From NCBI RefSeq assembly GCF_011440375.1, contig NZ_JAAOIR010000002.1:434001-498000 (forward strand): a DNA stretch of 64,000 bases, given 5' to 3'. The notes under the pieces are model-generated. The model was not told the origin of the DNA and ran no database searches. It was given only the letters and a program-made list of their open reading frames with translations. The position numbers and the translations under genes were made by a program. Each line of letters starts with the position of its first letter. Position 1 is the first letter of the stretch. Shown piece by piece: positions 1-64,000 of the stretch. This stretch comes from Halorubellus sp. JP-L1 (lineage in GTDB: Archaea; Halobacteriota; Halobacteria; Halobacteriales; Natrialbaceae).

Positions 1-91
1 TCTCGAAGCGCTCGCGGAACGCCGAGAGCGGGTCGGATTCGTCTCGTTCGCGAGCGCGAGCGAGCGCGTCGCCCTGTTCGGTGTCGTCCAT
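1..91 (-). CDS. N-terminal fragment, possibly kynureninase
   Basis: The reverse strand opens with ATG at 91 and stays open to the window edge, giving 30 residues, acidic and then 'DPLSAFRERF'. Kynureninases of haloarchaea begin with a similar acidic lead followed by a DPL-x-x-x-R-x-x-F segment before the conserved DGNSLG motif, which would lie outside the window. The assignment rests mostly on context: an indoleamine 2,3-dioxygenase lies 1.3 kb away. The gene diverges from the hydrolase at 247. Identity is inferred, not shown. Confidence 0.4.
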   Translation of the reverse strand, partial: MDDTEQGDALARARERDESDPLSAFRERFE

Positions 92-246
92 GCGGGATGC
101 GTCGGCGGCGGGCCACGTACCGGTTTCGGTGCCGGAAGCGACGCGTGGCGTGGAAGCGCTCGCGGTGCAGTTCGCTGGGGGTCGCGCCGTCGGCGGCGGG
201 GGACGTCGACGGTGGGATTATGTCGCGGCCGGGCGACGGCACGCGT

Positions 247-1272
247 ATGACCGACGCAGCAAGCGGCGAGTTGGACGCGGAGTTCGCGGCGCTCGTGGAC
301 GCGTTCGCCGAGCGCGGCCTGCCGCCGTGGCACTCGCTGTCCGTGACCGCGGCGCGGACGCTCGAGGACGACGTCTTCGGGGACGGCGGCGGGCCGGAGA
401 TGGCGGCCGTCCGCGAGTTCGCGATCGACGGCCCCGGCGGCGACGTGCCCGTGCGGGCGTACCGACCGCCGGCCGAGACCAGCACCGGCGACGGCTCGCC
501 GGGTGCGCTCGTGTTCACGCACGGTGGGGTGTTCGTGCTCGGGACGCTCGACTCCGCGGACGACGTCTGCCGCGAACTCGCCGCCCGCACCGGCCGCGTC
601 GTGTTCTCCGTGGACTACCGGCTCGCGCCCGAGCACCCGTTCCCGGCGGCGGTCGACGACGCGTATGCGGTCGTCGAGTGGGCTCGCGAGTACGCGGACG
701 CGTTCGGCGCGGACCCAGGGTGCGTGGGCGTCGCCGGGACGAGCGCCGGTGGTGGGATTGCGGCCGCGACCGCGCTCCGCGCCGGCCACGAGGGCGTCCC
801 GCTCGACGTGCAGGTGCTGCTGTACCCGATGCTCTCCGCGGAGAGCGCGTTCGGCGCGGGCGGAGGCCTCCGCGAGTCGTACGCGGAGCACGGCGACGCC
901 GCGCTCCTGTCGACCGCGGACGTCGCGTGGGGCTGGGAGCACTACCTCCGCAGTCCCGTCGACGCCCACAATCCGTTCGCCGTCCCGCTGCGGGCCGACG
1001 ACGGCCTCCTCGCGGCGGCGCCGCCCGCGGTCGTCGCGACCGCCGGCGTCGACGTCCTCCGCGACGAGGCGGTCGCGTACGCGGACGCGCTCGCCGACGC
1101 CGGCGTCCCCGTCACGCACGCCCACTACCCGACGCTCGCGCACGGCTTCTGCTCGGTCACCGACGACGTCACGCTCGCCGACGACGCGTTCGACGACGTC
1201 GCCGGTTCGGTCGCAGACGTCGCCGGTGTGGTCGGCGACGTCGACAGCGCGGTCGGCGACGTCGACGAGTAG
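247..1272 (+). CDS. alpha/beta hydrolase, HSL (family IV esterase) type; candidate kynurenine formamidase
   Basis: A 341-residue alpha/beta-hydrolase. It has an oxyanion-hole motif HGGVF (usually HGGG), the family IV block 'DYRLAPEHPFPAA', the nucleophile elbow GTSAGG with Ser166, and a late Asp (GVDVLRDEA) and His (AHGFCSV) that complete the triad. The ATG at 247 is chosen because the sequence upstream is not haloarchaeal in composition and homology begins soon after. The gene lies between a possible kynureninase start and indoleamine 2,3-dioxygenase, so hydrolysis of N-formylkynurenine is a reasonable guess. A general carboxylesterase or lipase is the alternative. The C terminus ends in an Asp/Val-rich tail with repeated GDVD units. 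Confidence 0.85.
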   Translation: MTDAASGELDAEFAALVDAFAERGLPPWHSLSVTAARTLEDDVFGDGGGPEMAAVREFAIDGPGGDVPVRAYRPPAETSTGDGSPGALVFTHGGVFVLGTLDSADDVCRELAARTGRVVFSVDYRLAPEHPFPAAVDDAYAVVEWAREYADAFGADPGCVGVAGTSAGGGIAAATALRAGHEGVPLDVQVLLYPMLSAESAFGAGGGLRESYAEHGDAALLSTADVAWGWEHYLRSPVDAHNPFAVPLRADDGLLAAAPPAVVATAGVDVLRDEAVAYADALADAGVPVTHAHYPTLAHGFCSVTDDVTLADDAFDDVAGSVADVAGVVGDVDSAVGDVDE

Positions 1273-1424
1273 CGACCGTTCGGGCCGTCCGCGAGCGCGC
1301 CGAACGACCACTGTACAGGTTCGAGCGTGGACGGACGACTCTGTAGTCTGAGCCCCGATAGCGCCGGATGACGAACGGTACCCGCCGGGAACTTTGTTGG
1401 CCCCGTACGTCCTACGTGTCCCGC

Positions 1425-2588
1425 ATGGACCAGCAGTCAGGGTCGCTCCCGGACCCGCGCGCTCGCGGCGTCAGCGCCGCGCGCGGGTTCCTCCCCGACG
1501 CCGACCCCCTCGTCTCGTTCCGCGACGACCCCGTGCCACCGGGCGCGGGCGACCGCCTCGACGCGCTCGACGCGCTCGCCGACGGCCTCCCCGACCACGT
1601 CGCCGACGGCGACCTCCGCGAGCGAACGCGCGCCCTCGACCCCATCGGTGCCGACGTCTGCGACGCCCTCACCGACCGCCAGCTCGTCCGCCTCCGGCAA
1701 GTCAGCGGGTTCCTCGCGAGCGCGCACGTCCACCTCGTCGACGCCGACCCCGTGGACGCGATCCCCGCGGGCGTCGCCGTCCCGCTCTACGAATCATCGA
1801 ATCGCCTCGATCGGAAGCCGATGCTCGCGTACGACACGCAAGCGCTCCACAACTGGCGCCTGTGCGACCCCGACGAGGGGTTCACCGTGGAGAACGTCGA
1901 CCCGCTCCTCTCGTTCACCGCCCTCGGCGACGAGGACTGGTTCTACGCCGTCCACGTCGCCATCGAGGCCGCCGCCGGGCGCGCGCTCGTCGCCGGCGCC
2001 GAAGCCTACCGGGGCGTCGCCGACGACGACCCGGCGCTCCTCGAGGCCGCGTGCCGCGAGATCGCGGAAGCGCTCGGCGACTGCACGCGCGTCATGCAGC
2101 GCATGACCGAGGGGAACGACCCCGACGTGTTCGCGACCGCGTACCGCCCGTACTTCGACGGGTTCGACGACGTCGTCTACGAGGGCGTCGACGCCCTCTC
2201 CGGCCCGCAGTCGTTCCGCGGCGGCTCGGGCGCACAGAGCTCCGTGATGCCCGCGCTCGACGGCGCGCTCGACGTCGAGCACGCCGCGACGAACCTGATC
2301 GACCATCTGCGAGACATGCGCGCGTACATGCCGCCGCCCCACCGCGAGGTCGTCGCCGAGTTCGAGGCCGCCGACGGCCTCCGCGCGTTCGTCGCCGACG
2401 GCGATCCCGCGGTCGTCGACGCGTACAACGACGCCATCGACGCGCTCCACGACTTCCGGAAGGTCCACCTCACGCAGGTCGTCCAGTACATCGTCGCCGC
2501 GACCGGCGACGCCACCGGCACCGGCGGCACCGACTTCATGCAGTTCCTCGGCACGATGCGCGACGAGACCGCAGACACCGGGCTCTAG
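1425..2588 (+). CDS. indoleamine 2,3-dioxygenase family protein (tryptophan to N-formylkynurenine)
   Basis: This 387-residue heme dioxygenase opens the tryptophan indole ring with O2 as the first step of the kynurenine pathway. IDO hallmarks are plain: 'FRGGSGAQSS' in the substrate loop, 'DMRAYMPPPHRE' with His306 as the probable proximal heme ligand, and the C-terminal 'GTGGTDFMQFLGTMRDET', nearly the same as the animal enzyme. The Arg in 'AYRPYFDGF' matches the substrate-carboxylate Arg. Most haloarchaeal tryptophan catabolism is annotated with tryptophan 2,3-dioxygenase, so an IDO-type enzyme is notable. An upstream in-frame ATG at 1368 would add 19 basic residues and is less likely. Confidence 0.9.
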   Translation: MDQQSGSLPDPRARGVSAARGFLPDADPLVSFRDDPVPPGAGDRLDALDALADGLPDHVADGDLRERTRALDPIGADVCDALTDRQLVRLRQVSGFLASAHVHLVDADPVDAIPAGVAVPLYESSNRLDRKPMLAYDTQALHNWRLCDPDEGFTVENVDPLLSFTALGDEDWFYAVHVAIEAAAGRALVAGAEAYRGVADDDPALLEAACREIAEALGDCTRVMQRMTEGNDPDVFATAYRPYFDGFDDVVYEGVDALSGPQSFRGGSGAQSSVMPALDGALDVEHAATNLIDHLRDMRAYMPPPHREVVAEFEAADGLRAFVADGDPAVVDAYNDAIDALHDFRKVHLTQVVQYIVAATGDATGTGGTDFMQFLGTMRDETADTGL

Positions 2589-2615
2589 CCCGATACCGGG
2601 CATCGGACCGCGGCG

Positions 2616-2912
2616 CTACTCCTCGATCTGGCCGTATCGCTCGTCGACCGCCTCGACGTACGCGGCGAGGAACGCCTCGGTACTCGAGCCGTCGCCGGCG
2701 TCCAGTTCCACGAGCAGCGACTCCAGTTCGTCCCGGGGCTGATGGCACTCCCGGCGGAAGCACGGCTTGCAGAGGTACTCGAACTCCTTCCCGGTGCGCT
2801 CCCACCGGTCGCCGTGCTTGTCGTACTCGCGTGCCTCGTCCCGGTCGACCTCCGCACCGCAGGCGACGCACGCCACCGGTTCGCCTCCGGAACCGTTCCG
2901 TGACCGCCACAT
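2616..2912 (-). CDS. small zinc-ribbon protein, haloarchaeal conserved hypothetical
   Basis: A 98-residue protein with CxxC pairs at 'ACVACGAEV' and 'YLCKPCF', spaced about 30 residues apart, which should bind one zinc. The C-terminal half is acidic and helical. I recognise the general haloarchaeal small zinc-finger type but no function. The ATG at 2912 places the first Cys pair about 14 residues in; a longer reading to 3065 would add basic sequence overlapping the divergent gene's promoter and is rejected. Confidence 0.75.
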   Translation of the reverse strand: MWRSRNGSGGEPVACVACGAEVDRDEAREYDKHGDRWERTGKEFEYLCKPCFRRECHQPRDELESLLVELDAGDGSSTEAFLAAYVEAVDERYGQIEE

Positions 2913-3021
2913 GCGTGGACCGACGAAGCGATGGAACTTGTAGTTTCGCCCGCGGCCCGAAATCACCGTACGCGACGACGCTTCCGGCCCCGGAATCGCC
3001 CGCGACCGCCCGAGAGCACGC

Positions 3022-3029
3022 CTTTTAAG
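3022..3029 (+). promoter_or_regulatory. TATA-like box of the PUA-domain gene
   Basis: The sequence 'cttttaag' is centred about 29 nt before the ATG at 3055, the spacing expected for a leaderless haloarchaeal transcript. There is no Shine-Dalgarno sequence between them. Confidence 0.5.
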
Positions 3030-3054
3030 CCGGTCGCTGTCGGTACTCACGGGT

Positions 3055-3534
3055 ATGGAAGTCAAGTCCCGGCATCACCTCCGGAGCGACGACGTACGCG
3101 AGGTCACCGACGCCGTCGCGGACGCGCTCGGCGTCGACCTGGACGGCGACACGTACGAGCTCGTCGAGATCGAGGGCGGCGAGTTCGACGTCGTCCTCGT
3201 CGACGGCAGCCCGGACGTCGTCTACGTCGAGGACGAACCGTTCCTCACGGTCGCCGGCGCGAACGCGCACGAACCGCGGACGCACGTCGTCACCGTCGAC
3301 GCGGGCGCGATCTCGTTCGTCTCGAACGGCGCGGACGTCATGCGGCCCGGGATCGTCGAGGCCGACGACGACATCGCCGAGAGCGACCTCGTCGCCATCG
3401 CCGAGGAGTCCCACGGGAAGGTGCTCGCGATCGGGCGCGCGCTCACGTCGGGCGACGACATGGTCGGGTCCGAGGGGAAGGTCGTCGAGAGCGTCCACCA
3501 CGTCGGCGACGACCTCTACGAGTTCGACGTCTAA
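3055..3534 (+). CDS. PUA-domain RNA-binding protein
   Basis: A 159-residue archaeal PUA protein. The N-terminal part (about 1-75) is an alpha/beta pre-PUA region. The C-terminal part (about 78-155) carries the PUA signature: 'VDAGAISFVSNGADVMRPGI' followed by an acidic stretch and 'VLAIGRAL', which match the beta strands and Gly turn that contact RNA in archaeosine transglycosylase and Nip7-like proteins. It is likely to bind tRNA or rRNA, with the partner unknown. It is monocistronic, with its own TATA-like box. Confidence 0.85.
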   Translation: MEVKSRHHLRSDDVREVTDAVADALGVDLDGDTYELVEIEGGEFDVVLVDGSPDVVYVEDEPFLTVAGANAHEPRTHVVTVDAGAISFVSNGADVMRPGIVEADDDIAESDLVAIAEESHGKVLAIGRALTSGDDMVGSEGKVVESVHHVGDDLYEFDV

Positions 3535-3568
3535 GGCGGCGGCTCGATTCCGCGACGCCGTCCGCTGA

Positions 3569-4282
3569 CTACTCCTGGGCGGCGTCCACGTCGTCGTCTT
3601 CGTACGCGTCGCCGTACTTCTCGAGGGCGGCCTCGTACCCCTGCTTCGCGAGTTCGTACGTCTCCCGGAGGTCCGCGAGCGGCGTCTCGGTCGCGTCCAC
3701 GCGGAGGTCGTCGTAGTACGGCTCCGGGTCGCGGTCCTCGGTCGTCTCGACTTTGACGGCGGCGGACTGGACGGTGAGGTCCTCGCGCTTGTCGCCGCCC
3801 TCGTCGTGGCCGGCCTCGAGCGCGTCGATCAGGCGGAGTGCGAGCGGGCGGTCGTCGTCGCGCGTGCCCTCGTACACCTCGCTGGTCGCGGCGAGGACCT
3901 CCTGGCCGGTGAGGAGGTTCCCGGCGACCGTGTGGTTCTCGCGGACGATGTCGTCGTAGTGGTCCATGCAGTCCTCGCCCGAGTACGCGAACTCGCCGTG
4001 GCGCCCGACGCCGTGGAGCTGGCGCGCGGCGGCGTTCTCGTCGGCGTTCAGGAGCGACTGGAGGGCGTCCTCGACGCGGAGGCCGTCGTCGAGGTACTCG
4101 ACGCCCTTCCGGCCGAGGCGTTCGTTCACGAGGCTCTGGGTCGCGATCGCGCCGTGCTCGGAGACGAACGGGCACATCGTCCCGACGCCCGGCAGTCGCG
4201 TCGTCACCGCGACGCCGAAGCGCGTCTGCTCGGCGCCGTCGTCGTCCTCGTACGTCTCGCGAACGCAGATACTGAACGTCAT
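3569..4282 (-). CDS. DUF1028 family protein (Ntn-hydrolase-like fold)
   Basis: A 237-residue protein of the DUF1028 family, which has an Ntn-hydrolase-like fold. Visible family features are the start 'MTFSICVRE', the 'GVAVTTRLPGVGTMCPF' strand, 'GAIATQSLVNERLG' and the 'HDEGGDKREDLTVQSAAV' region close to the catalytic-like pocket. The C-terminal 40 residues are acidic and helical, as in haloarchaeal members. Substrate unknown. The ATG at 4282 is chosen because the first residues after it match the family N terminus. Confidence 0.85.
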   Translation of the reverse strand: MTFSICVRETYEDDDGAEQTRFGVAVTTRLPGVGTMCPFVSEHGAIATQSLVNERLGRKGVEYLDDGLRVEDALQSLLNADENAAARQLHGVGRHGEFAYSGEDCMDHYDDIVRENHTVAGNLLTGQEVLAATSEVYEGTRDDDRPLALRLIDALEAGHDEGGDKREDLTVQSAAVKVETTEDRDPEPYYDDLRVDATETPLADLRETYELAKQGYEAALEKYGDAYEDDDVDAAQE

Positions 4283-4356
4283 GCCACCCGGTAGCGACTC
4301 GGTCGGCAAAAGTCCGTCCTCCGGCAGCCTCCGGACAGAGCTGCTCGAGTGTGGAC

Positions 4357-4764
4357 TCAGAGGGCGAAGACGCGGTCGACGTCCGCGGTGATCTCGAAGT
4401 GCCGACCGTCGCGCGCGATTTCGACGGCGAAGAAGACGAGACAGCACGCGGTCACGACGGTCGCACCGAACAGGACGTGCTGTCCCGTGGACGTGGCTCC
4501 TGCGAGCGTTCGCGGTGCCTGCTGGAGCGGGAACGAGATCGCCGCGAGGACGTACGCCGTCGCGAGCAGGTGCCGCCACGAGAGGCGGACGCCGCCGAGT
4601 TCAACTGCGGCGACGCGCCCCGCGAGAATCGCGAGGAGTGCCGTGAGAAACATCAACGGCATCGTCGACTGTTCGAGGGCCGTCCGCCACCCGAATATCG
4701 CCGCGAAACCGAGTGGGACGACGAGCAGGAGGGCGCCGAGCAGCGAGAACCGCGACTGTCGCAC
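4357..4764 (-). CDS. hypothetical membrane protein with four predicted helices
   Basis: A 135-residue protein with four hydrophobic stretches (roughly residues 7-25, 34-52, 65-83 and 94-115) and an N terminus beginning 'MRQSRFSLLGALLLV'. No catalytic motif is visible and I do not recognise the family. It is divergent from the sepF gene, and the shared upstream region contains an AT-rich segment that could hold its promoter. Confidence 0.65.
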   Translation of the reverse strand: MRQSRFSLLGALLLVVPLGFAAIFGWRTALEQSTMPLMFLTALLAILAGRVAAVELGGVRLSWRHLLATAYVLAAISFPLQQAPRTLAGATSTGQHVLFGATVVTACCLVFFAVEIARDGRHFEITADVDRVFAL

Positions 4765-4932
4765 ACACCGAAGTTATTTGAGAACAGATAAGACTCTTTC
4801 GAGAACTGCACTCGGTGGCGGTTCGCAGTCGCAACCGAGTTGACGGGTTCGTGCGATCGTCCCGTCGTCGTCGCCGAGGTTCGACGCGGACTGACGCAAG
4901 AATTATACGGTTGCCGTCGGACCTACTCCGGT

Positions 4933-5295
4933 ATGGGCTTCATGAGCAAGATTCTCGGTGGGCGCGACTCTCGCAGCACCGAGGACTACGTGCAACTCGA
5001 CGTCGACGACTTCGACGCCGCGGCCTCGGGCGACGCGGCGATGCAGGTACACATCGCGGAGGTCGACGGGCAGGCCGACGCGATCGACATCAAGGACGCC
5101 GTCTACGACGGCGACCTCGTCATCGCCGACATCACGCGCCTGCGCACCGAGGACCGCACCGTCGAGCACATCGTCGACGAACTCCGGCAGGTCGCCGACG
5201 AAGTGGGCGGAGACATCGTCCAGAAGGGCGACGACCAGCTCATCGTCACGCCGACGGGCGTGAAGATCAGCCGCGAGAAGCTCGGCCGGGACTGA
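4933..5295 (+). CDS. sepF: archaeal cell division protein SepF (FtsZ membrane anchor)
   Basis: A 120-residue SepF. The N-terminal 'MGFMSKILG' is the amphipathic membrane-targeting helix, followed by a short acidic linker and the core domain (about 38-115) with 'DAIDIKDAVYDGDLVIADI' and the 'DDQLIVTPTGVKISREKL' C terminus typical of archaeal SepF. In archaea SepF tethers FtsZ to the membrane at the division site. The start is set by the targeting helix. No fts gene is adjacent. Confidence 0.93.
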   Translation: MGFMSKILGGRDSRSTEDYVQLDVDDFDAAASGDAAMQVHIAEVDGQADAIDIKDAVYDGDLVIADITRLRTEDRTVEHIVDELRQVADEVGGDIVQKGDDQLIVTPTGVKISREKLGRD

Positions 5296-5500
5296 CGACG
5301 ACCGGATTCTCGAACTCTCCTCCGCGAGCGTTCTCGCCGTACGGTTCGCGAACGCGTCCCCGTCGACCACGACCGGAGGCGCTCGTCGCTCCTCGGGAGC
5401 GTCCGACGTCGCCGTGCGAGCGAGCGGCCACGCCCGTCCCTGGAACGCTTCAAACGCAAGCAGGCGACCGAAGGACCTGCCGCCGAAAGCACGAACCGTC

Positions 5501-5962
5501 ATGAGCGATAGCAACGCGACGGACGAGGGTCACGAGAGCGACCGTAACGCACCGGACGAGGGTCACGAGCGCGACCGTAACGCACCGGACGAGGGTCACG
5601 AGCGCGACCGTAACGCACCGGACGAGGGGGTCGACGAGGACCTCGGGCAGGCGACGATCGTCTACGAGGGCCCCGACGAGGACCCCGTCGAGAAGCGAGT
5701 CGAGAACGAGCAGGTGGCGTACTTCCAGGACCACTGGATGGTCAAGACCGGCGAGACTGACGAGGGGAAGGACCGCGTGCTGCGGATTCCGAGCCAGCGC
5801 GTCTACCACGTCGAGCGCGACGTCGAGGCGTTCGAGGCGGAGGTCGCGTCGCTCCGGGATCAGGTGCAGTCGATCGCGAACGAACTCCGGGAGAAGGTCT
5901 CCTCGGTCGGGAACAGCGGCGAGAGCCGACAGGAGCGACCGCCGGCTGGTGGTCGGCGATAG
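5501..5962 (+). CDS. haloarchaeal hypothetical protein with N-terminal tandem repeat and coiled coil
   Basis: A 153-residue acidic protein. Residues about 8-42 are three near-identical copies of the 11-residue unit DEGHERDRNAP. A conserved-looking core follows (about 48-110; 'VAYFQDHWMVKTGE', 'RVLRIPSQRVYHVER') and then a heptad-like helix (about 113-137) suitable for a coiled coil. I do not recognise a function. The core resembles small haloarchaeal conserved hypotheticals, and the repeat looks like a recent lineage-specific addition. Confidence 0.7.
   Translation: MSDSNATDEGHESDRNAPDEGHERDRNAPDEGHERDRNAPDEGVDEDLGQATIVYEGPDEDPVEKRVENEQVAYFQDHWMVKTGETDEGKDRVLRIPSQRVYHVERDVEAFEAEVASLRDQVQSIANELREKVSSVGNSGESRQERPPAGGRR
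5522..5620 (+). repeat. 33-nt in-frame tandem repeat, three copies
   Basis: Three head-to-tail copies of a 33-nt unit (5522-5554, 5555-5587, 5588-5620) that differ at very few bases. They encode DEGHERDRNAP inside the hypothetical gene at 5501. The near identity at DNA level suggests recent slippage or unequal crossing-over. Confidence 0.9.
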
Positions 5963-5987
5963 GGTATTGCGGTCGTTCGAGGACTCC

Positions 5988-7019
5988 TTAGCGCCGCGGT
6001 TCCAGGCCGACGCCGTCGGCGAGTAGTTCGTGCGAGCGGAGGGCGTCGTCGTGGTCGGCGACGACGTGCTGGATCATCACCTCGTCGACGCCGACGCGGT
6101 CGGCGAGCTGCGAGAGCAGGCCGTCGAGCGTCTCGGGGCTGCCGGAGATGGCGCGCGGCCATTCGTCGTCGTCGAGCGTCGCCGGCGTCGGCTCCGGGAC
6201 GCCGCCGAGTTCCTCGATCGCCTCCTCGACGGATGGCGTCGTCCCGATCTCGCCGCGCTGCATCCGCTTGAATGAGGCCTCGGCGACCGCACGTTGTCGG
6301 GCGGCGGCCTCGTCGGTCGGCGCGCAGACTGCGTTCACGGCGACCATCCCAGTCGGTTCGTCCACGCTCGCGGCGAGCGCCGACGAGTCGAACTCCTCGC
6401 GGTACGCCTCGAACGCGTGCGTCGCGAACGACGGGCGGATGAACGCCGCGAAGCAGAACGGGAGCCCGAGTTCCCCCGCGATGCTGGCGCTCGCAGTGCT
6501 CGAACCGAGCACCCACGGCTCCGGCGGGCCGTCGCCCGAGCGCGGGATCTCGACGTCCGCGTACTCGTGGCCGTCCGGGTAGTCGTCGTAGAGGTGGTTC
6601 ACGACCGCCTCTATCTTCTGGACGTGATCGCGGTCGGGATTCTCGACGCGACGGTCGGTGCCGAGCGCGCGGTCGACGGCCGGCGACCCGTTCGCGCGCC
6701 CGAGCCCGAGGTCGACGCGCCCCGGTGCGAGTCCGTCGAGGACGCCGAATGACTCGGCGACCTTGAACGGACTGTAGTGATTCAGGAGGACCGCGCCCGA
6801 CCCGATCCGGATCGCGTCGGTCTCCGCGGCGAGGTGCCCGAGGAGGACCTCCGGCGTCGTCCCCGCGAGCCGGCTCGCCATCCCGTGATGCTCGGCCACC
6901 CAGAACCGCGAGTAACCGAGGCGCTCGGCCTGCTGTGCGGCCTCGACGGTGTTCGCGTACGCGTCCGTCGCCGTCCCCGCGTCGGGAATCGGTGACAGGT
7001 CGACGATGGAATACTCCAC
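5988..7019 (-). CDS. LLM-class (luciferase-like) flavin-dependent oxidoreductase
   Basis: A 343-residue TIM-barrel flavin oxidoreductase of the bacterial-luciferase-like group. Motifs: 'YSIVDLSPIPDAG' at the start, 'RFWVAEHHG' and 'RIGSGAVLLNHYSPFKVAE', and 'GRVDLGLGRANGSP', all strongly conserved in the MsnO8-like subfamily. It probably uses FMNH2 and O2, with unknown substrate. A TATA-like 'gagataac' on the forward strand at about 7041-7048 (read in reverse) fits a leaderless start at 7019. It lies 88 bp downstream of the NifU-type gene on the same strand. Confidence 0.9.
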   Translation of the reverse strand: MEYSIVDLSPIPDAGTATDAYANTVEAAQQAERLGYSRFWVAEHHGMASRLAGTTPEVLLGHLAAETDAIRIGSGAVLLNHYSPFKVAESFGVLDGLAPGRVDLGLGRANGSPAVDRALGTDRRVENPDRDHVQKIEAVVNHLYDDYPDGHEYADVEIPRSGDGPPEPWVLGSSTASASIAGELGLPFCFAAFIRPSFATHAFEAYREEFDSSALAASVDEPTGMVAVNAVCAPTDEAAARQRAVAEASFKRMQRGEIGTTPSVEEAIEELGGVPEPTPATLDDDEWPRAISGSPETLDGLLSQLADRVGVDEVMIQHVVADHDDALRSHELLADGVGLEPRR

Positions 7020-7107
7020 GTCGGGCCTCGTGCCCTGCGAGAGATAACGGTTCGGCTCGCGGCGACCTCGCCAGTCACCCGGCGACCGCCGGTGGAGTCC
7101 CCTGGAA

Positions 7108-7485
7108 TTAGAAGCTGTCCTTGCCGGGGTTCGAGGACCCCCAGTCGCCGCGGCCGCCCTCGGTTCGGTCGACGCCCATGATGGACTCGGCCTGGTCGAC
7201 GCCGAGGCTCTCGCCGGCCTCGGGGACGCGCACCGTCACGTCCGAGATCTCCTCCCACGTCAGGAGCTCCGCCTCGATGTTCCCGGTGGTGATGTTCGCG
7301 ACGTCGCAGCCCTTGCAGCCACCGCCCAGCTCCACGACGACCTCGCCCGTCTCGGGGTCGGCCTCGCGGACGGCGCTCGTGCCACCGTGCATCTGGATGA
7401 TCGGCATCTGCTTGACGAGCCACGTCTCGACGCGCTCCTGGAGCGTCTCCCCGTCGGCGTCGCCGTCGCGGGCGTCCGTACTCAT
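7108..7485 (-). CDS. NifU C-terminal (Nfu-type) iron-sulfur cluster scaffold
   Basis: A 125-residue Nfu-domain protein. The CxxC motif (Cys57 and Cys60 in '[13 protein letters not shown]') is where a 4Fe-4S cluster is assembled or carried between two subunits. '[22 protein letters not shown]' is the preceding Nfu strand set. The acidic C-terminal tail is typical of haloarchaeal versions. It probably delivers clusters to apo-proteins. The ATG at 7485 is the only start that leaves the domain intact. Confidence 0.9.
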
Positions 7486-7592
7486 TGCGTGTAAGTTGCT
7501 CGCCGGCGAGGATAACGCTTGGGTATCGGTGGCACGACCGTCAAGAACGACCGTGACAGACCCGACGCGAGGACCCGGTCGTGGATTCGAGT

Positions 7593-9257
7593 TCAGGCGT
7601 CGTCCTCGTCGTCGGCGCGGAGGACGCGTGCCGCGCCGGCGCCGAGGCCACCGAGCGCCGCGAGGACGCCGAACCCGGGCACGGACTCGCCGTCGGACAC
7701 CGTCGTCGCCGTCTCGGACCCGCCCGGCGGCGCCGTCCCGCCGTCCTCCGTCGGCGCGGTCGACGTCGGTTCGGTCGTGGTGGGTTCCGTGGTCGTCGGT
7801 TCGGTCGTGGTGGGTTCCGTGGTCGTCGGCTCGGTCGTGGTGGGTTCCGTGGTCGTCGGCTCGGTCGTGGTGGGTTCCGTGGTCGTCGGTTCGGTCGTGG
7901 TCGTCGCCGGCTGCGTGGTGGTCGACGCCTCGTCGGCGCTCGGGTAGGCGCCGTCGGTCTGCCAGGTCACGCTCTCGGGCGGCGACGTCATCCTGCCGCC
8001 CGCGTCGTCGGGGAGCGTCACCAGCGCGGTGGTGCCGGTGCCGTTGCTCCCGGCGGCGGACGCCACGAGGAACTCGCCCTCGACCGCGAGCTGGGCGGTC
8101 CAGAACGCCATGTCGTCTGCGTCCGCCCACCACGCGATCCGCTCGGGGTTCGCGGGGTCGCTCACGTCGTGGACGCTCACGCCGCCCTGGTACCAGGACG
8201 CGTACAGGCGGTCGCCGTGGATGTCGAAGTTGTGGCTCGTCGTCCACGTCGACCCCTCGCTGTACGTGTGGTCGTCCGTCGCCGGTGCGTCGATGTGCGC
8301 GAGTCGCTCGGGGTTGGCCTTGTCCGAGTTGTCGAACAGCGTGATTCCCGAGGGGCCGCCGGAGTCGTCGCCCTTCTCCAAGTCCCAGGACTCGCCGCCC
8401 TCCGCCAGCAGCGTCGCGTCCTCGTTCACGGCGACGTAGTGGTCGTTCCCGCCCGGTTCGACGTACTCGCTCTGCCCGAAGTCGTCGAGTTCGTCGCGCG
8501 AGTAGTCGCCGACGCGCGAGACGAACGTCGGGTTCGTGGGGTCGGAGACGTCGAGCGTGAACGTCCCCGAGTCCCAGTACGCGCAGTACGCGTAGTCGCC
8601 CTGCACGTAGAGGTCGTGGATCGCCGTACTCGGTGGGCTCGCCCACTCCTCCTTCCAGTCACCGGGCTGCCAGGTGCCGACGCGCTCGAACGGCGGTTCG
8701 GCGACGTCGATCATGTCCACCTTCGGCCCGTCGCTCGTGTTCCCCGTGAGGTACGCGATCCCGTCGTGGAGGAACGAGTTGTGGTTGCCGTGCTCGGGCG
8801 TCGGGAACCACTCCCCGACCTGCGACGGGTTCGTGGGGTCGTTCACGTCGTAGAGGAAGAACCCACGCGGCCCCTCGCCCTGGAACGCGGTCGGGACGAG
8901 GAGTCGGCCGTCGTCGTACTTCACGTCCGCGACCTGCTGCACGTCGGTTCCGTCGGGGTCCGTGAGGTGCTGGGTGGCGTTCGCGATGCTCGGATTCGTG
9001 GGGTCGGAGACGTCCACGGTGACGAATCCGGTTCCCGTGGCGACGAACGCGTACTCGCCGTCCGGCGTCGTCACGGCCTCCTTCGCGCCGTTCACGTCGA
9101 CGCGCCCGAGCGGTTCGTACGTCGCCGGTGGCGACCCGACCGAGCTGCTATCGGACGACGTGGCGCTCGCTGTCTGGCCGAGGAGCGGCACGGAGAGGGC
9201 ACCGGCGCTCGCGAGGAGCACCTCTCTGCGTTCGAAGTGGTTAGCGTCGTGGACCAT
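7593..9257 (-). CDS. Tat-exported LVIVD-repeat beta-propeller protein with PGF-CTERM anchor (paralogue 1)
   Basis: A 554-residue surface protein. Residues 10-11 begin a Tat signal ('[18 protein letters not shown]'). A beta-propeller follows, built of LVIVD-type blades with recurring '[10 protein letters not shown]' units and '[18 protein letters not shown]'. Next comes a Thr/Pro/Glu stalk made of TTTEP units, then '[16 protein letters not shown]' plus a basic/acidic end, which is a PGF-CTERM signal for archaeosortase cleavage and lipid attachment. Function unknown. It is about 50 percent alike by eye to the next gene. A TATA-like 'cacaaaag' (forward, about 9280-9287) gives it its own promoter. 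Confidence 0.9.
7771..7902 (-). repeat. 30-nt in-frame tandem repeat encoding a Thr-Pro stalk
   Basis: Four 30-nt copies (7771-7800, 7801-7830, 7831-7860, 7861-7890) plus a partial fifth. They differ only at one base and encode TTTEP pairs in the stalk of the first LVIVD protein. Such stalks are often O-glycosylated and lift a domain off the membrane. Confidence 0.9.
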
Positions 9258-9450
9258 GCCCCACACCCCAGACCGGAAACACAAAAGTGTTGTCATATCT
9301 GGAGTCGGCCGGCGACTCGCGTTCCGTCCAGCGAGCGCTCGCCGTACGTACACTAGCTCCGTGACCGAGTGCACTCCTCGAACCGCCCGAGCCGATCGAG
9401 TCGAGCGGGCCGATCGGGTCAACCGTCCCTATCGCTCGAACTCCGCGCGT

Positions 9451-10998
9451 TCACTCCTCGCCGATACCGCGGAGGACGCGAGCGGCGCCGACGCCGAGGC
9501 CACCGAGCGCTGCGAGGACGCCCAGGCCCGGCGACGCCCCGGACTCGGTCGTCGGCTCCGCGGTCGACTCCGGCGTCGGCGTCGCAGTCGTCGACACCGA
9601 CCTCGTCGTCGTCGATGGCGCCGCCGTCGCCGTCGTCGTCGCGGCGCTCGTCGTCGCACGCGCCTCCAGTTCCGCCTCGGTCCACGCGACCGCCGACGGC
9701 AACGTCGCCATCTCGCCCGCCGCGTCCGGGAACGTCAACAGCCCGCTCGTGACGTTCCCACTCATCCCCGACTCGGCGTGACTCGACGCGACGAAGAACT
9801 CCCCGGGCTTCGCGAGTTGGGCCGTCCAGAACGCGCGCTCGCTCGGCGCCGCCCACCACGCGATCCGCTCGGGGTTCGCGGGGTCGCTCACGTCGTGGAC
9901 GCTCACCCCACCCTGGTACCAGGACGCGTACAGTCGGCCGTTCCGGAGGTCGAAGTTGTGGCTCGTCGTCCACGTCCCGCCGCGGTACGCGTTGCTCCGC
10001 GACACCGGCGGGTCGACGTGCCCGACCTCGGTCGGGTTCGCCTTCTCCGAGACGTCGAACAAGGTGATTCCGGAGGGCCCGCCGCTGTCGTCGCCGGCCT
10101 CGAGGTCCCAGGACTCGCCGCCCTCCGCCAGCAGCGTCGCGTCCTCGTTCACGGTCACGTAGTGCGCGTTCCCGCCAGGCTCGAGGTACGCCTGCTGGGA
10201 GAGGTCCCGTATCTCTTCGAGCGTGTATTCGCCGACGCGCGACACGAACGACGGATTCGCCGGATCCGAGACGTCGAGGACGAACACGCCCGCGTCCCAG
10301 TACGCACAGTACGCGTACCCGTCCCGCACGTAGAGGTCGTGCAGGGTCGTGTTCGGGAGTCGACTCCAGTCCTCGTTCCAGTCTCCGGGCTGCCACGTCG
10401 CCAGCCGCTCGAAGGACTCTCCGGAGACGTCGACGATATCGACCAGGAGGCCGCCCGTGAGGTACGCGACGCCGTCGACGAGGAACGCGTTGTGGTTGCC
10501 GTGATTCGGCGTCGGGAACCACTCCCCGACCTGCGTCGGGTTCGCGGGATCAGAGGCGTCGTAGACGTAGAACCCACGCGGCCCACCGCCCTGTGCGGCC
10601 GTCGGCACCAGCACCCGCCCGTCGTCGTACTTCACGTCCAGGACCTCGCGGACGGGCTCGCCCTCGGGACTCTGGAGGTCCGCGGCCTCGCCGACGACCG
10701 CTGGCGCGGTCGGGTCCGAGACGTCGACGCTCACGAATCCGGTGCCGACTGCGACGAACGCCGTCTCACCAGCCGGGTCGACGACTACCTCCGCGGCATC
10801 GTCGACGTCCACCTCGCCGCGAGGGGCGTACGCCGCGGCGGCGGCCCCTGCACTCGCGGTCGTCCCGGCACTCGAAGTCGTCCCTGCACTCGCGGTCGTC
10901 CAGGCACTCGCAGTCGTTCCGAGCGCCGAGAGGGCGACGGCGCTCGCACCGGCACGGAGGACGCGACGACGCCGCGGGGACCACAGATCCTCGTCCAT
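9451..10998 (-). CDS. Tat-exported LVIVD-repeat beta-propeller protein with PGL-type C-terminal anchor (paralogue 2)
   Basis: A 515-residue paralogue of the gene at 7593. Arg 9-12 plus 'VLRAGASAVALSALG' form the Tat signal. A short Ala/Ser/Thr repeat follows, then the propeller ('VSVDVSDPTAPAV', 'NHGNHNAFLVDGVAYLTGG', '[20 protein letters not shown]'). The Thr-rich stalk is shorter and less regular, and the anchor reads '[14 protein letters not shown]', so the usual PGF is PGL. An upstream TATA-like 'ggataaga' (forward 11022-11029) is 28 nt from the ATG at 10998, so it is transcribed on its own. Confidence 0.9.
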   Translation of the reverse strand: MDEDLWSPRRRRVLRAGASAVALSALGTTASAWTTASAGTTSSAGTTASAGAAAAAYAPRGEVDVDDAAEVVVDPAGETAFVAVGTGFVSVDVSDPTAPAVVGEAADLQSPEGEPVREVLDVKYDDGRVLVPTAAQGGGPRGFYVYDASDPANPTQVGEWFPTPNHGNHNAFLVDGVAYLTGGLLVDIVDVSGESFERLATWQPGDWNEDWSRLPNTTLHDLYVRDGYAYCAYWDAGVFVLDVSDPANPSFVSRVGEYTLEEIRDLSQQAYLEPGGNAHYVTVNEDATLLAEGGESWDLEAGDDSGGPSGITLFDVSEKANPTEVGHVDPPVSRSNAYRGGTWTTSHNFDLRNGRLYASWYQGGVSVHDVSDPANPERIAWWAAPSERAFWTAQLAKPGEFFVASSHAESGMSGNVTSGLLTFPDAAGEMATLPSAVAWTEAELEARATTSAATTTATAAPSTTTRSVSTTATPTPESTAEPTTESGASPGLGVLAALGGLGVGAARVLRGIGEE

Positions 10999-11021
10999 GC
11001 AACGAACCACCCAAGGAACCC

Positions 11022-11029
11022 GGATAAGA
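11022..11029 (-). promoter_or_regulatory. TATA-like box of LVIVD paralogue 2
   Basis: Read on the reverse strand this is 'tcttatcc', centred 28 nt before the ATG at 10998. It shows the second propeller gene is not simply co-transcribed with the third. Confidence 0.45.
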
Positions 11030-11118
11030 CTGTCTACCGAACTGACTCGAACGAAGAGGCGCCCGAACGCCGGGGCGTCGTCCGCGCCTGCTCGCGGACG
11101 ACTCGCCGTCGCGGAGCG

Positions 11119-12675
11119 TTACTCCTCGCTCGCGTCGTCGTCGTCCGCGAGCAGGCGCGCCGCACCGAGTCCGATGCCGCCCGCGGCCGCGAGCGCACCG
11201 AACCCGGGCGACCCACTGGATTCGGTCGTCGTATCGTCGCCCGCGGTCGTCTGCCCGTCGCCGCCACTCGCCGTCGTCGGCTCCGTGGTCGGCTCGGTCG
11301 TCGTCGGCTCCGTGGTCGGCTCGGTCGTCGTCGGCTCCGTCGTGGTCGGGTCCGCCGTCGTCGTCGTCGTCGTCTCGCTGGCCGTGTACTTCGACCAGTC
11401 GATGTCCGTGACGATGCTCGTCTCCTCCGGCGGCGTGAACGCGCCCGGCGGGTCCGACATCTCGCCGGCCGACGTCGGGAACGTCATCACGCTCCCCTGC
11501 ATGTTGCCGGCGACGAAGAAGTCGCGATCGCCCGCGACCTTCGCTCCCCAGAACATCGTCTCGCTGGGCTTGCGCCACCACGACAACCGCTCGGGGTTCG
11601 CGGGGTCGCTGACGTCGTGGACCATCACGCCACCGTAGTACCACGAAGAGAACAGGCGGTCGCCCCGGATCGAGAAGTTGTGACTCGTCGTGAACTGTCC
11701 GCCCCGACCCTCGTCCTCGGAACCGGGCGGGTGGATCCGCGCGACCTCCTCGGGGTTCGCCGTGTCCGAGATGTCGTACACCGTGATGCCGCTCGCACCG
11801 CGCTTGTCGTCGTCCGGGTTCCCGTCCCAGGACTCGGCGCCCTTGTAGAGGTAGTTCGCGTCCTCGTCCGGCCGGACGTAGTGCGAGTTACCCGGCGGCT
11901 GGAGGCCGACGAGGCCGAGGTTCTGTCGAGTGACCTGCGAGAGCTCGTCCGCCGGTAGGCCGCCCGCGCGACCGATAACCGACGGGTTCTGCGGGTCGCT
12001 GACGTCGACCATGAACGTGCCGGCGTCCCACTGCGCGAGGTACGCGACGTCGTCCTGCACGTAGAGGTCGTGACACGACCGGAGGAAGCCGTGGACGTCC
12101 TCCCACTTGTCGTCGTGGTCGACGATGGAGAACTCCGAGACGACCTCGAGTTCGTCGCCACTCGTGTCGACCATCTTGAAGCCCTCGTAGTCGAAGTCCG
12201 AGATGGTGAGGTACGCGTAGCCGTCCCCGTAGAAGCTGTTGTGGATGGGGTGGTCGACTGTCAGCGAATCCAGTTGCGTGGGGTTCGCGGGGTCGCTGAT
12301 GTCGTAGAGCAGCGCGGCCTTCACGAGTTCGCCCTGCTGCGGTGCGTTGTTCGGGCCGGTGACGAGGAGACGGTCGCCGTCGATCTTGACGTCCGCGATC
12401 ATCTGCATCGGGCCGGCGTCGTGGTCGCTCAAGAGGTCGCCGTGCTCGGACGCGATCGACGGGTTCGCGGGGTCGTTCACGTCGATCATCGCGAAGCCGT
12501 CGCCGGCGGCGACGGCGGCGAACGTCCCGTCGGTCGTCGTCTCGACTTCCTGTGCGCCCTCGACTGCCACTTCGCCTCGTGGCGCGTACGATGCCTCGGC
12601 TGCGCTCGCGACCCCGCCGAGTCCGGCGAGCGCGAGCGCGCCAGCGCTCGATCTGAGTACGTCTCTTCGTCGCAT
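11119..12675 (-). CDS. Tat-exported LVIVD-repeat beta-propeller protein with PGF-CTERM anchor (paralogue 3)
   Basis: A 518-residue, more divergent member of the trio. Its Tat signal starts at once ('MRRRDVLRSSAGALALAGLG'). Propeller units include 'AMIDVNDPANPSIASEH', 'YDISDPANPTQLDSL' and 'HNFSIRGDRLFSSWYYGG'. A TTTEP/TTEP stalk leads to 'SPGFGALAAAGGIGLGAARL', a PGF-CTERM anchor. It conserves the cysteine-free blade layout of its neighbours. The ATG at 12675 is supported by the Tat motif at the very N terminus and by a TATA-like box 28 nt upstream. Confidence 0.9.
   Translation of the reverse strand: MRRRDVLRSSAGALALAGLGGVASAAEASYAPRGEVAVEGAQEVETTTDGTFAAVAAGDGFAMIDVNDPANPSIASEHGDLLSDHDAGPMQMIADVKIDGDRLLVTGPNNAPQQGELVKAALLYDISDPANPTQLDSLTVDHPIHNSFYGDGYAYLTISDFDYEGFKMVDTSGDELEVVSEFSIVDHDDKWEDVHGFLRSCHDLYVQDDVAYLAQWDAGTFMVDVSDPQNPSVIGRAGGLPADELSQVTRQNLGLVGLQPPGNSHYVRPDEDANYLYKGAESWDGNPDDDKRGASGITVYDISDTANPEEVARIHPPGSEDEGRGGQFTTSHNFSIRGDRLFSSWYYGGVMVHDVSDPANPERLSWWRKPSETMFWGAKVAGDRDFFVAGNMQGSVMTFPTSAGEMSDPPGAFTPPEETSIVTDIDWSKYTASETTTTTTADPTTTEPTTTEPTTEPTTTEPTTEPTTASGGDGQTTAGDDTTTESSGSPGFGALAAAGGIGLGAARLLADDDDASEE
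11281..11334 (-). repeat. 27-nt in-frame tandem repeat in stalk of LVIVD paralogue 3
   Basis: Two identical 27-nt copies (11281-11307 and 11308-11334) followed by a partial, diverged copy. They encode alternating TTEP/TTTEP units. The period differs from the 30-nt repeat in paralogue 1, so the stalks were expanded independently. Confidence 0.85.
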
Positions 12676-12698
12676 ACCACCACTGGCTGTCCCCGGAT

Positions 12699-12706
12699 GG
12701 TTAAAA
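12699..12706 (-). promoter_or_regulatory. TATA-like box of LVIVD paralogue 3
   Basis: On the reverse strand 'ttttaacc' sits about 28 nt before the ATG at 12675 in an AT-rich segment that stands out from its surroundings. Confidence 0.5.
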
Positions 12707-12849
12707 CATATTGAATGTACGACGTTGATTTTACCTACCATGACAGACAGTGCCTCGCGCGGACTGTTCCGGGCGAGTACGGCCGCGACAGCCGGGTCGC
12801 GCCGGAACCAGTCGCGAGTGCCAGCAGTCGGTGCGGCAGTCGACGACAC

Positions 12850-13827
12850 CTAGCGCTGGTAGTCGGCTCGGTCTCCGGTCCCGCCCGTCATCGCGCTGGC
12901 GAGCGCACCCTTGACGACGACGTCGTCGCCGAGCGTCGTCAGCTGGATGTCGGGGACGTTCGTCATCACCATCTCGGAGACGCGCTCGCGGATCGGGTCG
13001 AGGACGCGCGCCTCGTTGTGGAGCGCGACCGCACCGCCGACGAACACGACGATGGGCGCGAACGAGTGCACGAGGTTCGTGACGCCCATTGCGTTCCAGT
13101 GCGCGAGCTGGTCGACGACGTGCGCGGCGAACGCGTCGTCGTCGGCGTGCTCGAACACGTCCACCGCCGAGAAGTCGGGATCGTCGATGGGGAGTGCGGT
13201 GTCGACGCCGGGGTCGTCCTCCGCGAGCAGGCGCGCGTACGCCGGGATGTTCTCGCCCGAGCAGTACGCCTCCCAGTGGCCGTCCTTCCCGCACCCGCAG
13301 GTCATGCGGCCGCGGGGGTCGACGACGTAGTGCCCGACCTCGCCGGCGTTGCCGTCCCAGCCGGCGACGACGCGGCCGTCGACGCAGACGCCCGCGCCGA
13401 TCCCAGAGGAGATCGTGAGGTACGCCATGTCGTCGGGGTTCCGGCTCGAGTGAAAGCGCTCGCCGATGACGCCCGCGGCGGTGTCGTTGTGGAGGTAGAC
13501 GCGCTCGCTGTCGACGAGCTGCCCGATGGGGCCCGCCAGTGGGATGCGGTCGACGGTGTCGGGGAGGTTCGCGGGATCCTCGACGCTCCCCTCTGCGAGG
13601 TCGAGCGGGCCGATGGAGCCGATGCCGCACGCGACGACGTCCGTCGGGTCGACGCCGGCGTCCCCGCACGCGGCGCGGAGCGCGTCGAGGACGGCCTCGG
13701 TGACGGCGATGCCCGTCGGGCCGTGCGGTGTTCCGCGACGGTTCGAGCCGACGACGCGTCCCTCGGCGTCGCCGACGACGGCCCGGATGTTCGTGGCGCC
13801 CAGGTCGACGCCCGCGTACGTGGCCAT
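12850..13827 (-). CDS. ROK family sugar kinase, probable glucokinase
   Basis: A 325-residue ROK kinase that phosphorylates a hexose with ATP, most likely glucose. Motifs: ATP phosphate-1 loop 'GVDLGATNIRAVVGD', catalytic Asp in 'LHNDTAAGVIGE', 'ISSGIGAGVCVDGRVV', and the zinc motif 'GHYVVD...CGCGKDGHWE'. The canonical third Cys of CxCGxxGCxE is His here, still a possible zinc ligand. 'VVFVGGAVALHNE' is the second phosphate motif. It is the end gene before the LVIVD cluster and shares no promoter with it. Confidence 0.9.
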   Translation of the reverse strand: MATYAGVDLGATNIRAVVGDAEGRVVGSNRRGTPHGPTGIAVTEAVLDALRAACGDAGVDPTDVVACGIGSIGPLDLAEGSVEDPANLPDTVDRIPLAGPIGQLVDSERVYLHNDTAAGVIGERFHSSRNPDDMAYLTISSGIGAGVCVDGRVVAGWDGNAGEVGHYVVDPRGRMTCGCGKDGHWEAYCSGENIPAYARLLAEDDPGVDTALPIDDPDFSAVDVFEHADDDAFAAHVVDQLAHWNAMGVTNLVHSFAPIVVFVGGAVALHNEARVLDPIRERVSEMVMTNVPDIQLTTLGDDVVVKGALASAMTGGTGDRADYQR

Positions 13828-13965
13828 TCTATGTCGGGCAAGCGTCGCGCTCGCACTTAACGCTGTAGCATTAACTCGAACCCGAGTATCGGGGGAGTCG
13901 TCGGATCGGTTGCTGCCGTCGGGCGAACGGGCCGCCTCGCGTGGCGACCGAGAGCCGTCGACGAC

Positions 13966-14712
13966 CTAGACGTTCCCGCCGCGACCGCCACCGCCGCCGA
14001 AGTTGTTGCCGCCCATCTCGAAGCTCACGCCGCCGTTCCCCGTCTCGCGCGTCGGGAGGTGCGGGACGAGCCAGGAGACGAACGCGTCCGGGCTCCGGCT
14101 CTGGACCCACACCGTCCCCGGCCCCTCCATGTCGCAGACGAGGCCTTCGCCGGAGAACAGCGTGGACTTCAGGCCGCCGACCTTCCGGACGTCCCACGTC
14201 ACGCCGTCCTCGAACGCGACGATGTGGCCGGTATCGACCGTGAACCGCTCGCCCGCACGTAGTTCCTTCTTCTCGACCGCGCCGTAGCTCGACATGAACA
14301 CCGGCCCCCTGCCGGAGCACTTCAGGAGGAACAGGCCTTCGCCGCCGAAGAACGTCCGGCCGCCGCCGAACTTCGTGTCGACGTCCACCTCGGGCGACGC
14401 CGCGAGGTACGACCCGCTCTGGAGGTAGACGGTCCCGTCGAGGTCGTACTGGACGACGTCACCGGGGAGCGGCGGCGCGAACGTCACGGTCCCCGGCCGG
14501 TCGGCGGTGAACGTGTTCCGGAAGAACGACTCCCCGCCGAGGATGGACCGCTTCAGGTTCTGCAGCAACCCGCCGCCGCCGCGGTCCGTTCGGATGTCGA
14601 TGCCGTCGGTGTGGGAGACCATCGCGCCCGCCTCCGCCATGATGCTCTCGCCCTGGTTCAGTTCGATGTCGACGGCGGCGAACGCGGGCCGGTTCCGTAT
14701 CTCGTGGTCCAT
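13966..14712 (-). CDS. AIM24 / TIGR00266 family protein
   Basis: A 248-residue beta-rich protein of the AIM24 family. Diagnostic segments: 'GESIMAEAGAMVSHTDGIDI', 'RSILGGESFFRNTF', 'LQSGSYLAASPEVDVDT' and 'GGLKSTLFSGEGLVCDMEGP'. It ends in a Gly-rich tail (GGNNFGGGGGRGG). The molecular role in prokaryotes is unknown. The start at 14712 is preferred over 14736 because a TATA-like box at 14736-14743 overlaps the longer start. Confidence 0.88.
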   Translation of the reverse strand: MDHEIRNRPAFAAVDIELNQGESIMAEAGAMVSHTDGIDIRTDRGGGGLLQNLKRSILGGESFFRNTFTADRPGTVTFAPPLPGDVVQYDLDGTVYLQSGSYLAASPEVDVDTKFGGGRTFFGGEGLFLLKCSGRGPVFMSSYGAVEKKELRAGERFTVDTGHIVAFEDGVTWDVRKVGGLKSTLFSGEGLVCDMEGPGTVWVQSRSPDAFVSWLVPHLPTRETGNGGVSFEMGGNNFGGGGGRGGNV

Positions 14713-14735
14713 ACCCCCATATACGGGAGCTGACA

Positions 14736-14743
14736 TCTTAAAA
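14736..14743 (-). promoter_or_regulatory. TATA-like box of the AIM24-family gene
   Basis: On the reverse strand 'ttttaaga' is centred about 27 nt upstream of the ATG at 14712 and overlaps the alternative ATG at 14736, so it decides the start. Confidence 0.5.
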
Positions 14744-14857
14744 CGAAGGTGAGGCGTGCTGGCAGTGCCGCCAGTGCGCGCTCGCGGACGCCGGCAGCGA
14801 CGCGAGCACCGCTTCCGACCGCGGTCAGCTAGAGCCGTCGCGGACGACCGTCAGCGG

Positions 14858-15304
14858 TCAGCGAGAGCCGTCGCGGACGAACGTCACCGGGCACGGCGCG
14901 GTCAGCATCACCGACTGCGCGGTCGACCCGAACACCGCCTTCCCCGCCGGCGACCGTGCGCGGCCGGCGACGAACACGCGGTCGGCGTCCACGTCCTCCG
15001 CGACGGCGACGATCGCGTCGCTCTTCTCGCCGACGCGACCCTGGACCTCGTAGGAGACGTCCGCGTCGTCGAAGGCCGCCGTCAGCTCGCGGACGGTCTT
15101 CTGTCGACGCGCCGCCGCCGTCGGACTGGCGTCGGACCTGTCCAGCTGGTCGCGGACGTCCGCGAAGCTTTCGTCGGCGAACACGTGCAGGAGCACGACG
15201 TTCGCGCCGGTCGGTTCCGCCACCTCCGTGACCGCCGTCGAGAGCGAGTCGACCCGGTCCGCGTCGCTCGGACCGACCGCCACCAGCAGCGTCGAAAGCG
15301 TCAT
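14858..15304 (-). CDS. universal stress protein A family
   Basis: A 148-residue single-domain UspA protein. It begins 'MTLSTLLVAVGPSDADRVD', has 'NVVLLHVF' as strand 2, and ends with the nucleotide loop 'GRARSPAGKAVFGSTAQSVM' plus '[10 protein letters not shown]'. The GxxG...GS spacing suits ATP or AMP binding. It is a paralogue of the longer Usp at 38067, with which it shares the last 40 residues closely. It diverges from the histidine kinase at 15482. Confidence 0.9.
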   Translation of the reverse strand: MTLSTLLVAVGPSDADRVDSLSTAVTEVAEPTGANVVLLHVFADESFADVRDQLDRSDASPTAAARRQKTVRELTAAFDDADVSYEVQGRVGEKSDAIVAVAEDVDADRVFVAGRARSPAGKAVFGSTAQSVMLTAPCPVTFVRDGSR

Positions 15305-15481
15305 GAATCGTAGATGCACCGGCACGGCCTTAATCGTAGGGGGATTCACTCGAATCCGAAAGAACGCCGCTACTGGCGAGCGAGGAGTGGACTGATCGGG
15401 CGTCGACCGTCTGCCCGGGTCGGAGTCGGCAACGGCAGACAGTTTCATGGTCACCCCCCCGCCTAGAGTCGGCCGACGCGG

Positions 15482-17725
15482 ATGAGCGCGCAGACACCAG
15501 TCCTCTACGTCCAGGGGGCCGACGACGCCACGCGACGGGCACTCGCCGAACGCGACGACCTCCTGGTGTACACCGTCGCCACCCAGTCCGAGGCCAGCGA
15601 CGTCCTCGGGTCCACGCGCGTCGACTGCATCGTCTGCCCGCACGAACGCACGGACGGCCCCACCGGCCGCCGCCTCCTCGAACGCCTCACCACCAGTCAC
15701 CCCGGCGTCCCCGCGATCCTCACGAGCCGCGACCCCGACGACGACCTCGCCGCCGCCGTCTCCGGCGGCGCCGCCACCGAGTACCTCCCGCTGTCGGTCT
15801 GGACGGACCCGACCGCGCGCCTCGGCGAACGCATCACCCACCACGCCGACGGCCGCATCGCGACACCCGACGACCAGACGCTCGGCGGCCTGCTCGCCAC
15901 CGCTCGTGAACTCATGACGACGCGCAAACCCGACGCCATCGCGAGCGTCGTCACGGACGCCGCCGTCGACATCCTCGCGTTCGAACGCGCGAGCGTCTGG
16001 CTCGTCGACGACGTCGCCACGCTCGACGCCGTCGCCGACGGCAACGACGGCAACGGCGGCAACGGCGCGCTCGTCCTCGCCGCCGCCCGCCCCACCGACC
16101 ACGACTGGCAGCGAACGTACGACCCCGGCGACGAACCCGTCGGGCGCGTCTTCGAGAGCGGCGAACCGACCGTCATCGAGCACGACGACGCCGCACTCAT
16201 GTTCTTCCCGCTCGGCGACCACGGCGTCCTCGCCGTCGGCGCCGACGGCGTCGACGCCATCACCGACGCCGACGTCCAGTTCGCCGAGATCCTCGCCGCG
16301 AACGCCGCCGCCGGCGTCGAGCGCGCCCGCCGCGAACAGACGCTCTCGCTCTACCGGACCGTCGTCGACAACGTCAGCGAGATGATGTACGTCCTCGACG
16401 ACACCGGGCACGTCGTCCTCGCCAGCGACGAGATCGTCGACGCCTCCGGCTACGACCGCTCCGCGGTCCTCGGCGCGCACGTCTCCACGTTCTTCCCGCC
16501 CGAGGACGTCGACCGCGGCACCGAACTCGTCGCCGAACTCGTCGCCGACGGCGACCCCGACGCCACCCGGACGTACCGCGCCGACGCCATCACGAAGGAC
16601 GGCGACGCCGTCCCCACCGAGGTCGAACTCTCGCTGCTCACCGACGACGACGGCACTTACCGGGGCACCATCGGCGCACTCCGAGACATCAGCGACCTCC
16701 TCGCCGCCGAAGCCGAACGCGACCGCTTCCGATCGCTGTTCGAGCACCTCCCCGACCCCGTCGTCGACTCGAGCTTCCGGGACGGCGAACCCGTCATCGA
16801 CTCCGTCAACCCCGCGTTCGAGCGCGTGTTCGGGCACGAAGAGGCCGACGTCGTCGGCACCCCAGTCAACGACGTGCTCGTCCCGAACCGGGACGACGTC
16901 GCCGACGAACTCGACGCGCACGCGCTCGCCGACGAGACCGTCAGCGCCGAACTCACGCGGGAGACCGCCGACGGCGACCGGCACTTCCTCTTCCGGGGCA
17001 TCCCCTACCACGTCGACGGCGACGACGTCCGCGCGTTCGGCATCTACACGGACATCACCGACCAGTACGACCGCGAACAGCACCTCCAGGTCCTGCACCG
17101 CGTCCTCCGACACAACCTCCGCACCGACATGGGCGTCGTCACCGGCTACCTCGACCAGCTCGCCGAGGACCTCGACGACCCGGACGCCATCGCGATCGTC
17201 GAGCACGTCACGGGCCGCGCCGAGGACGCCGCCGCGCTCGCCGACAAGGTCCACCAGCTAGAGCAAGTGATCCGAAAGGACTCCGCGTTCACGACGGAAC
17301 CGACGGACGTCGCCGCACACGTCCGGTCGCTCGCCGACCGCCTCGGCGACGCGTACCCCAACGCGACGATCACCACGAACGCGCCCGACGAACTCGTCGC
17401 GAACGCCGACGAACGCCTCGGCCTCGCCGTCGAGAACCTCGTCGAGAACGCCGTCGAGCACGCCCAGCGACCCGACCCCGTGGTCGAGTTGACGGTCGAA
17501 GCCGTCGACGACGCCGTCCGGATCCGCGTCGCCGACAACGGCCCCGGCATCCCCGACCACGAACGCGACCTCCTCACGGGCGACCGCGACGTCTCCCGCG
17601 TCGAACACGGCGACGGCCTCGGCCTCCGGGTCGTCTCGTGGGTGGCGCGGTCGCTCGGCGGCGACGTGTCGTTCGGCGACCCCGAAGCGGGGAGCGAGGT
17701 CGTCCTCGAACTCCGCACCCCGTGA
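15482..17725 (+). CDS. multi-domain sensor histidine kinase (degenerate receiver-GAF-PAS-PAS-HK)
   Basis: A 747-residue cytoplasmic sensor kinase with no membrane segments. Order: receiver-like domain (about 5-115) in which the phospho-acceptor site reads 'VDCIVCPHE', so the expected Asp is Pro; GAF domain (about 135-285); PAS (about 292-415); PAS (about 418-530); dimerisation helix 'LHRVLRHNLRTDM' with phospho-His544; and HATPase ('LVENAVEH', 'VADNGPGIPDHERDLL', 'GDGLGLRVV'). The signal probably binds GAF or PAS. No response regulator is adjacent. An Asn/Gly repeat lies near residue 182. Confidence 0.9.
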   Translation: MSAQTPVLYVQGADDATRRALAERDDLLVYTVATQSEASDVLGSTRVDCIVCPHERTDGPTGRRLLERLTTSHPGVPAILTSRDPDDDLAAAVSGGAATEYLPLSVWTDPTARLGERITHHADGRIATPDDQTLGGLLATARELMTTRKPDAIASVVTDAAVDILAFERASVWLVDDVATLDAVADGNDGNGGNGALVLAAARPTDHDWQRTYDPGDEPVGRVFESGEPTVIEHDDAALMFFPLGDHGVLAVGADGVDAITDADVQFAEILAANAAAGVERARREQTLSLYRTVVDNVSEMMYVLDDTGHVVLASDEIVDASGYDRSAVLGAHVSTFFPPEDVDRGTELVAELVADGDPDATRTYRADAITKDGDAVPTEVELSLLTDDDGTYRGTIGALRDISDLLAAEAERDRFRSLFEHLPDPVVDSSFRDGEPVIDSVNPAFERVFGHEEADVVGTPVNDVLVPNRDDVADELDAHALADETVSAELTRETADGDRHFLFRGIPYHVDGDDVRAFGIYTDITDQYDREQHLQVLHRVLRHNLRTDMGVVTGYLDQLAEDLDDPDAIAIVEHVTGRAEDAAALADKVHQLEQVIRKDSAFTTEPTDVAAHVRSLADRLGDAYPNATITTNAPDELVANADERLGLAVENLVENAVEHAQRPDPVVELTVEAVDDAVRIRVADNGPGIPDHERDLLTGDRDVSRVEHGDGLGLRVVSWVARSLGGDVSFGDPEAGSEVVLELRTP

Positions 17726-17788
17726 CGAGCCCCGAAATCTGGGGTGCTCTCTCGCGACGTGGCGACGCCGTCGCGCGACGGCGGGACG

Positions 17789-18373
17789 CTAGTTCCCCTG
17801 GATGGCGTCGATGACCATCGCCGCCGCGATGATCGGCTCCTTGGGCACCGTACTCGCGTCGTCGATCGTGATCTCGTAGCGGTCCTTCAGCGAGAACTGG
17901 CCGTCGATGTTCCCGACGTGGTTCCCGTCCAGGTCCGTGATCTCGTACTTGTGCGGGATCCAGCCGCCGAACGGCACGATGTTCCGCGCGAGCGTGACGA
18001 GTGCGCCCCGCGAGTTGATCTCCGCGATCTTCGCTTCCGTCCGCGCGTCGCGGATCTTCCACGTGTCCTGGAGGATCGAGTAGTCGTTGTCGAGGATGAC
18101 GAGGTCCTCGCCGGTCTGGGAGTCCGTCAGGACGTAGTTCCCGGCGACGTCGATGATGCCGCCGGCCTTCACTTCGAACACCTCGTTCCCGTCCGCGTCG
18201 ACGAACGGGAACTCCTCCTTCATCTTCAGCATCTTCTGCTTCCCGCGAATGACGACGTTCCCTGCCGCGTCCATCGCCTTGTACTTGTTCCGAACGAGCG
18301 CCTGCTCGACCGTGTACGTGTCGTCGGTCAGGTCCAATCCCTTGATGTCGTAGTTTCGATCCGTCTGCGCCAT
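17789..18373 (-). CDS. LURP-one-related (Tubby-like fold) protein
   Basis: A 194-residue beta-barrel protein of the LURP-one/Tubby C-terminal group. Typical strands: 'VRNKYKAMDAAGNVVIRGKQ', 'LKMKEEFPFVDADGNEVFEV', 'IDVAGNYVLTDSQTGEDLVI', and the buried-helix end 'EPIIAAAMVIDAIQGN'. Members bind lipids or act as scaffolds; the role in archaea is unknown. A TATA-like box (forward 'gaaataaa', about 18395-18402) is 25 nt upstream of the start. Confidence 0.85.
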   Translation of the reverse strand: MAQTDRNYDIKGLDLTDDTYTVEQALVRNKYKAMDAAGNVVIRGKQKMLKMKEEFPFVDADGNEVFEVKAGGIIDVAGNYVLTDSQTGEDLVILDNDYSILQDTWKIRDARTEAKIAEINSRGALVTLARNIVPFGGWIPHKYEITDLDGNHVGNIDGQFSLKDRYEITIDDASTVPKEPIIAAAMVIDAIQGN

Positions 18374-18440
18374 ACGGTACGCTCAGCGCTCTCCGAAATA
18401 AAACCACCTGCTCTCGAATCCCCCGTACCGAGTGGACGAG

Positions 18441-21281
18441 TTACTCGCTCTCGCCGCCATCACCTCCAGTACCGCCGCCGTTTCCGTTGCCGTCACCGTT
18501 CCCGTTGGCGCCGTTTCCGTTGCCGTCACCGTTCCCGTTGGGGCCGTTTCCGTTCCCGCCGCCGTTCCCGTCACCGCTCCCGCCGTCGTCGTCGTGCATG
18601 AGGACGGTGAGGGTGTCGAGGGCGGGCATCACCTCGCTCCGGTAGAACCGGAGGGTCTTGTACTCGAAGTCGACGAAGTCCTCGAGCTGGTCGGCGTAGT
18701 GTTCGTCGCGGGTGCCGTCGGGAGCGACGTACCCGGAGTTCCCCGGCGGGAGCACGTTCTCCGCTCGGAACTTGCCCGACCCGCCGCTGCCGCCGTCGCC
18801 GCCGCAGCGCACGAAGTGGTTCTCGGTCCCGCGGTTCAGGAACGGCATGTCGCCCGCGTCGCCGACGCCGATCGGGACGCCGAACAGCGAGAGGTTGTTC
18901 AGCGGTTCGACCTGCGCGGACGCTCGCCACTGCGAGACGTCCGACGTCTCGTACTCGGACTCCAGCTCCGACACCGCCTCCGAGAACGCCGCGCGGAACA
19001 CGGCGTCGCGGCCGGCCGGCGAGTCGTCTGTCTCCATCGCGAAGTAATCCCGCGCGGGTGGCAACGCGACCTCGTCCGCGTGCAGCGCCCGCATGAACAG
19101 CGGCCGCCCATAGCGGTAGTCGAAGAAGGTGCCCCGGGCCGGGTCGAACACCGGCCCGAACGCCGGCCGGAACGTCTTCTCCAGCACCTTCGGCCACACC
19201 GCGTCGAACACCGTGTACCCGACCGGGTAGTCGCCGAGGTGGTCCTCGCCGTCGCCCTGCCGGAAGTCGTTCCACGACGCGAGCGCGTCCGCCGCCGCCT
19301 GCTCCGTGTCCGAGAGGTCCGCGTCCGAGAGCGCGTCCACGAGCGGTTCCTTGTACCGGATCGCTCGCAGGTCGACGAACGCGATGTCGTACACGACGTC
19401 CTTCAGGAAGTCGTACGAGACCGCACCGTCCGCGTCCAGGCGATGCTCGACGAGGTTGATGATCCGCTGGACGCGGTGGTCGGTCCCCCACGCGTAACTC
19501 AGGTCGCCGTTGTCCCACGCCGGCGCGGGCTTGTTGTTCCACTGCGCGACGTACCCCGTCGAGGGATTGACGACGAACGGAACCTCGCCGTCGACCGCCC
19601 GCAGGTAGTCGTCCTCGGTCAACTCGTACTGGGTGCCGTCCGCTGGCAGCCGCGTGTCCCACGACACCGACTCGTTGTCCGGGTATCGACCGCCGTGGAC
19701 GTACGCGACGTCGCCGTCGGCGCCCGCCCACATGAAGTTCAGCGAGTAGTCGCAGACCTGCGCTCGCTCGACGAACTCCTCGGCGTCGCTCGCGAACTGG
19801 GACCCGTAGAACGCCTTGAACGAGTTCATGTCGAGGCCCTCGTAGCTCCGCGTGACCGCCACCGCCTCCCCCGTCTCGGCGTCCGCCGACGGGGGTTGCC
19901 AGTCCGCGACGTACCCGTGGCGCGTCCGCCGGATCGTCTGCTCGACGTCCTCGCCGCCCTTCACGGAGATCGTCTCCGTCGTCGACTCCACGGGCAGCCA
20001 CTCGCCCTGGAAGTCGTACTCCCAGTCGTGGTCGGCCCCGTCCGGGGCCGCCCGGATCGTCTCGACGAACGTCTGCAGGCTGTTGTCGATCCCGGCGGTG
20101 CTCGTGAGCGCGCCGTCGCCGTTGTGCCCGAACATCACGAACGGGTAGCCCGCGACCGTGATGCCCGTGACGTCGAAGTCCGCGCCGTGCAGGCCGACCT
20201 CGTGCATCACGGACGGCGACGAGAACCCCATCTGCGGGCCGCCCATGAGGAGCGCGTCGCCGCTCTCGGTCTGCTCGCCCTGGACGGCGAGCGCGTTGCT
20301 CCCGAGCTTGATCGGGAGCCCGAGTTGGTCCAGTCCGCTCGCGAGCGTCCGCCAGTGCTCGAGCTGGCTCTCGTGCGCGCTCGCGGCGTCCGCGGGCAGC
20401 CGGTGCTCGCCGCCCGTCATCCGGTTCGAGGGAGCGTGGCGGACGCCCGGCGTCGACCGCGCCGTCGCACCCGCGGTCGTGGCGTCGTCGTCCCCGCCGT
20501 CGTCGCTCCCGCCGGCGTCCGAGTCGCCCGCGGGCGTGAACGGCGGCACGTACCCCTCGGTCTGTGGTTCGCCCGACGTCGGCGCGCCAGGGTCCTCGCC
20601 CCACTGGATGTCCTCGAACAGCTCCATCGCAGTCTCGTCGTCGTTCGACGACCGAAGCGACTCGAGGAGCGACGCACCGAACGTCTCCAGCTGGAACCCG
20701 CTGAAGTACGCCATCGACGCGACGAACACGCCCGCGACGTCCTCGCGGTCCCACGGCTCGGGCTCGAAGTCGTTCTCGATGAATCCGCGGTGGAACTCCC
20801 GCTCGCCGCCCCGTACGGTCTGCACGTACTGATTGATGCCGTCCGCGAACGCCTCCAGGACCGCGCGGTGCTCGTCGTCCAACTGGGTCTCGATCTGCTC
20901 GGAGACGTCGGTCCCCGACCGGTTCAGGCGCGCCGCGCGGTCAAACGCGACCCAGTTCGGTCCGTCTTCGTCCTCGGCCGTCGCACCGGGCCCGAGCACC
21001 TCCGAGACCGTGCCGTGGTAGAACCGCCGGTACATCTCGAGCTGGAACAGTCGGTCCTCGGCGGCCGCGTACCCGTACCCGTAGAACACGGGCGGTCTCG
21101 AGTCCGCTCCTGGTGCGTACACGTGCGGGACGCCGTTCTCGTCCCGGCGGACCTGGACGGTCGTGCGGTGGCCGTCGCGTTCGTACGCGAGCGTCACCTC
21201 GGCGGTCGTCGCGACGCCGACGGCGCCAGCACTCGCTTTGAGGAAGCTACGTCGCGTCGTCCCGTTGTCTTGGTATGTCAT
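18441..21281 (-). CDS. Tat-exported penicillin acylase family Ntn-hydrolase
   Basis: A 946-residue precursor. Residues 9-20 form a Tat motif (RRSFLKASAGA). The alpha region spans about 35-320. The predicted autocatalytic cut is before Ser328 in 'KLGSNALAVQG', which would become the beta-chain nucleophile; 'GDALLMGGPQMGFSSP' is the beta-chain motif. The family hydrolyses amides: penicillins, acyl-homoserine lactones or aculeacin-like lipids. Two acidic inserts lie near 250-275 and the C terminus is a Gly/Asn/Asp repeat. Unusually long. The promoter overlaps a perfect palindrome at 21310-21321. Confidence 0.92.
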   Translation of the reverse strand: MTYQDNGTTRRSFLKASAGAVGVATTAEVTLAYERDGHRTTVQVRRDENGVPHVYAPGADSRPPVFYGYGYAAAEDRLFQLEMYRRFYHGTVSEVLGPGATAEDEDGPNWVAFDRAARLNRSGTDVSEQIETQLDDEHRAVLEAFADGINQYVQTVRGGEREFHRGFIENDFEPEPWDREDVAGVFVASMAYFSGFQLETFGASLLESLRSSNDDETAMELFEDIQWGEDPGAPTSGEPQTEGYVPPFTPAGDSDAGGSDDGGDDDATTAGATARSTPGVRHAPSNRMTGGEHRLPADAASAHESQLEHWRTLASGLDQLGLPIKLGSNALAVQGEQTESGDALLMGGPQMGFSSPSVMHEVGLHGADFDVTGITVAGYPFVMFGHNGDGALTSTAGIDNSLQTFVETIRAAPDGADHDWEYDFQGEWLPVESTTETISVKGGEDVEQTIRRTRHGYVADWQPPSADAETGEAVAVTRSYEGLDMNSFKAFYGSQFASDAEEFVERAQVCDYSLNFMWAGADGDVAYVHGGRYPDNESVSWDTRLPADGTQYELTEDDYLRAVDGEVPFVVNPSTGYVAQWNNKPAPAWDNGDLSYAWGTDHRVQRIINLVEHRLDADGAVSYDFLKDVVYDIAFVDLRAIRYKEPLVDALSDADLSDTEQAAADALASWNDFRQGDGEDHLGDYPVGYTVFDAVWPKVLEKTFRPAFGPVFDPARGTFFDYRYGRPLFMRALHADEVALPPARDYFAMETDDSPAGRDAVFRAAFSEAVSELESEYETSDVSQWRASAQVEPLNNLSLFGVPIGVGDAGDMPFLNRGTENHFVRCGGDGGSGGSGKFRAENVLPPGNSGYVAPDGTRDEHYADQLEDFVDFEYKTLRFYRSEVMPALDTLTVLMHDDDGGSGDGNGGGNGNGPNGNGDGNGNGANGNGDGNGNGGGTGGDGGESE
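18481..18546 (-). repeat. 33-nt in-frame tandem repeat, Gly/Asn-rich tail
   Basis: Two copies of a 33-nt unit (18481-18513, 18514-18546), one base apart, plus a truncated third. They encode the low-complexity GNGDGNGNGAN tail of the penicillin acylase-family protein. Confidence 0.85.
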
Positions 21282-21309
21282 AGCACAACGTCACCGGCTT
21301 CGGCCACAA

Positions 21310-21321
21310 GGTATTAATACC
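21310..21321 (-). promoter_or_regulatory. perfect palindrome in promoter of the penicillin acylase-family gene
   Basis: 'ggtattaatacc' is a perfect 12-nt palindrome centred 34 nt before the ATG at 21281, with the TATA-like 'tattaata' inside it. It could be both promoter core and operator, letting a dimeric regulator block TBP. It could also be a chance AT-rich promoter. Confidence 0.45.
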
Positions 21322-21516
21322 TAATCGAACCGGAATCGATCCGATCGGGTCGGCGACGGACTCTCCCACGGATTCTGCCGCACCGCAGAGGCGTCTCGCG
21401 ACCCACTCGAACCAGGCGGTCGGAAGTCCATCAGACCGTCCTGTCGACCGGGTGAGAGGCCCACCGACCGTCCGCAACCGACAACCCTTCACGGGTCGGG
21501 CCACTGGCTACGTGCA

Positions 21517-24500
21517 ATGACAAAGGAGTACATCGAGGTCCGCGGCGCGGAAGAACACAACCTCAAGGACATCGATGTGGAGATCCCCCGCGAGAAGTTC
21601 AACGTCGTCACCGGCCTCTCCGGGTCCGGGAAGTCCTCCCTCGCGTTCGAGACCGTCTACGCCGAGGGCCAGCGACGCTACATCGAGTCGCTGTCCGCGT
21701 ACGCGCGGAACTTCCTCGGCCAGATGGACAAACCCCAGGTCGAGACCGTCGAAGGACTCTCCCCCGCCATCAGCATCGACCAGAAAGCCGCCGCGAACAA
21801 CCCGCGGTCGACCGTCGGAACCGTCACCGAACTCCACGACTACCTCCGCCTGCTGTACGCTCGCGTCGGCACCCCGCACTGTCCCGAGTGCGGGCGCGAG
21901 GTCGGCGAACAGTCCGCCCAGCAGATGGTCTCGCGCATCATGGAACTCCCCGAAGGCACGAAAGCCAAACTGTGTGCCCCCGTCGTCCGCGACCAGAAGG
22001 GCGCGTTCGAGGACGAGTTCGACCGCCTCGTCGCCGACGGCTACGCCAGGGTCGAGGTCGACGGCGAGTCCTACGACCTGACGACCGAGCGCCCGGAGCT
22101 CGACGAGAACTACGACCACACGATCGACGTCGTCGTCGACCGCATCAAGGTCAGCGCGGAGACGCGAGCGCGCATCACGGACTCCGTCGAGACCGTCCTC
22201 GAGGAGGCCGACGGCGTCGTGAAGGTCGTCGTCCCCGACCCGCCCGAAGGCGCCGCTGAAGCCCTGGGCGGGTCCGCCGCCCGATCGACGGGCGCACTCG
22301 GCGACGCAGACGCGGATGCGGACGCGGACGCCGAGGACACCACCGACGACCGCCTCGTCGTCGAACTCAGCGAAGCGCTCGCGTGCACGCACTGCGGGAT
22401 CGACATCCCCGAGATCGAGACGCGGTCGTTCTCGTTCAACTCCCCGCACGGCGCGTGCCCCGAGTGCGAGGGCATCGGCGAGACGAAGGAGGTCAGCGAG
22501 GCCCTCGTCGTCGTCGACGAGAGCAAACCCCTGAAGCACGTGTTCGAGGCGTGGAGTTACAACCGGTCGTACTACCAGACGCGTCTGGACGCCGTCGCCG
22601 CGCACTTCGACGTCTCCCTCGACACGCCGTTCGAGGACCTCAGCGAGCACGTCCAGCAGGCGTTCCTCTACGGGACGACCGAAGAGGTCGTGTTCAAGCG
22701 TCAGACGAAGAACGGCACTCGTCGGAAGGAGAAGCGCTTCGAGGGCGTCATCCCGAACCTCCAGCGTCGACACGTCGAGACGGACTCCGAGTCCACTCGC
22801 GACCACATCGAGAAGTACATGAGCGTCACCGAGTGCCCGGCGTGCGACGGCACGCGCCTGAAGCCCGCGAGCCGAGCCGTCCTCGTCGACGGTACCAGCA
22901 TCACCGCGGTGAATCGACTGAGCATCGGCGACGCGCTCGCGCACTTCGAGGGCGTCGAAGCCAACCTGGACGAACGCGAGACGAAGATCGCCGAGGAGAT
23001 CCTCAAGGAGATCCGCGCGCGCCTCGGGTTCATGACCGAAGTCGGTCTGGAGTACCTCACGCTCGACAGGGAGGCCGCGACGCTCTCCGGCGGGGAGTCC
23101 CAGCGCATCCGGCTCGCGACCCAGATCGGGAGCGGTCTCGTCGGCGTGCTGTACGTGCTCGACGAACCGAGCATCGGCCTCCACCAGCGCGACAACGACC
23201 GCCTCCTGAACACGCTCGAGGAACTCCGGGACCTCGGGAACACGCTCATCGTCGTCGAGCACGACGAGGAGACGATGCGGCGCGCGGACGAAGTCATCGA
23301 CATGGGGCCCGGCCCCGGCAAGCGCGGCGGCGAAGTCGTCGCGCAGGGCGACGTCGACGACCTCGTCGCGACCGACGGATCGGTCACGGGCGAGTTCCTC
23401 TCCGGCGCGAAGCAGATCCCGGTCCCCGCGCAGCGACGGACCGCGGAGTCGCTACTCACTATCGAGGGCGCACGCCAACACAACCTCAAAGACCTGGACG
23501 TCGACATCCCGCTCGGGTCCTTTTCCGCCATCACGGGCGTCTCCGGGTCCGGGAAGTCGACGCTCATGCACGACGTCCTCTACAAGGGCCTGGCACGGCG
23601 GATGAACGACAACACGTCCGTGAACCCCGGCGAGCACGACGACATCACCGGCATCGAGGACGTCGAGACCGTGCGCCTCATCGACCAGAGCCCGATCGGG
23701 CGAACGCCCCGGTCGAACCCGGCGACGTACACGGGCGTGTTCGACTACATCCGCGAGCTGTTCGCGGAGACGAGCCTCTCCAAGCAACGCGGCTACGAGA
23801 AGGGTCGGTTCTCGTTCAACGTCAAGGGCGGTCGCTGCGAGGAGTGCGGCGGCCAGGGCACCGTGAAGATCGAGATGAACTTCCTGAGCGACGTCTACGT
23901 GCCCTGCGAGGACTGCGACGGCGCGCGGTACAACGACGCGACGCTCGACGTGACGTACAAGGACGCGACGATCGCAGACGTCCTCGACATGAGCGTCGAC
24001 GAGGCCCACGACTTCTTCGAGTCGTCCTCGCGCCTCCGTCGTCGCCTGAAGCTCCTCAAGGACGTCGGCCTCGGCTACATGCGTCTCGGGCAGCCGTCGA
24101 CGACGCTCTCGGGCGGGGAAGCCCAGCGCATCAAGCTCGCGGAGGAACTCGGGAAGAAGGACTCCGGGAACACCCTCTACCTGCTCGACGAGCCGACGAC
24201 TGGCCTGCACTCGGCGGACGAGAAGAAGCTGATCGACGTCCTGCATCGGCTCGTCGACAACGACAACACGGTCGTCGTGATCGAGCACGAGCTCGACCTG
24301 GTGAAGAACGCGGACCACGTGATCGACTTGGGTCCGGAGGGCGGCGAGAACGGCGGCGACCTCGTCGCCGAGGGCACGCCGGAGGAGCTGGCGCGCACCG
24401 ACGAGTCCCACACCGGCCGGTACCTCCGGGATCTCCTGCCGGCGGTCGACGAGGAGGGGCCGCGCGGCGAACGCGTGGAACCGGAGACGCGCGACATGGA

Positions 24501-24546
24501 GCACGCCGACGAGGAGGTCGAGGCGGCGCCGGCGACCGACGACTGA
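21517..24546 (+). CDS. uvrA: excinuclease ABC subunit A, UvrA
   Basis: A 1009-residue UvrA, the damage-sensing ATPase of nucleotide excision repair. First Walker A 'GLSGSGKS' at 33-40; zinc modules starting near Cys122 ('CPECGREVG') and at 'CTHCG...CPECEG'; first signature LSGGESQRI; second Walker A 'GVSGSGKS' from residue 674; C-terminal zinc finger '[10 protein letters not shown]...CEDCDG'; second signature [11 protein letters not shown]. An Asp/Ala insert (DADADADA, about 263-275) is extra compared with bacterial UvrA. uvrB and uvrC are not in the window. Confidence 0.97.
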
Positions 24547-24885
24547 GTCGCTCGCGAGCGGGTCGCTTTTGGGAGTCCTGGGTGGCGAGCAGGCGACGCT
24601 GTGGGGTCCCGGCGGGTGCGTCGCGCTCCCGTCTTGGCCACGCCGGGGTGGGTGGTCAGTACACGGCGGTCGTGGCCGCGGCTTCCGGCTTGAATGAATG
24701 GGTCGCCTATGGGGTGTCGTGGGCGCCGTCGGCTGGTTTGGTTGTCGGGCCTGTCCTCTCTCGTCGTCTTCTGCCATCGACTGGCCCTCCTCGGAAATTT
24801 TAATTCCAAAGATTCTGGGACTATATCAAGTTGGTGTGCGTCTGATCGAACGTACGGGGGGATTCGATCGCCCGGAGAACGGATC
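24547..24885 (+). other. 339-bp intergenic region between uvrA and the pilin gene
   Basis: No gene seen. Just after uvrA there is a short palindrome 'cgctcgcgagcg' followed by TTTT, which might end transcription. The last 100 bases are AT-rich and hold two TATA-like candidates ('attttaat' near 24798 and 'ctatatca' near 24821). A GGAG lies eight bases before the pilin ATG at 24886, one of few Shine-Dalgarno-like sites in the window. Confidence 0.5.
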
Positions 24886-25362
24886 ATGCAACTCTGGAAC
24901 CTGCTCGCGGACGACGACGCGGTATCGCCGGTCATCGGCGTGGTACTGATGGTAGGAATTACCGTGGCGCTCGCGGCCGTCATCGGCATCTTCGTTCTGG
25001 GGGTGGACACGACGACGTCGCCGCCGGACGCCGAACTCCGGTACGTCGCCGACGAGGGCAGCGCGGACGGCTGGGGTAACGACGCGGACGAACGGTTCGT
25101 CATCCAGCACGACGGCGGCGAGGACATCGACACGGATCGCGTGACCGTCCAGTACGCGGGCAGTCCGCCGTCTGGGTACGGGTGGATGACGTCGAACCCT
25201 CCCGGCGACGTCTGGCAGCCCGGCGAGAAGTGGGTGCTCGGGGTCGCCACCGGTGAGAGCAGCAACTTCGATGACAACGAGCAGGTGCTCGTGCTGTGGA
25301 ACTCGCCACAGGGCTCGAGTACGCAGATACTCGCGAACGGCGACCTCCCCGAACGCTCCTGA
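24886..25362 (+). CDS. type IV pilin-like protein (archaeal class III signal)
   Basis: A 158-residue secreted protein with the haloarchaeal pilin N terminus 'DDDAVSPVIGVVLMVGIT' followed by an uninterrupted hydrophobic helix (about 14-36). A PibD-type prepilin peptidase would cut before the AVSPVIG block, leaving the helix for pilus assembly. The soluble part is acidic, with 'DERFVIQHDGGEDIDTDRV' like the DUF1628 group of adhesion pilins. No assembly ATPase or membrane gene is nearby, so it would use machinery encoded elsewhere. Confidence 0.92.
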   Translation: MQLWNLLADDDAVSPVIGVVLMVGITVALAAVIGIFVLGVDTTTSPPDAELRYVADEGSADGWGNDADERFVIQHDGGEDIDTDRVTVQYAGSPPSGYGWMTSNPPGDVWQPGEKWVLGVATGESSNFDDNEQVLVLWNSPQGSSTQILANGDLPERS

Positions 25363-25419
25363 CATCGCGGAGACGGATTCGGCGCGGCGCTTATCCGGTC
25401 GCGAGGCGTGCGTCGTGGT

Positions 25420-26460
25420 ATGCTGTATCTCGCGACCGACCGCCGCGTGGCGGTCGTCGACCCGACGGTGTCGGCGGTCGAGGAGGCGTTCGTTCCCGGG
25501 GTGGACGCGGGGGAGGGCGTCGCGGCCGACGGAGTTCGCGTGGAGTGCGTGGCGGCGTCACCGGCGCGACCGGAGCGTGCGTTCGCCGGGACGGCTGGCG
25601 CGGGGTTGTTCCGGACGACGGACGGCGGGGAGTCGTGGTCGGGCGTCGCGCTCGGGCCGGCCGCGGACGACGTCGACGCGTCCCACGTGACGGCGGTGGC
25701 GGTGGCGCCGTGGGATCCGGACGTGGTGTTCGCGGGGACGGAGCCGTCGCGCGTCTATCGGTCGACGGACGGCGGCGAGTCCTTCCACCACCTGCCGGGG
25801 CTCGTCGAGTTGCCGTCGAGCGACGAGTGGGCGTTCCCGCCGCGGCCGCACACGCACCACGTCCGGTGGCTGGAGCCGGATCCGGCGCGCGAGGGACGCG
25901 TGCTGGTGGCGGTGGAGGCGGGCGCGCTCGTCGTGCTGGACGTCGGCGATGGAACGGCGTCGTTCCGGGAGCGGCCGCCGGGGGCGCGCCGGGACACGCA
26001 CTCGATGGCGACGCATCCGGACGCGCCGGGTCGAGCGTACGCGGCGGCGGGCGACGGGTACGCGGAGAGTCGTCGACACGGCGACGACTGGGACCACCCG
26101 CAGGCGGGACTCGATCACCGGTACTGCTGGAGCGTCGCGGTCGACCCGGCTGACCCCGACGTCCGCCTGGTGAGTGCGGCGTCGGGCGTGCGAACCGCGC
26201 ACTCGCCGGGACGCGCGGAGACGTACGTGTACCGCAAGCGTGGCGACGAGCCGTGGACGCTCGCGACGGACGGCCTCGGCGACCCCGAGGGGCGGACGCG
26301 GGCGGTGCTTGCGGCGGGCGACGACGCCGGCGAGTTCTACGCGGTCTCGAACCGCGGCCTCTATCGGACGACGGACGCGGGCGCGTCCTGGCGTGCGCTC
26401 TCAGTCGACGTCCCGTTCGGTGAAGGCGGTGGAACGGCGAGCGGGCTCGTCCACGTCTGA
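25420..26460 (+). CDS. Asp-box (BNR-like) beta-propeller protein
   Basis: A 346-residue protein with repeated Asp-box turns: 'FRTTDGGESW', 'YRSTDGGESFHH' and 'YRTTDAGASWRA', typical of sialidase/sortilin-like and YCF48-like propellers. No signal peptide and no catalytic sialidase residues are evident, so it is probably a binding or scaffold propeller in the cytoplasm. Start at 25420 (MLYLATD) is chosen because it begins the first blade; a start 12 bases earlier is possible. It follows the pilin gene by 57 bp on the same strand. Confidence 0.8.
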   Translation: MLYLATDRRVAVVDPTVSAVEEAFVPGVDAGEGVAADGVRVECVAASPARPERAFAGTAGAGLFRTTDGGESWSGVALGPAADDVDASHVTAVAVAPWDPDVVFAGTEPSRVYRSTDGGESFHHLPGLVELPSSDEWAFPPRPHTHHVRWLEPDPAREGRVLVAVEAGALVVLDVGDGTASFRERPPGARRDTHSMATHPDAPGRAYAAAGDGYAESRRHGDDWDHPQAGLDHRYCWSVAVDPADPDVRLVSAASGVRTAHSPGRAETYVYRKRGDEPWTLATDGLGDPEGRTRAVLAAGDDAGEFYAVSNRGLYRTTDAGASWRALSVDVPFGEGGGTASGLVHV

Positions 26461-26592
26461 ACCCGGCCGATTCACGGGGTCCGGTCGATTCGTCGGGGGT
26501 CTGACCGTCGCGATCAGACCGATCGGACGTCGCCGCCGCGAGCACGGGGTTCAATCGGGAAGAATTTACTCCTCGCCGTGCTGTCTCCGGGC

Positions 26593-27681
26593 ATGTACGA
26601 CTTCGTCGTCGTCGGCGTCGGGCCGGCGGGTGCGCGGTTCTCGCGGCGGGCGGCCGAGCGCGGGTTCGACGTGCTCGCGCTCGAGCAGGGTCGACTCGGC
26701 GAGCCGCTGGCGTGCTCGGGGCACGTCTCAGGGGACGTGTGGGAGTACACGGGACCGGACGGTCGCGAGGAGCTGCTCCAGAACGAGGTTTTCGGTGCGC
26801 GCTTCCACGTCGGGGGGCCGGGAAGCACGTTCGAGGACTTCTACAAGACGGAGGTGGTGTCGAACGTGATCGACCGCGTGGGCCTGGACCGACACTTGGC
26901 GGAGTTGGCGCGCGACGCGGGGGCGGACGTTCGCGAGGAGCACACGGTCACGTCGGTCGACGAGCGCTCTGACGCGGTCGAAGTCGAGGCGCGCGGGCCG
27001 GGCGGCGTGGAGTCCTTCGAGGCGCGGATGGTCGCCGGCTGCGACGGCCCGACGTCGCGCGTGCGCCGAGATCTCGGCTTGCCCGACCCCGGCGAACTCC
27101 TGCACGGCGTGCTCGGGTTCAGCGACGAGGTCGACCACGGCGACCGCGTGGACGTCCACCTGACGATGCCGGAGTTCTTCGCGTGGCGCATCCCGCGCGG
27201 CGACGCGGGCGTCGAGTACGGATTGGCGGCGAGTCCCGGACCGGACGTGAACGACCTGTTCGACGACCTCGTCGGACCGTCGGGGTACGACGTCGACGTG
27301 ACGAAGCGTTGTTCGGGCCTCATCCCGGTCGGGCCACCGGACACGGTGACGAGTCATCGCGGGTTCCTCCTCGGGGACGCGGCCGGCCAGACGAAGCCGT
27401 TCACGGGCGGCGGCATCCTGTACGGGATGCGGTCCGCGGACCACGCCGCTCGCGAGATCGAACCGGACCGGCCGGGGACCCTCGGCGCGTACGAGGCGGC
27501 GTGGCGCGAGGACCTGGCGACCGAGATCCGACTCGGGCACTGGATACGGCGAGCGTACTCGCTCCCCGAACCGATCCAGCGCGTCGGCCTGAAGGCGCTC
27601 TCGGGCGAGATCGGCGTCCACATGGATCGCCCGACGAGCGCGTTCTCGCGCGAGCACCTCGCGCGCTGGCTCCGGCCCTGA
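26593..27681 (+). CDS. geranylgeranyl reductase family flavoprotein
   Basis: A 362-residue FAD-dependent reductase of the GGR family, whose members saturate the isoprenoid chains of archaeal lipids or related prenyl compounds. It has the dinucleotide fold 'VVGVGPAGARFSRRAAERG', the active-site block 'EPLACSGHVSGDVW' (conserved CSG), and the FAD C-terminal motif 'LLGDAAGQTKPFTGGGI'. It is shorter than typical digeranylgeranyl-glycerophospholipid reductases only by some N-terminal residues. Another paralogue elsewhere may be the main lipid enzyme, so the exact substrate is uncertain. Confidence 0.9.
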   Translation: MYDFVVVGVGPAGARFSRRAAERGFDVLALEQGRLGEPLACSGHVSGDVWEYTGPDGREELLQNEVFGARFHVGGPGSTFEDFYKTEVVSNVIDRVGLDRHLAELARDAGADVREEHTVTSVDERSDAVEVEARGPGGVESFEARMVAGCDGPTSRVRRDLGLPDPGELLHGVLGFSDEVDHGDRVDVHLTMPEFFAWRIPRGDAGVEYGLAASPGPDVNDLFDDLVGPSGYDVDVTKRCSGLIPVGPPDTVTSHRGFLLGDAAGQTKPFTGGGILYGMRSADHAAREIEPDRPGTLGAYEAAWREDLATEIRLGHWIRRAYSLPEPIQRVGLKALSGEIGVHMDRPTSAFSREHLARWLRP

Positions 27682-27770
27682 CCCACGCCGGCCGCCGCGT
27701 CCACTCCGGTCCTCTCGCGTCCGCGCCCTGCTTCTCGCATCCGCTCCAGTTCACCCCGCGTCCGCGCCGG

Positions 27771-30700
27771 TCAGTCGACGATCGGGAATTCGAGCGTGAC
27801 GACGTTCCCGTCCGGCGTCGAGTCGAAACTGAGGGACCCGCCGAACGACGTCGCCGTCCATCGGACGAGCCACAGGCCGAGGCCGCTCGCGTGCTCCAGG
27901 GGCGTCTCGACGTCCGCGCTCAGCGCCTCGATCTCGGTTCCGGGAATCGTGGGTGCGTGGTCGGCGACCGCGACCGTCACCGCGTCGCCAGCCCGCGCGA
28001 CGTGCACCTCGACGGACGGCGTCTCGCTGGGGTCGTGGACGACTGCGTTCTCGACGAGTTCCGCGACGGCGAGCGCTATCGACTCGTTCCCGCGGACGTA
28101 GAGCGGGGCGTCGACGGCGACGTCGAACGTGATCGACGCGGTCTCGTGTGCCGCGCGAACGCACGCCACGGCGTCGCGGACGGCCTCGCAGACGTCGACG
28201 TTCGATGCCGTGCCCCCGTCTCCGTCGAGCGCTCGCTGAAACGCTCGCGCCTTGTTCGCCATCGCCAGGACGTCGTCGGCGGCGTCCCCGACGACCTCGG
28301 CGGCCGCGACGACCGCGTCGTCGTCGTGGTCGAGTAACTCGGCGGTGCGGCCCGCGACGACGTTCATGTTGTTCCGGAGGTTGTGCCGGAGGACGCGGTC
28401 GAGGACCGCGAGCCGTTGCTCGTTGTCCTTCAGTTCGGTGAGGTCCCGGAGCACGCCGACGGTGCCCGCGTACTCCTCGCCGGGGAGCAGCGCGATGGCG
28501 GCCTCGCAGACGCGCTGGTCGCCGTGGCGCGTCCGCACCCGGAGTTCGACCGTCTCCCGGTCCGGCCCCGACGTGGCGACGAGACTCTCGGTCACGCGCT
28601 CGCAGGTCTCGACGTCCGTCTCCGGGAACACCAGTCGGGCGGGCTCGCCGACGATCTCAGCGCGCCCGTAGCCCGTCACGTCGACGAACGCGTCGTTCAC
28701 GCTCGCGAAGCACCCGTCCTCGTCGAGCGTGTAGATGGGGTCGCTCGCGGTCTGCACGATCGTCTCGTACCGTTCGAGCTCCTGCTCGCGTTCCCGTCGC
28801 CCCGTCACGTCGCGGAGGTAGATCGTCAAGCCGTCCGCGCTCGGGTACGCCGTCACCTCGAACCAGGTGCCGATGGCCTCGGAGTGGGATTCGAACGTCT
28901 GCGCGTCGTTCGTCTCCTTCGCCGCCTGGCAACCCTGCCAGAACCGACCGCCGACTTCCTCGGGGAACAACTCCCAGAGGTTCTCGCCGACGAGCTCCGT
29001 CTCGCGGAACGGCAACAGGTGTTCGGCTTCGGCGTTGACGTACGTGACGACGTCGTTCTCGTCGAGCGACACGAACCCGTCCTTGATGCGTTCGAGCGTG
29101 TTCTCGAGGTCCGCGCTCGTCGCCGCCAGTTCGGCCTCCCGGACCGCGCGGTCGAGCGCGACCGTGACGTGGTCGGCGAACGCGTGCCCGGCGTCCCGGA
29201 CGGCTCGCGTGTACTCGCGGTCCGGGTCGGCGACGCCGAGCAGGCCGTGCTCGCCCAGGGAGAACAGGAGCCCCGTCTCCGCGTCGGTCTCGTGCTCGGT
29301 GACGGCGACTTCCGTGACGCCGACGCGGTCGGCGAACGCCGCCCAGTCCGGCGACTCCGGGTCGAGCGAGTGCCCGTCGTCGACGCCGGCGACGACGACG
29401 GGATCCAGGCGCGTGCCGTCCGCGTTCGGGAACCAACACACCACCACGTCCAGTTCGAGGATCTCCTGGATGGACTCGACGGCGGAGGTCGCGACCTCCG
29501 CGGGCGTGCGAGCGCGCTGGAGGCGCTCGGTCGCCTCGTGCAGGTGCTCGAACAACCGCATGCGTTCCCGGCGTTCGGTGACGTCCCGCTGGAACCCCAG
29601 GAAGTGCGTGACGGTGCCGTCGTCGGCGCGGACGGGCGTGACGTCGAGCCGATTCCAGAACGGCGTGCCGTCCGCGCGATAGTTCTGCAACGTGACAGAT
29701 ACCGGCTCTCCGGCGTCGATGGCGGCTCGGACGCGGGCGACGGGCTCGGGGTCGGTGTCTGCGCCCTGGAGGAATCGACAGTTCCGGCCGAGGACCGCGT
29801 CCCGGTCGTACCCCGTTACGTCGAGGAACGCGTCGTTCACGTACACGAGAGGCGTGTCCTCGACGCGCGCGTCGGCGATCGACAGACCGAGGCTCGCCTC
29901 TGCGGCGGCGCGCTCGAACACGCGGAGGCGTTCGACGCGACGCTCGCGGCCGGTGACGTCGCGTGCGAGCACCTGCCGGCTGCCGTCGTCGGCCGGGGCG
30001 ACCGACAGCTCCACGGTTCGTGCCGCGTTCGCGTCGTCCGTCAGCGTCGACGCGGCGACGGGCGTCGCCGCATCCGTCCGGAACCGGACCTCCGCGCTGG
30101 CGGTTCCGTCGGACGACAGCAACGACTGGACCGCGTCGCGGTCCGCGGGACGCACCAGGTCGACGAACGCCGTCCCTTGGAGCGACGACGCGTCCACGTC
30201 GGCGAGCGTTCCTGCGCGCTCGTTCCCGTACGTCACCGTTCCGGAGTCGTCGACGGCGAACAATCCCGCCGGCAGCAACTCGACCAGTCGGTGGTACTGC
30301 GTCGACCGGTCGTGGAGTTCCGCGGCGAGCGCTCGCGTCTGCAGGAGCCCGTCGACGCGTCGTCGGAGCGCGGACGTCCGCACCGGCGTCTCCAGCACGT
30401 CGTCGACGACGTCGAGGACGGCGTTCGTACTCGACCCGACCGGGTCCGCGTGCGACCGGTCGACGACGAGCAAGCACGGCAGGAACCCCGACGTCGCCGC
30501 CTTCAGTTCCTCGACGCGGCCCGCGGCCGCCCCGAGCGACTCCTCGTCGAGCACGTACAGGTCGCCGTCGCCCGGTAGGTCGCCGTCGCCCGGCAGGTCG
30601 CCGTCGCCCGGTAGGTCGCCGGGTGCGGCGACGACGACGTCGTAGGCCGCGTCGTCGAACCAGTCCTCGAGCGACGCCCGAACTCCCGCGTCCGTGACGC

Positions 30701-30785
30701 CCAGGACGACCGTCGACCGGCGCGAGGTCGGGGACGCCGCGACCCGCCAGATCGGCGGGTGACCGTCGTCGGCGCGGTCACTCAT
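27771..30785 (-). CDS. LOV/PAS/GAF sensor histidine kinase, candidate blue-light receptor
   Basis: A 1004-residue soluble kinase. Order: degenerate receiver-like domain (about 24-150), PAS (about 162-285), LOV domain (about 288-403), GAF (about 415-548), PAS (about 552-665), PAS (about 672-788), H-box 'LDRVLRHNLRNNM' with His801, HATPase (about 870-1000). The LOV core reads 'GRNCRFLQG' with Cys336, the residue that forms the flavin adduct, plus 'LQNYRADGTPFWNRL' and 'FLGFQRDVTER', so the main FMN contacts are present. It starts inside the stop of the small ORF at 30778. No output regulator is adjacent. Confidence 0.92.
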   Translation of the reverse strand: MSDRADDGHPPIWRVAASPTSRRSTVVLGVTDAGVRASLEDWFDDAAYDVVVAAPGDLPGDGDLPGDGDLPGDGDLYVLDEESLGAAAGRVEELKAATSGFLPCLLVVDRSHADPVGSSTNAVLDVVDDVLETPVRTSALRRRVDGLLQTRALAAELHDRSTQYHRLVELLPAGLFAVDDSGTVTYGNERAGTLADVDASSLQGTAFVDLVRPADRDAVQSLLSSDGTASAEVRFRTDAATPVAASTLTDDANAARTVELSVAPADDGSRQVLARDVTGRERRVERLRVFERAAAEASLGLSIADARVEDTPLVYVNDAFLDVTGYDRDAVLGRNCRFLQGADTDPEPVARVRAAIDAGEPVSVTLQNYRADGTPFWNRLDVTPVRADDGTVTHFLGFQRDVTERRERMRLFEHLHEATERLQRARTPAEVATSAVESIQEILELDVVVCWFPNADGTRLDPVVVAGVDDGHSLDPESPDWAAFADRVGVTEVAVTEHETDAETGLLFSLGEHGLLGVADPDREYTRAVRDAGHAFADHVTVALDRAVREAELAATSADLENTLERIKDGFVSLDENDVVTYVNAEAEHLLPFRETELVGENLWELFPEEVGGRFWQGCQAAKETNDAQTFESHSEAIGTWFEVTAYPSADGLTIYLRDVTGRREREQELERYETIVQTASDPIYTLDEDGCFASVNDAFVDVTGYGRAEIVGEPARLVFPETDVETCERVTESLVATSGPDRETVELRVRTRHGDQRVCEAAIALLPGEEYAGTVGVLRDLTELKDNEQRLAVLDRVLRHNLRNNMNVVAGRTAELLDHDDDAVVAAAEVVGDAADDVLAMANKARAFQRALDGDGGTASNVDVCEAVRDAVACVRAAHETASITFDVAVDAPLYVRGNESIALAVAELVENAVVHDPSETPSVEVHVARAGDAVTVAVADHAPTIPGTEIEALSADVETPLEHASGLGLWLVRWTATSFGGSLSFDSTPDGNVVTLEFPIVD
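30561..30620 (-). repeat. 18-nt in-frame tandem repeat in the LOV kinase
   Basis: Three 18-nt copies (30561-30578, 30579-30596, 30597-30614) plus a partial fourth. They encode GDLPGD units within the receiver-like N-terminal domain (residues about 56-75), lengthening a loop. Confidence 0.85.
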
Positions 30786-31011
30786 CCTGCTCCGGCCACT
30801 CGTTCGTCCCGGGACGGAACCACCGGAGACCACGCAACGGGTCGCCGACCCGGCCGCAGCCGGCGGTGTTCGAGAACTCGTCCGGCAGCCGATGGACGTC
30901 GCTCGCCGTCGGCTCACCGGCGAGGACGCGATCCGGGGTCGAGACTCCCGGCGAACCGCATTCCGGAGTCGAGACTCCCGGCGAAACGCGTTCCGGGAGC
31001 GTCGTTGACAT
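30778..31011 (-). CDS. small ORF translationally coupled to the LOV histidine kinase
   Basis: A 77-residue product, 'MSTTLPERVSPGV...', whose stop codon overlaps the kinase start (ATGAGTGA arrangement), the usual sign of coupled translation. A TATA-like 'tttatctc' (reverse strand, 31035-31042) lies 28 nt before this ATG, and no other promoter precedes the kinase. The middle contains two SPGVSTP units from a 30-nt repeat; the C-terminal part ('PDEFSNTAGCGRVGD', 'LRGLRWFRPGTNEWPEQ') looks like real protein with one Cys. I recognise no family. It could be a leader ORF rather than a functional protein. Confidence 0.5.
   Translation of the reverse strand: MSTTLPERVSPGVSTPECGSPGVSTPDRVLAGEPTASDVHRLPDEFSNTAGCGRVGDPLRGLRWFRPGTNEWPEQDE
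30931..30990 (-). repeat. 30-nt tandem repeat in the coupled small ORF
   Basis: Two copies (30931-30960 and 30961-30990) plus a partial third, matching at about 25 of 30 positions. They encode the SPGVSTP-containing units. Confidence 0.8.
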
Positions 31012-31034
31012 GGACTGGAGTCCGCTCCAGGGGG

Positions 31035-31042
31035 AGATAAAC
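31035..31042 (-). promoter_or_regulatory. TATA-like box for the small ORF and LOV kinase
   Basis: Reverse-strand 'tttatctc', 28 nt before the ATG at 31011, suggests a leaderless transcript covering both genes. Confidence 0.5.
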
Positions 31043-31198
31043 CTGTCCACCGTTCGAGTCGTTCACTCGACCCGCACATCGTTCACCTCTAGCGATTCCT
31101 CCCTCGAGGGAGCGCCTCGACGTGATCGATCGAGGTGATCGGTCGACGCAGCTTCTCGACGCAGTCGAGGGATTGCCGGGGCGACCGAGCGTCGGCGG

Positions 31199-32362
31199 CT
31201 ACTCGTAGGTGGGGATGCGCGCCGACCGCTGGCCGCCGTCGACGAACGGCAGCGAGACCACGTCGCCCTCTCCGACTGCCTCAGCGCTGTCGCCCTCGAC
31301 GCGCTCGCCCTCGACGCCCGCGCCCTCGTCGACCGCGCCCTCGTCGACCGCGACGTGGACGCTCTCCGCGTCGAACGCGTACGGCACGAGCGCGAACGCG
31401 ATACCGACTTCGCGGTGTGGACTCCACGCCGTCCGCGTCAGTTCGCCGACGACCTCGCCGTCGACGACGACGTCCGCGCCCGCCGCCGGCAGCGCGTCCC
31501 CCTCCTCGACGCCGGGGAGCGCGACGCCGACGAGTCGGCGCGACGGCCGACCGACGTTCTCCACGCGCGCCACCGTCTCCTGCCCGACGAAACACCCCTT
31601 CTCGTAGTCGACGGCGTTCCGGACGCCGGAGACGTTCGGCACGCGCCCGTCGAGTTCCGTCGCGAACAGCGGCGACCCGGCCTCGAGCGTCAGCGTCTCC
31701 CACGTCGCGTACCCGAACGGCGCCGCGTTGTTCCCGTGATTCAGGAGGACGTCCCAGACGAGGTCCGCGTCGTCGGCCCCGCACACGACCTCGAATCCCT
31801 CCTCGCCCGCGAGGTCGTCCGTCCGCACGACCGTGACGCCCGCGTCGCCCATCGTCCCGCGAACGAACGAGAGCGGTGCATCTGGCGTCCCCGACTGGTT
31901 CAGGACGCTCGCGACCTTCTCCGTCGCCTTCGGACCGTGTACGCCGAACACCGCGAACGCGTCGCTCGCCCGCGAGACGTCGACGTCCTGCACGAACGTC
32001 CGCGAATCCCACTCCTCGGCGAGCCACCCCGCCTGCCCCGGCGGCGTGAAACACAGCAGCTGGCCGTCGGCCTCGTAGACGTACATGTCCGTCCGTACGC
32101 GGCCCTCCGGCGACAACAGGAGCGCGTACGTTCCCTCGCCGTCCTCGCGCGGCACGACGTTCGTCACCGCGTCGTCCACGAAGTCGTGCCGGTCCGACCC
32201 CGCGACCGTCACGACGCCGTACGCCGCCTCGAACGCTCCGACGACTCGCCGGACGGCCTTCGCCGTCCGCGCCGGCCGCCCGTAGTCCCGCACGACGCGC
32301 CGTCCACCGCGCTCGACGAACGTCGCCCCGTGGGCGTCGTGCACGTCATCGATGATGGCCAT
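31199..32362 (-). CDS. YgfZ/GcvT-like folate-binding protein
   Basis: A 387-residue protein of the aminomethyltransferase-like fold. The diagnostic YgfZ motif is 'YEKGCFVGQE', with the single conserved Cys. YgfZ-type proteins bind tetrahydrofolate and aid maturation or repair of iron-sulfur enzymes, in contrast to true GcvT. A repeat-rich acidic insert (AVDEGAGVEGERVEGDSAE) lies near the C terminus. It is usually annotated as glycine cleavage T protein in haloarchaea. The start at 32362 (MAIIDDVHDAHGA) matches that family's N terminus. Confidence 0.88.
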   Translation of the reverse strand: MAIIDDVHDAHGATFVERGGRRVVRDYGRPARTAKAVRRVVGAFEAAYGVVTVAGSDRHDFVDDAVTNVVPREDGEGTYALLLSPEGRVRTDMYVYEADGQLLCFTPPGQAGWLAEEWDSRTFVQDVDVSRASDAFAVFGVHGPKATEKVASVLNQSGTPDAPLSFVRGTMGDAGVTVVRTDDLAGEEGFEVVCGADDADLVWDVLLNHGNNAAPFGYATWETLTLEAGSPLFATELDGRVPNVSGVRNAVDYEKGCFVGQETVARVENVGRPSRRLVGVALPGVEEGDALPAAGADVVVDGEVVGELTRTAWSPHREVGIAFALVPYAFDAESVHVAVDEGAVDEGAGVEGERVEGDSAEAVGEGDVVSLPFVDGGQRSARIPTYE

Positions 32363-32502
32363 GTGGAGGCGGAGACGCGCGAACGGCAAAACGAGTACGG
32401 TCTCCGGACCGACGCCTCGGCGTCCGCGAGCACACGATGCCCCGGGCGCGCGATGTGCCGCGACGGCGCGACGCTGCGAGGGCACGATACCGCGACGCCG
32501 CG

Positions 32503-32796
32503 TCAGAACGGGAGTCGATCGCGGAGCGCGTCGAACAGCGACGGATCGTCGTCCTCGGGGTCCTCCGGGACCACGCGCGCGTCCGGCTTCAGGAGCGTCT
32601 TGCCGCCAGTGCGGTCGACCTCGATGAGGTCGTCCTCCTTCAATTCCGTCAAAGCCGGCTCGATCTCGTCGATGCCGGCGTCGACGTGCGACCGCAACTC
32701 GAAGACGGTCATCCCCTCCTCGCCGCGTTCGACCAGGGCGTCCAGCACCGACACGGACACGTCGTCGCGGTCCCGGAACTCCCGCTTCGCTCTCAT
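32503..32796 (-). CDS. small winged-helix-like haloarchaeal protein (DUF6432-like)
   Basis: A 97-residue protein beginning 'MRAKREFRDRDDVSVSVLDAL' with a helix-turn-helix-like region 'GMTVFELRSHVDAGIDEIEPALTELKEDDLIEVDR' that matches a winged-helix layout. I associate it with DUF6432 from memory. It could be a transcriptional regulator, with unknown target. The C terminus is acidic then amphipathic (SLFDALRDRLPF). It is the downstream neighbour of the PGF-CTERM operon, with a 74-bp gap. Confidence 0.75.
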   Translation of the reverse strand: MRAKREFRDRDDVSVSVLDALVERGEEGMTVFELRSHVDAGIDEIEPALTELKEDDLIEVDRTGGKTLLKPDARVVPEDPEDDDPSLFDALRDRLPF

Positions 32797-32870
32797 CACT
32801 CGAGACTTCGACGCCGGGGACTTTGACCCTTGTCCCCGAGCGCCGCGCGTCGCCGAGTCCCGGTACGAAC

Positions 32871-33260
32871 TCAGCGGAGCGTCCGCGCGAGCGCGGCGAT
32901 GCCGGCGAGCGAACTCGCGAGCACCGCGAGCGCGAACGCCGCCTGGATCGCGGGCTCGTACTTCCGGCTCGCCCAGATGGCGATGAACCGCGTGACGTTC
33001 GTGTAGAACGAGAACAGGGTCGCGACGGCGACGAGCACGAGCACGACGAGCGCCACCCACTGCAGGCGCTCGTAGAGCCCGGCGTCGCTCCACCCGCCGC
33101 CGTTCCGGTCGCGGCGAGCGCCCCCGCGATCGTCGCGGCGGTCGCGGCGGTCGTCGCTGCGGTCGCCGCTGCGGTCGCGGCGGTCGTCTTCGTCGTCGGT
33201 CTCGTTCCACGTCGATGCGTCGGTTCCGTCGTCGGTCGCGCCGGTGGTGTCGTCGGTCAT
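32871..33260 (-). CDS. hypothetical membrane protein with Arg/Asp-rich N terminus
   Basis: A 129-residue protein. The first 58 residues are hydrophilic and made of RD/DRR repeats, followed by two helices (about 64-86 and 105-125) around a short loop 'NVTRFIAIWASRKYEP'. Its ATG overlaps the stop of the PGF-CTERM gene by 4 bases (ATGA), so the pair is co-translated. This predicts a joint role at the membrane; family not recognised. Confidence 0.75.
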   Translation of the reverse strand: MTDDTTGATDDGTDASTWNETDDEDDRRDRSGDRSDDRRDRRDDRGGARRDRNGGGWSDAGLYERLQWVALVVLVLVAVATLFSFYTNVTRFIAIWASRKYEPAIQAAFALAVLASSLAGIAALARTLR

Positions 33261-34288
33261 GCTCTGGTCCTCGCTACGAGTGCCGCGGCGGCGACGGCGA
33301 CGAGCGCGACGACCACGCCGAACCCGGGCTGGCCACCCGAGTTCTCGTAGGTCGTCCCCTCGTCGGGCGCTCTGGTCGGCTCCTCTTGCGGCGATTCGGT
33401 CTTCTCGAACTCCTCGGCCTGGAACTCCTCGCCGCCGTCGCTCGTGTTCTCGTCGACGGAGAGCCCGGTGCCGGGCGCGAGGTTCGCGGTCGAGCGCGCG
33501 GTCGCGACGACCGTGCCGTCGCGCCAGAGGACGGCGTCCAGGTAGTAGTTGTAGTCGTCCGGGACGACGAGGTCGCCGGTCGGCGTCGCGGTCTTCCCGC
33601 TCCCGATCGCGTCGAGTTCGATCGTCGTCCGGTCGGCGACGACGTTCGAACCGTTCTGGCGCGCCGTCAGCACGAGCTCGAGCCCCTCGGCGGGCCGAGC
33701 GCCGGTGTTCGTCAGGTACGTCGACACCGCGAGCGTCGACCGGCCGTCCTCGACGGCGTCGATGCGGTACTCGATGACTGGCATCCCGGCGTCGAAGTCC
33801 TGGAACTGGACGGGGGTGTCGCGGTACGCTGGCGTGAGCGAGCCGACGCCCGAGACCTCGCGGACGCCGGTCTCTAGACGCGTGCCGTTCCGGAACACGA
33901 TCGCCTGCACGTCGTAGTCTCCCTGGCGGGCGACCGTCAGCGCGCCTTCGCGACTGCGGCTGACGTCGCCGTCGAGCGTGCCGTACGCGAGGCGCTGCGT
34001 CGCCACGACGAACCCGGTGTCCTGGTCGACGGCGCGCAGGAGGACGGTGACGTTCTCCGCGGGACCGCCGCGCTGTTCGAGGTACGGGCGGACGCGGAGG
34101 GTGGCGTTCTCGCCGCCGACCTGGCCGGAGCCGATCGTCATCTCGACGAGGTCGACGCGGGAGGGCTGCTCGGGTCGCTCGGGGGTGTCCTCGGGTGGGT
34201 CGAGGGCGCCGGGGACGCCGACGGCGACGCCGACGCCGACGACGACCGCGAGCCCGACCACCCCGAGGAGGACGTACTCGGTTCGCAC
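33257..34288 (-). CDS. membrane-anchored surface protein with PGF-CTERM (DUF7490-like)
   Basis: A 343-residue exported protein. It has an N-terminal hydrophobic segment (about 6-28) as signal or anchor and two beta-rich domains of about 130 residues each that look like internal duplicates ('VTVLLRAVDQDTGFVVATQRL' and 'LELVLTARQNGSNVVADRTT'). A Glu-rich linker leads to the PGF-CTERM anchor 'GQPGFGVVVALVAVAAAAL'. The DUF7490 label is from memory. It heads a two-gene operon with the membrane protein at 32871. Confidence 0.82.
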   Translation of the reverse strand: MRTEYVLLGVVGLAVVVGVGVAVGVPGALDPPEDTPERPEQPSRVDLVEMTIGSGQVGGENATLRVRPYLEQRGGPAENVTVLLRAVDQDTGFVVATQRLAYGTLDGDVSRSREGALTVARQGDYDVQAIVFRNGTRLETGVREVSGVGSLTPAYRDTPVQFQDFDAGMPVIEYRIDAVEDGRSTLAVSTYLTNTGARPAEGLELVLTARQNGSNVVADRTTIELDAIGSGKTATPTGDLVVPDDYNYYLDAVLWRDGTVVATARSTANLAPGTGLSVDENTSDGGEEFQAEEFEKTESPQEEPTRAPDEGTTYENSGGQPGFGVVVALVAVAAAALVARTRA

Positions 34289-34375
34289 GTTACAGAATCC
34301 CGAGAGGTATTACAAGTGTCTTGTGTGAGAGCGCCCCGATCCGGAACCCCGACAAGGCGTCGTCGTCTCGAACTG

Positions 34376-35962
34376 TCAGTCGTCGCCAGCGCTCCCGCGT
34401 TCGCGGAGCATCTCGCTCGCACGAGCCGCCCAGTCGCCGCGCCAGAACCCGAGCGTGACGATGGTCGCGGCGCTCGCGTAGTGGAGGACGATGCCCGCGA
34501 GGATGCCGGGGACGCCCCAGCCGAATTCGACGCTCGCGACGTACGAGAACCCGAGGTAGAACGCGAGGAGGCTGACGACGCGCGCGACGAGTGGCGTCCG
34601 GGTGTCGCTCGCGCCCTGGAGTGCGCCGGAGACGACGACGAACGTGACGAGGAACGGTGCGGCGACGCCGAACGTCCGCGCGAACGCGATCGCGTTCGGG
34701 ACCGTGCTCGCGTCGTCCGTGAAGAACCCGACGAGCGTCGGTGCGAACGCGAAGATGAGCGCGCCGGCCGCGCCGACCGTGACGAGTCCGAGCGACGCGG
34801 TCGCCCACCCGTTCTCGCGCGCCGCGGTTGCGTCCCCCTCGCCGAGGGCCTGTCCGACGACGACGCTCGCCGCGACGTTGAACCCCCTCGAGAGCGGCCC
34901 CGTGATCTGCTGGTAGATGCGGAGCCCGATCTGGTACGCGGCGTTCACGTCCGTCCCGAACGCCAGCAGGAGGGCGTTGAACGGGAAGTTCGCGAGCGTG
35001 TTCGAGAGCCCCTCGACGATCCGGGGCGCGGAGACGCCGACGAGTTGGCGGCCGACGACGGCGCTCCGCGGGCGGACGAACCCGACCTCGGTGGCCGACG
35101 AGTAGACGAGCGCGCAGAGCACGCCGGCGATGAAGACGTTCCCGGCGGCGGTGGCGACGCCGACGCCGACGACGCGATAGCTCGGCACCCCGAGGAGGCC
35201 GAGGCCGAGGACGAGCGACCCGACGATGTTGATGAGGTTCCCGGCGACGTTCACGAGCATCGGCGTCCGCGTGTCGCCGGTCCCCTGGAGCGCGCGAGCG
35301 GCGGTGAGGCCGACGATCCTCGCGGGTGCGGTGGCGAAGATGATGGCGAGGTACGTGCCGCCGACGCGCGCCACGTCGTCGGGCGCGCCGAGGAGCGAGA
35401 TCGCCGGCTCGCCGAACAGCAGGCCGAACGCGACGAACGGGATGCCGGCGAGGAAGGAGAGGAGGACGGCTTGCGTGACCGCCTCGTCCCGGTTCAGGTC
35501 CGCCTGCGCAGCAGCGTCCACGGCCGGTTCCGGTGCGGAATCCGCGCCCGATGCCGAATCCGCGTCGTCGTTCGCGTCCGCGCCCCAGTCGCCGGTGTCC
35601 GCACCCCAGTCGTCGTCACTGTCGCCGGCAGGGACCCTGTCGCTGTGCCCGACCGCGTCCGGGTCTGTACCGTCGTCGCTGACCGCGTCGCCGTCTGCGT
35701 CGTCGTTCTCCGCGCCGGTGACCGCGCCCGTGTCCTGGCTGGAGAGCGCGATGGCGCCGCCGCCGAGGCCGAGACCGACGCGTAGCGGGAATCGCGCGTA
35801 GAGGTCCGCGAGCCCGATGGCGGCGACGGCGGCGGGCGAGAACGCGGCGGTGACGAACACGTCCGTCGTCCGCATCGCGGTCCGAACCGTCTGCTCGACG
35901 GAGATGGGCCACGAGAGCCTGGCGACGCGCGCCCAGACGCGCCGCGTTCGCCGCCAATCCAT
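34376..35962 (-). CDS. MATE family efflux transporter with a large acidic loop insertion
   Basis: A 528-residue multidrug and toxic compound extrusion protein with about 12 helices, using a Na+ or H+ gradient. Family motifs: 'RTTDVFVTAAFSPAAVAAIGLAD' and 'ALQGTGDTRTPMLVNVAGNLIN', repeated in the second half as 'ALQGASDTRTPLVARVV'. Between helices 2 and 3 (about residues 84-155) is an insert of about 70 residues very rich in Asp, Ser and Gly, with DWGAD twice. It diverges from the gene at 35993. Confidence 0.92.
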   Translation of the reverse strand: MDWRRTRRVWARVARLSWPISVEQTVRTAMRTTDVFVTAAFSPAAVAAIGLADLYARFPLRVGLGLGGGAIALSSQDTGAVTGAENDDADGDAVSDDGTDPDAVGHSDRVPAGDSDDDWGADTGDWGADANDDADSASGADSAPEPAVDAAAQADLNRDEAVTQAVLLSFLAGIPFVAFGLLFGEPAISLLGAPDDVARVGGTYLAIIFATAPARIVGLTAARALQGTGDTRTPMLVNVAGNLINIVGSLVLGLGLLGVPSYRVVGVGVATAAGNVFIAGVLCALVYSSATEVGFVRPRSAVVGRQLVGVSAPRIVEGLSNTLANFPFNALLLAFGTDVNAAYQIGLRIYQQITGPLSRGFNVAASVVVGQALGEGDATAARENGWATASLGLVTVGAAGALIFAFAPTLVGFFTDDASTVPNAIAFARTFGVAAPFLVTFVVVSGALQGASDTRTPLVARVVSLLAFYLGFSYVASVEFGWGVPGILAGIVLHYASAATIVTLGFWRGDWAARASEMLRERGSAGDD

Positions 35963-35992
35963 ACCGGCTCTCGGACGGGCGGGGGTTTCAGG

Positions 35993-36496
35993 GTGGCGGA
36001 ACCCGAAATCCGCCGCGTGCACGTCTTCGTCTACGGGACGCTCACCGATCCCGACCGCGTCGCAGCGGTGCTCGGCGACGCTGGTTCCGCGAGCGAGAGC
36101 GGCGACGCTGGTACCGCGAGCGAGAGCAGTGACGGCGACTGGTCGTTCGTCGGGGACGCGACGCTCCAGGGCCTGCACCGCGTCGACGGCGACTACCCGA
36201 CGCTCGCGCCCGGCGGCAGCGTCACCGGCCGCATTCTCCGAACGGATCAGGTCGCGGCGCTGGATACGTACGAGGGCGTCGACCGCGGCCTGTACGTTCG
36301 TGTCGCCGTCCCGGCCGTCGAGCGCGAGCGCGACGCCCACGACTGGTGGCGAGGCGTCGACGAGGTAGCGGTGTACGTCGGCGACCCCGACCGACTCGGC
36401 GTCGCAGACGCGGTCTCGTGGCCGGAAGACGGCGACTTCCGGGAGCGCGTCCACCGGTGCGTCGACGCGACCGACGTCGCGGTCGGGCCGCGCTGA
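35993..36496 (+). CDS. gamma-glutamylcyclotransferase-fold (AIG2-like) protein
   Basis: A 167-residue GGCT-like protein. The N terminus has 'HVFVYGTLTDP', the substrate-binding loop, and 'LDTYEGVDRGLYVRV' carries the Glu expected for catalysis. The family includes gamma-glutamylamine cyclotransferase. A Ser/Gly/Glu insert (GSASESGDAGTASESSDG, about 30-47) is a duplicated segment. The start is GTG at 35993; GTG at 36017, right before the first strand, fits family N termini as well. Confidence 0.82.
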   Translation: MAEPEIRRVHVFVYGTLTDPDRVAAVLGDAGSASESGDAGTASESSDGDWSFVGDATLQGLHRVDGDYPTLAPGGSVTGRILRTDQVAALDTYEGVDRGLYVRVAVPAVERERDAHDWWRGVDEVAVYVGDPDRLGVADAVSWPEDGDFRERVHRCVDATDVAVGPR

Positions 36497-36804
36497 CTCT
36501 CCTCGACACGCGGGCCGAGGGCACCGTCGAGGCGGCGGCAGACGAGCGTCGAACTCGCGTCTGACGCCGACTCGAAGGCAGCCACGTCATGCGGTTACAC
36601 TTTCACTCTGGTTGGCGGGGCTTTATGTTCCTCCCTCCCCCTCGTACTGATGCATACGGGGCGCCACACGCTCCCCGATGTTTCCCCCCTCTGGACCAAC
36701 GCCCGCGAGCGACGGCACCGTCGACCGCGACGGTCGACCGGCGCGTCCCCGATTGCGTCGCGACCGACCGACCGACTTTTCCCCCGCGCCCTCGTCCTTC
36801 GCGT
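36497..36804 (+). other. 308-bp intergenic region
   Basis: I see no gene I trust. A short reading frame from about 36650 that would overlap the next start is Arg-rich and unlike haloarchaeal proteins. A TATA-like 'acttttcc' at 36775-36782 lies 26 nt before the metallo-hydrolase ATG at 36805. Confidence 0.45.
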
Positions 36805-37722
36805 ATGACACGAGGCGACGTCACGGACGTCACGACGGGGGAGTGCACGGACCTCTACCACGTCGACACCGGCATGTACGACGTCGACGCGTACGGCGCG
36901 GTCTACCTGCTCGACGCCGAGCGGCCCGCGCTCGTCGACACCGGCATCGGCACGCACTACGAGCGCGTCCTCGACCTCCTCGAGTACGCGGCCGTCGACC
37001 CGGCTGACGTGGCGTACGTCGTCCCGACGCACGTCCACCTCGACCACGCCGGCGGCGCCGGCTTCCTCGCCGACGAGTGCGAGAACGCCACCGTCGCGGT
37101 CCACGAGAACGGCGCGCGCCACCTCGTCGACCCCACTCGCCTCTGGGAGGGCACGAAGAACGCGGTCGGCGACCAGTTCGAGTTCTACACCGAACCCGAG
37201 CCAGTCCCCGAAGACCGCATCCTGGAACTCGCGGACGGCGACGTCCTCGACCTCGGCGACCACGAACTCCGCGCGCACGACGCACCCGGACACGCCCCCC
37301 ACCAGCACGTCTTCCACGACCCCGCGAACGACGCCGTGTTCACGGCCGACGCCGCCGGCATCTACGTCCCCGCGATCGACGCGGTCCGCGAGACCACGCC
37401 CCCGCCGCAGTTCGACCTCGAACAGGCACTCCGTGACGTCGAGACCATCGCCGACCTCGACCCCAGCACGCTCCTGTACGCGCACTTCGGCGCGGCACCC
37501 ACCGCGGACCGCCTGGAGCGCTACGAGGCCCGCCTCACGGACTGGGTCGCCGCCGTCGAGGCCGCACGGCAGGAACTCCCCGACGACGACGCCGTCGTCG
37601 AGCACTTCGTCGAGACCACCGAGATGACCGACGTCTGGGGCGACCGCAAGGCCGCCGCCGAGACCGCGATGAACGTCCGCGGCGTCCTCGCGTACCTCGA
37701 CCGGAAACGCGACGAGGTCTGA
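36805..37722 (+). CDS. metallo-beta-lactamase fold hydrolase
   Basis: A 305-residue MBL-fold enzyme. The metal motif HxHxDH is 'PTHVHLDHAGGAG', with later ligands in 'HDAPGHAPHQHVF', the bridging Asp in 'FTADAAGIYVP' and 'LYAHFGAA'. The long C-terminal helical part (about 215-305) is like glyoxalase II-type or ribonuclease-type relatives found in haloarchaea, but the substrate is unknown. Monocistronic. Confidence 0.88.
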   Translation: MTRGDVTDVTTGECTDLYHVDTGMYDVDAYGAVYLLDAERPALVDTGIGTHYERVLDLLEYAAVDPADVAYVVPTHVHLDHAGGAGFLADECENATVAVHENGARHLVDPTRLWEGTKNAVGDQFEFYTEPEPVPEDRILELADGDVLDLGDHELRAHDAPGHAPHQHVFHDPANDAVFTADAAGIYVPAIDAVRETTPPPQFDLEQALRDVETIADLDPSTLLYAHFGAAPTADRLERYEARLTDWVAAVEAARQELPDDDAVVEHFVETTEMTDVWGDRKAAAETAMNVRGVLAYLDRKRDEV

Positions 37723-38066
37723 CCGCGCCGGAGCAGTGGCGCTATTCACCCGAACAGCTATCGCAACCACTAGAGCACGTCGATCGACAAGCGCGCGCTC
37801 GAATCGCACGTTCAGACGATCCCTCGGTCGGCGACCGTCTCAATTTCGACTTCCGGAATCAGCGGCAGTGATTACCGGACAAACTCACTGATTTCTCCCT
37901 AACTGATTCCGATACTAGGACCTTAACCGCTAATAGTATTCGTTATAGGTCGATTTTATCTGTTCTGGTGCCCGTTCGTAATTCGGAATGAACGCGATGG
38001 ACGCACGCCCGGCGACTTTTGACCCCGAGACCGCTCCGTTCGACCGCCCGTGGGACCTCGCCGCCG
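37723..38066 (+). other. 344-bp intergenic region with AT-rich promoter zone
   Basis: No coding sequence seen. Bases about 37850-37980 are much more AT-rich than the surroundings and include several TATA-like stretches ('ctaatagtatt', 'cgttatagg', 'gattttatc'), suggesting a regulated or multiple promoter for the UspA-GNAT pair. A further 'cttttgac' lies about 50 nt before the Usp start. Confidence 0.5.
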
Positions 38067-38603
38067 ATGAGTGAACTGGCGACCGGCGGCGGGTCGGGCA
38101 CCGAACTCGACCTCGCATCGCTCCCCAACGACTCGACCCGCGACCGCCCGACCGTGCTCCTGCCCGTCGGCGAAACCGACGCCGACCGCGTCGAGCGGCT
38201 CGCGTCCACTGCCGCCGAGGTCGCCGGGATGATGGAGACCACAGTCACCGTTCTCCACGTCTTCACGCCCTCGCGGTTCGACGCGGCCGTCGACCGCCTC
38301 GGTTACGACCCTGACGTCCCGCCCGATCCGGACGCGGTCGCCGCCCGGGTCGCGCCCGTCCGCGACGTCGTCCGCGCACTCGACGCCCCGCTCGAGATGT
38401 GGGGTATGACGATGACGCTCGCCGGCCGCGTCGGCACGGACGTCGGCGCAGCGATCGTCGACGCTGCCGACACCGTCAACGCGAAACGCGTCCTGGTCGG
38501 CGGCCGGCGACGCTCCCCGACCGGGAAGGTCGTGTTCGGCAGCACCGCTCAGCGCGTGCTTCTCGACGCGCCCTGCCCGGTGACGTTCGTGAGGGACGAC
38601 TGA
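38067..38603 (+). CDS. universal stress protein family, long form
   Basis: A 178-residue UspA domain protein. The first 28 residues are an acidic extension, followed by '[19 protein letters not shown]', '[16 protein letters not shown]' and the nucleotide-binding end '[20 protein letters not shown]'. It is a paralogue of the Usp at 14858. It precedes the acetyltransferase at 38605 with one base between them, so the two are an operon. Confidence 0.9.
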
Positions 38604-38604
38604 G

Positions 38605-39138
38605 ATGGCGAGCAGATCCTCGACCGAGTCCCACCGCGTCCCCTGCCACGAACACGCCGCACTGGCCCCACCAAGTAGCATCGTCGATGACGACGACCGG
38701 CGCATCCGCTACCGCACCGCCGACCCCGAGGACCGCTCCTCGCTCGTCGCGATGTACGAGGACTTCGCGGCCGCCGACCGGACCCAGGGCCTCCCGCCCG
38801 TGGAGCGGAGTGGCATCGAGGCGTGGCTGGACGTCGTCCTCGACGACGCGTCGGTCCTCGCCGTCCACGACGGTCGCATCGTCGGCCACGTCATGTTCGT
38901 CGCCGACGACGCCGGCGAACACGAACTCGGCGTGTTCGTCCACCAGTACTACCAGGACGCCGGCGTCGGCACGAACCTCCTGCGCGCTGGACTCGCCCAC
39001 GCAGGACGACGTGGCATCACCGACGTCTGGCTCTCCGTCGCCCCCCGGAACCGGCGAGCGCGCGCCGTCTACGAGCGTCTCGAGTTCGTCGAGGACGGCG
39101 AGTGCGACCACGGAATCCGGCTGTCCACGACCCTCTGA
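38605..39138 (+). CDS. GNAT family N-acetyltransferase
   Basis: A 177-residue acetyltransferase. Its acetyl-CoA loop is 'VHQYYQDAGVGTNLL', with 'DVWLSVAPRNRRARAVYERL' as the closing motif. The first 35 residues are an unusual Ser/Pro/His-rich extension. The acceptor is unknown. Tight linkage to a UspA suggests that the two are induced together under stress; that is inference. Confidence 0.88.
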   Translation: MASRSSTESHRVPCHEHAALAPPSSIVDDDDRRIRYRTADPEDRSSLVAMYEDFAAADRTQGLPPVERSGIEAWLDVVLDDASVLAVHDGRIVGHVMFVADDAGEHELGVFVHQYYQDAGVGTNLLRAGLAHAGRRGITDVWLSVAPRNRRARAVYERLEFVEDGECDHGIRLSTTL

Positions 39139-39182
39139 GTCGCGACGTCCTCGCGACCGTCGCCTCAGGGCCGTCCGCACCC

Positions 39183-39190
39183 CAACTTAT
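39183..39190 (+). promoter_or_regulatory. TATA-like box of the AHL-lactonase-like gene
   Basis: 'caacttat' lies about 29 nt before ATG 39216. It overlaps the alternative ATG at 39189 and so favours the shorter protein. Confidence 0.4.
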
Positions 39191-39215
39191 GTCAACCCGG
39201 ACCCAATCCCCGGGC

Positions 39216-40025
39216 ATGTCGGCAGACCGTCTCTATACGCTGAACACCGGCCACTGGACGTTCGACTTCTCGATGGCGGTCCAGATGACGAACCTCGGCG
39301 AACCCTACGCCGGGACGTGCCCGGTCTACCTGATCGAGCACCCCGAGGGCACGGTCCTCTTCGACACCGGACTCTCCTACGAGATGCAGGCGAACCCGAC
39401 GAACTACGGGCCCGACGGCGCGCCCCACATGGCGGAGTTCGTCGACGCCATCGACATGGACGAATCCCAGCGCGTCGAGGCGCTCCTCGACGACGTCGGC
39501 TACAGTCCCGCGGACGTGGACGTCGTCGTGATGAGTCACCTCCACACCGACCACGCCGGGAACCTCGACGCGTTCGTCGACGCCGGCTGCGAGGTCGTCG
39601 TCCAGAAGGACGAACTCCGGTACGCGTTCGCGCCCGACGGCGTCCAGCGCTGGTTCTACCTCACCGGCGACCTCCTCCCGCTCCGCAGACTCGACGCGAA
39701 CGTGACGCCGATCGACGGCGAGTACGACGTCTTCGGCGACGGGACCGTCGTCGCGTTCCCCACGCCCGGACACAGCCCCGGCCATCAGAGCCTCCAGCTC
39801 GAACTCGCCGACGCCGGCACCGTCGTCCTCGCCGCCGACGCCGCGAACCACCGCCAGGGCTACGAGGAGGAACTCGCCGCGTCGTTCGCGTGGAGCCTCG
39901 AAGCGACCGTCGACTCCATCCGCGACGTCAAGCACCGCGAACGGACCCGCGACGCTGACGTCTACGTCCACCACGACCCCGACGACATCGCGCGACTCCC
40001 CGAACCCCCCGAAGCACTCGAGTAA
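39216..40025 (+). CDS. N-acyl homoserine lactonase-like metallo-hydrolase
   Basis: A 269-residue MBL-fold protein of the AHL lactonase group. Features: 'LNTGHWTFDFSMAVQMTN' N terminus, 'GTCPVYLIEHPEGTVLFDTG', the zinc motif 'MSHLHTDHAGN', and 'FPTPGHSPGHQSLQ'. The family opens the lactone ring of acyl-homoserine lactones or other lactones. Archaeal members are common but rarely tested. The C terminus has 'VYVHHDPDDIARLPEPP'. Function in signalling is inferred from the family only. Confidence 0.85.
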   Translation: MSADRLYTLNTGHWTFDFSMAVQMTNLGEPYAGTCPVYLIEHPEGTVLFDTGLSYEMQANPTNYGPDGAPHMAEFVDAIDMDESQRVEALLDDVGYSPADVDVVVMSHLHTDHAGNLDAFVDAGCEVVVQKDELRYAFAPDGVQRWFYLTGDLLPLRRLDANVTPIDGEYDVFGDGTVVAFPTPGHSPGHQSLQLELADAGTVVLAADAANHRQGYEEELAASFAWSLEATVDSIRDVKHRERTRDADVYVHHDPDDIARLPEPPEALE

Positions 40026-40225
40026 CCCCGGGAAACCGCCATATCGGTTGAATTCGACCGTGGCAGCGGACTGTCTCACCGGCCATCCCTGCGAATCGTC
40101 TCCCTGGTCGTTCCCGTGAACCGTCTCGCTGGCCGTTACGTTCAGGAACCCCCACGCGCAAGGTAAGGCACCACCACCCGCGCCGCGTGCAGTGAATCGC
40201 GAGCGGACGGCGGCACACACACTCG

Positions 40226-40765
40226 ATGACAGAAATGCACTCGGCGGTCATCTCGACGCTCCCCGACGAACACCACCAGCGCGTCCTCGACATCTGGGCG
40301 GACCTCGCCGACGAGTTCGACCTGGATCCCGCCAGCGAACTCCCACCGCCACACATCTCGTATCACGTCGCAACGCGGTACGACTCCTCGACCGTCGAGA
40401 GCCGCCTGCACTCCGTCGCCGCCGACACCGACCCCTTCACGGTACACACGGGTGGCGTCGGCGTCTTCACCGCCGCACCCGTCGTCTACCTCCCGCTCGC
40501 GCGATCGCCCGCGCTCGCGACCCTCCACGACTCCCTCTGGAGTCGCCTCACCGAGTTCGCGGAACACGCCGACTCCTACTACCAGCCCGACCGATGGTTC
40601 CCGCACGTCACGCTCGCGTACCACAGCCTCGACCGCGACCAGCTCGGGGACGTCGTCGAGTTCCTCGGCGAACGCGAGTTCGCGTGGGAGATGGATATCA
40701 CGGACGTCGCGCACCTCGAGGCGACCGACGACGAGATGCACATCCGCTCGCGCGTCGAATTCTGA
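40226..40765 (+). CDS. 2H phosphoesterase (2'-5' RNA ligase-like)
   Basis: A 179-residue protein with the two HxS/T motifs of the 2H superfamily: 'PPHISYHV' and 'FPHVTLAYH'. These form a symmetric pocket for cyclic-phosphate or 2'-5' linked RNA substrates; archaeal ThpR acts on tRNA-derived RNA. It is shorter than some ThpR proteins and shares only the motif core, so the substrate is open. Start ATG 40226. Confidence 0.88.
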   Translation: MTEMHSAVISTLPDEHHQRVLDIWADLADEFDLDPASELPPPHISYHVATRYDSSTVESRLHSVAADTDPFTVHTGGVGVFTAAPVVYLPLARSPALATLHDSLWSRLTEFAEHADSYYQPDRWFPHVTLAYHSLDRDQLGDVVEFLGEREFAWEMDITDVAHLEATDDEMHIRSRVEF

Positions 40766-40903
40766 CGTCCTACGACCGCTCGCGCCCGCCGCAGCCACGG
40801 CTCCGGCACTTTCGTGCCCCCGGCACGATCGCAGCCCCGTCATGCCATCTCGCCCGTCGAACGCGCCGCCGTCGGTCGCTCGCCGGCGAGAACAATCACA
40901 AGT

Positions 40904-40911
40904 GAATTAAA
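40904..40911 (+). promoter_or_regulatory. TATA-like box of the ferredoxin gene
   Basis: 'gaattaaa' is 28 nt before the ATG at 40936, in an AT-rich patch, matching a leaderless transcript. Confidence 0.5.
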
Positions 40912-40935
40912 CCAGGTCTCCTAATCCGCCTACAC

Positions 40936-41514
40936 ATGGCAGTCAGCACTGTGGGCCTCGGAATCGGGGTGGCCCTCACGGTCCTCGCCGTCGTCCTGCA
41001 CTACGCGCGCGGGACCGGCTGGACCGCGAACGAGGACATCTCCCAGGAGGTCCTCGAACACCGCGCCGAGACCGTGCCCGAGACGGACTTCCCGGAGCCG
41101 ATGAACCGCTCCATCGGCGGTGGCGGCGTCGCCGCGATCGGCGGCGGCGAAGCCGGCGGGGAACTCGCGGAGGGCGAGACCGAAGAGGAGTCGTCCAGTC
41201 CCGCGGACATCCCCGAGGACGAAGTGGAGTACTTCGACATCGAGTTCGCGAAGGAAGGCGAGACCATCGAAGTCGCGAACAACGAACCGCTACTGGAAGC
41301 CGGCGAAGACGAGGGCTGGGACCTCCCCTACGCCTGCCGGCAAGGCCAGTGCGTCTCCTGTGGCGGCCACATCGCGGACGGCGACGCACGAGACTTCGTC
41401 GAGCACGACGACCAGGAGATGCTCGACGACCCCGAACTCGAGGACGGCTACGTCCTCACGTGCGTCGCGTACCCCCGCGACGACTTCACGCTCGAGACCA
41501 GCGAGACGCCCTGA
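40936..41514 (+). CDS. membrane-anchored plant-type 2Fe-2S ferredoxin
   Basis: A 192-residue ferredoxin. An N-terminal helix (about 5-24) anchors it to the membrane. An acidic Gly-rich linker follows, then the 2Fe-2S domain: Cys134, Cys139 and Cys142 in 'CRQGQCVSCGG' and Cys176 in 'VLTCVAYP'. It carries the acidic surface of halophilic ferredoxins but lacks their N-terminal insertion domain. It is likely an electron carrier for a membrane-bound enzyme, partner unknown. Confidence 0.93.
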   Translation: MAVSTVGLGIGVALTVLAVVLHYARGTGWTANEDISQEVLEHRAETVPETDFPEPMNRSIGGGGVAAIGGGEAGGELAEGETEEESSSPADIPEDEVEYFDIEFAKEGETIEVANNEPLLEAGEDEGWDLPYACRQGQCVSCGGHIADGDARDFVEHDDQEMLDDPELEDGYVLTCVAYPRDDFTLETSETP

Positions 41515-41793
41515 CCGCGGAACACCACCCAACCGCTCGCAGCTCGACTCCGTCTCTCTCCCGCACTCCGAACCCCGTAGCTTTCGGTCCGGTCGCGCTC
41601 GCAGTCCACTCGCCTACGTCGCCGGCGAGAGCAGTTCAGGCGCCGAAAGAGGACTCACGCTCGCCCCCGGCGCGAAGCCAGAGCGGAAAACGCCCCACTC
41701 GACCCGTCCTACGACCCCAGCCCCTGGTCTTTCGTTCGCGTCCCACGGAACGTATCAACAGGTTCAAGCCTCCGGTTTTCGTTTCGAAACGTA

Positions 41794-43284
41794 GTGAGTT
41801 CCCGCGGAGACGACTCCATCACGGAGGGTGGGCTCGTCCGGCCGATGATCCGGCTCGCGTGGCCCATCGTCACCATCCAGCTCCTCCAGGTCGCCTACAA
41901 CGTCGCCGACACGTTCTGGCTCGGCCGCTTCAGCGCCGACGCCGTCGGCGCGATGAGCATCGGGTTCCCGATCATCTTCCTCCTCATCAGCGTCGCCGGC
42001 GGATTCACGGCCGCCGGCGCCATCCTCGTCGCCCAGTACACGGGCGCCGAGAGCGAAGGGTCAGCCGGCACCATCGCCGGCCAAACCCTCGGCTTCGTCA
42101 CGCTCCTCGCACTCGCACTCTCCGCACTCGGCTACCTCTTCACCGACGACCTCCTCGCGCTCCTCCCCAGCCAGGCCGACACCACCGCCGACGTCATCCC
42201 GCTCGCCGCCGCCTACATGGAAGTGTTCTTCCTCGGGCTCCCCTTCCTCTTCGGTTTCTTCGTGTTCTCAGCGCTCATGCGGGGCTACGGCGACACCCAG
42301 ACGCCGATGCGCGTCATGTTCCTCTCCGTCGCCCTCAACGTCGTCCTCGACCCAATCCTCATCTTCGGGTGGGACGCCGTCTTCATCCCCGGCCTCGGCA
42401 TCCGCGGCGCCGCACTCGCCACCATCATCTCCCGCGGCGCCGCCAGCGCACTCGGCATTTACGTCCTCTTCTTCACGCACAAAGGCCCGACCGTCTCCGT
42501 CAGCGACCTCCGCCTCGAACTCGAGCACGTCACCGAGATCGTCCGCATCGGCGTCCCCTCCGCGCTCGAGCAGTCCGCGAGCGCCGCCGCCATGCTCACC
42601 CTCACCGCCATGGTCGTCACGTTCGCCCCCGCCGTCGTCGCCGCCTACGGCCTCGGCAACCGCCTCGTCTCCGTCATCTTCCTCCCCGCCATGGGACTCG
42701 GCAGAGCGACCAACACTATGGTCGGCCAGAACCTCGGCGCCGGCAACGACGACCGCGCCGAACGCGCCGTCTGGATCGCCGCCAAAGCCAGCGCCGGCGT
42801 CATGCTCGTCGCCGCCGCCATCGCCGCCCTCTTCCCCGAACCCATCGTCGGCGTCTTCATGGCCACCGGCACCGACAGAGCCGTCGAAACCATCCAGTAC
42901 GGGAGCGAATACCTCCGCATCCGCAGCGTCGAATTCGCGTTCATCGGCGTCCTTCAGGTCCTCCTCGGCGCCTTCCGCGGCGCCGGCGACACCAAGACCG
43001 CAATGGGCTTCTCCATCGTCGCCCTCTGGATCGGCCGCGTCCCCACCGTCGCCTACCTCGCACTCGGCATCATCACGCTTGGACCCATAACCATACTCGG
43101 CCTCGACCTCGGTCCACTCGTCATCCAGGCCCTCGACATGGGCCCCCGAGGCATCTGGATCGGGATGGCCGTCGGAAACGTCATCGGCGCCATCGCCGCC
43201 GCCGCCTACTTCACCCGCGGCACCTGGAAGACCACCGTCATCGACGACGAACCAGGCACCACCACCGCTGCCGGCGACGAATAA
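41794..43284 (+). CDS. MATE family efflux transporter
   Basis: A 496-residue exporter with 12 helices. Motifs: 'NVADTFWLGRFSADAVGAMS', 'ALMRGYGDTQTPMRVMFLSV' and 'VGQNLGAGNDDRAERAV', repeated as 'AFRGAGDTKTAMGFSIVAL'. Unlike the MATE at 34376 it has no acidic insertion. The start codon is GTG at 41794. The upstream 280 bp hold no gene I can support. It ends 50 bp before the degenerate tRNA. Confidence 0.92.
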   Translation: MSSRGDDSITEGGLVRPMIRLAWPIVTIQLLQVAYNVADTFWLGRFSADAVGAMSIGFPIIFLLISVAGGFTAAGAILVAQYTGAESEGSAGTIAGQTLGFVTLLALALSALGYLFTDDLLALLPSQADTTADVIPLAAAYMEVFFLGLPFLFGFFVFSALMRGYGDTQTPMRVMFLSVALNVVLDPILIFGWDAVFIPGLGIRGAALATIISRGAASALGIYVLFFTHKGPTVSVSDLRLELEHVTEIVRIGVPSALEQSASAAAMLTLTAMVVTFAPAVVAAYGLGNRLVSVIFLPAMGLGRATNTMVGQNLGAGNDDRAERAVWIAAKASAGVMLVAAAIAALFPEPIVGVFMATGTDRAVETIQYGSEYLRIRSVEFAFIGVLQVLLGAFRGAGDTKTAMGFSIVALWIGRVPTVAYLALGIITLGPITILGLDLGPLVIQALDMGPRGIWIGMAVGNVIGAIAAAAYFTRGTWKTTVIDDEPGTTTAAGDE

Positions 43285-43334
43285 GACGCAACGAACGCAA
43301 CCGTTTCACACTCCACCACGCAACCAGAGAGCGA

Positions 43335-43400
43335 GGGCCCGTAGCTCAGTGGACAGAGTGCTTGGTTCCAGACCACGATGTCGCGGGTTCAAATTCTGTC
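43335..43400 (+). pseudogene. degenerate tRNA-Arg-like copy
   Basis: This matches the intact tRNA-Arg at 43603 from the 5' end through the T-loop but differs at positions 27, 36 and 42 and in the T stem, and the 3' acceptor strand cannot pair with the 5' strand. The anticodon would read CCA. The TATA-like box seen before the intact copy ('gttatagc') is spoiled here ('gtttcaca'). The true-looking 3' end reappears only at 43454. I read it as a dead duplicate, not a tRNA-Trp. Confidence 0.7.
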
Positions 43401-43453
43401 AGAGCACGCTCTGACTGACTCCCATTCGCTCGCTAGCGCTCGCTCACGGGAGT

Positions 43454-43468
43454 CCCGTCGGGTCCGCT
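43454..43468 (+). repeat. displaced tRNA-Arg 3' end, copy 1
   Basis: 'cccgtcgggtccgct' is identical to the last part of tRNA-Arg plus two bases. It sits 59 nt past the T-loop of the degenerate copy. Such orphan 3' ends are left when an integrase uses a tRNA gene as its attachment site. Confidence 0.7.
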
Positions 43469-43570
43469 CCAACGACACCTGTTCGCTCGTACGTAGTCGA
43501 ACTACCATCAGTTTCAGCACTGACGGATGTCACTCAATTCGATTCCCCACCGGACAGCTGGTTCACAACC

Positions 43571-43578
43571 GTTATAGC
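43571..43578 (+). promoter_or_regulatory. TATA-like box of tRNA-Arg
   Basis: 'gttatagc' lies about 28 nt before the mature 5' end at 43603, a normal position for an archaeal tRNA promoter. Confidence 0.5.
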
Positions 43579-43602
43579 ACCCCGAGAGCAATTCGTACCC
43601 GA

Positions 43603-43675
43603 GGGCCCGTAGCTCAGTGGACAGAGTGTTTGGTTCCGGACCAAGATGTCGCGGGTTCAAATCCCGTCGGGTCCG
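43603..43675 (+). tRNA. tRNA-Arg (anticodon CCG)
   Basis: A 73-nt cloverleaf without intron. Acceptor GGGCCCG pairs with CGGGTCC; D stem GCTC/GAGT; anticodon stem TTTGG/CCAAG around loop TTCCGGA, giving CCG; T stem GCGGG/CCCGT; discriminator G. The CCA end is not encoded. It decodes CGG, a common codon at this GC content. Confidence 0.93.
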
Positions 43676-43746
43676 CTCGGATTCGCTTCGTTGTCCTCGC
43701 TCCCCCGACGTAGTCCCCCTCGCTCCCTGCGGTCGCTCGCGGGACT

Positions 43747-43761
43747 CCCGTCGGGTCCGCT
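43747..43761 (+). repeat. displaced tRNA-Arg 3' end, copy 2
   Basis: An exact second orphan copy of 'cccgtcgggtccgct', 71 nt past the end of the intact tRNA. With copy 1 and the tRNA itself it makes three direct repeats within 310 bp. No integrase is encoded nearby. Confidence 0.75.
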
Positions 43762-43839
43762 TTCTCGGTGCGCAAAACGGCGAGCGTAGCGAGGAGTCGA
43801 GGAGCGGAACGATATTGGGTACTGGTGGTCGGATTATTC

Positions 43840-44070
43840 CTAGTTCTGGTGTGTGCGCGACCCGAGGAAGGGGACTCGTTCGAGTACGGAGTTCCCGCCG
43901 GTGAGTCGCCAGCGGATGTACTCGGGGAGGAACAGCATACCGATTCCGCACGCGAGGAACAGCGCTCCCGTTGGGTAGCTGCCTTCGATGAGGCTCTGTG
44001 CGCCGGGGACGAGGAACGGCCCCGCCATCAGGAACCCGAGCAGCCACCAGACGTCGTTGAGGATTCCCAT
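43840..44070 (-). CDS. small hypothetical membrane protein
   Basis: A 76-residue protein with two likely helices (about 4-25 and 34-51) around 'LIEGSYPTGAL', and a basic C-terminal tail with 'LERVPFLGSRTHQN'. No family recognised; similar small membrane proteins occur in many haloarchaea. The start at 44070 (MGILNDVWW) is chosen because the longer frame upstream is Arg/Pro-rich and lacks protein character. Confidence 0.65.
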   Translation of the reverse strand: MGILNDVWWLLGFLMAGPFLVPGAQSLIEGSYPTGALFLACGIGMLFLPEYIRWRLTGGNSVLERVPFLGSRTHQN

Positions 44071-44257
44071 CAGTTCGGCACCCGGAGTCGGTTCGTCGCG
44101 TGTGGTTTGCTGCCGGCTCGTGGCCGGGTCGTCGGTCGCTGTCGGTGGGGCTCGGTCACGAGCGACGCCATGCGTTCGAGGGATAAGGCCCATTCGATGC
44201 GGTGGTCGCGCAGGGCCGCTATTCACTTACGTTCGTGGGTGTTATTAGCACGATTGC

Positions 44258-45259
44258 ATGACGGGCCTGTCGCGCGAGGAACGGTCGCGGTTGGCGGCAT
44301 TGCGGGCAGTGACGTCGCTCGAGGCGCTCGTGGACGTCGTCGACGCGGCCGACGTGGACGAGGCGTACTTCGAGGCGAAGGCGGAGTGGCGGCGGCTCCG
44401 CGGGCTGGAGCTCGGCGAACCACGTCCTCCGGACGGTGGCGTTCCGGGGGCGACGGTGGTCGTCGACGGGCGGCGGTTTCACGTCAACGGCGTCACGCAC
44501 GCCGACACGCGAGCGGAGCGGGCGTTCCTCCGCGAGCACGTCCGTGGGTACCTCGACGCGGGCGACGTCGTGTATTGCGAGCAGGGCGTCCGCGGGATGT
44601 ACTTCCGGGACTTCGCGGGGGTCTACGGGATGGACGACTACCGGTGGGCGCTCCGGGAGTGCGAGCGGCGGGGTATCGAGTCTCACGTCGACGGTGACCC
44701 GTTCGACTCGCTCGCCGAGGACGTCGGCGATCTGGCGAGCGAGTTCCAGGAGGCGGCGTTCGCGCTCGTGGACGCGAGCGGCGACCGCTTCGGGCGGCGG
44801 TTCGAGGAGGCGCTCGGGGCGGTCGCCAGCGAGTTCTTCGGGAGTCACACCGATCGCGCGACGGCCTCGGACTTCGCGTCGTTCCGTCTCCGGGAGCGTG
44901 CGGCCGCGGACCCGTCGACGCTCTGGCGACTCCAGCGGTACTACGAGTGCGCGTTCCTCCCGCAGCCCGTCGAGCGCGAGTGGCTGCGGCGGCACGACCC
45001 GGAACTTGAACTCGTCACGCACGCCCGGAACGCGCGCATGGCGGACTACGCGATCCATCACGCGGAGGCTTCCCGGACCGTCGACGGCGAGTCCGTTCCC
45101 GGGAGGGAGTCCGCCCACGGGCGCGACGGGATCGCTGTCTCCGGTGGCGACGTCCACCTCGTCGTGGGGGCGGCGCATCAGCCGGGTGTCCGCTATTATC
45201 TGGAACGATACCGCGGTGGCGAGCGCACGCGAGGCGGGTTCGAACCGGTTCTCGAGTGA
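44258..45259 (+). CDS. hypothetical protein, possibly TraB/TIKI-like fold
   Basis: A 333-residue acidic protein. Two segments recall the TraB/GumN/TIKI group: near the N terminus 'FHVNGVTHADTRAERAFL' with 'GDVVYCEQGVRGM', and at the C terminus 'VHLVVGAAHQPGVRYYLE'. Those GxxH motifs bind metal in the family. The helical middle, with 'RFGRRFEEALGAVASEF', is not diagnostic. I rate this low. It is transcribed away from the small membrane protein and towards the Bat-type regulator. Confidence 0.55.
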   Translation: MTGLSREERSRLAALRAVTSLEALVDVVDAADVDEAYFEAKAEWRRLRGLELGEPRPPDGGVPGATVVVDGRRFHVNGVTHADTRAERAFLREHVRGYLDAGDVVYCEQGVRGMYFRDFAGVYGMDDYRWALRECERRGIESHVDGDPFDSLAEDVGDLASEFQEAAFALVDASGDRFGRRFEEALGAVASEFFGSHTDRATASDFASFRLRERAAADPSTLWRLQRYYECAFLPQPVEREWLRRHDPELELVTHARNARMADYAIHHAEASRTVDGESVPGRESAHGRDGIAVSGGDVHLVVGAAHQPGVRYYLERYRGGERTRGGFEPVLE

Positions 45260-45371
45260 GCGCTCGTCCACGCTGTGCCGGTTCGTGTCGGGTCCAGCTT
45301 TCGCTCGTGGTTGTTGGCTCTCGGCAACCCACAATTTTGTCAGGCAACCAACTACCACTAAATAACTCGAA

Positions 45372-45385
45372 CCTGTATATACAGG
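45372..45385 (+). promoter_or_regulatory. perfect 14-nt palindrome upstream of the Bat-type regulator
   Basis: 'cctgtatatacagg' is a perfect palindrome with TATATA at its centre, 119 nt before the ATG at 45491. It could be a dimer operator or a promoter core. A second TATA-like 'gaatatag' is closer, at about 45451-45458. Confidence 0.5.
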
Positions 45386-45490
45386 CAGCACCGATATGGA
45401 GTGGCCCGTTGGAAACGTGAACGGGTTTGAACACCTTGATTGATACGGGGGAATATAGGATGCACGTCTCAACAACATCGAGCGTTTAGG

Positions 45491-46162
45491 ATGTTCGTAC
45501 AGTTTCACCTCGACTCGACGGCTCTCCAGACCGCGATCGAGCACGCGCCGGGGACGCACGTCACGGTTCAGCACGTCGACGCGACACCGACGATACCCCT
45601 CCGTAGCGTCTTCTGGGCGTCGGATTGCGAATTCGACGCATTCGAGCGTGGTCTCGAAGCCGACGAAACGATAACGGATTCGCGACTCGTCGCCGAGAAC
45701 GGCGACGAGCGACTCTATCGCGCGCACTACCACGAAGACATCCCGGACGTCGCCATCTATCGTGCCGCCATCGAGGCCGACGGCGTGTTCCTCAAGGGGG
45801 AGTCGTCCGGCGACGGCTGGACGCTGAAGATGCTGTTCCCGACCCGGGACGCGTTCAACGAGTTCCGGGACGCGTGCGCCGCCGTCGACCTGTCGATCGA
45901 CGTCGACTCGATCTACAGCAAGCCGTTCTCGGGGTCCGGCGACGAGATCGCGCTCACGGACCCGCAGCGGGATCTGTTGACGCGCGCGGTCGAGGTCGGG
46001 TACTTCGACATTCCGCGCGAGACCACGCTCCAGGAGCTCGGCCAGCAGATGAACATCTCCGGGCAGGCGGCGTCGGAGCGGCTGCGACGCGGCATGGAGA
46101 CGCTCATCCGCGAGACCGTCACCGAGGAGGCGCTCGCGAAAGCGGAGAACACCGACACGTAG
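45491..46162 (+). CDS. Bat-type (bacterio-opsin activator) HTH transcriptional regulator
   Basis: A 223-residue regulator. The N-terminal domain (about 1-155) is the Bat-like sensor part ('IPLRSVFWASDCEFDAFERG', 'DGWTLKMLFPTRDAFNEF'). The C-terminal HTH_10 domain (about 160-215) has 'LTDPQRDLLTRAVEVGYFDIPRETTLQELGQ', the standard HTH_10 sequence. No GAF or PAS domain, so it is the short form. The downstream CHY zinc-finger gene starts 40 bp later on the same strand. Confidence 0.92.
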   Translation: MFVQFHLDSTALQTAIEHAPGTHVTVQHVDATPTIPLRSVFWASDCEFDAFERGLEADETITDSRLVAENGDERLYRAHYHEDIPDVAIYRAAIEADGVFLKGESSGDGWTLKMLFPTRDAFNEFRDACAAVDLSIDVDSIYSKPFSGSGDEIALTDPQRDLLTRAVEVGYFDIPRETTLQELGQQMNISGQAASERLRRGMETLIRETVTEEALAKAENTDT

Positions 46163-46202
46163 CACCGATACGCAAACGAGTCTGGGGGGACGACCCTGAA
46201 CC

Positions 46203-46640
46203 GTGAGCGAGGACGACCCTGCGGCACGAACGGGCCGTGACGAGCGGGCACGAGCAGCGACGGAATCGGCCGACGTCGACGCTGAACCCGACCGCTCCTC
46301 GCGTCGGGTCAGCGTCGTCGGCGAGGAGCGCGTTCGCGGCGTCGAGGTGGACGCTGTGACGCGATGCGCGCACTACGGAACCGACCGCGACGTCGTCGCG
46401 ATCCGGGTCGCGTGCTGCGAGCGATTCTATCCGTGTCACGCCTGTCACGCGGCGGTCGCCGAGCACGACGCCGAGCGCTGGCCGCGGTCGTCGTTCGACG
46501 CGCCAGCGATCCTCTGTGGCGCCTGCGGGACCGTGCTCTCCATCGAGACGTACCTCGACTGCGAGCACGCCTGTCCCGATTGCGGGCACGCGTTCAATCC
46601 GGGGTGTGCGGCGCACGCCGACCGCTACTTCGACGTATAA
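46203..46640 (+). CDS. CHY zinc finger protein
   Basis: A 145-residue protein with the CHY zinc-finger array: 'TRCAHYGTDRDVVAIRVACC', 'FYPCHACHAAVAEHD', 'ILCGACGTVLSIETYL' and 'HACPDCGHAFNPGCAAH'. At least eight Cys/His are in zinc-binding spacing, enough for three zinc ions. The start is GTG at 46203. The first 40 residues are acidic and disordered. In archaea the role is unknown; it is likely co-transcribed with the Bat-type regulator. Confidence 0.88.
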   Translation: MSEDDPAARTGRDERARAATESADVDAEPDRSSRRVSVVGEERVRGVEVDAVTRCAHYGTDRDVVAIRVACCERFYPCHACHAAVAEHDAERWPRSSFDAPAILCGACGTVLSIETYLDCEHACPDCGHAFNPGCAAHADRYFDV

Positions 46641-46795
46641 TCAGGTGTGCGGCGCACGCGGACGGCAACGTCGAGGTATCCCACCGTGTTCGCTATCGCC
46701 CTGCGACGACGACGCGACCGTCGGTCGGCCGTCGACCGGCGACAGGTGCGGACCAAAAAGGTCGTAACCACCCCCATGCTAGCGTCGGACGACTG

Positions 46796-47632
46796 ATGAC
46801 CGGTTCCACTCACGTCCGCGTCGCCCTCGCGCTCGTTCTCGCCGTCTCCCTCGCAGGGTGCGGGGCGGCGAACCTGCCGTTCCTCGGCGACGACGACCCC
46901 GACGACGGGGAGGCCGAGCGGATCGCCGCGGACGCCGTCGGCGAGATGCAGTCCGTATCGGCGTACAACTTCTCCACGCGGCAGATCGTCTCCTTCGGAC
47001 AGAACGAACTGAACGTGACCACCGAGGGGACCGTCAATCACTCGAGCGAGCGGTTGCGGATGGAGGTCGTGGAGTCCGTGGAGACGAACACGACGCGCTC
47101 GAAGCAGTTCTCGACCGTGTACGTCGTCGGCGACACCCGCTGCCGGTCGGTCTCGAACGACGAGTCCGAGTGGAACGTCACGGCGGGCGCCGACGCGTGG
47201 AACGGCGGGCTCTCCCCGGCCGCCCAGGCCGAGATCCTGAACGCGTCCGGCACCGAAGCCGCGTTGCTGGAGAACACCACCGTTCGCGGCCAGGACGCGT
47301 ACGTCGTCCGGATCACGCCGGACGTCGCCGCACTCGAGCGCGTCGTCGCGAACGAGACGACCGCGGACCTCTCGCAGGTCACCGTCCGGAACGCGACCAT
47401 CACGCAGTACGTCGCCCACGACGACAACCGCCTGCTGCGGTCCGAGATCGACCTCGCGTTCGTCCAGCAGGGTCGCCTGACGACGATGACGCTCGCGATG
47501 ACGTACAGCGACTACGGCGACGTCCCGCCCATCACGATCCCCGAGAACGACGACGGCGAACCGGTCTGTCCGACGAACGCGTCCAGTAGCGTCACGTCCG
47601 GTAGCGTCACGTCCAGTGGCGTCGCGGCCTGA
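46796..47632 (+). CDS. haloarchaeal lipoprotein (LolA/LppX-like fold)
   Basis: A 278-residue lipoprotein. The signal peptide ends in lipobox 'SLAGC', so Cys22 is lipid-modified. The mature part is beta-rich with 'YNFSTRQIVSFGQNELNVTT' and 'LLRSEIDLAF...MTLAMTYSDYG', similar to the haloarchaeal LppX_LprAFG-like lipoproteins. The ligand is unknown. N-glycosylation sequons (NxT/S) are frequent, as expected for a surface protein. The C terminus has SVTSGSVTSSG, another short repeat. Confidence 0.85.
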   Translation: MTGSTHVRVALALVLAVSLAGCGAANLPFLGDDDPDDGEAERIAADAVGEMQSVSAYNFSTRQIVSFGQNELNVTTEGTVNHSSERLRMEVVESVETNTTRSKQFSTVYVVGDTRCRSVSNDESEWNVTAGADAWNGGLSPAAQAEILNASGTEAALLENTTVRGQDAYVVRITPDVAALERVVANETTADLSQVTVRNATITQYVAHDDNRLLRSEIDLAFVQQGRLTTMTLAMTYSDYGDVPPITIPENDDGEPVCPTNASSSVTSGSVTSSGVAA

Positions 47633-47662
47633 AACCGCCCGTTCCGTCGCTTCTCCTCCGGG

Positions 47663-48175
47663 TCAAGGTGAGAGGTTCTCGCCCTGGTAGTCGCCGTCGT
47701 ACTCGCCGTCGTGTTCCGCTTCCGCGAGCACGAGCTGTGCGATGCGCGCGCCCTCGACGAGTTCGACGTCGTGATGGACCTGGAGGAGGCCCTCGCCGCG
47801 GCCCTCGTAGCCGGCGTCCCAGACCGCGGTGTTCAGCATGCACGAGTTCCGCATGAGCGACGACCGCGGGTAGACGAACCCGACGTGGCCCTCGGGGATC
47901 GAGATCGTCTCGCCGTACCGGACGACGTACGATCCCTCCTCGAGGTAGTACGTGCCGGCGTCGACGTCGCGGTCACCGCTTGCGGTGGTGTCGCCACCGA
48001 CCGTTTCGGGTTCGCGCTCCTGCCGAGCACCGACTTCCTTGCCGTCGCGGCCGATGCGACCCGGTTCGCGTTGCTCGAACACGGCGTCGAGCGTCAGGTC
48101 GACGCCGTTGGGCTGGTGTTGGTCGGCGCGCGTCGGTTCCACGTGCGAAGCCACGAACGACCCAGCGCGATACAT
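47663..48175 (-). CDS. dut: dUTP diphosphatase of the dCTP-deaminase family
   Basis: A 170-residue protein of the DCD/DUT fold. Its N terminus 'MYRAGSFVASHVEP' and 'PNGVDLTLDAVFEQREPGRI' match haloarchaeal dUTPases; 'GFVYPRSSLMRNSCMLNTAVWDAGYEG' is the conserved motif holding substrate and catalytic residues. It hydrolyses dUTP to dUMP, keeping uracil out of DNA. It diverges from aconitase, and the two starts are separated by the tandem-repeat region. Confidence 0.9.
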   Translation of the reverse strand: MYRAGSFVASHVEPTRADQHQPNGVDLTLDAVFEQREPGRIGRDGKEVGARQEREPETVGGDTTASGDRDVDAGTYYLEEGSYVVRYGETISIPEGHVGFVYPRSSLMRNSCMLNTAVWDAGYEGRGEGLLQVHHDVELVEGARIAQLVLAEAEHDGEYDGDYQGENLSP

Positions 48176-48598
48176 ACCCGGCAGGACCCGGTCGAATGGA
48201 ATGTAGCTTGCGGGTCGCGACCGCCACCTCGGATGGGGCGGTACCAGCAGACGATGCGGTCGCTGCGGAAGGCGTCGAGCGAACCGGTGATGTCGGCGGT
48301 TCCGGGAGATGTCGGCCGCTGCGGGTGATGTCGGCGGTTCCGGGAGATGTCGGCCGCTGCGGGTGATGTCGGCGGTTCCGGGAGATGTCGGCGGTTCCGG
48401 GAGATGTCGGTTACGCGGGCTGTTGGCGGTCGCCGAAGATGGTGTCGGTCGCCGGAGTTCGGTGCGCCTGACGTGGACGCTCGTCCACTTCGGTGGCAAG
48501 ATTCGCACGAATCGCGAGGCGGCGGCGGTGGTTCCGCACCGTTTTCCCCCACCTAACTCGCGGGTTTTAAGGTCGGGCGGGGCGGAGCTTTGAACGCT
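48176..48598 (+). other. 423-bp divergent intergenic region between dut and aconitase
   Basis: No gene. Holds the 19-nt tandem-repeat array at 48289-48402. The acn promoter is at 48565-48570 ('ttttaa' about 31 nt before ATG 48599). The other half likely holds the dut promoter. Confidence 0.6.
48289..48402. repeat. 19-nt tandem repeat array, six units
   Basis: Six head-to-tail 19-nt units at 48289, 48308, 48327, 48346, 48365 and 48384, with a partial seventh. Two variants occur: 'gatgtcggcggttccggga' (A) and 'gatgtcggccgctgcgggt' (B), in the order A-B-A-B-A-A. There are no spacers, so it is not CRISPR. Location between two divergent promoters suggests either protein binding sites or a minisatellite. 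Confidence 0.9.
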
Positions 48599-50578
48599 AT
48601 GGGACAGACACTTACCGAGAAAATCCTCGACGACCACCTCGTCGAGGGCGAACTCGAGACCGGCGAGGAGATCGGGATCGAGATCGACCAGGTCCTCACG
48701 CAGGACACGACGGGGACCATGGTCTGGCTCCAGTTCGAGGCGATGGGGCTGGACGAGGTCCAGACGGAGATCGCGGCGCAGTACTGCGACCACCAGACGT
48801 ACCAGTTCGACTTCAAGAACACGGACGACCACCGCTTCCTCCGTTCGGCCGCGGGCACGTACGGCGCGCACTTCTCTCGCCCCGGCAACGGCATCTGCCA
48901 CAACGTCCACAAGGAGAACTTCGCCGCCCCCGGCAAGACGATGCTCGGGTCGGACTCGCACACGCCGACGCCCGGCGGCCTCGGTGAGCTCGCCATCGGC
49001 GCCGGCGGTATCGACGTTACGGTCGCCATGGGTGGCGCGCCGTACTACATCGAGATGCCGGAAGTCGTGAACGTCCGCCTCGAAGGCGAACTCCCCGAGT
49101 GGGCGACCGCGAAGGACGTCATCCTCGAGATGCTCCGACGGCTCTCCGTGAAGGGCGGCGTCGGCAAGGTCCTCGAGTACACCGGTCCGGGCGTGGAGAC
49201 GCTCTCCGTCCCGGAACGCACCACCATCACGAACATGGGCACCGAGCTCGGTGCGACCTCCTCGATCTTCCCGACCGACGAGAACACCCGGGACTACCTC
49301 GCGCGCCAGGACCGCGAGGAGGACTTCGTCGAGGTCGGCCCGGACGAGGACGCGGACTACGACGACGAGATCGTCGTCGACCTCTCCGACATCGAGCCGC
49401 TGATCGCGGAGCCGTCGATGCCGGACAACATCGTGCCCGTCCGCGAGGTCGAGGGCGTCGACGTCAGCCAGGTCATGATCGGGTCCTGTACGAACGGTGC
49501 GTACAGCGACATCCTGCCCTCTGCGAAGATGCTCGAGGGCCGCGAGGTCGACATGAAGACCGAGATGATCGTCGCGCCAGGGAGCAAGCAGGCGAGCGAG
49601 ATGCTCGCGCGCGACGGCTGGGTCGCTGAGATGATGGCGGCCGGCGTCAACTTCTCCGAGGCGACGTGCGGTGCCTGTATCGGGATCGGGCACGTGCCCG
49701 CCTCCGACTCCGTGAGCCTCCGGACGTTCAACCGGAACTTCGAGGGTCGTTCGGGGATCGACGACGACTCCGTCTACCTGTGCTCGCCGGAGGTCGCCAC
49801 CGCGGCGGCAATCAAGGGCGAGATCGTGGACCCGCGGGACCTCGCCGACGAACTCGGCGACCTCGAGGATCCCGGGTTCGAGCTCCCCGACCAGTACGAC
49901 GGCTCGAAGACGGACCTCATCGCGCCCGACGAGGCCGTCGACGACGAGCTCGTGAAGGGCCCGAACATCAAGGACGTCCCGCTGAAGGACGCGCTCGACG
50001 CGGAGCTCCGCGGCGAGAACCTCCTGAAGATGGGGGACAACATCACGACCGACCACATCACGCCCGCGAACGCGGACGCCCTGATGTACCGGTCGAACAT
50101 CCCCGAGTACTCGAAGTTCACGCTCACGCGGATCGACGAGACGTTCCCCGAGCGCGCCGAGGCCGCCGACGGCGGCGTCCTCGTCGCGGGCGAGAACTAC
50201 GGCCAGGGGTCGAGCCGCGAGCACGCCGCGATGTGCCCGATGTACCTCGGAATCGACGCGGTGTTCGCGCAGAGCTTCGCGCGCATCCACAAGGCGAACC
50301 TCTTCAACTTCGGCATCGTGCCGTTCGCGATCGACGCCGAGGACTACGAGGAGATCGACCAGGGCGACGAGCTCGCGGTCGTCGACGACATCCGCGAGGG
50401 CGTCGAGTCCGGCCAGGAGGAGTTCACGGTCAGCGTGAACGGCGACTGGGAGTTCACGGCGACGCTGGACGCGTCCGAGCGCGAGCGCGACATGCTCGCG
50501 GTCGGCGGGAAGCTCCCGTGGACGAAGGAGCAGGCGACCGGTGACGACGGCAGCGGCGCGACGCCCGCGGACGACTGA
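48599..50578 (+). CDS. acnA: aconitate hydratase
   Basis: A 659-residue TCA-cycle enzyme that isomerises citrate to isocitrate with a 4Fe-4S cluster. Cluster ligands are in 'GSCTNGAYSD' and 'ATCGACIG'; substrate motifs are 'LGSDSHTPTPGGLG' and 'GENYGQGSSREHAA'. The length matches the shorter monomeric aconitase found in haloarchaea and mitochondria (Acn type). A TTG nine bases upstream is ignored in favour of the ATG, which follows a TATA-like box at the correct distance. Monocistronic. Confidence 0.95.
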   Translation: MGQTLTEKILDDHLVEGELETGEEIGIEIDQVLTQDTTGTMVWLQFEAMGLDEVQTEIAAQYCDHQTYQFDFKNTDDHRFLRSAAGTYGAHFSRPGNGICHNVHKENFAAPGKTMLGSDSHTPTPGGLGELAIGAGGIDVTVAMGGAPYYIEMPEVVNVRLEGELPEWATAKDVILEMLRRLSVKGGVGKVLEYTGPGVETLSVPERTTITNMGTELGATSSIFPTDENTRDYLARQDREEDFVEVGPDEDADYDDEIVVDLSDIEPLIAEPSMPDNIVPVREVEGVDVSQVMIGSCTNGAYSDILPSAKMLEGREVDMKTEMIVAPGSKQASEMLARDGWVAEMMAAGVNFSEATCGACIGIGHVPASDSVSLRTFNRNFEGRSGIDDDSVYLCSPEVATAAAIKGEIVDPRDLADELGDLEDPGFELPDQYDGSKTDLIAPDEAVDDELVKGPNIKDVPLKDALDAELRGENLLKMGDNITTDHITPANADALMYRSNIPEYSKFTLTRIDETFPERAEAADGGVLVAGENYGQGSSREHAAMCPMYLGIDAVFAQSFARIHKANLFNFGIVPFAIDAEDYEEIDQGDELAVVDDIREGVESGQEEFTVSVNGDWEFTATLDASERERDMLAVGGKLPWTKEQATGDDGSGATPADD

Positions 50579-50690
50579 GGACGCAGGCGGCTCTCTCCCT
50601 CTCTCTTTCCGGTCGCGTAGCGGTCGCGTCGATGGGCTCCTGGGGGCTCGGTGATGGGTTCGTTGAGACGCTGGCGGCGCGGCGGGAACC

Positions 50691-50697
50691 TTCAAGC
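50691..50697 (+). promoter_or_regulatory. TATA-like box of the TetR gene
   Basis: 'cttcaag' lies about 28 nt before ATG 50722, with the palindrome at 50703-50718 between it and the start, so a bound repressor would cover the transcription start. Confidence 0.4.
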
Positions 50698-50702
50698 CCC
50701 TA

Positions 50703-50718
50703 GACTGACTAGTCGGTC
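50703..50718. promoter_or_regulatory. TetR operator candidate
   Basis: 'gactgactagtcggtc' is a near-perfect 16-nt palindrome (one mismatched pair) centred on ACTAGT, ending three bases before the ATG. It matches the general style of TetR operators and probably gives autoregulation of the gene at 50722. Confidence 0.65.
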
Positions 50719-50721
50719 AGC

Positions 50722-51330
50722 ATGAGCGAGACAGAGTCCGCGGCGGCGCGGTCGGAGGCGGTCCAGCAGATCATGCGCGGGACGTACGAGGCGCTGTGCG
50801 AGCGCGGGTACGCGGACCTGCGGATGGTCGACATCGCGGACCGCACGGACCTCTCGAAGTCGACGCTGCACTATCACTTCGACTCGAAGCACGACCTCCT
50901 CCTCGCGTTCCTCGAGTACCTCTACGAGGACTTCGAGCGCGAACTCGCAGCGATCGCCGGCGACGACCCCGGCGAGCGACTGCGCGAGCTCGTCCGGACG
51001 GCGTACCACGACGACGACGACGGCCGCGAGGAGCTCCGCGTCGCCATCCTCGAGATCGAGGCGCAGGCGCCGTACGACGACGCGTTCCGCGACCGCCTCC
51101 GGCGCTTCGACCGCCTGCTGCACGACGTCGTCCGGTCGAACGTCGAGGAGGGCAAGGAGACCGGGCGATTCCGGCGGGACGTGGACGCGGACGCGGTCGC
51201 GACGTTCGTCGCGACGGCACTGACGGGCGCACACAACCGGCGCGTCAGCCTCGGCGTCGACACGAGCGACGTCGAGACGATGTTGCTCGACTACCTCGAC
51301 GAACGCCTCGTCGAGGACGGCAGCGACTGA
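50722..51330 (+). CDS. TetR/AcrR family transcriptional repressor
   Basis: A 202-residue regulator. The N-terminal HTH (about 14-60) reads 'MVDIADRTDLSKSTLHYHFDSKHDLLLAFL', the TetR_N consensus. The C-terminal part is the helical ligand-binding domain with 'GAHNRRVSLGVDTSDVETMLLDYLDE'. The ligand is unknown. In haloarchaea such TetRs often sit beside an RND-type exporter; here none follows, so autoregulation and remote targets are likely. An operator palindrome overlaps its own start region. Confidence 0.9.
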   Translation: MSETESAAARSEAVQQIMRGTYEALCERGYADLRMVDIADRTDLSKSTLHYHFDSKHDLLLAFLEYLYEDFERELAAIAGDDPGERLRELVRTAYHDDDDGREELRVAILEIEAQAPYDDAFRDRLRRFDRLLHDVVRSNVEEGKETGRFRRDVDADAVATFVATALTGAHNRRVSLGVDTSDVETMLLDYLDERLVEDGSD

Positions 51331-51413
51331 ATCCGGGCGGCCTCGGCACAACGAACCGTCGCTGGCACCACAAGACATACGTCCAGATAGTCGAACGTCC
51401 CGACAGATAGCCA

Positions 51414-52898
51414 ATGGTACCGACGATTGCCGTCGCACACTATCCAGAAGGTGCGGGGCACGCGACCCGGATGCTCGCGATCGCCGAGGCCATCGAGGAC
51501 GCGGGCGGGGCCGTGCGGATGGCCGGCGGCGGCGCCGGCGCCGAGTTCGTCGCACTGAACGGCTACGACGAGTTCGAGCCGACCGTCGTCGACTACATCG
51601 ACACGTACCAGGACGGCTCGCTCTGGCAGACGGCGACCGAGAGCGTGCCCGCGACCCTCGGCCGGATTGCGGACTACGAGTCCTGGCTCGACGCCACCGA
51701 CCCGGACGCGCTCGTCACGGACGACATGTTCGCCGCGATGGCCGCGAACCGCGTCGGGGTGCCGCTGTACGTCCTCAAGCACGACATGCCGGGGCTGTAC
51801 GACGACGTCGTCGAGCGAACCGGTGCCGGGTTCCACACGACGTTCCAGCTGTCGGCCGCGCGCGAGTTCTACTATCCGGTCGTGTGGCCCCAGTCAGGAG
51901 CGGACCCGGGGCGAGCGACGCGGATTCCGCCGGTCGCGCTCGACGGCCACCCGCCGGTTCGGGACGAGGCGGACGTCGTCGTCGTCCCGAGTCACTACTC
52001 GTCGCTCGACCGGGTCGCCGAGCACCTCCGCCGGCAGGGCTACGACGTCCTGAACGTCGCCGACGCGGACTGGGACCCGGTGCCGTCGCTGCTGCCGTAC
52101 ATCCGCGGCGCAGACGCGGTCGTCTGCTCGGGGTACTCGACGATCATGGACGCCGCGGTCGCGGGGACGCCCTGCGTCGTCCATCCGGCGACCGACGAGC
52201 AGGACGCCGTGGCGGACTGGCTGGAGCGCTTCGACGTCGACGGGTTCGCGGTCGCGCCCGATCCGATCGACGTCCTCGACGCCGTCGCGGACCCACCGGA
52301 GCCCCCGGCGTTCGAGAACGGCGCGACGTACATCGCCGAGCGGGTCGTCGGGGACCTCCGCGACCCGGACCCGTACGCGAGCGAGAACGACGAAGGCGGG
52401 GAGGGGAACGTGGACGCGAGCGATGCCGGGCGTGACGGCGCGGTCGACGAGGAGATGCACGTCGTCGCGGGTCGGTCGCGCCTCGGCGCGCTCGCGACGG
52501 TCCCGACGGTCGCGGTCGCGGCCCTGGTCGCGACCGGGAGCGTGCTCTCCCCGACGCGGTTCGGGCGCGGCGTCGGGAGCCGGGGGCGGCGCGCGCTCGG
52601 CGCATTCGGTGCCGGCGTCGCTCGCGGCCTCCGTGCGGGACGCGACGGCGCCAGCGCTACCGCGAACGCCGTCGTCGAGGTCGTCGGCGGCGCCGTCGCG
52701 AGTGCGGTGGCGCGACTCTCCACGGTCGAACTCGGCGCGCCGAGCGTCGGCGTCGGACGCGGGGCTTCTCGCGTCGGCCGGGCGGCTCGCCGGGTCGGCG
52801 CGACCGCGACGCACGCGCTCTCGAGTGTCGCCGACGGCTGCCTCGACGCCCTCGGCCGGTGCCGTCGCGTGGCAGCCAGCCGCCTCGAGGGCCGCTGA
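51414..52898 (+). CDS. glycosyltransferase-like protein (GT-B fold) with C-terminal helical/basic extension
   Basis: A 494-residue protein. The first 310 residues are GT-B-like: 'AHYPEGAGHATRMLAIAEAI' is the MurG-type N-terminal Gly loop and 'CSGYSTIMDAAVAGTPCVVHP' with 'DEQDAVADWL' the donor-binding part. Residues about 340-494 are an acidic linker and then a long Ala/Gly/Arg-rich, partly hydrophobic tail which may attach it to a membrane. Donor and acceptor unknown. It follows TetR by 83 bp. Confidence 0.82.
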   Translation: MVPTIAVAHYPEGAGHATRMLAIAEAIEDAGGAVRMAGGGAGAEFVALNGYDEFEPTVVDYIDTYQDGSLWQTATESVPATLGRIADYESWLDATDPDALVTDDMFAAMAANRVGVPLYVLKHDMPGLYDDVVERTGAGFHTTFQLSAAREFYYPVVWPQSGADPGRATRIPPVALDGHPPVRDEADVVVVPSHYSSLDRVAEHLRRQGYDVLNVADADWDPVPSLLPYIRGADAVVCSGYSTIMDAAVAGTPCVVHPATDEQDAVADWLERFDVDGFAVAPDPIDVLDAVADPPEPPAFENGATYIAERVVGDLRDPDPYASENDEGGEGNVDASDAGRDGAVDEEMHVVAGRSRLGALATVPTVAVAALVATGSVLSPTRFGRGVGSRGRRALGAFGAGVARGLRAGRDGASATANAVVEVVGGAVASAVARLSTVELGAPSVGVGRGASRVGRAARRVGATATHALSSVADGCLDALGRCRRVAASRLEGR

Positions 52899-53031
52899 CC
52901 GCCCGCCACCGGGTCAGGACCGACGGCCGAGACCGAGGCCGGCGCGACTGACTCGCGGGGAACATCCCGGTCGACCAGCGCGCGCGGAGGGAACGTCATC
53001 CACTTGTCGATGCGGGCGCTCGGCTCGGGCA

Positions 53032-53529
53032 ATGAGCGACTCGACGCCCGCCACGTTCGCCGGCGAGGTCGTGCGGAGCGCGTACGCTGGCGGGCTGCTC
53101 GTCGCGTCGACGGTCGCGGCGTGGCTGCTCGGCGTCGCGCTCGTGTTCCCGAGCCTCGGGCCGTCAGCGTACGTGCTCGCGACCGTCGACGACCCGCCGA
53201 CGCGCCGGCGCGTCGTCGCCGGGCACGCGGTCGGCGTCGCCGCGGGCGCCGGCGCGTACTACGCGCTCGCGGGCGGGCTCGCGGTCACGGCCGCGCTCGA
53301 GCCCGGGTCGACGGCGACGCTCCGCCTCGGCCTCGCCGGCGTCGTCTCCGTCGCCGCGACGACGTTCGGGATGCGGTACTTCTCGGTGCCGCACGCGCCA
53401 GCGTGCGCGACGACGCTCATCGTCTCGCTCGGCCTCCTCACCGCGCCACTCGAACTCGTCGGGATCGTCGCGTCCGTCGGCGTCCTCGTCGTCGTCGACG
53501 CCGCCGTCAACCGCAGCGGGCTCGTGTGA
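53032..53529 (+). CDS. HPP family membrane protein
   Basis: A 165-residue integral membrane protein with about four helices. The family motif is 'VFPSLGPSAYVLATVDDPPT' with 'RRVVAGHAVGVAAGAGAYY'; the second half has 'FSVPHAPACATTLIVSLGLL'. HPP proteins have been linked to nitrite transport in cyanobacteria and chloroplasts; the function in archaea is not known. It is 61 bp before the acetyltransferase on the same strand. Confidence 0.87.
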   Translation: MSDSTPATFAGEVVRSAYAGGLLVASTVAAWLLGVALVFPSLGPSAYVLATVDDPPTRRRVVAGHAVGVAAGAGAYYALAGGLAVTAALEPGSTATLRLGLAGVVSVAATTFGMRYFSVPHAPACATTLIVSLGLLTAPLELVGIVASVGVLVVVDAAVNRSGLV

Positions 53530-53593
53530 AGACGGCGACGGGAGTGCGCGTCGACGGTGTCGGCGGCTACTCCGGTGCGGACACCGGACATTG

Positions 53594-54133
53594 ATGGCCG
53601 AGCACGCCCAACCCCCGGGCGTGACGACGACGGCCCCCGACGACGGCGACGCGCGGTCGCGCATCCGGCAGGCCGACCGCGCGGACTTGCTCGCCATCTA
53701 CCGGATCGAGAAGGCGTCGTTCCCGCAGCCGTGGCCGTACGAGGTGTTCGACCGATTCCTCGGCGAACCGGGATTCCTCGTGGCGATCGAGGGCGAAGCG
53801 GTCGTCGGGTACGTGGTCGCTGACGTCGTTCCGAACCACGGCCGGTCGTTCGGGCACGTCAAAGACCTCGCGGTCCACCCCGACCGCCGCGGCCGAGGGT
53901 ACGGGCGTCGCTTGCTCGCGCACTCGCTGACGCGACTCGCGGAGGCGGACGCGACGAGCGCGAAACTCGAGGTCCGCGAGGGGAACGAACCCGCGAAGCA
54001 CCTCTACCGCGACTTCGGGTTCCAGGCGCTCCGGCGCGTCGAGGGCTACTACGACGACGGCGAGAACGCGCTCGTGATGGTGCGCGAACTCGACGACTGG
54101 GGCCGACGCGACCGCGACTACGGCGGTCACTGA
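53594..54133 (+). CDS. rimI: RimI-type N-acetyltransferase
   Basis: A 179-residue GNAT protein. After an acidic 25-residue lead come 'RIEKASFPQPWPYEVFDRFL', typical of RimI/Ard1, the acetyl-CoA loop 'VHPDRRGRGYGRRLL', and 'LEVREGNEPAKHLYRDFGF'. Archaeal members acetylate protein N termini, with broad specificity. A TTG three bases upstream is ignored. The gene ends just before the repeat-rich region. Confidence 0.9.
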   Translation: MAEHAQPPGVTTTAPDDGDARSRIRQADRADLLAIYRIEKASFPQPWPYEVFDRFLGEPGFLVAIEGEAVVGYVVADVVPNHGRSFGHVKDLAVHPDRRGRGYGRRLLAHSLTRLAEADATSAKLEVREGNEPAKHLYRDFGFQALRRVEGYYDDGENALVMVRELDDWGRRDRDYGGH

Positions 54134-54143
54134 ACGAACGACC

Positions 54144-54257
54144 GCGATTACACAGCGGAAGAGACGGCACTGCGAACGGATAGAAAGCCCCGGCTCGTTC
54201 GCGATTACACAGCGGAAGAGACGGCACCGCGAACGTATAGAAAGCCCCGGCGCGTTC
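54144..54257. repeat. 57-nt direct repeat, two copies
   Basis: Units at 54144-54200 and 54201-54257 match at most positions. Each contains 'gcgattacacagcggaag' and ends near 'tagaaagccccgg'. Confidence 0.9.
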
Positions 54258-54340
54258 GCCCGCCCTCGCTCGCTGTGGTCCTCGTCGCTCACTGCGTTCG
54301 CGACTGCGGTCCTTGCTTCGCGACGCCGGGCGAACGCGCC

Positions 54341-54695
54341 GCCCCTTTCAGTCCCACCCCGACCGGGACCGCACCGCCACCGCTTCCGCGACCGCACCGC
54401 GCCCTGCCCTCCCCCTACTCGCAGCGCGCGCCGTCGGCGCGCGCTGCTCGCGGCCCGGACGGTGGATCGAATAGGGCGTTCGACCGCCGGCTGGCGCGCG
54501 GTGTCGTAGCCGCGCGAGTGAAGACGAGCGCGGCTGCGTCGATACCGTGCGAGGTTCCCGCGAGCGAAGCGAGCGGGAGCACGTGAGAGCGTGCTCTCAC
54601 GGAGGACGAGCACCGAGGCCGCAGGCCGAGGCGCGCAGTCGGCTGGGGAGGGCGAGGCTGCGGTGCCGTCGCGGTCGGGTGGGACTGAACGGGGC
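54341..54695. repeat. imperfect inverted repeat enclosing about 290 bp
   Basis: The left arm 54341-54375 and the right arm 54662-54695 are reverse complements with a few mismatches; the core is 'agtcccaccccgaccg' versus 'cggtcgggtgggact'. The enclosed bases carry strong local hairpins. Terminal inverted repeats of this kind delimit MITE-like elements, but no target-site duplication was obvious. Confidence 0.6.
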
Positions 54696-54972
54696 CGTGC
54701 GCTCGATCCGTCCCGGACGCCACAAGCACCGCAGGCGAGCGGAGCGACGCCGAGGAGCGCAGTGCGCGTCCCGGACGGTCGAGCGTGCGGGGGCGTTCGG
54801 GGCGGTATTCGATGTAGTGTGTTGTTCCTGTTCGGAGATAGAGTGACGGTCGAGCATGCGGGGGCGTTCTGTTGGGTCGTCGTGGCGTCGTTGGCCTCTG
54901 CGACCGGGAGCGGGTTCTCGGGCGAGGGTCGTGACGGAGGGCTTTTGCTCGCGGCGACGCACGTTCCCGGTA

Positions 54973-55524
54973 ATGGCGTACCGCTGTCCGGTGTGTGACA
55001 CGCCCCAGACCGACGCGGAGCATCTCGCGAACCACCTCGCGTTCACCGCGGTCATCCGCGGCGACGCGCACGAGGACTGGCTCGACGACCACGTGCCCGA
55101 GTGGGGCGAGCGGAACCCGGAGACGCTCGCGCCGACGGTCGCCGAGGCCGTCCCCGAGGTCGACGTCCCCGAGTTCGACGACGACGGTCACGACCACGGC
55201 GGTCGGCTCGAGGACGAACTCGCGCAGCAGGGCGGGCACCGCGGCCCCGGCGCGACCGGCGGTGGCGAGGCGGGCGCGAGCGCGGGCGGTCGCGGCGACC
55301 TCACCGACGAAGCGGCGGGCGTGATGGCGGAGGCCCGCCAGCTCACCGAGCAGATGTACGGGCTCGACGAGGGCGGCGACGCGAGCGAGGGCGAGGACGC
55401 GAGCGAGGGCGAGGACGCGAGCGAGGGCGAGGACGCGAGCGAGGGCGAGGATGCGAGCGAGGACGACGGGTCGGACGGGGAGTCCGCGAGCGGCGACGGG
55501 TCGGATGCAAGCGAAAGCGAGTAG
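54973..55524 (+). CDS. DUF5810 family protein with acidic repeat tail
   Basis: A 183-residue haloarchaeal protein. The N terminus carries a zinc-ribbon-like 'MAYRCPVCDTPQTDAEHLANH' and 'HEDWLDDHVPEWG', as in DUF5810 proteins. The C-terminal half is disordered, with DASEGE units (18-nt repeats) and Ser/Asp-rich ends. Function unknown. It is followed 24 bp later by its usual partner DUF5809. Confidence 0.82.
   Translation: MAYRCPVCDTPQTDAEHLANHLAFTAVIRGDAHEDWLDDHVPEWGERNPETLAPTVAEAVPEVDVPEFDDDGHDHGGRLEDELAQQGGHRGPGATGGGEAGASAGGRGDLTDEAAGVMAEARQLTEQMYGLDEGGDASEGEDASEGEDASEGEDASEGEDASEDDGSDGESASGDGSDASESE
55378..55467 (+). repeat. 18-nt in-frame tandem repeat
   Basis: Four exact 18-nt copies (55378, 55396, 55414, 55432) and one changed copy. 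They encode DASEGE repeats in the DUF5810 tail. Confidence 0.9.
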
Positions 55525-55548
55525 TTCGGGACGCCGATAGGCTCGGGC

Positions 55549-55962
55549 ATGGACGTCGAAGGTTCGCTGTCGCCCGAGACCGCCGCGGAAGCGCGCGAGG
55601 CGTACGACGCAGTTGGCCCGACCGCGCAGCTCGTCGTGAAGGAGGTCGCGAAGGCGATGGGGTTCGACCGCGAGGAGTACCGCGAGCGCGTCACCGGCGA
55701 CGTCGTCGAGACCGCGCGCGACGTACTGTTCGCCGCGGAACTCGAAGTCCGGGTCGGGAGTCGCGACGAGTACGACGCGTGGCGCGAGGGGTTCGACGGC
55801 GACGTCGTCGAGCGCGGGAGCGAGCACGTCCACGCGGTCGCGTGGCACGTCGCGCCCTTTGCCGAACAAGCAGTAGCGGCGACGTTCCAGGACGAGCGCG
55901 ACGCCGCCGTCGGCACCCTCCGCCGGCAAGCCTACGGCGAAATCTACGAAGAGCGGCTCTGA
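55549..55962 (+). CDS. DUF5809 family protein
   Basis: A 137-residue acidic protein, helical, with 'AREAYDAVGPTAQLVVKEVAKAMGF' and 'DVVETARDVLFAAELEVRVG', which I associate with DUF5809. The ending 'AYGEIYEERL' is also characteristic. Function unknown. The pair with DUF5810 appears conserved in haloarchaea, from memory, and suggests joint function. It converges with hisH, with 19 bp between stops. Confidence 0.8.
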   Translation: MDVEGSLSPETAAEAREAYDAVGPTAQLVVKEVAKAMGFDREEYRERVTGDVVETARDVLFAAELEVRVGSRDEYDAWREGFDGDVVERGSEHVHAVAWHVAPFAEQAVAATFQDERDAAVGTLRRQAYGEIYEERL

Positions 55963-55981
55963 CGGTCTCGGTCAGTTCTGC

Positions 55982-56653
55982 CTACGCGTCCGCGCAGATG
56001 TCGACGAAGTTCCGGAGGATCCGGAGCCCGGTCTCGCCGGACTTCTCGGGGTGGAACTGGGTGCCGAAGACGGTGCCGTCGTCGTTCGCGACGACGCTCG
56101 CGAAGTCCTCGCCGTAGTCCGTCGTCGCGACGACCGCGTGCTCGTCGTCCGGAACGGCGTAGTACGAGTGCACGAAGTACGCGTGCTCTCCATCGACGCC
56201 GTCGACGAGGGGGTGGTCGCGCCGGACGTCGAGTTCGTTCCACCCCATGTGGGGGACGTTCCGGTCCTCGGCGAAGCGCTCGTTCGTTCCCGGGATGAGG
56301 TCGAGGCCCGTTACGTCGCCTTGGCCCTCGCGTTCGGCCTCCTCGCTCGACGTCAGGAGCATCTGCATCCCGAGGCAGATCCCGAACAGCGGCGTCTCCG
56401 AGGCCGCGACGTCGCGGAGCGTCTCGCGGAACGGCCCCGCGTTCTCCATGCCCTCACCGAATGCGCCGACGCCCGGGAGGACGACGCCGTCCGCGTCCCG
56501 GATGCTGTCCACGTCGTCCGTGACGGTGACGCTCGCGCCGGCGCGCTCCAGGCCGCGCGTGACGCTCCGGAGGTTCCCGAGCCCGTAGTCGACCACGACG
56601 ACGTCGGCGACGCCGAGGTCCTGCTCCACGATCTTCCCCGCCTGTTCGCTCAT
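55982..56653 (-). CDS. hisH: imidazole glycerol phosphate synthase subunit HisH
   Basis: A 223-residue glutamine amidotransferase that supplies ammonia to HisF in histidine and AICAR synthesis. Motifs: 'DYGLGNLRSVTRGLERAG', 'LPGVGAFGEGM', nucleophile Cys93 in 'FGICLGMQMLL', 'PHMGWNEL', and 'GTQFHPEKSG' with the catalytic His and Glu. The first 15 residues are an extension. The start at 56653 (MSEQAGK) is used; an earlier ATG at 56680 is less likely. HisF is not in the window. Confidence 0.95.
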   Translation of the reverse strand: MSEQAGKIVEQDLGVADVVVVDYGLGNLRSVTRGLERAGASVTVTDDVDSIRDADGVVLPGVGAFGEGMENAGPFRETLRDVAASETPLFGICLGMQMLLTSSEEAEREGQGDVTGLDLIPGTNERFAEDRNVPHMGWNELDVRRDHPLVDGVDGEHAYFVHSYYAVPDDEHAVVATTDYGEDFASVVANDDGTVFGTQFHPEKSGETGLRILRNFVDICADA

Positions 56654-56963
56654 GCTAGAGCGGACGGTCGGAGAACTCAAACGCGTTTCCCATCGGGCCG
56701 CATCTGCCAGCGACTACCGACCGCCATCGCGTCCCTCGCCCACGACGACGGTCAGTCTCGCTCGCGACCCGGCGGTGGTCTCGCTCACGACCCGGCGGGA
56801 GTCCCTCCGCTTTGGTCGACGACCTCTGTCGAATTCCAGAATCACAAGTGGGCGCGGCCGCAATCCCGCACACGTTAACTTTGGCTGTGGTCATCTCAAT
56901 AGGTCTCGATAGAACGATTAGGAAAACTTAAGTCCGTAATCAAGAACTATGAACTGATTCGCA
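56654..56963. other. 310-bp divergent region between hisH and phnD
   Basis: No gene. The last 60 bases are AT-rich and hold TATA-like 'cttaag' at 56927-56932, 34 nt before the phnD ATG, with further AT-rich stretches between 56895 and 56925 that could bind a regulator. Confidence 0.5.
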
Positions 56964-57932
56964 ATGGCAAGTCGACGCGATTTCCTCAAGGTGACAGGCG
57001 CGCTAGGCGCAGCGAGCACGTCCGGACTGGCGGGCTGTATCGGTAGCTTCGGCAGCCAGCCGTACAACGACGGGACGATCGACTTCATGATGAGTCCCAC
57101 CGAGCCCCAGAACTACATGATGAAGCAGTACGGGCCGTTCGCGGACCACATCGAGGAGTCCGTCGACAACGCGGACGTCAACCTCGAGTACGCGTCGAAC
57201 TACTCCGCGGTCCTCCAGGGCCTGGGCTCGGGCTCCGCCGACATCGCCGAGACCGGTCCGTTCGCGGCCGCACTCGGCGTGAAGTCCGGCGACGCCGAGA
57301 TCGCGCTCCAGCGCAAGGCCTACGGCGGCTGGAAGTACACGAGCGTCATCGTCACGCGCGAGGACTCCGACATCGAGAGCCTCAGCGACCTCGAGGGCGA
57401 GACGATCGCGTTCGCCGACATCACGTCCGCGTCGGGGTCGCTCTACCCGCTCTGGATGCTGAAGGAGGAAGGCCTCAGCATCGGCGAAGCGCCGACCTCG
57501 GACAACGGCGCCGACTTCACGGCCACGTGGTCCGGGCACGCCGAGGCGTTCAAGACGCTTCAGGACGGTCAGGCGGCGGCCGCTGGCGTCGGGAAGTTCA
57601 TCACGCAGGGCGACGACGGCTACGTCGACGGTATCGAGCCGGTCGCCGACTACATGGCCGACTACAACGAGAACGGTATCCCGCGCGCGCCGATGGTGAC
57701 GAGCCCCGAGCTCTCCGACGACAACAAGTCCCAGCTCGTCGACGCCATCTCGAACGCGCCCGACGAGGCGTACCTCGGCGAGAACGGCAAGCCGAACTCG
57801 GAGACGGGCGACGACGAGACCGAGGACGACCTCTGGTTCTCGGGCGTCCGCCCCGCGGACCTCGAGACGTACCAGCCCGTCATCGACGTCGCTGACTCCC
57901 TCGGCCTGAGCACCGACCTCCTCGACGGATAA
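56964..57932 (+). CDS. phnD: phosphonate/phosphate ABC transporter substrate-binding lipoprotein
   Basis: A 322-residue binding protein. It has a Tat signal (SRRDFLK) and lipobox 'GLAGC', so Cys25 anchors it to the membrane. The PhnD fold is seen in 'LEYASNYSAVLQGLGSGSADI', 'YTSVIVTREDSDIESLSDLEG', 'FADITSASGSLYPLWML' and 'SGHAEAFKTLQDGQAAAAG'. It binds phosphonate, phosphite or phosphate. It is the first gene of a phnDCE operon with its own promoter. Confidence 0.92.
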   Translation: MASRRDFLKVTGALGAASTSGLAGCIGSFGSQPYNDGTIDFMMSPTEPQNYMMKQYGPFADHIEESVDNADVNLEYASNYSAVLQGLGSGSADIAETGPFAAALGVKSGDAEIALQRKAYGGWKYTSVIVTREDSDIESLSDLEGETIAFADITSASGSLYPLWMLKEEGLSIGEAPTSDNGADFTATWSGHAEAFKTLQDGQAAAAGVGKFITQGDDGYVDGIEPVADYMADYNENGIPRAPMVTSPELSDDNKSQLVDAISNAPDEAYLGENGKPNSETGDDETEDDLWFSGVRPADLETYQPVIDVADSLGLSTDLLDG

Positions 57933-57986
57933 CCCCGTCGAGTAGAGTCCGAAAGCAACTAACCGTTCTTCACGAATCAATTGTCA

Positions 57987-58742
57987 ATGCCCGCGATTAC
58001 AGTAGAGAACCTGACGAAGCGCTACGGGGACACCGTGGCGCTCGAAGACGTGTCCTTCTCGATCCCCGAAGGGGAGTTCGTCGTGCTCCTCGGGCCGTCC
58101 GGGGCGGGGAAGTCGACACTCCTTCGCATCCTCAACGGGCTGACCGAGCCCACCGAGGGCGGCGTCTACATGGGCGACACCGAGCTCAGTGGTCGTCGCA
58201 GTGACATCGGGATGGTGTTCCAGATGCACTACCTCGTCGAACAGATGTCCGCGTACAAGAACGCACTCACGGGCGCGCTCAGCCGCGAGGACCTCATCAA
58301 GAGCGTCCTCACGTGGTACGACACGCCGGAGAAGGTGTCGGCGCTGGAGGCGCTCGACACTGTCGGGCTCCTCGAGGAGGCCGAGCAGCGCGCCGGGTCG
58401 ATGTCCGGCGGCCAGAAGCAGCGCGTCGGGATCGCTCGCGCGCTCGTCCAGCACCCCGACCTCATGCTCGCGGACGAACCCGTCGCGAGCCTCGACCCGA
58501 AGGCCGCCGAAGAGGTCATGGGCTACATGCGGGACGCGGCGAAGGAACGCACGCTCACGACGATCGCGAGCCTCCACCAGGTCGGACTCGCTCGCGAGTT
58601 CGGCGAGCGCTACATCGGCCTGCGCGACGGTCGCGTCGTCTTCGACGGCGGCAGGGACGACTTGACGATGGACGTCGTCGACGAGATCTACTACGAGGAC
58701 GACGAGGACGCGTCCGCGGCCACGCAGGAGGCCGTCCAATGA
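57987..58742 (+). CDS. phnC: phosphonate-type ABC transporter ATP-binding protein
   Basis: A 251-residue ATPase. Walker A 'GPSGAGKST', PhnC-specific Q-loop 'VFQMHYLVEQMSAYKNALTG', signature 'SMSGGQKQRVGIARAL', Walker B 'LMLADEPVASLD', and switch His in 'ASLHQVG'. The start is ATG 57987, 54 bp after phnD; a TTG at 57981 is ignored. Its stop overlaps the permease start (AATGA), so the two are translationally coupled. Confidence 0.94.
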   Translation: MPAITVENLTKRYGDTVALEDVSFSIPEGEFVVLLGPSGAGKSTLLRILNGLTEPTEGGVYMGDTELSGRRSDIGMVFQMHYLVEQMSAYKNALTGALSREDLIKSVLTWYDTPEKVSALEALDTVGLLEEAEQRAGSMSGGQKQRVGIARALVQHPDLMLADEPVASLDPKAAEEVMGYMRDAAKERTLTTIASLHQVGLAREFGERYIGLRDGRVVFDGGRDDLTMDVVDEIYYEDDEDASAATQEAVQ

Positions 58743-59779
58743 GCGACGAAGCCGTCGACGCCGACGCCGGCGCGAGTCGAGGGCAGCCGAGTGCGCGCAT
58801 CCGCGAGCGGCTCGACGAGATCGAGCGCGCCCAGCGCATCCGTCGGATCCTGATGCTCGGACTCGCCATCGGCGTGCTCGTGCTCACGGGCGCCGGATTG
58901 ACGTACCTCGGGTTCACGCTGGCCGCGGTCGTCCGGCAGTTCCCGGTCTTCCTCGACAACATGCTGAACTTCGCGACGCCGGACTTCCGGTTCTTCACGC
59001 TGTACTCCTCGAGCGAATCCATGGACGGCTGGAGTGGGTTCTTCGGGAGTCTCGCGAACCCCGAGTCGCTCGTCGAGTCGATCCTCCAGCGCAACGAGGG
59101 AACGAGCATCGTCGGGGCGAGCGTCGTCACCATCATCGTCGGCCTCACCGGCACGGTCGTCGGGTTCCCACTCGCGCTGTTCTTCGGCGTGCTCGGGAGC
59201 GAGCGCGTGACGCCGTTCCCGTTCAACTTCCTGTTCCGCGGGACGATGAGCACCATCCGCGCGATTCCCGCGATCGTCTGGGTGCTGTTCTACATCCCCG
59301 TGTTCGGGCCGACGCCGCTGTCCGCGATGTTCGCGATCGCGACGGACACCATCGGGAACATGGGGCGCCTGTTCACGGACGAACTCGAGGAGGTCGAGGA
59401 GGGCCCGATCGAGGCGATCTCGTCGACGGGCGCGAACCGCTCGCAAGTCATCAGCTTCGGGATGCTCTCGCAGGTGTTCTCGTCGTTCATCGCGTGGGCG
59501 CTGTACATCACGGAGATCAACGTCCGGATCGCGATCTCGCTGGGCGTCGTCGGCGCGGGCGGCCTCGGGCAGTACATCAAGGGCCAGCTCGCGCAGCTCG
59601 CGTTCTCTCGCGCCGCCGCTGGCATCTTCATGGTGATCGTGATCGTCATCAGCGTCGAGCTGTTCTCCTCGCGGCTCCGGTCGCGACTCCGGCCGGAGGA
59701 GAACTCCGGGAAGGGGTTCTTCGAGTCCCTGCGCGGACTGGCAGACGGCGACAGCTGGCTGGGTCGCACCGAGAAGTAG
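58739..59779 (+). CDS. phnE: phosphonate-type ABC transporter permease
   Basis: A 346-residue permease with a 35-residue acidic N terminus and about six helices. The permease motif facing the ATPase is 'EAISSTGANRSQVISFGMLSQ', and 'GTMSTIRAIPAIVWVLFYIP' is typical of PhnE. The final 30 residues are cytoplasmic. It is the last gene of the operon. No C-P lyase genes are adjacent, so the substrate may be phosphate or phosphite. Confidence 0.93.
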   Translation: MSDEAVDADAGASRGQPSARIRERLDEIERAQRIRRILMLGLAIGVLVLTGAGLTYLGFTLAAVVRQFPVFLDNMLNFATPDFRFFTLYSSSESMDGWSGFFGSLANPESLVESILQRNEGTSIVGASVVTIIVGLTGTVVGFPLALFFGVLGSERVTPFPFNFLFRGTMSTIRAIPAIVWVLFYIPVFGPTPLSAMFAIATDTIGNMGRLFTDELEEVEEGPIEAISSTGANRSQVISFGMLSQVFSSFIAWALYITEINVRIAISLGVVGAGGLGQYIKGQLAQLAFSRAAAGIFMVIVIVISVELFSSRLRSRLRPEENSGKGFFESLRGLADGDSWLGRTEK

Positions 59780-59780
59780 T

Positions 59781-60452
59781 CTAGAACTCGCCGAGGCGGG
59801 ACTGCCCGCCACTTCCGTTCTCTCTCTCCACGCCCGCGAGCGCTGCTGCTTCCGCGATCGTCTCCTCGAACGTCTCCTCTTGGCTGCGGTCGTACAGCGT
59901 CGCCGCCGGGTGGACGGAGAGGAGGACGCGGTACTGGTCGTCGCCGACGCGAGCGTCGTGGACGTCGCCGGCCTCGTTCGTGATGGCGACGTCGCGCTCG
60001 AGGAGGTGCTGGCTCGGGACCTTCCCGAGCGTCACGACGACCTCGGGGTCGACGATCGCGAGTTCGCGCGCGAGGTGACTCCGGCAGTTCTCGAGTTCGT
60101 CAGTCGTCGGGTCGCGGTTCTCCGGCGGCCGACAGCGCACGCAGTTCGTGATCCGGACGGCTTCGCGTTCGAGCCCGGCGGCCAGCAGCGCGTCGTCGAG
60201 GACGGACCCAGAGCGGCCGACGAACGGCTCGCCCTGCTCGTCCTCGTTCGCGCCCGGGCCCTCGCCGACGAAGCAGACGTCAGCGTCGACGGGCCCGACG
60301 CCGTTCACGATCCGCGACCGCGACTCGCACAGCGCCGGACAGCGCTCGCACTCGAGCACCACCGGGCCGTCGACCGTGGCGTCCTCCGGCGCGGCGTCCG
60401 GCGTCGCATGCTCCGACGGGGCGTCCCCCGCGGCGTCGTCGTCTTCGACCAT
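59781..60452 (-). CDS. family 4/5 uracil-DNA glycosylase (iron-sulfur)
   Basis: A 223-residue UDG that removes uracil from DNA. Cluster ligands are probably Cys in 'ECERCPALCESR' and 'ITNCVRCRPPE...ENCRSHL'. The catalytic motif is 'GEGPGANEDEQGEPFVGRSG', and 'LLSVHPAATLYD' is the second motif. The acidic N-terminal 30 residues are extra. It ends two bases from the phnE stop and lies beside DUF99, a possible second uracil-repair factor. Confidence 0.92.
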   Translation of the reverse strand: MVEDDDAAGDAPSEHATPDAAPEDATVDGPVVLECERCPALCESRSRIVNGVGPVDADVCFVGEGPGANEDEQGEPFVGRSGSVLDDALLAAGLEREAVRITNCVRCRPPENRDPTTDELENCRSHLARELAIVDPEVVVTLGKVPSQHLLERDVAITNEAGDVHDARVGDDQYRVLLSVHPAATLYDRSQEETFEETIAEAAALAGVERENGSGGQSRLGEF

Positions 60453-60544
60453 GTCCACTCCGCGGACGGGAACCACCCTAACGGTTTCCCTCGCGACTGC
60501 CAGCCGCTGCGCTGGATGGACGTCGAATCTCGGAGCGGTCGCCC

Positions 60545-61102
60545 TCAGTCGTCCGTGCGGAGGGCGTCGCCAGCGCGCGCGATCTCGCGCGCGACGCGAA
60601 CCGGCTCGGGCCGACCGCCTTCGTGCGTGAACCCGCGGACGAGTTCTGCGGCGTGCTCGCGACCGACGCCGAGCGCGCGAACGAACACGACGTCGTCGTC
60701 GACGTCGACCGGGCGACGGTCGGGGAGCGCCCGGTACGCGCGCAGTCGCTCCGCGAGCGCCTCGCCGTCGAACGCCTCGCGCAACGCCGGTTCGAGGCCG
60801 TCGCTGTCCTCGAACGACACCGCGAGCACCGGCCGGTCGACGCGCTCGTGGAGCGTCTGCAGGTCGAGGAGGTTGTACCACGCCGGCGCCACGCCCGCGA
60901 CGAACACGTACCTGGCGTCCGGGCGCTCCAGTGACGCGACGACGTCGGCGACGCCACTCGTCGCGTCACGGCCACCGACCGTACACGTTCCGAAAGAAAC
61001 CGTTTCGACCGCTCGGTCGGCCCGAACGACGACTGCGGCGAGCGTACTCGTCGAACCCCGGTAGGATTCGGCGACGCCCACCGCCCGCGCCCCGGCCTTC
61101 AC
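60545..61102 (-). CDS. DUF99 (endonuclease dU) family protein
   Basis: A 185-residue protein of the DUF99 family, called Endonuclease dU in domain databases, with an RNase-H-like fold related to Endonuclease V. Visible: 'KAGARAVGVAESYRG', 'LAAVVVRADRAVETVSFGT', and 'RYVFVAGVAPAWYNLLDLQTLHE' with conserved 'RPVLAVSFEDS'. It is predicted to nick DNA near deoxyuridine. Its ATG overlaps the stop of the DUF5786 gene by 4 bases. Confidence 0.9.
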   Translation of the reverse strand: MKAGARAVGVAESYRGSTSTLAAVVVRADRAVETVSFGTCTVGGRDATSGVADVVASLERPDARYVFVAGVAPAWYNLLDLQTLHERVDRPVLAVSFEDSDGLEPALREAFDGEALAERLRAYRALPDRRPVDVDDDVVFVRALGVGREHAAELVRGFTHEGGRPEPVRVAREIARAGDALRTDD

Positions 61103-61275
61103 GTCTCGCTCTTGATGTCCTCCAGGCGGTCGAGGAGTTCGTCGTTCGATGCCCCATTCTCGAACTCGACCTCACCCTCGTGGTCGCTCTCGCGGCCGTC
61201 AACGGTGTCCTCGTCGAGGTCTGTGTCTATCTCCTGGGTGTCCTGCTCGGACTCATCGTAGCTCCCAAAACCCAT
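61099..61275 (-). CDS. DUF5786 family small acidic protein
   Basis: A 58-residue very acidic protein that begins 'MGFGSYDESEQDTQEIDTD' and contains 'EGEVEFENGASNDELLDRL', which I recall as DUF5786. Function unknown. It is the first gene of a two-gene transcript with DUF99 (ATGA overlap). The start at 61275 is supported by the conserved N terminus. Confidence 0.85.
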   Translation of the reverse strand: MGFGSYDESEQDTQEIDTDLDEDTVDGRESDHEGEVEFENGASNDELLDRLEDIKSET

Positions 61276-61351
61276 ACGTGACACAGTATGACGTACAGCA
61301 TCAAAAGCGTCACGGGCGATTTCTGAATCCCGACCGACCTCCACGTCAGGC

Positions 61352-61359
61352 TTTAGTAA
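61352..61359 (+). promoter_or_regulatory. TATA-like box of the MBL-fold gene at 61382
   Basis: 'tttagtaa' is about 27 nt before the GTG start, consistent with a leaderless transcript beginning at the GTG. Confidence 0.45.
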
Positions 61360-61381
61360 TCGACCGTCCGTCGGTGTATAC

Positions 61382-61996
61382 GTGACAGTACATACGGTGA
61401 CGGCCGACGCGGAGACGTTCACGTGCAACGCCTACCTCGCCACCGGCGCGGTGACGGCGCTCGTCGACGTCGGCGCGTACGACGGCGTCGTCGACGCTGT
61501 CCGCGAGCACGTCGGCGACGTGGACGCGGTCCACCTCACGCACCAGCACGGCGACCACGTCGCCGAACTGGACGCCGTCGTCGACGCGTTCGCCCCCGAC
61601 GTGTACGCGTACGGCGAGCACGAGTACCGGACGCACGCCATCGAGGACGGCGACACGGTCGAGATCGGCGACGAGAGCTTCGACGTCGTGTACACGCCCG
61701 GGCACGCGAGCGACCACGTCTCGTTCGTCTCCGAGAGCACGCTGTACTCGGGGGACGTCGTCGTGCACGACGACGGTGCGTTCGACTACGGGAGCTTCGG
61801 GCGCACGGACTACGCGGGCCAGAGCCGCGAGCGCCTCGTCGAGAGCATCCGGGAACTCCTCGAGCGACTCCCCGACGGCGTCGAGCACATGTACGCCGGA
61901 CACGGCAGCGAGTTCCACGGCGACGTCCGGGACGTCGTCGAGACCGCGCTCTCGCGAGCGGAGAAGCGCGAACCGAAGTACCCCGACGACGCCTGA
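61382..61996 (+). CDS. small metallo-beta-lactamase fold hydrolase
   Basis: A 204-residue MBL-fold protein, close to glyoxalase II-like hydrolases. Metal motif 'LTHQHGDHVAELD', then 'YTPGHASDHVSFV', 'YSGDVVVHDDGAFDYG' and 'MYAGHGSEFHGD'. The start is GTG at 61382 (MTVHTVTADAETFTCN). The substrate is unknown, possibly a thioester. Confidence 0.88.
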   Translation: MTVHTVTADAETFTCNAYLATGAVTALVDVGAYDGVVDAVREHVGDVDAVHLTHQHGDHVAELDAVVDAFAPDVYAYGEHEYRTHAIEDGDTVEIGDESFDVVYTPGHASDHVSFVSESTLYSGDVVVHDDGAFDYGSFGRTDYAGQSRERLVESIRELLERLPDGVEHMYAGHGSEFHGDVRDVVETALSRAEKREPKYPDDA

Positions 61997-62095
61997 CTCG
62001 CCTCGAGTTACGCCGTCTTCGGGCGCGAGAACGACGCCGGATGCTAGTGGGGGATGGAGCGATACGGAGAACGCTGCAGCGGAAAAGTCGACCGA

Positions 62096-62245
62096 TCAGG
62101 CGGCGCGCGCTTCCTTGGCCTTCGGGCGCAGATTCTTGTACCCGCACTTCCGACAGCGATCGGCTTCCTTCGCGTTCCGTGCGTTACATCGCATGCAGAT
62201 CATCTTCTCGAGGTTCCGCGCTTCCGCTTCCTTGAAACTGGCCAT
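62096..62245 (-). CDS. rpl40e: 50S ribosomal protein L40e
   Basis: A 49-residue ribosomal protein: '[18 protein letters not shown]' then a zinc finger '[19 protein letters not shown]' with two CxxC pairs, then a basic tail. The sequence is a textbook L40e, shared with the ubiquitin-fused eukaryotic protein. A TATA-like 'gtttaaca' on the reverse strand lies about 27 nt upstream. Confidence 0.95.
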
Positions 62246-62268
62246 ACGACCCCTCACGTCCCGGTACT

Positions 62269-62276
62269 GTTAAACG
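62269..62276 (-). promoter_or_regulatory. TATA-like box of rpl40e
   Basis: Forward 'tgttaaac', read on the reverse strand as 'gtttaaca', about 27 nt before the ATG at 62245. Confidence 0.5.
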
Positions 62277-62421
62277 TTTCCGAGTTCCGGCGACGCGCGC
62301 CGTCGAGAACGCGGCCGTCGACGGTCGACAGTGGAGCACGCCGTCTTCGCGCACGGACGGTCGCGTCCCGTGCAGGGGGTAACCAAAGCCATTTGCCCGC
62401 GGGTCCCGGACTGTCGAAGTG

Positions 62422-64000
62422 ATGGTTTCCACGCTGCAGTGGGTGCTGTTCGGGCTCCTCGTCTACTGGCTCGCCGTCCTCTACGCCGACCGGAACGGGC
62501 TCATGCCGTCGTTCGTCGGCACGAGCGGGCCGATACTGACGCTGCACACGAAGCGCGGGCGGGCGTTCCTGAACTGGCTCGCCGGCCCGAAGCGGTTCTG
62601 GCGAGCGTGGTCGAACGTCGGCGTCGGCGTCGCGCTCGTCGTGATGCTGGGGTCGTTCCTCGCGCTGGTGTTCGCGGCGCTCCGCGTCGCGCGCGACCCC
62701 GCCCAGCAGACGGTCAGCAACCCGAAGAACTTCCTCGTCATCCCCGGCGTGAACGACTTCCTCCCGCTCTCGGCCGCGCCCGGCATCGTGTTCGGGCTCG
62801 CGGTCGGGCTCGTCGTCCACGAGGGCGGACACGGCCTGCTCTCGCGCGTCGAGGACATCGAGATCGAGTCGATGGGGCTCGCGCTCCTGGCCGTCCTCCC
62901 CATCGGTGCGTTCGTCGAACCGAACGAGGCCGAGCGTCGCGAGCGCTCTCGCGGCGCGCAGACGCGGATGTTCGCTGCGGGCGTGACGAACAACTTCGCG
63001 GTGACGCTCGTCGTGTACGCCCTCCTGTTCGGCCCGATCATCGCGTCGCTGTCGGTCGCACCGGGCGCGGCCGTCGCGGGCGCCCTCCCCGGGTCGCCCG
63101 CCGCCGACGCCGGCGTCGGCCCAGGCGACCGCATCACCGCGATCGACGGCACCGACGTAGAGACGAACGAGGACTTGGACGCCGTGCTCGACGACTCGAC
63201 TGCGGAGAACGTCACCGTCGAACTCAACGACGACCGGACGGCGACGGTGTCCCGCGAGGTGATCGTCACCGAGACCGTCCGCGGCGGCCCGAGCGCCGTC
63301 GCGGTGAACGACAGCGTCGTCGCCGTCGACGGCGAGCGCGTCGACTCCCGCTCCGCGTTCCGGGCGGCGCTCGCGAACACCACCGGCCGGACGACCGTCA
63401 CCGTCGAGCGCGACGGCGCACGCGAGCAGGTGGCGTTCGTCGCCGGCGCGTACCTCACCGTCCTCCCCGGCGAACCGCTCGCCGAAGCGGGCGCACCCGC
63501 CGGCGACCCCGTCGTCGTCACCGCCGTCGACGGCGAGCGCGTCCTCGACGCCACGGCCCTCATCGCGGCTCTCGACGACACCGAACCCGGCCAGGAGATC
63601 GCCGTCACCGCGTTCCACGACGGCGAACTCGCGACGTACAACGTCACCCTCGGGAACCAGGACGGCGCCGGGTTCCTCGGCGTCCAGCCCGCTCGCGGCA
63701 TCGGCGGCGTCTCCGTGACGGACTTCGGCACTGAACTCTACCCGGCGGGCACGTACCTCACCGCGCTCGGCGCCGCGCCCGACGGCGGCGCTGGCGGCGT
63801 CGGCCCCATCCAGCGGTTCTTCGGCACCCTCATCGGGACGCTCGTCCTCCCGTTCGCGAGCGCCATCGGCGGCATCGGCCTCCCGTTCAACTTCGCCGGC
63901 TTCCAGGGCCCCATCACGAACTTCTACGTCGCCGACGGCGGCCCACTCTCGTTCATCGGCAAAGACGTCCTCTTCGTCCTCGCGAACCTCGCGTTCTGGA
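62422..64000 (+). CDS. site-2 protease family (M50) intramembrane metalloprotease, 3' end beyond window
   Basis: At least 526 residues, open at the window end. The zinc motif HEGGH is in 'GLVVHEGGHGLLSRVEDI', followed by 'VEPNEAERRERSRGAQTRMFAAGVTNNF', the second M50 region. A PDZ domain (about 225-295, 'ALPGSPAADAGVGPGDRITAIDG') and further PDZ-like repeats follow, then more helices. It cleaves membrane-anchored proteins in regulated proteolysis; the substrate is unknown. It is transcribed away from rpl40e. Confidence 0.92.
   Translation, partial: MVSTLQWVLFGLLVYWLAVLYADRNGLMPSFVGTSGPILTLHTKRGRAFLNWLAGPKRFWRAWSNVGVGVALVVMLGSFLALVFAALRVARDPAQQTVSNPKNFLVIPGVNDFLPLSAAPGIVFGLAVGLVVHEGGHGLLSRVEDIEIESMGLALLAVLPIGAFVEPNEAERRERSRGAQTRMFAAGVTNNFAVTLVVYALLFGPIIASLSVAPGAAVAGALPGSPAADAGVGPGDRITAIDGTDVETNEDLDAVLDDSTAENVTVELNDDRTATVSREVIVTETVRGGPSAVAVNDSVVAVDGERVDSRSAFRAALANTTGRTTVTVERDGAREQVAFVAGAYLTVLPGEPLAEAGAPAGDPVVVTAVDGERVLDATALIAALDDTEPGQEIAVTAFHDGELATYNVTLGNQDGAGFLGVQPARGIGGVSVTDFGTELYPAGTYLTALGAAPDGGAGGVGPIQRFFGTLIGTLVLPFASAIGGIGLPFNFAGFQGPITNFYVADGGPLSFIGKDVLFVLANLAFW

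Follow-up and report, generated by a model that had tools for sequence, protein, structure and literature searches.

A probable copy of an apparently undescribed, modular and dispersed element of Halobacteria between rimI and DUF5810 in Halorubellus sp. JP-L1

What occupies the intergenic block that separates a rimI-like GNAT gene from a DUF5810 gene (both identified by Pfam) in Halorubellus sp. JP-L1? The block lies in a 64,000-nt stretch of DNA, here called the window, and the original prediction had offered two answers on account of its many repeats: a decayed or non-autonomous mobile element, or a structured RNA. Our analysis leads us to read the block, with a probability of roughly 0.6, as one copy of a modular dispersed element, Halobacteria-wide and non-autonomous, with a single-strand fold that would be recognised in trans. 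The family is apparently undescribed. The parts of the locus, numbered from the first nucleotide of the window, are as follows.

54134–54972, no strand assigned: intergenic block of 839 nt between rimI (53591–54133) and DUF5810 (54973–55524).
54143–54256, no strand assigned: tandem 57-nt duplication, the repeated outer arm (GCGAAC..AGAAAGCCCCGGC) of the left inverted module D'.
54240–54359, minus strand: module D', an inverted copy of hairpin D, reading GGTGGGACTGAAAGGGGC...GGGGCTTTC on the minus strand (converted from L066, minus 1798–1912).
54394–54664, plus strand: extended core, closed by GCCCTGCCCTCCCC pairing with GGGGAGGGCGAGGC.
54421–54447, plus strand: GC-rich hairpin of the extended core, with arms 54421–54433 and 54435–54447 (13 bp under strict complementarity, 1-nt loop).
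54487–54660, plus strand: conserved minimal unit, a full-length match to covariance model R1 (63.2 bits, E 2.3e-10).
54493–54551, plus strand: hairpin A, GGCGCGCGGTGTC...GATACCGTGCG, with an internal tandem GA/GA.
54555–54638, plus strand: hairpin B region, enlarged in this copy by inserted filler hairpins.
54639–54651, plus strand: near-invariant motif TCGGCTGGGGAGG.
54677–54798, plus strand: module D hairpin, GGGTGGGACTGAACGGGGCC...GGGGGCGTTC.
54845–54869, plus strand: extra copy of the module D 3' arm.

The block thus reads as D' with a duplicated arm, the extended core, and D with a duplicated arm, and this modular order accounts for the repeats that had been listed in the original prediction. 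The 57-nt duplication (54143–54199 and 54200–54256, 95%) and the 25-nt direct repeat (54774–54798 and 54845–54869) were both found as predicted and are the outer arms of D' and D, respectively, repeated in tandem; repeated arms homologous to 54143–54256 also occur in other copies of the element, e.g. L002 and L003. Likewise recovered were the perfect 14-nt inverted repeat GGCGCGTTCGCCCG/CGGGCGAACGCGCC (54249–54262 and 54327–54340, 64-nt loop), which is nested in the 30-nt pair I1 (83%), and the 8-bp hairpin GTGAGAGC/GCTCTCAC (about 54584–54601), one of the filler hairpins within the hairpin B region. Two other structures were present with different dimensions: the long imperfect inverted arms, put at 35 nt and about 290 nt apart, measure 29 nt (54331–54359 and 54677–54705, 86%) and lie 317 nt apart, and the GC hairpin thought to have 12 perfect pairs has 13.

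The block contained 53 repeated or inverted 10-mer pairs, compared with 4.4 in shuffles. Fold z values were −6.6 for the core and −5.8 for 54394–54900, and the predicted fold of the latter recovers the same modular parts. The claim that the block is unlike any other gap of the window held for inverted 10-mer pairs (16, against 10.5 in the next-ranking gap) but failed for direct repeats, in which the gaps at 48143–48598 and 43285–43839 exceed it. No tRNA was found in the block, and a search with the Rfam 15 covariance models gave no match at the gathering score, the best weak match being a plant miRNA model (E 0.26).

Other repeats were seen in the window. Its strongest direct-repeat gap holds an intergenic tandem 38-nt unit at 48286–48410 (3.3 copies, 95%). 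Near an intact tRNA-Arg (43603–43676) lies a second tRNA-Arg-like sequence (43338–43460), which a filler hairpin appears to interrupt close to its 3' end, together with a further stray copy of the tRNA-Arg 3' end (43743–43761); these pieces could be the remnant of an integration at the tRNA. Inside the DUF5810 gene, an 18-nt tandem repeat (55368–55466, 5.5 copies) encodes an acidic EGEDAS-type tail.

The rimI-like and DUF5810 genes are adjacent in about 20 relatives, where the spacer between them is 86 nt in a genome of the same genus (G001), 0–160 nt in nearly all others and 402 nt in one, as against 839 nt here. The comparison shows that about 750 nt of the block is a lineage-specific insertion between the two genes. 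The R1 model, which describes the conserved unit of about 118 nt and has a single match in the 64-kb window, detected no element at the relatives' DUF5810 loci except for one match in L179, which adjoins the DUF5810 gene in a genome with no rimI found beside it.

Other copies, which the original prediction had suggested looking for, were abundant. A search of the genome with the 839-nt block returned 45 matching places, corresponding to about 22 dispersed copies that are 70–88% identical over parts, and these copies, when read and aligned, displayed a common core (GCCCTGCCCTCCCC ... GGCGCGCGGTGTC-hairpin-GATACCGTGCGAGG-variable-TCGGCTGGGGAGG) with modules on its flanks. A smaller unit, running from GGCGCGCG to GGGGAGG, was present in other genera in a search of 60 relatives. 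The strict motif of this unit occurred in 117 of 292 genomes of the class and 40 of 77 genera, at 1–112 exact copies per genome, and a backwards control motif occurred in none of the 292. The covariance model reached E 1e-4 in only 14 of 247 genomes of a phylum sample, fewer than the motif because scoring was limited to 14 candidates per genome and the filters were strict. Scanning GTDB contigs for a motif taken from the unit's 3' half yielded at least 120 stretches, and the 5' half of the model was matched in nearly all of the 80 loci analysed, though these had been selected by the 3'-half motif alone; among the matches listed, all source titles were Halobacteria save one Spongiactinospora. 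The Natrialbaceae-like copies have sharp edges, with conservation at background level about 20 nt upstream and about 33–35 nt past GGGGAGG. The exact motif was absent from all sampled genomes of some large genera, e.g. g33, which may help to explain why the family went unnoticed. Viral carriage was rejected on zero matches in IMG/VR viral contigs (exact motif) and zero in phage records, and matches in plasmid-type records were restricted to some large haloarchaeal replicons.

Two arrangements around individual copies were also observed. Several core copies in the source genome (L007, L008, L011 and L013) are bordered by a different dispersed inverted repeat of the TTTTTCTGCGTCGGGTGCGCC...GGCGCACCGCTCCTTGAAAAAACGTTGATGAAAAAAGG type. 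Paired copies stand back-to-back in Haladaptatus with a gap of 29–49 nt (L265, L282, L287 and L289) and head-on in other genera, where about 130–310 nt separate them (L233, L256, L281 and L302).

The core of about 100–120 nt comprises hairpins A and B and the conserved sequences GTGCGAGG and TCGGYTGGGGAGG. With a structure written by hand for 24 diverse copies, 90.8% of cells were paired, 16 of 25 pairs showed double changes, and the covariation score was 0.439, compared with 0.03–0.10 when the partners were slid. An alignment of 92 copies gave double changes in 21 of 24 pairs and a score of 0.419 versus at most 0.072 slid; because this alignment was fitted to the model and leans towards it, and the copies are not independent, the slid control and an alignment-free strand test matter here. 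In that test, the modelled strand folded better than its complement in 225 of 226 distinct units (mean difference −12.9 kcal/mol), whereas in flanking DNA of equal lengths it did so in 93 of 222, a slight lean the other way; since the copies are related, the p-values of the test are overstated, while its direction is clear. Among the non-Watson-Crick stem pairs of 158 aligned copies, leaving out pairs with a non-Watson-Crick consensus, there were 211 G-U and 26 A-C. Covariation, one-strand folding and the G-U bias together show that a single-stranded molecule of the modelled strand is under selection, either RNA or strand-specific ssDNA. We prefer RNA, the best match to the G-U pairs and the tandem G-A mismatches, without regarding it as proven; strand-specific ssDNA hairpins could produce a similar G-U-type bias. 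The structured RNA of the original prediction is borne out in part, as a strongly covarying, strand-specific fold, with its RNA nature preferred.

Three further ideas about the fold were dropped. An upstream CCAACC did not co-change with CGGYTGG, its supposed partner. GAYGA...GA resembles a hammerhead-like core, but judged by eye against the hammerhead consensus the expected C and U positions are GG. A likeness to SRP/Alu was seen by eye only and had no Rfam match.

A second long hairpin, module D, is bracketed by GGTGGGACTGAAAGGGGC and GGGGGCTTTC. The sequence of its stem changes fully among copies while complementarity is kept, and at its GAAxG/CxTTC pair most copies have A-T and some, those of the source genome included, have C-G. 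Module D usually follows the core, lying 14–109 nt downstream of the core end on the same strand in 49 of 59 copies; the source genome additionally has the inverted D' on the other flank.

The occupancy of sites was compared between related species. In two g8 genomes, five of six syntenic element sites were common and the sixth carried the element in just one of the two; a further g8 pair had five of eight sites in common. These data show gain or loss of sites between species, and the several common sites imply that movement is slow or that sites are kept. At common sites the unit was still recognisable while much of the surrounding spacer had diverged, and the hairpin A stems of one orthologous pair differed by several paired changes. 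Such a pattern would be expected if selection maintains the fold in place or if another copy has taken over the site. At L350 (G252:C71:47300-52300), about 2.6 kb including an element copy is replaced in the relative G008 by about 70 nt, suggesting that this copy lies within a larger variable segment.

In the genomic contexts examined, where neighbouring genes were called with a simple in-house scorer, all 64 copies were intergenic, their orientation to genes was near random, and 11 were antisense to both neighbours. TATA-like or T-run signals, as marks of promoters or terminators, were not enriched near the copies, and the 94 neighbouring proteins belonged to unrelated families, none of which occurred more than twice. 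Random orientation, the lack of a promoter-like signal and the unrelated neighbours speak against both a cis-regulated regulon and ordinary stand-alone sRNA genes. A terminator or 3'UTR role, first suggested by copies just past stop codons, was rejected on the near-random orientation. A family of small non-coding RNAs that benefits the host, acting in trans or in cis on flanking mRNAs and multiplied in the genome, is hence unlikely in our judgement: RNA-type covariation with a G-U bias would suit it, as would the many sites common to different species despite divergence of the spacer surrounding the unit, but the context data speak against it and so does the patchy distribution, with the exact motif absent in many genera.

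Searches for mobilising enzymes bear on the other readings. Reverse transcriptase (RVT_1) was found in none of five element-rich genomes, and Y1_Tnp (HUH) was absent in four of them (G000, G226, G035 and G287) and present, partly broken, in G292; control genomes were positive in both searches. These results remove two obvious routes of mobilisation. In our view it is distinctly improbable that the selected molecule is ssDNA without any RNA role, with an HUH-type or other ssDNA enzyme recognising its fold and mobilising the element. An ssDNA could also fold strand-specifically with tandem G-A mismatches, and that reading would suit the missing promoter signal and the occurrence in both orientations relative to genes, but Y1_Tnp, the sole HUH family examined, is missing in most of these genomes, and large two-domain folds are, to our knowledge, not typical of known transposon ends. 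We consider it very improbable that the element is the end of an IS605-type transposon or a guide-RNA-like scaffold (omega-RNA type) of a TnpB or IscB nuclease. A structured RNA in dispersed copies would fit such a scaffold and the genome does contain tnpB-like genes, but the R1 model had no match around its three PF07282 places, TnpB was not among the most frequent neighbour families, and the Y1 transposase is largely missing, as above. Ordinary GC-rich filler, or a decayed relic with no selected structure, is hardly tenable. Simple shuffled 'GAGCGAAGCGAGC' filler is indeed present in the loops and varies among copies; homologous copies, covariation, strand-specific folding and a repeat density above shuffles nevertheless contradict it. 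The original prediction had allowed for typical GC-rich filler should copies, a transcript and covariation all be missing, and copies and covariation were found.

We therefore favour the dispersed, non-autonomous element. The mobile element of the original prediction is likewise borne out in part, the block being inserted, dispersed and non-autonomous in appearance; 'decayed' is not supported, as the fold in the window still scores with the family. Such an element would spread non-autonomously, its single-stranded fold would be recognised by a putative trans-acting factor, and any effects on neighbouring genes would be incidental; its copies may be transcribed into RNA. Against this reading, the searches turned up neither a mobilising enzyme nor an exact end or target-site duplication for the element, and the sites common to different species and the lack of a promoter or terminator signal weigh against it as well; in the comparisons of empty and filled sites no target-site duplication was seen, with flanks too diverged to fix the ends. 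As a tentative possibility, we put forward that the family is a selfish element found class-wide, RNA or strand-specific ssDNA, which spreads without a known reverse transcriptase or Y1 transposase and whose two-domain fold is recognised by a putative protein. For haloarchaeal genomes, some of the puzzling GC-rich 'filler' between genes can now be seen as an ordered family, whose fold is testable and for which a covariance model is available, and a concrete question is raised: which factor recognises and moves the fold, when searches of the examined genomes did not turn up the usual enzymes?

No description of the family was found in the open-access literature on haloarchaeal repeats and ncRNAs. 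It does not clearly share the defining features of MITEs, REPINs and retroelements and is filed under none of them. Like MITEs, it is short, non-coding and present in many dispersed copies; inverted D'/D arms flank the window copy, while minimal copies in other genera are without such arms. No transposase family was among those most frequent in the 94 neighbouring proteins. As in structured non-coding RNAs, its covariation exceeds controls and G-U outnumbers A-C exceptions. The RVT_1 gene expected with a SINE-like or group II-derived retroelement was found in none of the five genomes. REPIN/RAYT systems and IS200/IS605 ends share its strand-specific hairpins and paired inverted copies; however, its fold is much larger, and the Y1 transposase expected with them is found in one of the five element-rich genomes. 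The pneumococcal BOX is modular and intergenic, with repeated sub-units, many copies and a stable predicted RNA fold. The family resembles it in build and differs in its modules and in being archaeal. The long intergenic regions of Haloquadratum walsbyi carry novel DNA repeats, likewise haloarchaeal and non-coding, which are compared here from a brief mention that gives no sequence or fold (PMC1544339). Correia/NEMIS, ERIC/IRU and CIR are MITE-like intergenic repeats of bacteria whose transcripts fold stably (PMC2229807). They share with the family a short length (about 100–200 nt), a non-coding, intergenic nature, many copies and stable folds, whereas the family has another sequence and domain, minimal copies without terminal inverted repeats, no target-site duplication seen and no related transposase found, and a fold backed by covariation across a whole archaeal class. 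By analogy, the family appears to behave most like these small intergenic repeats with folding transcripts.
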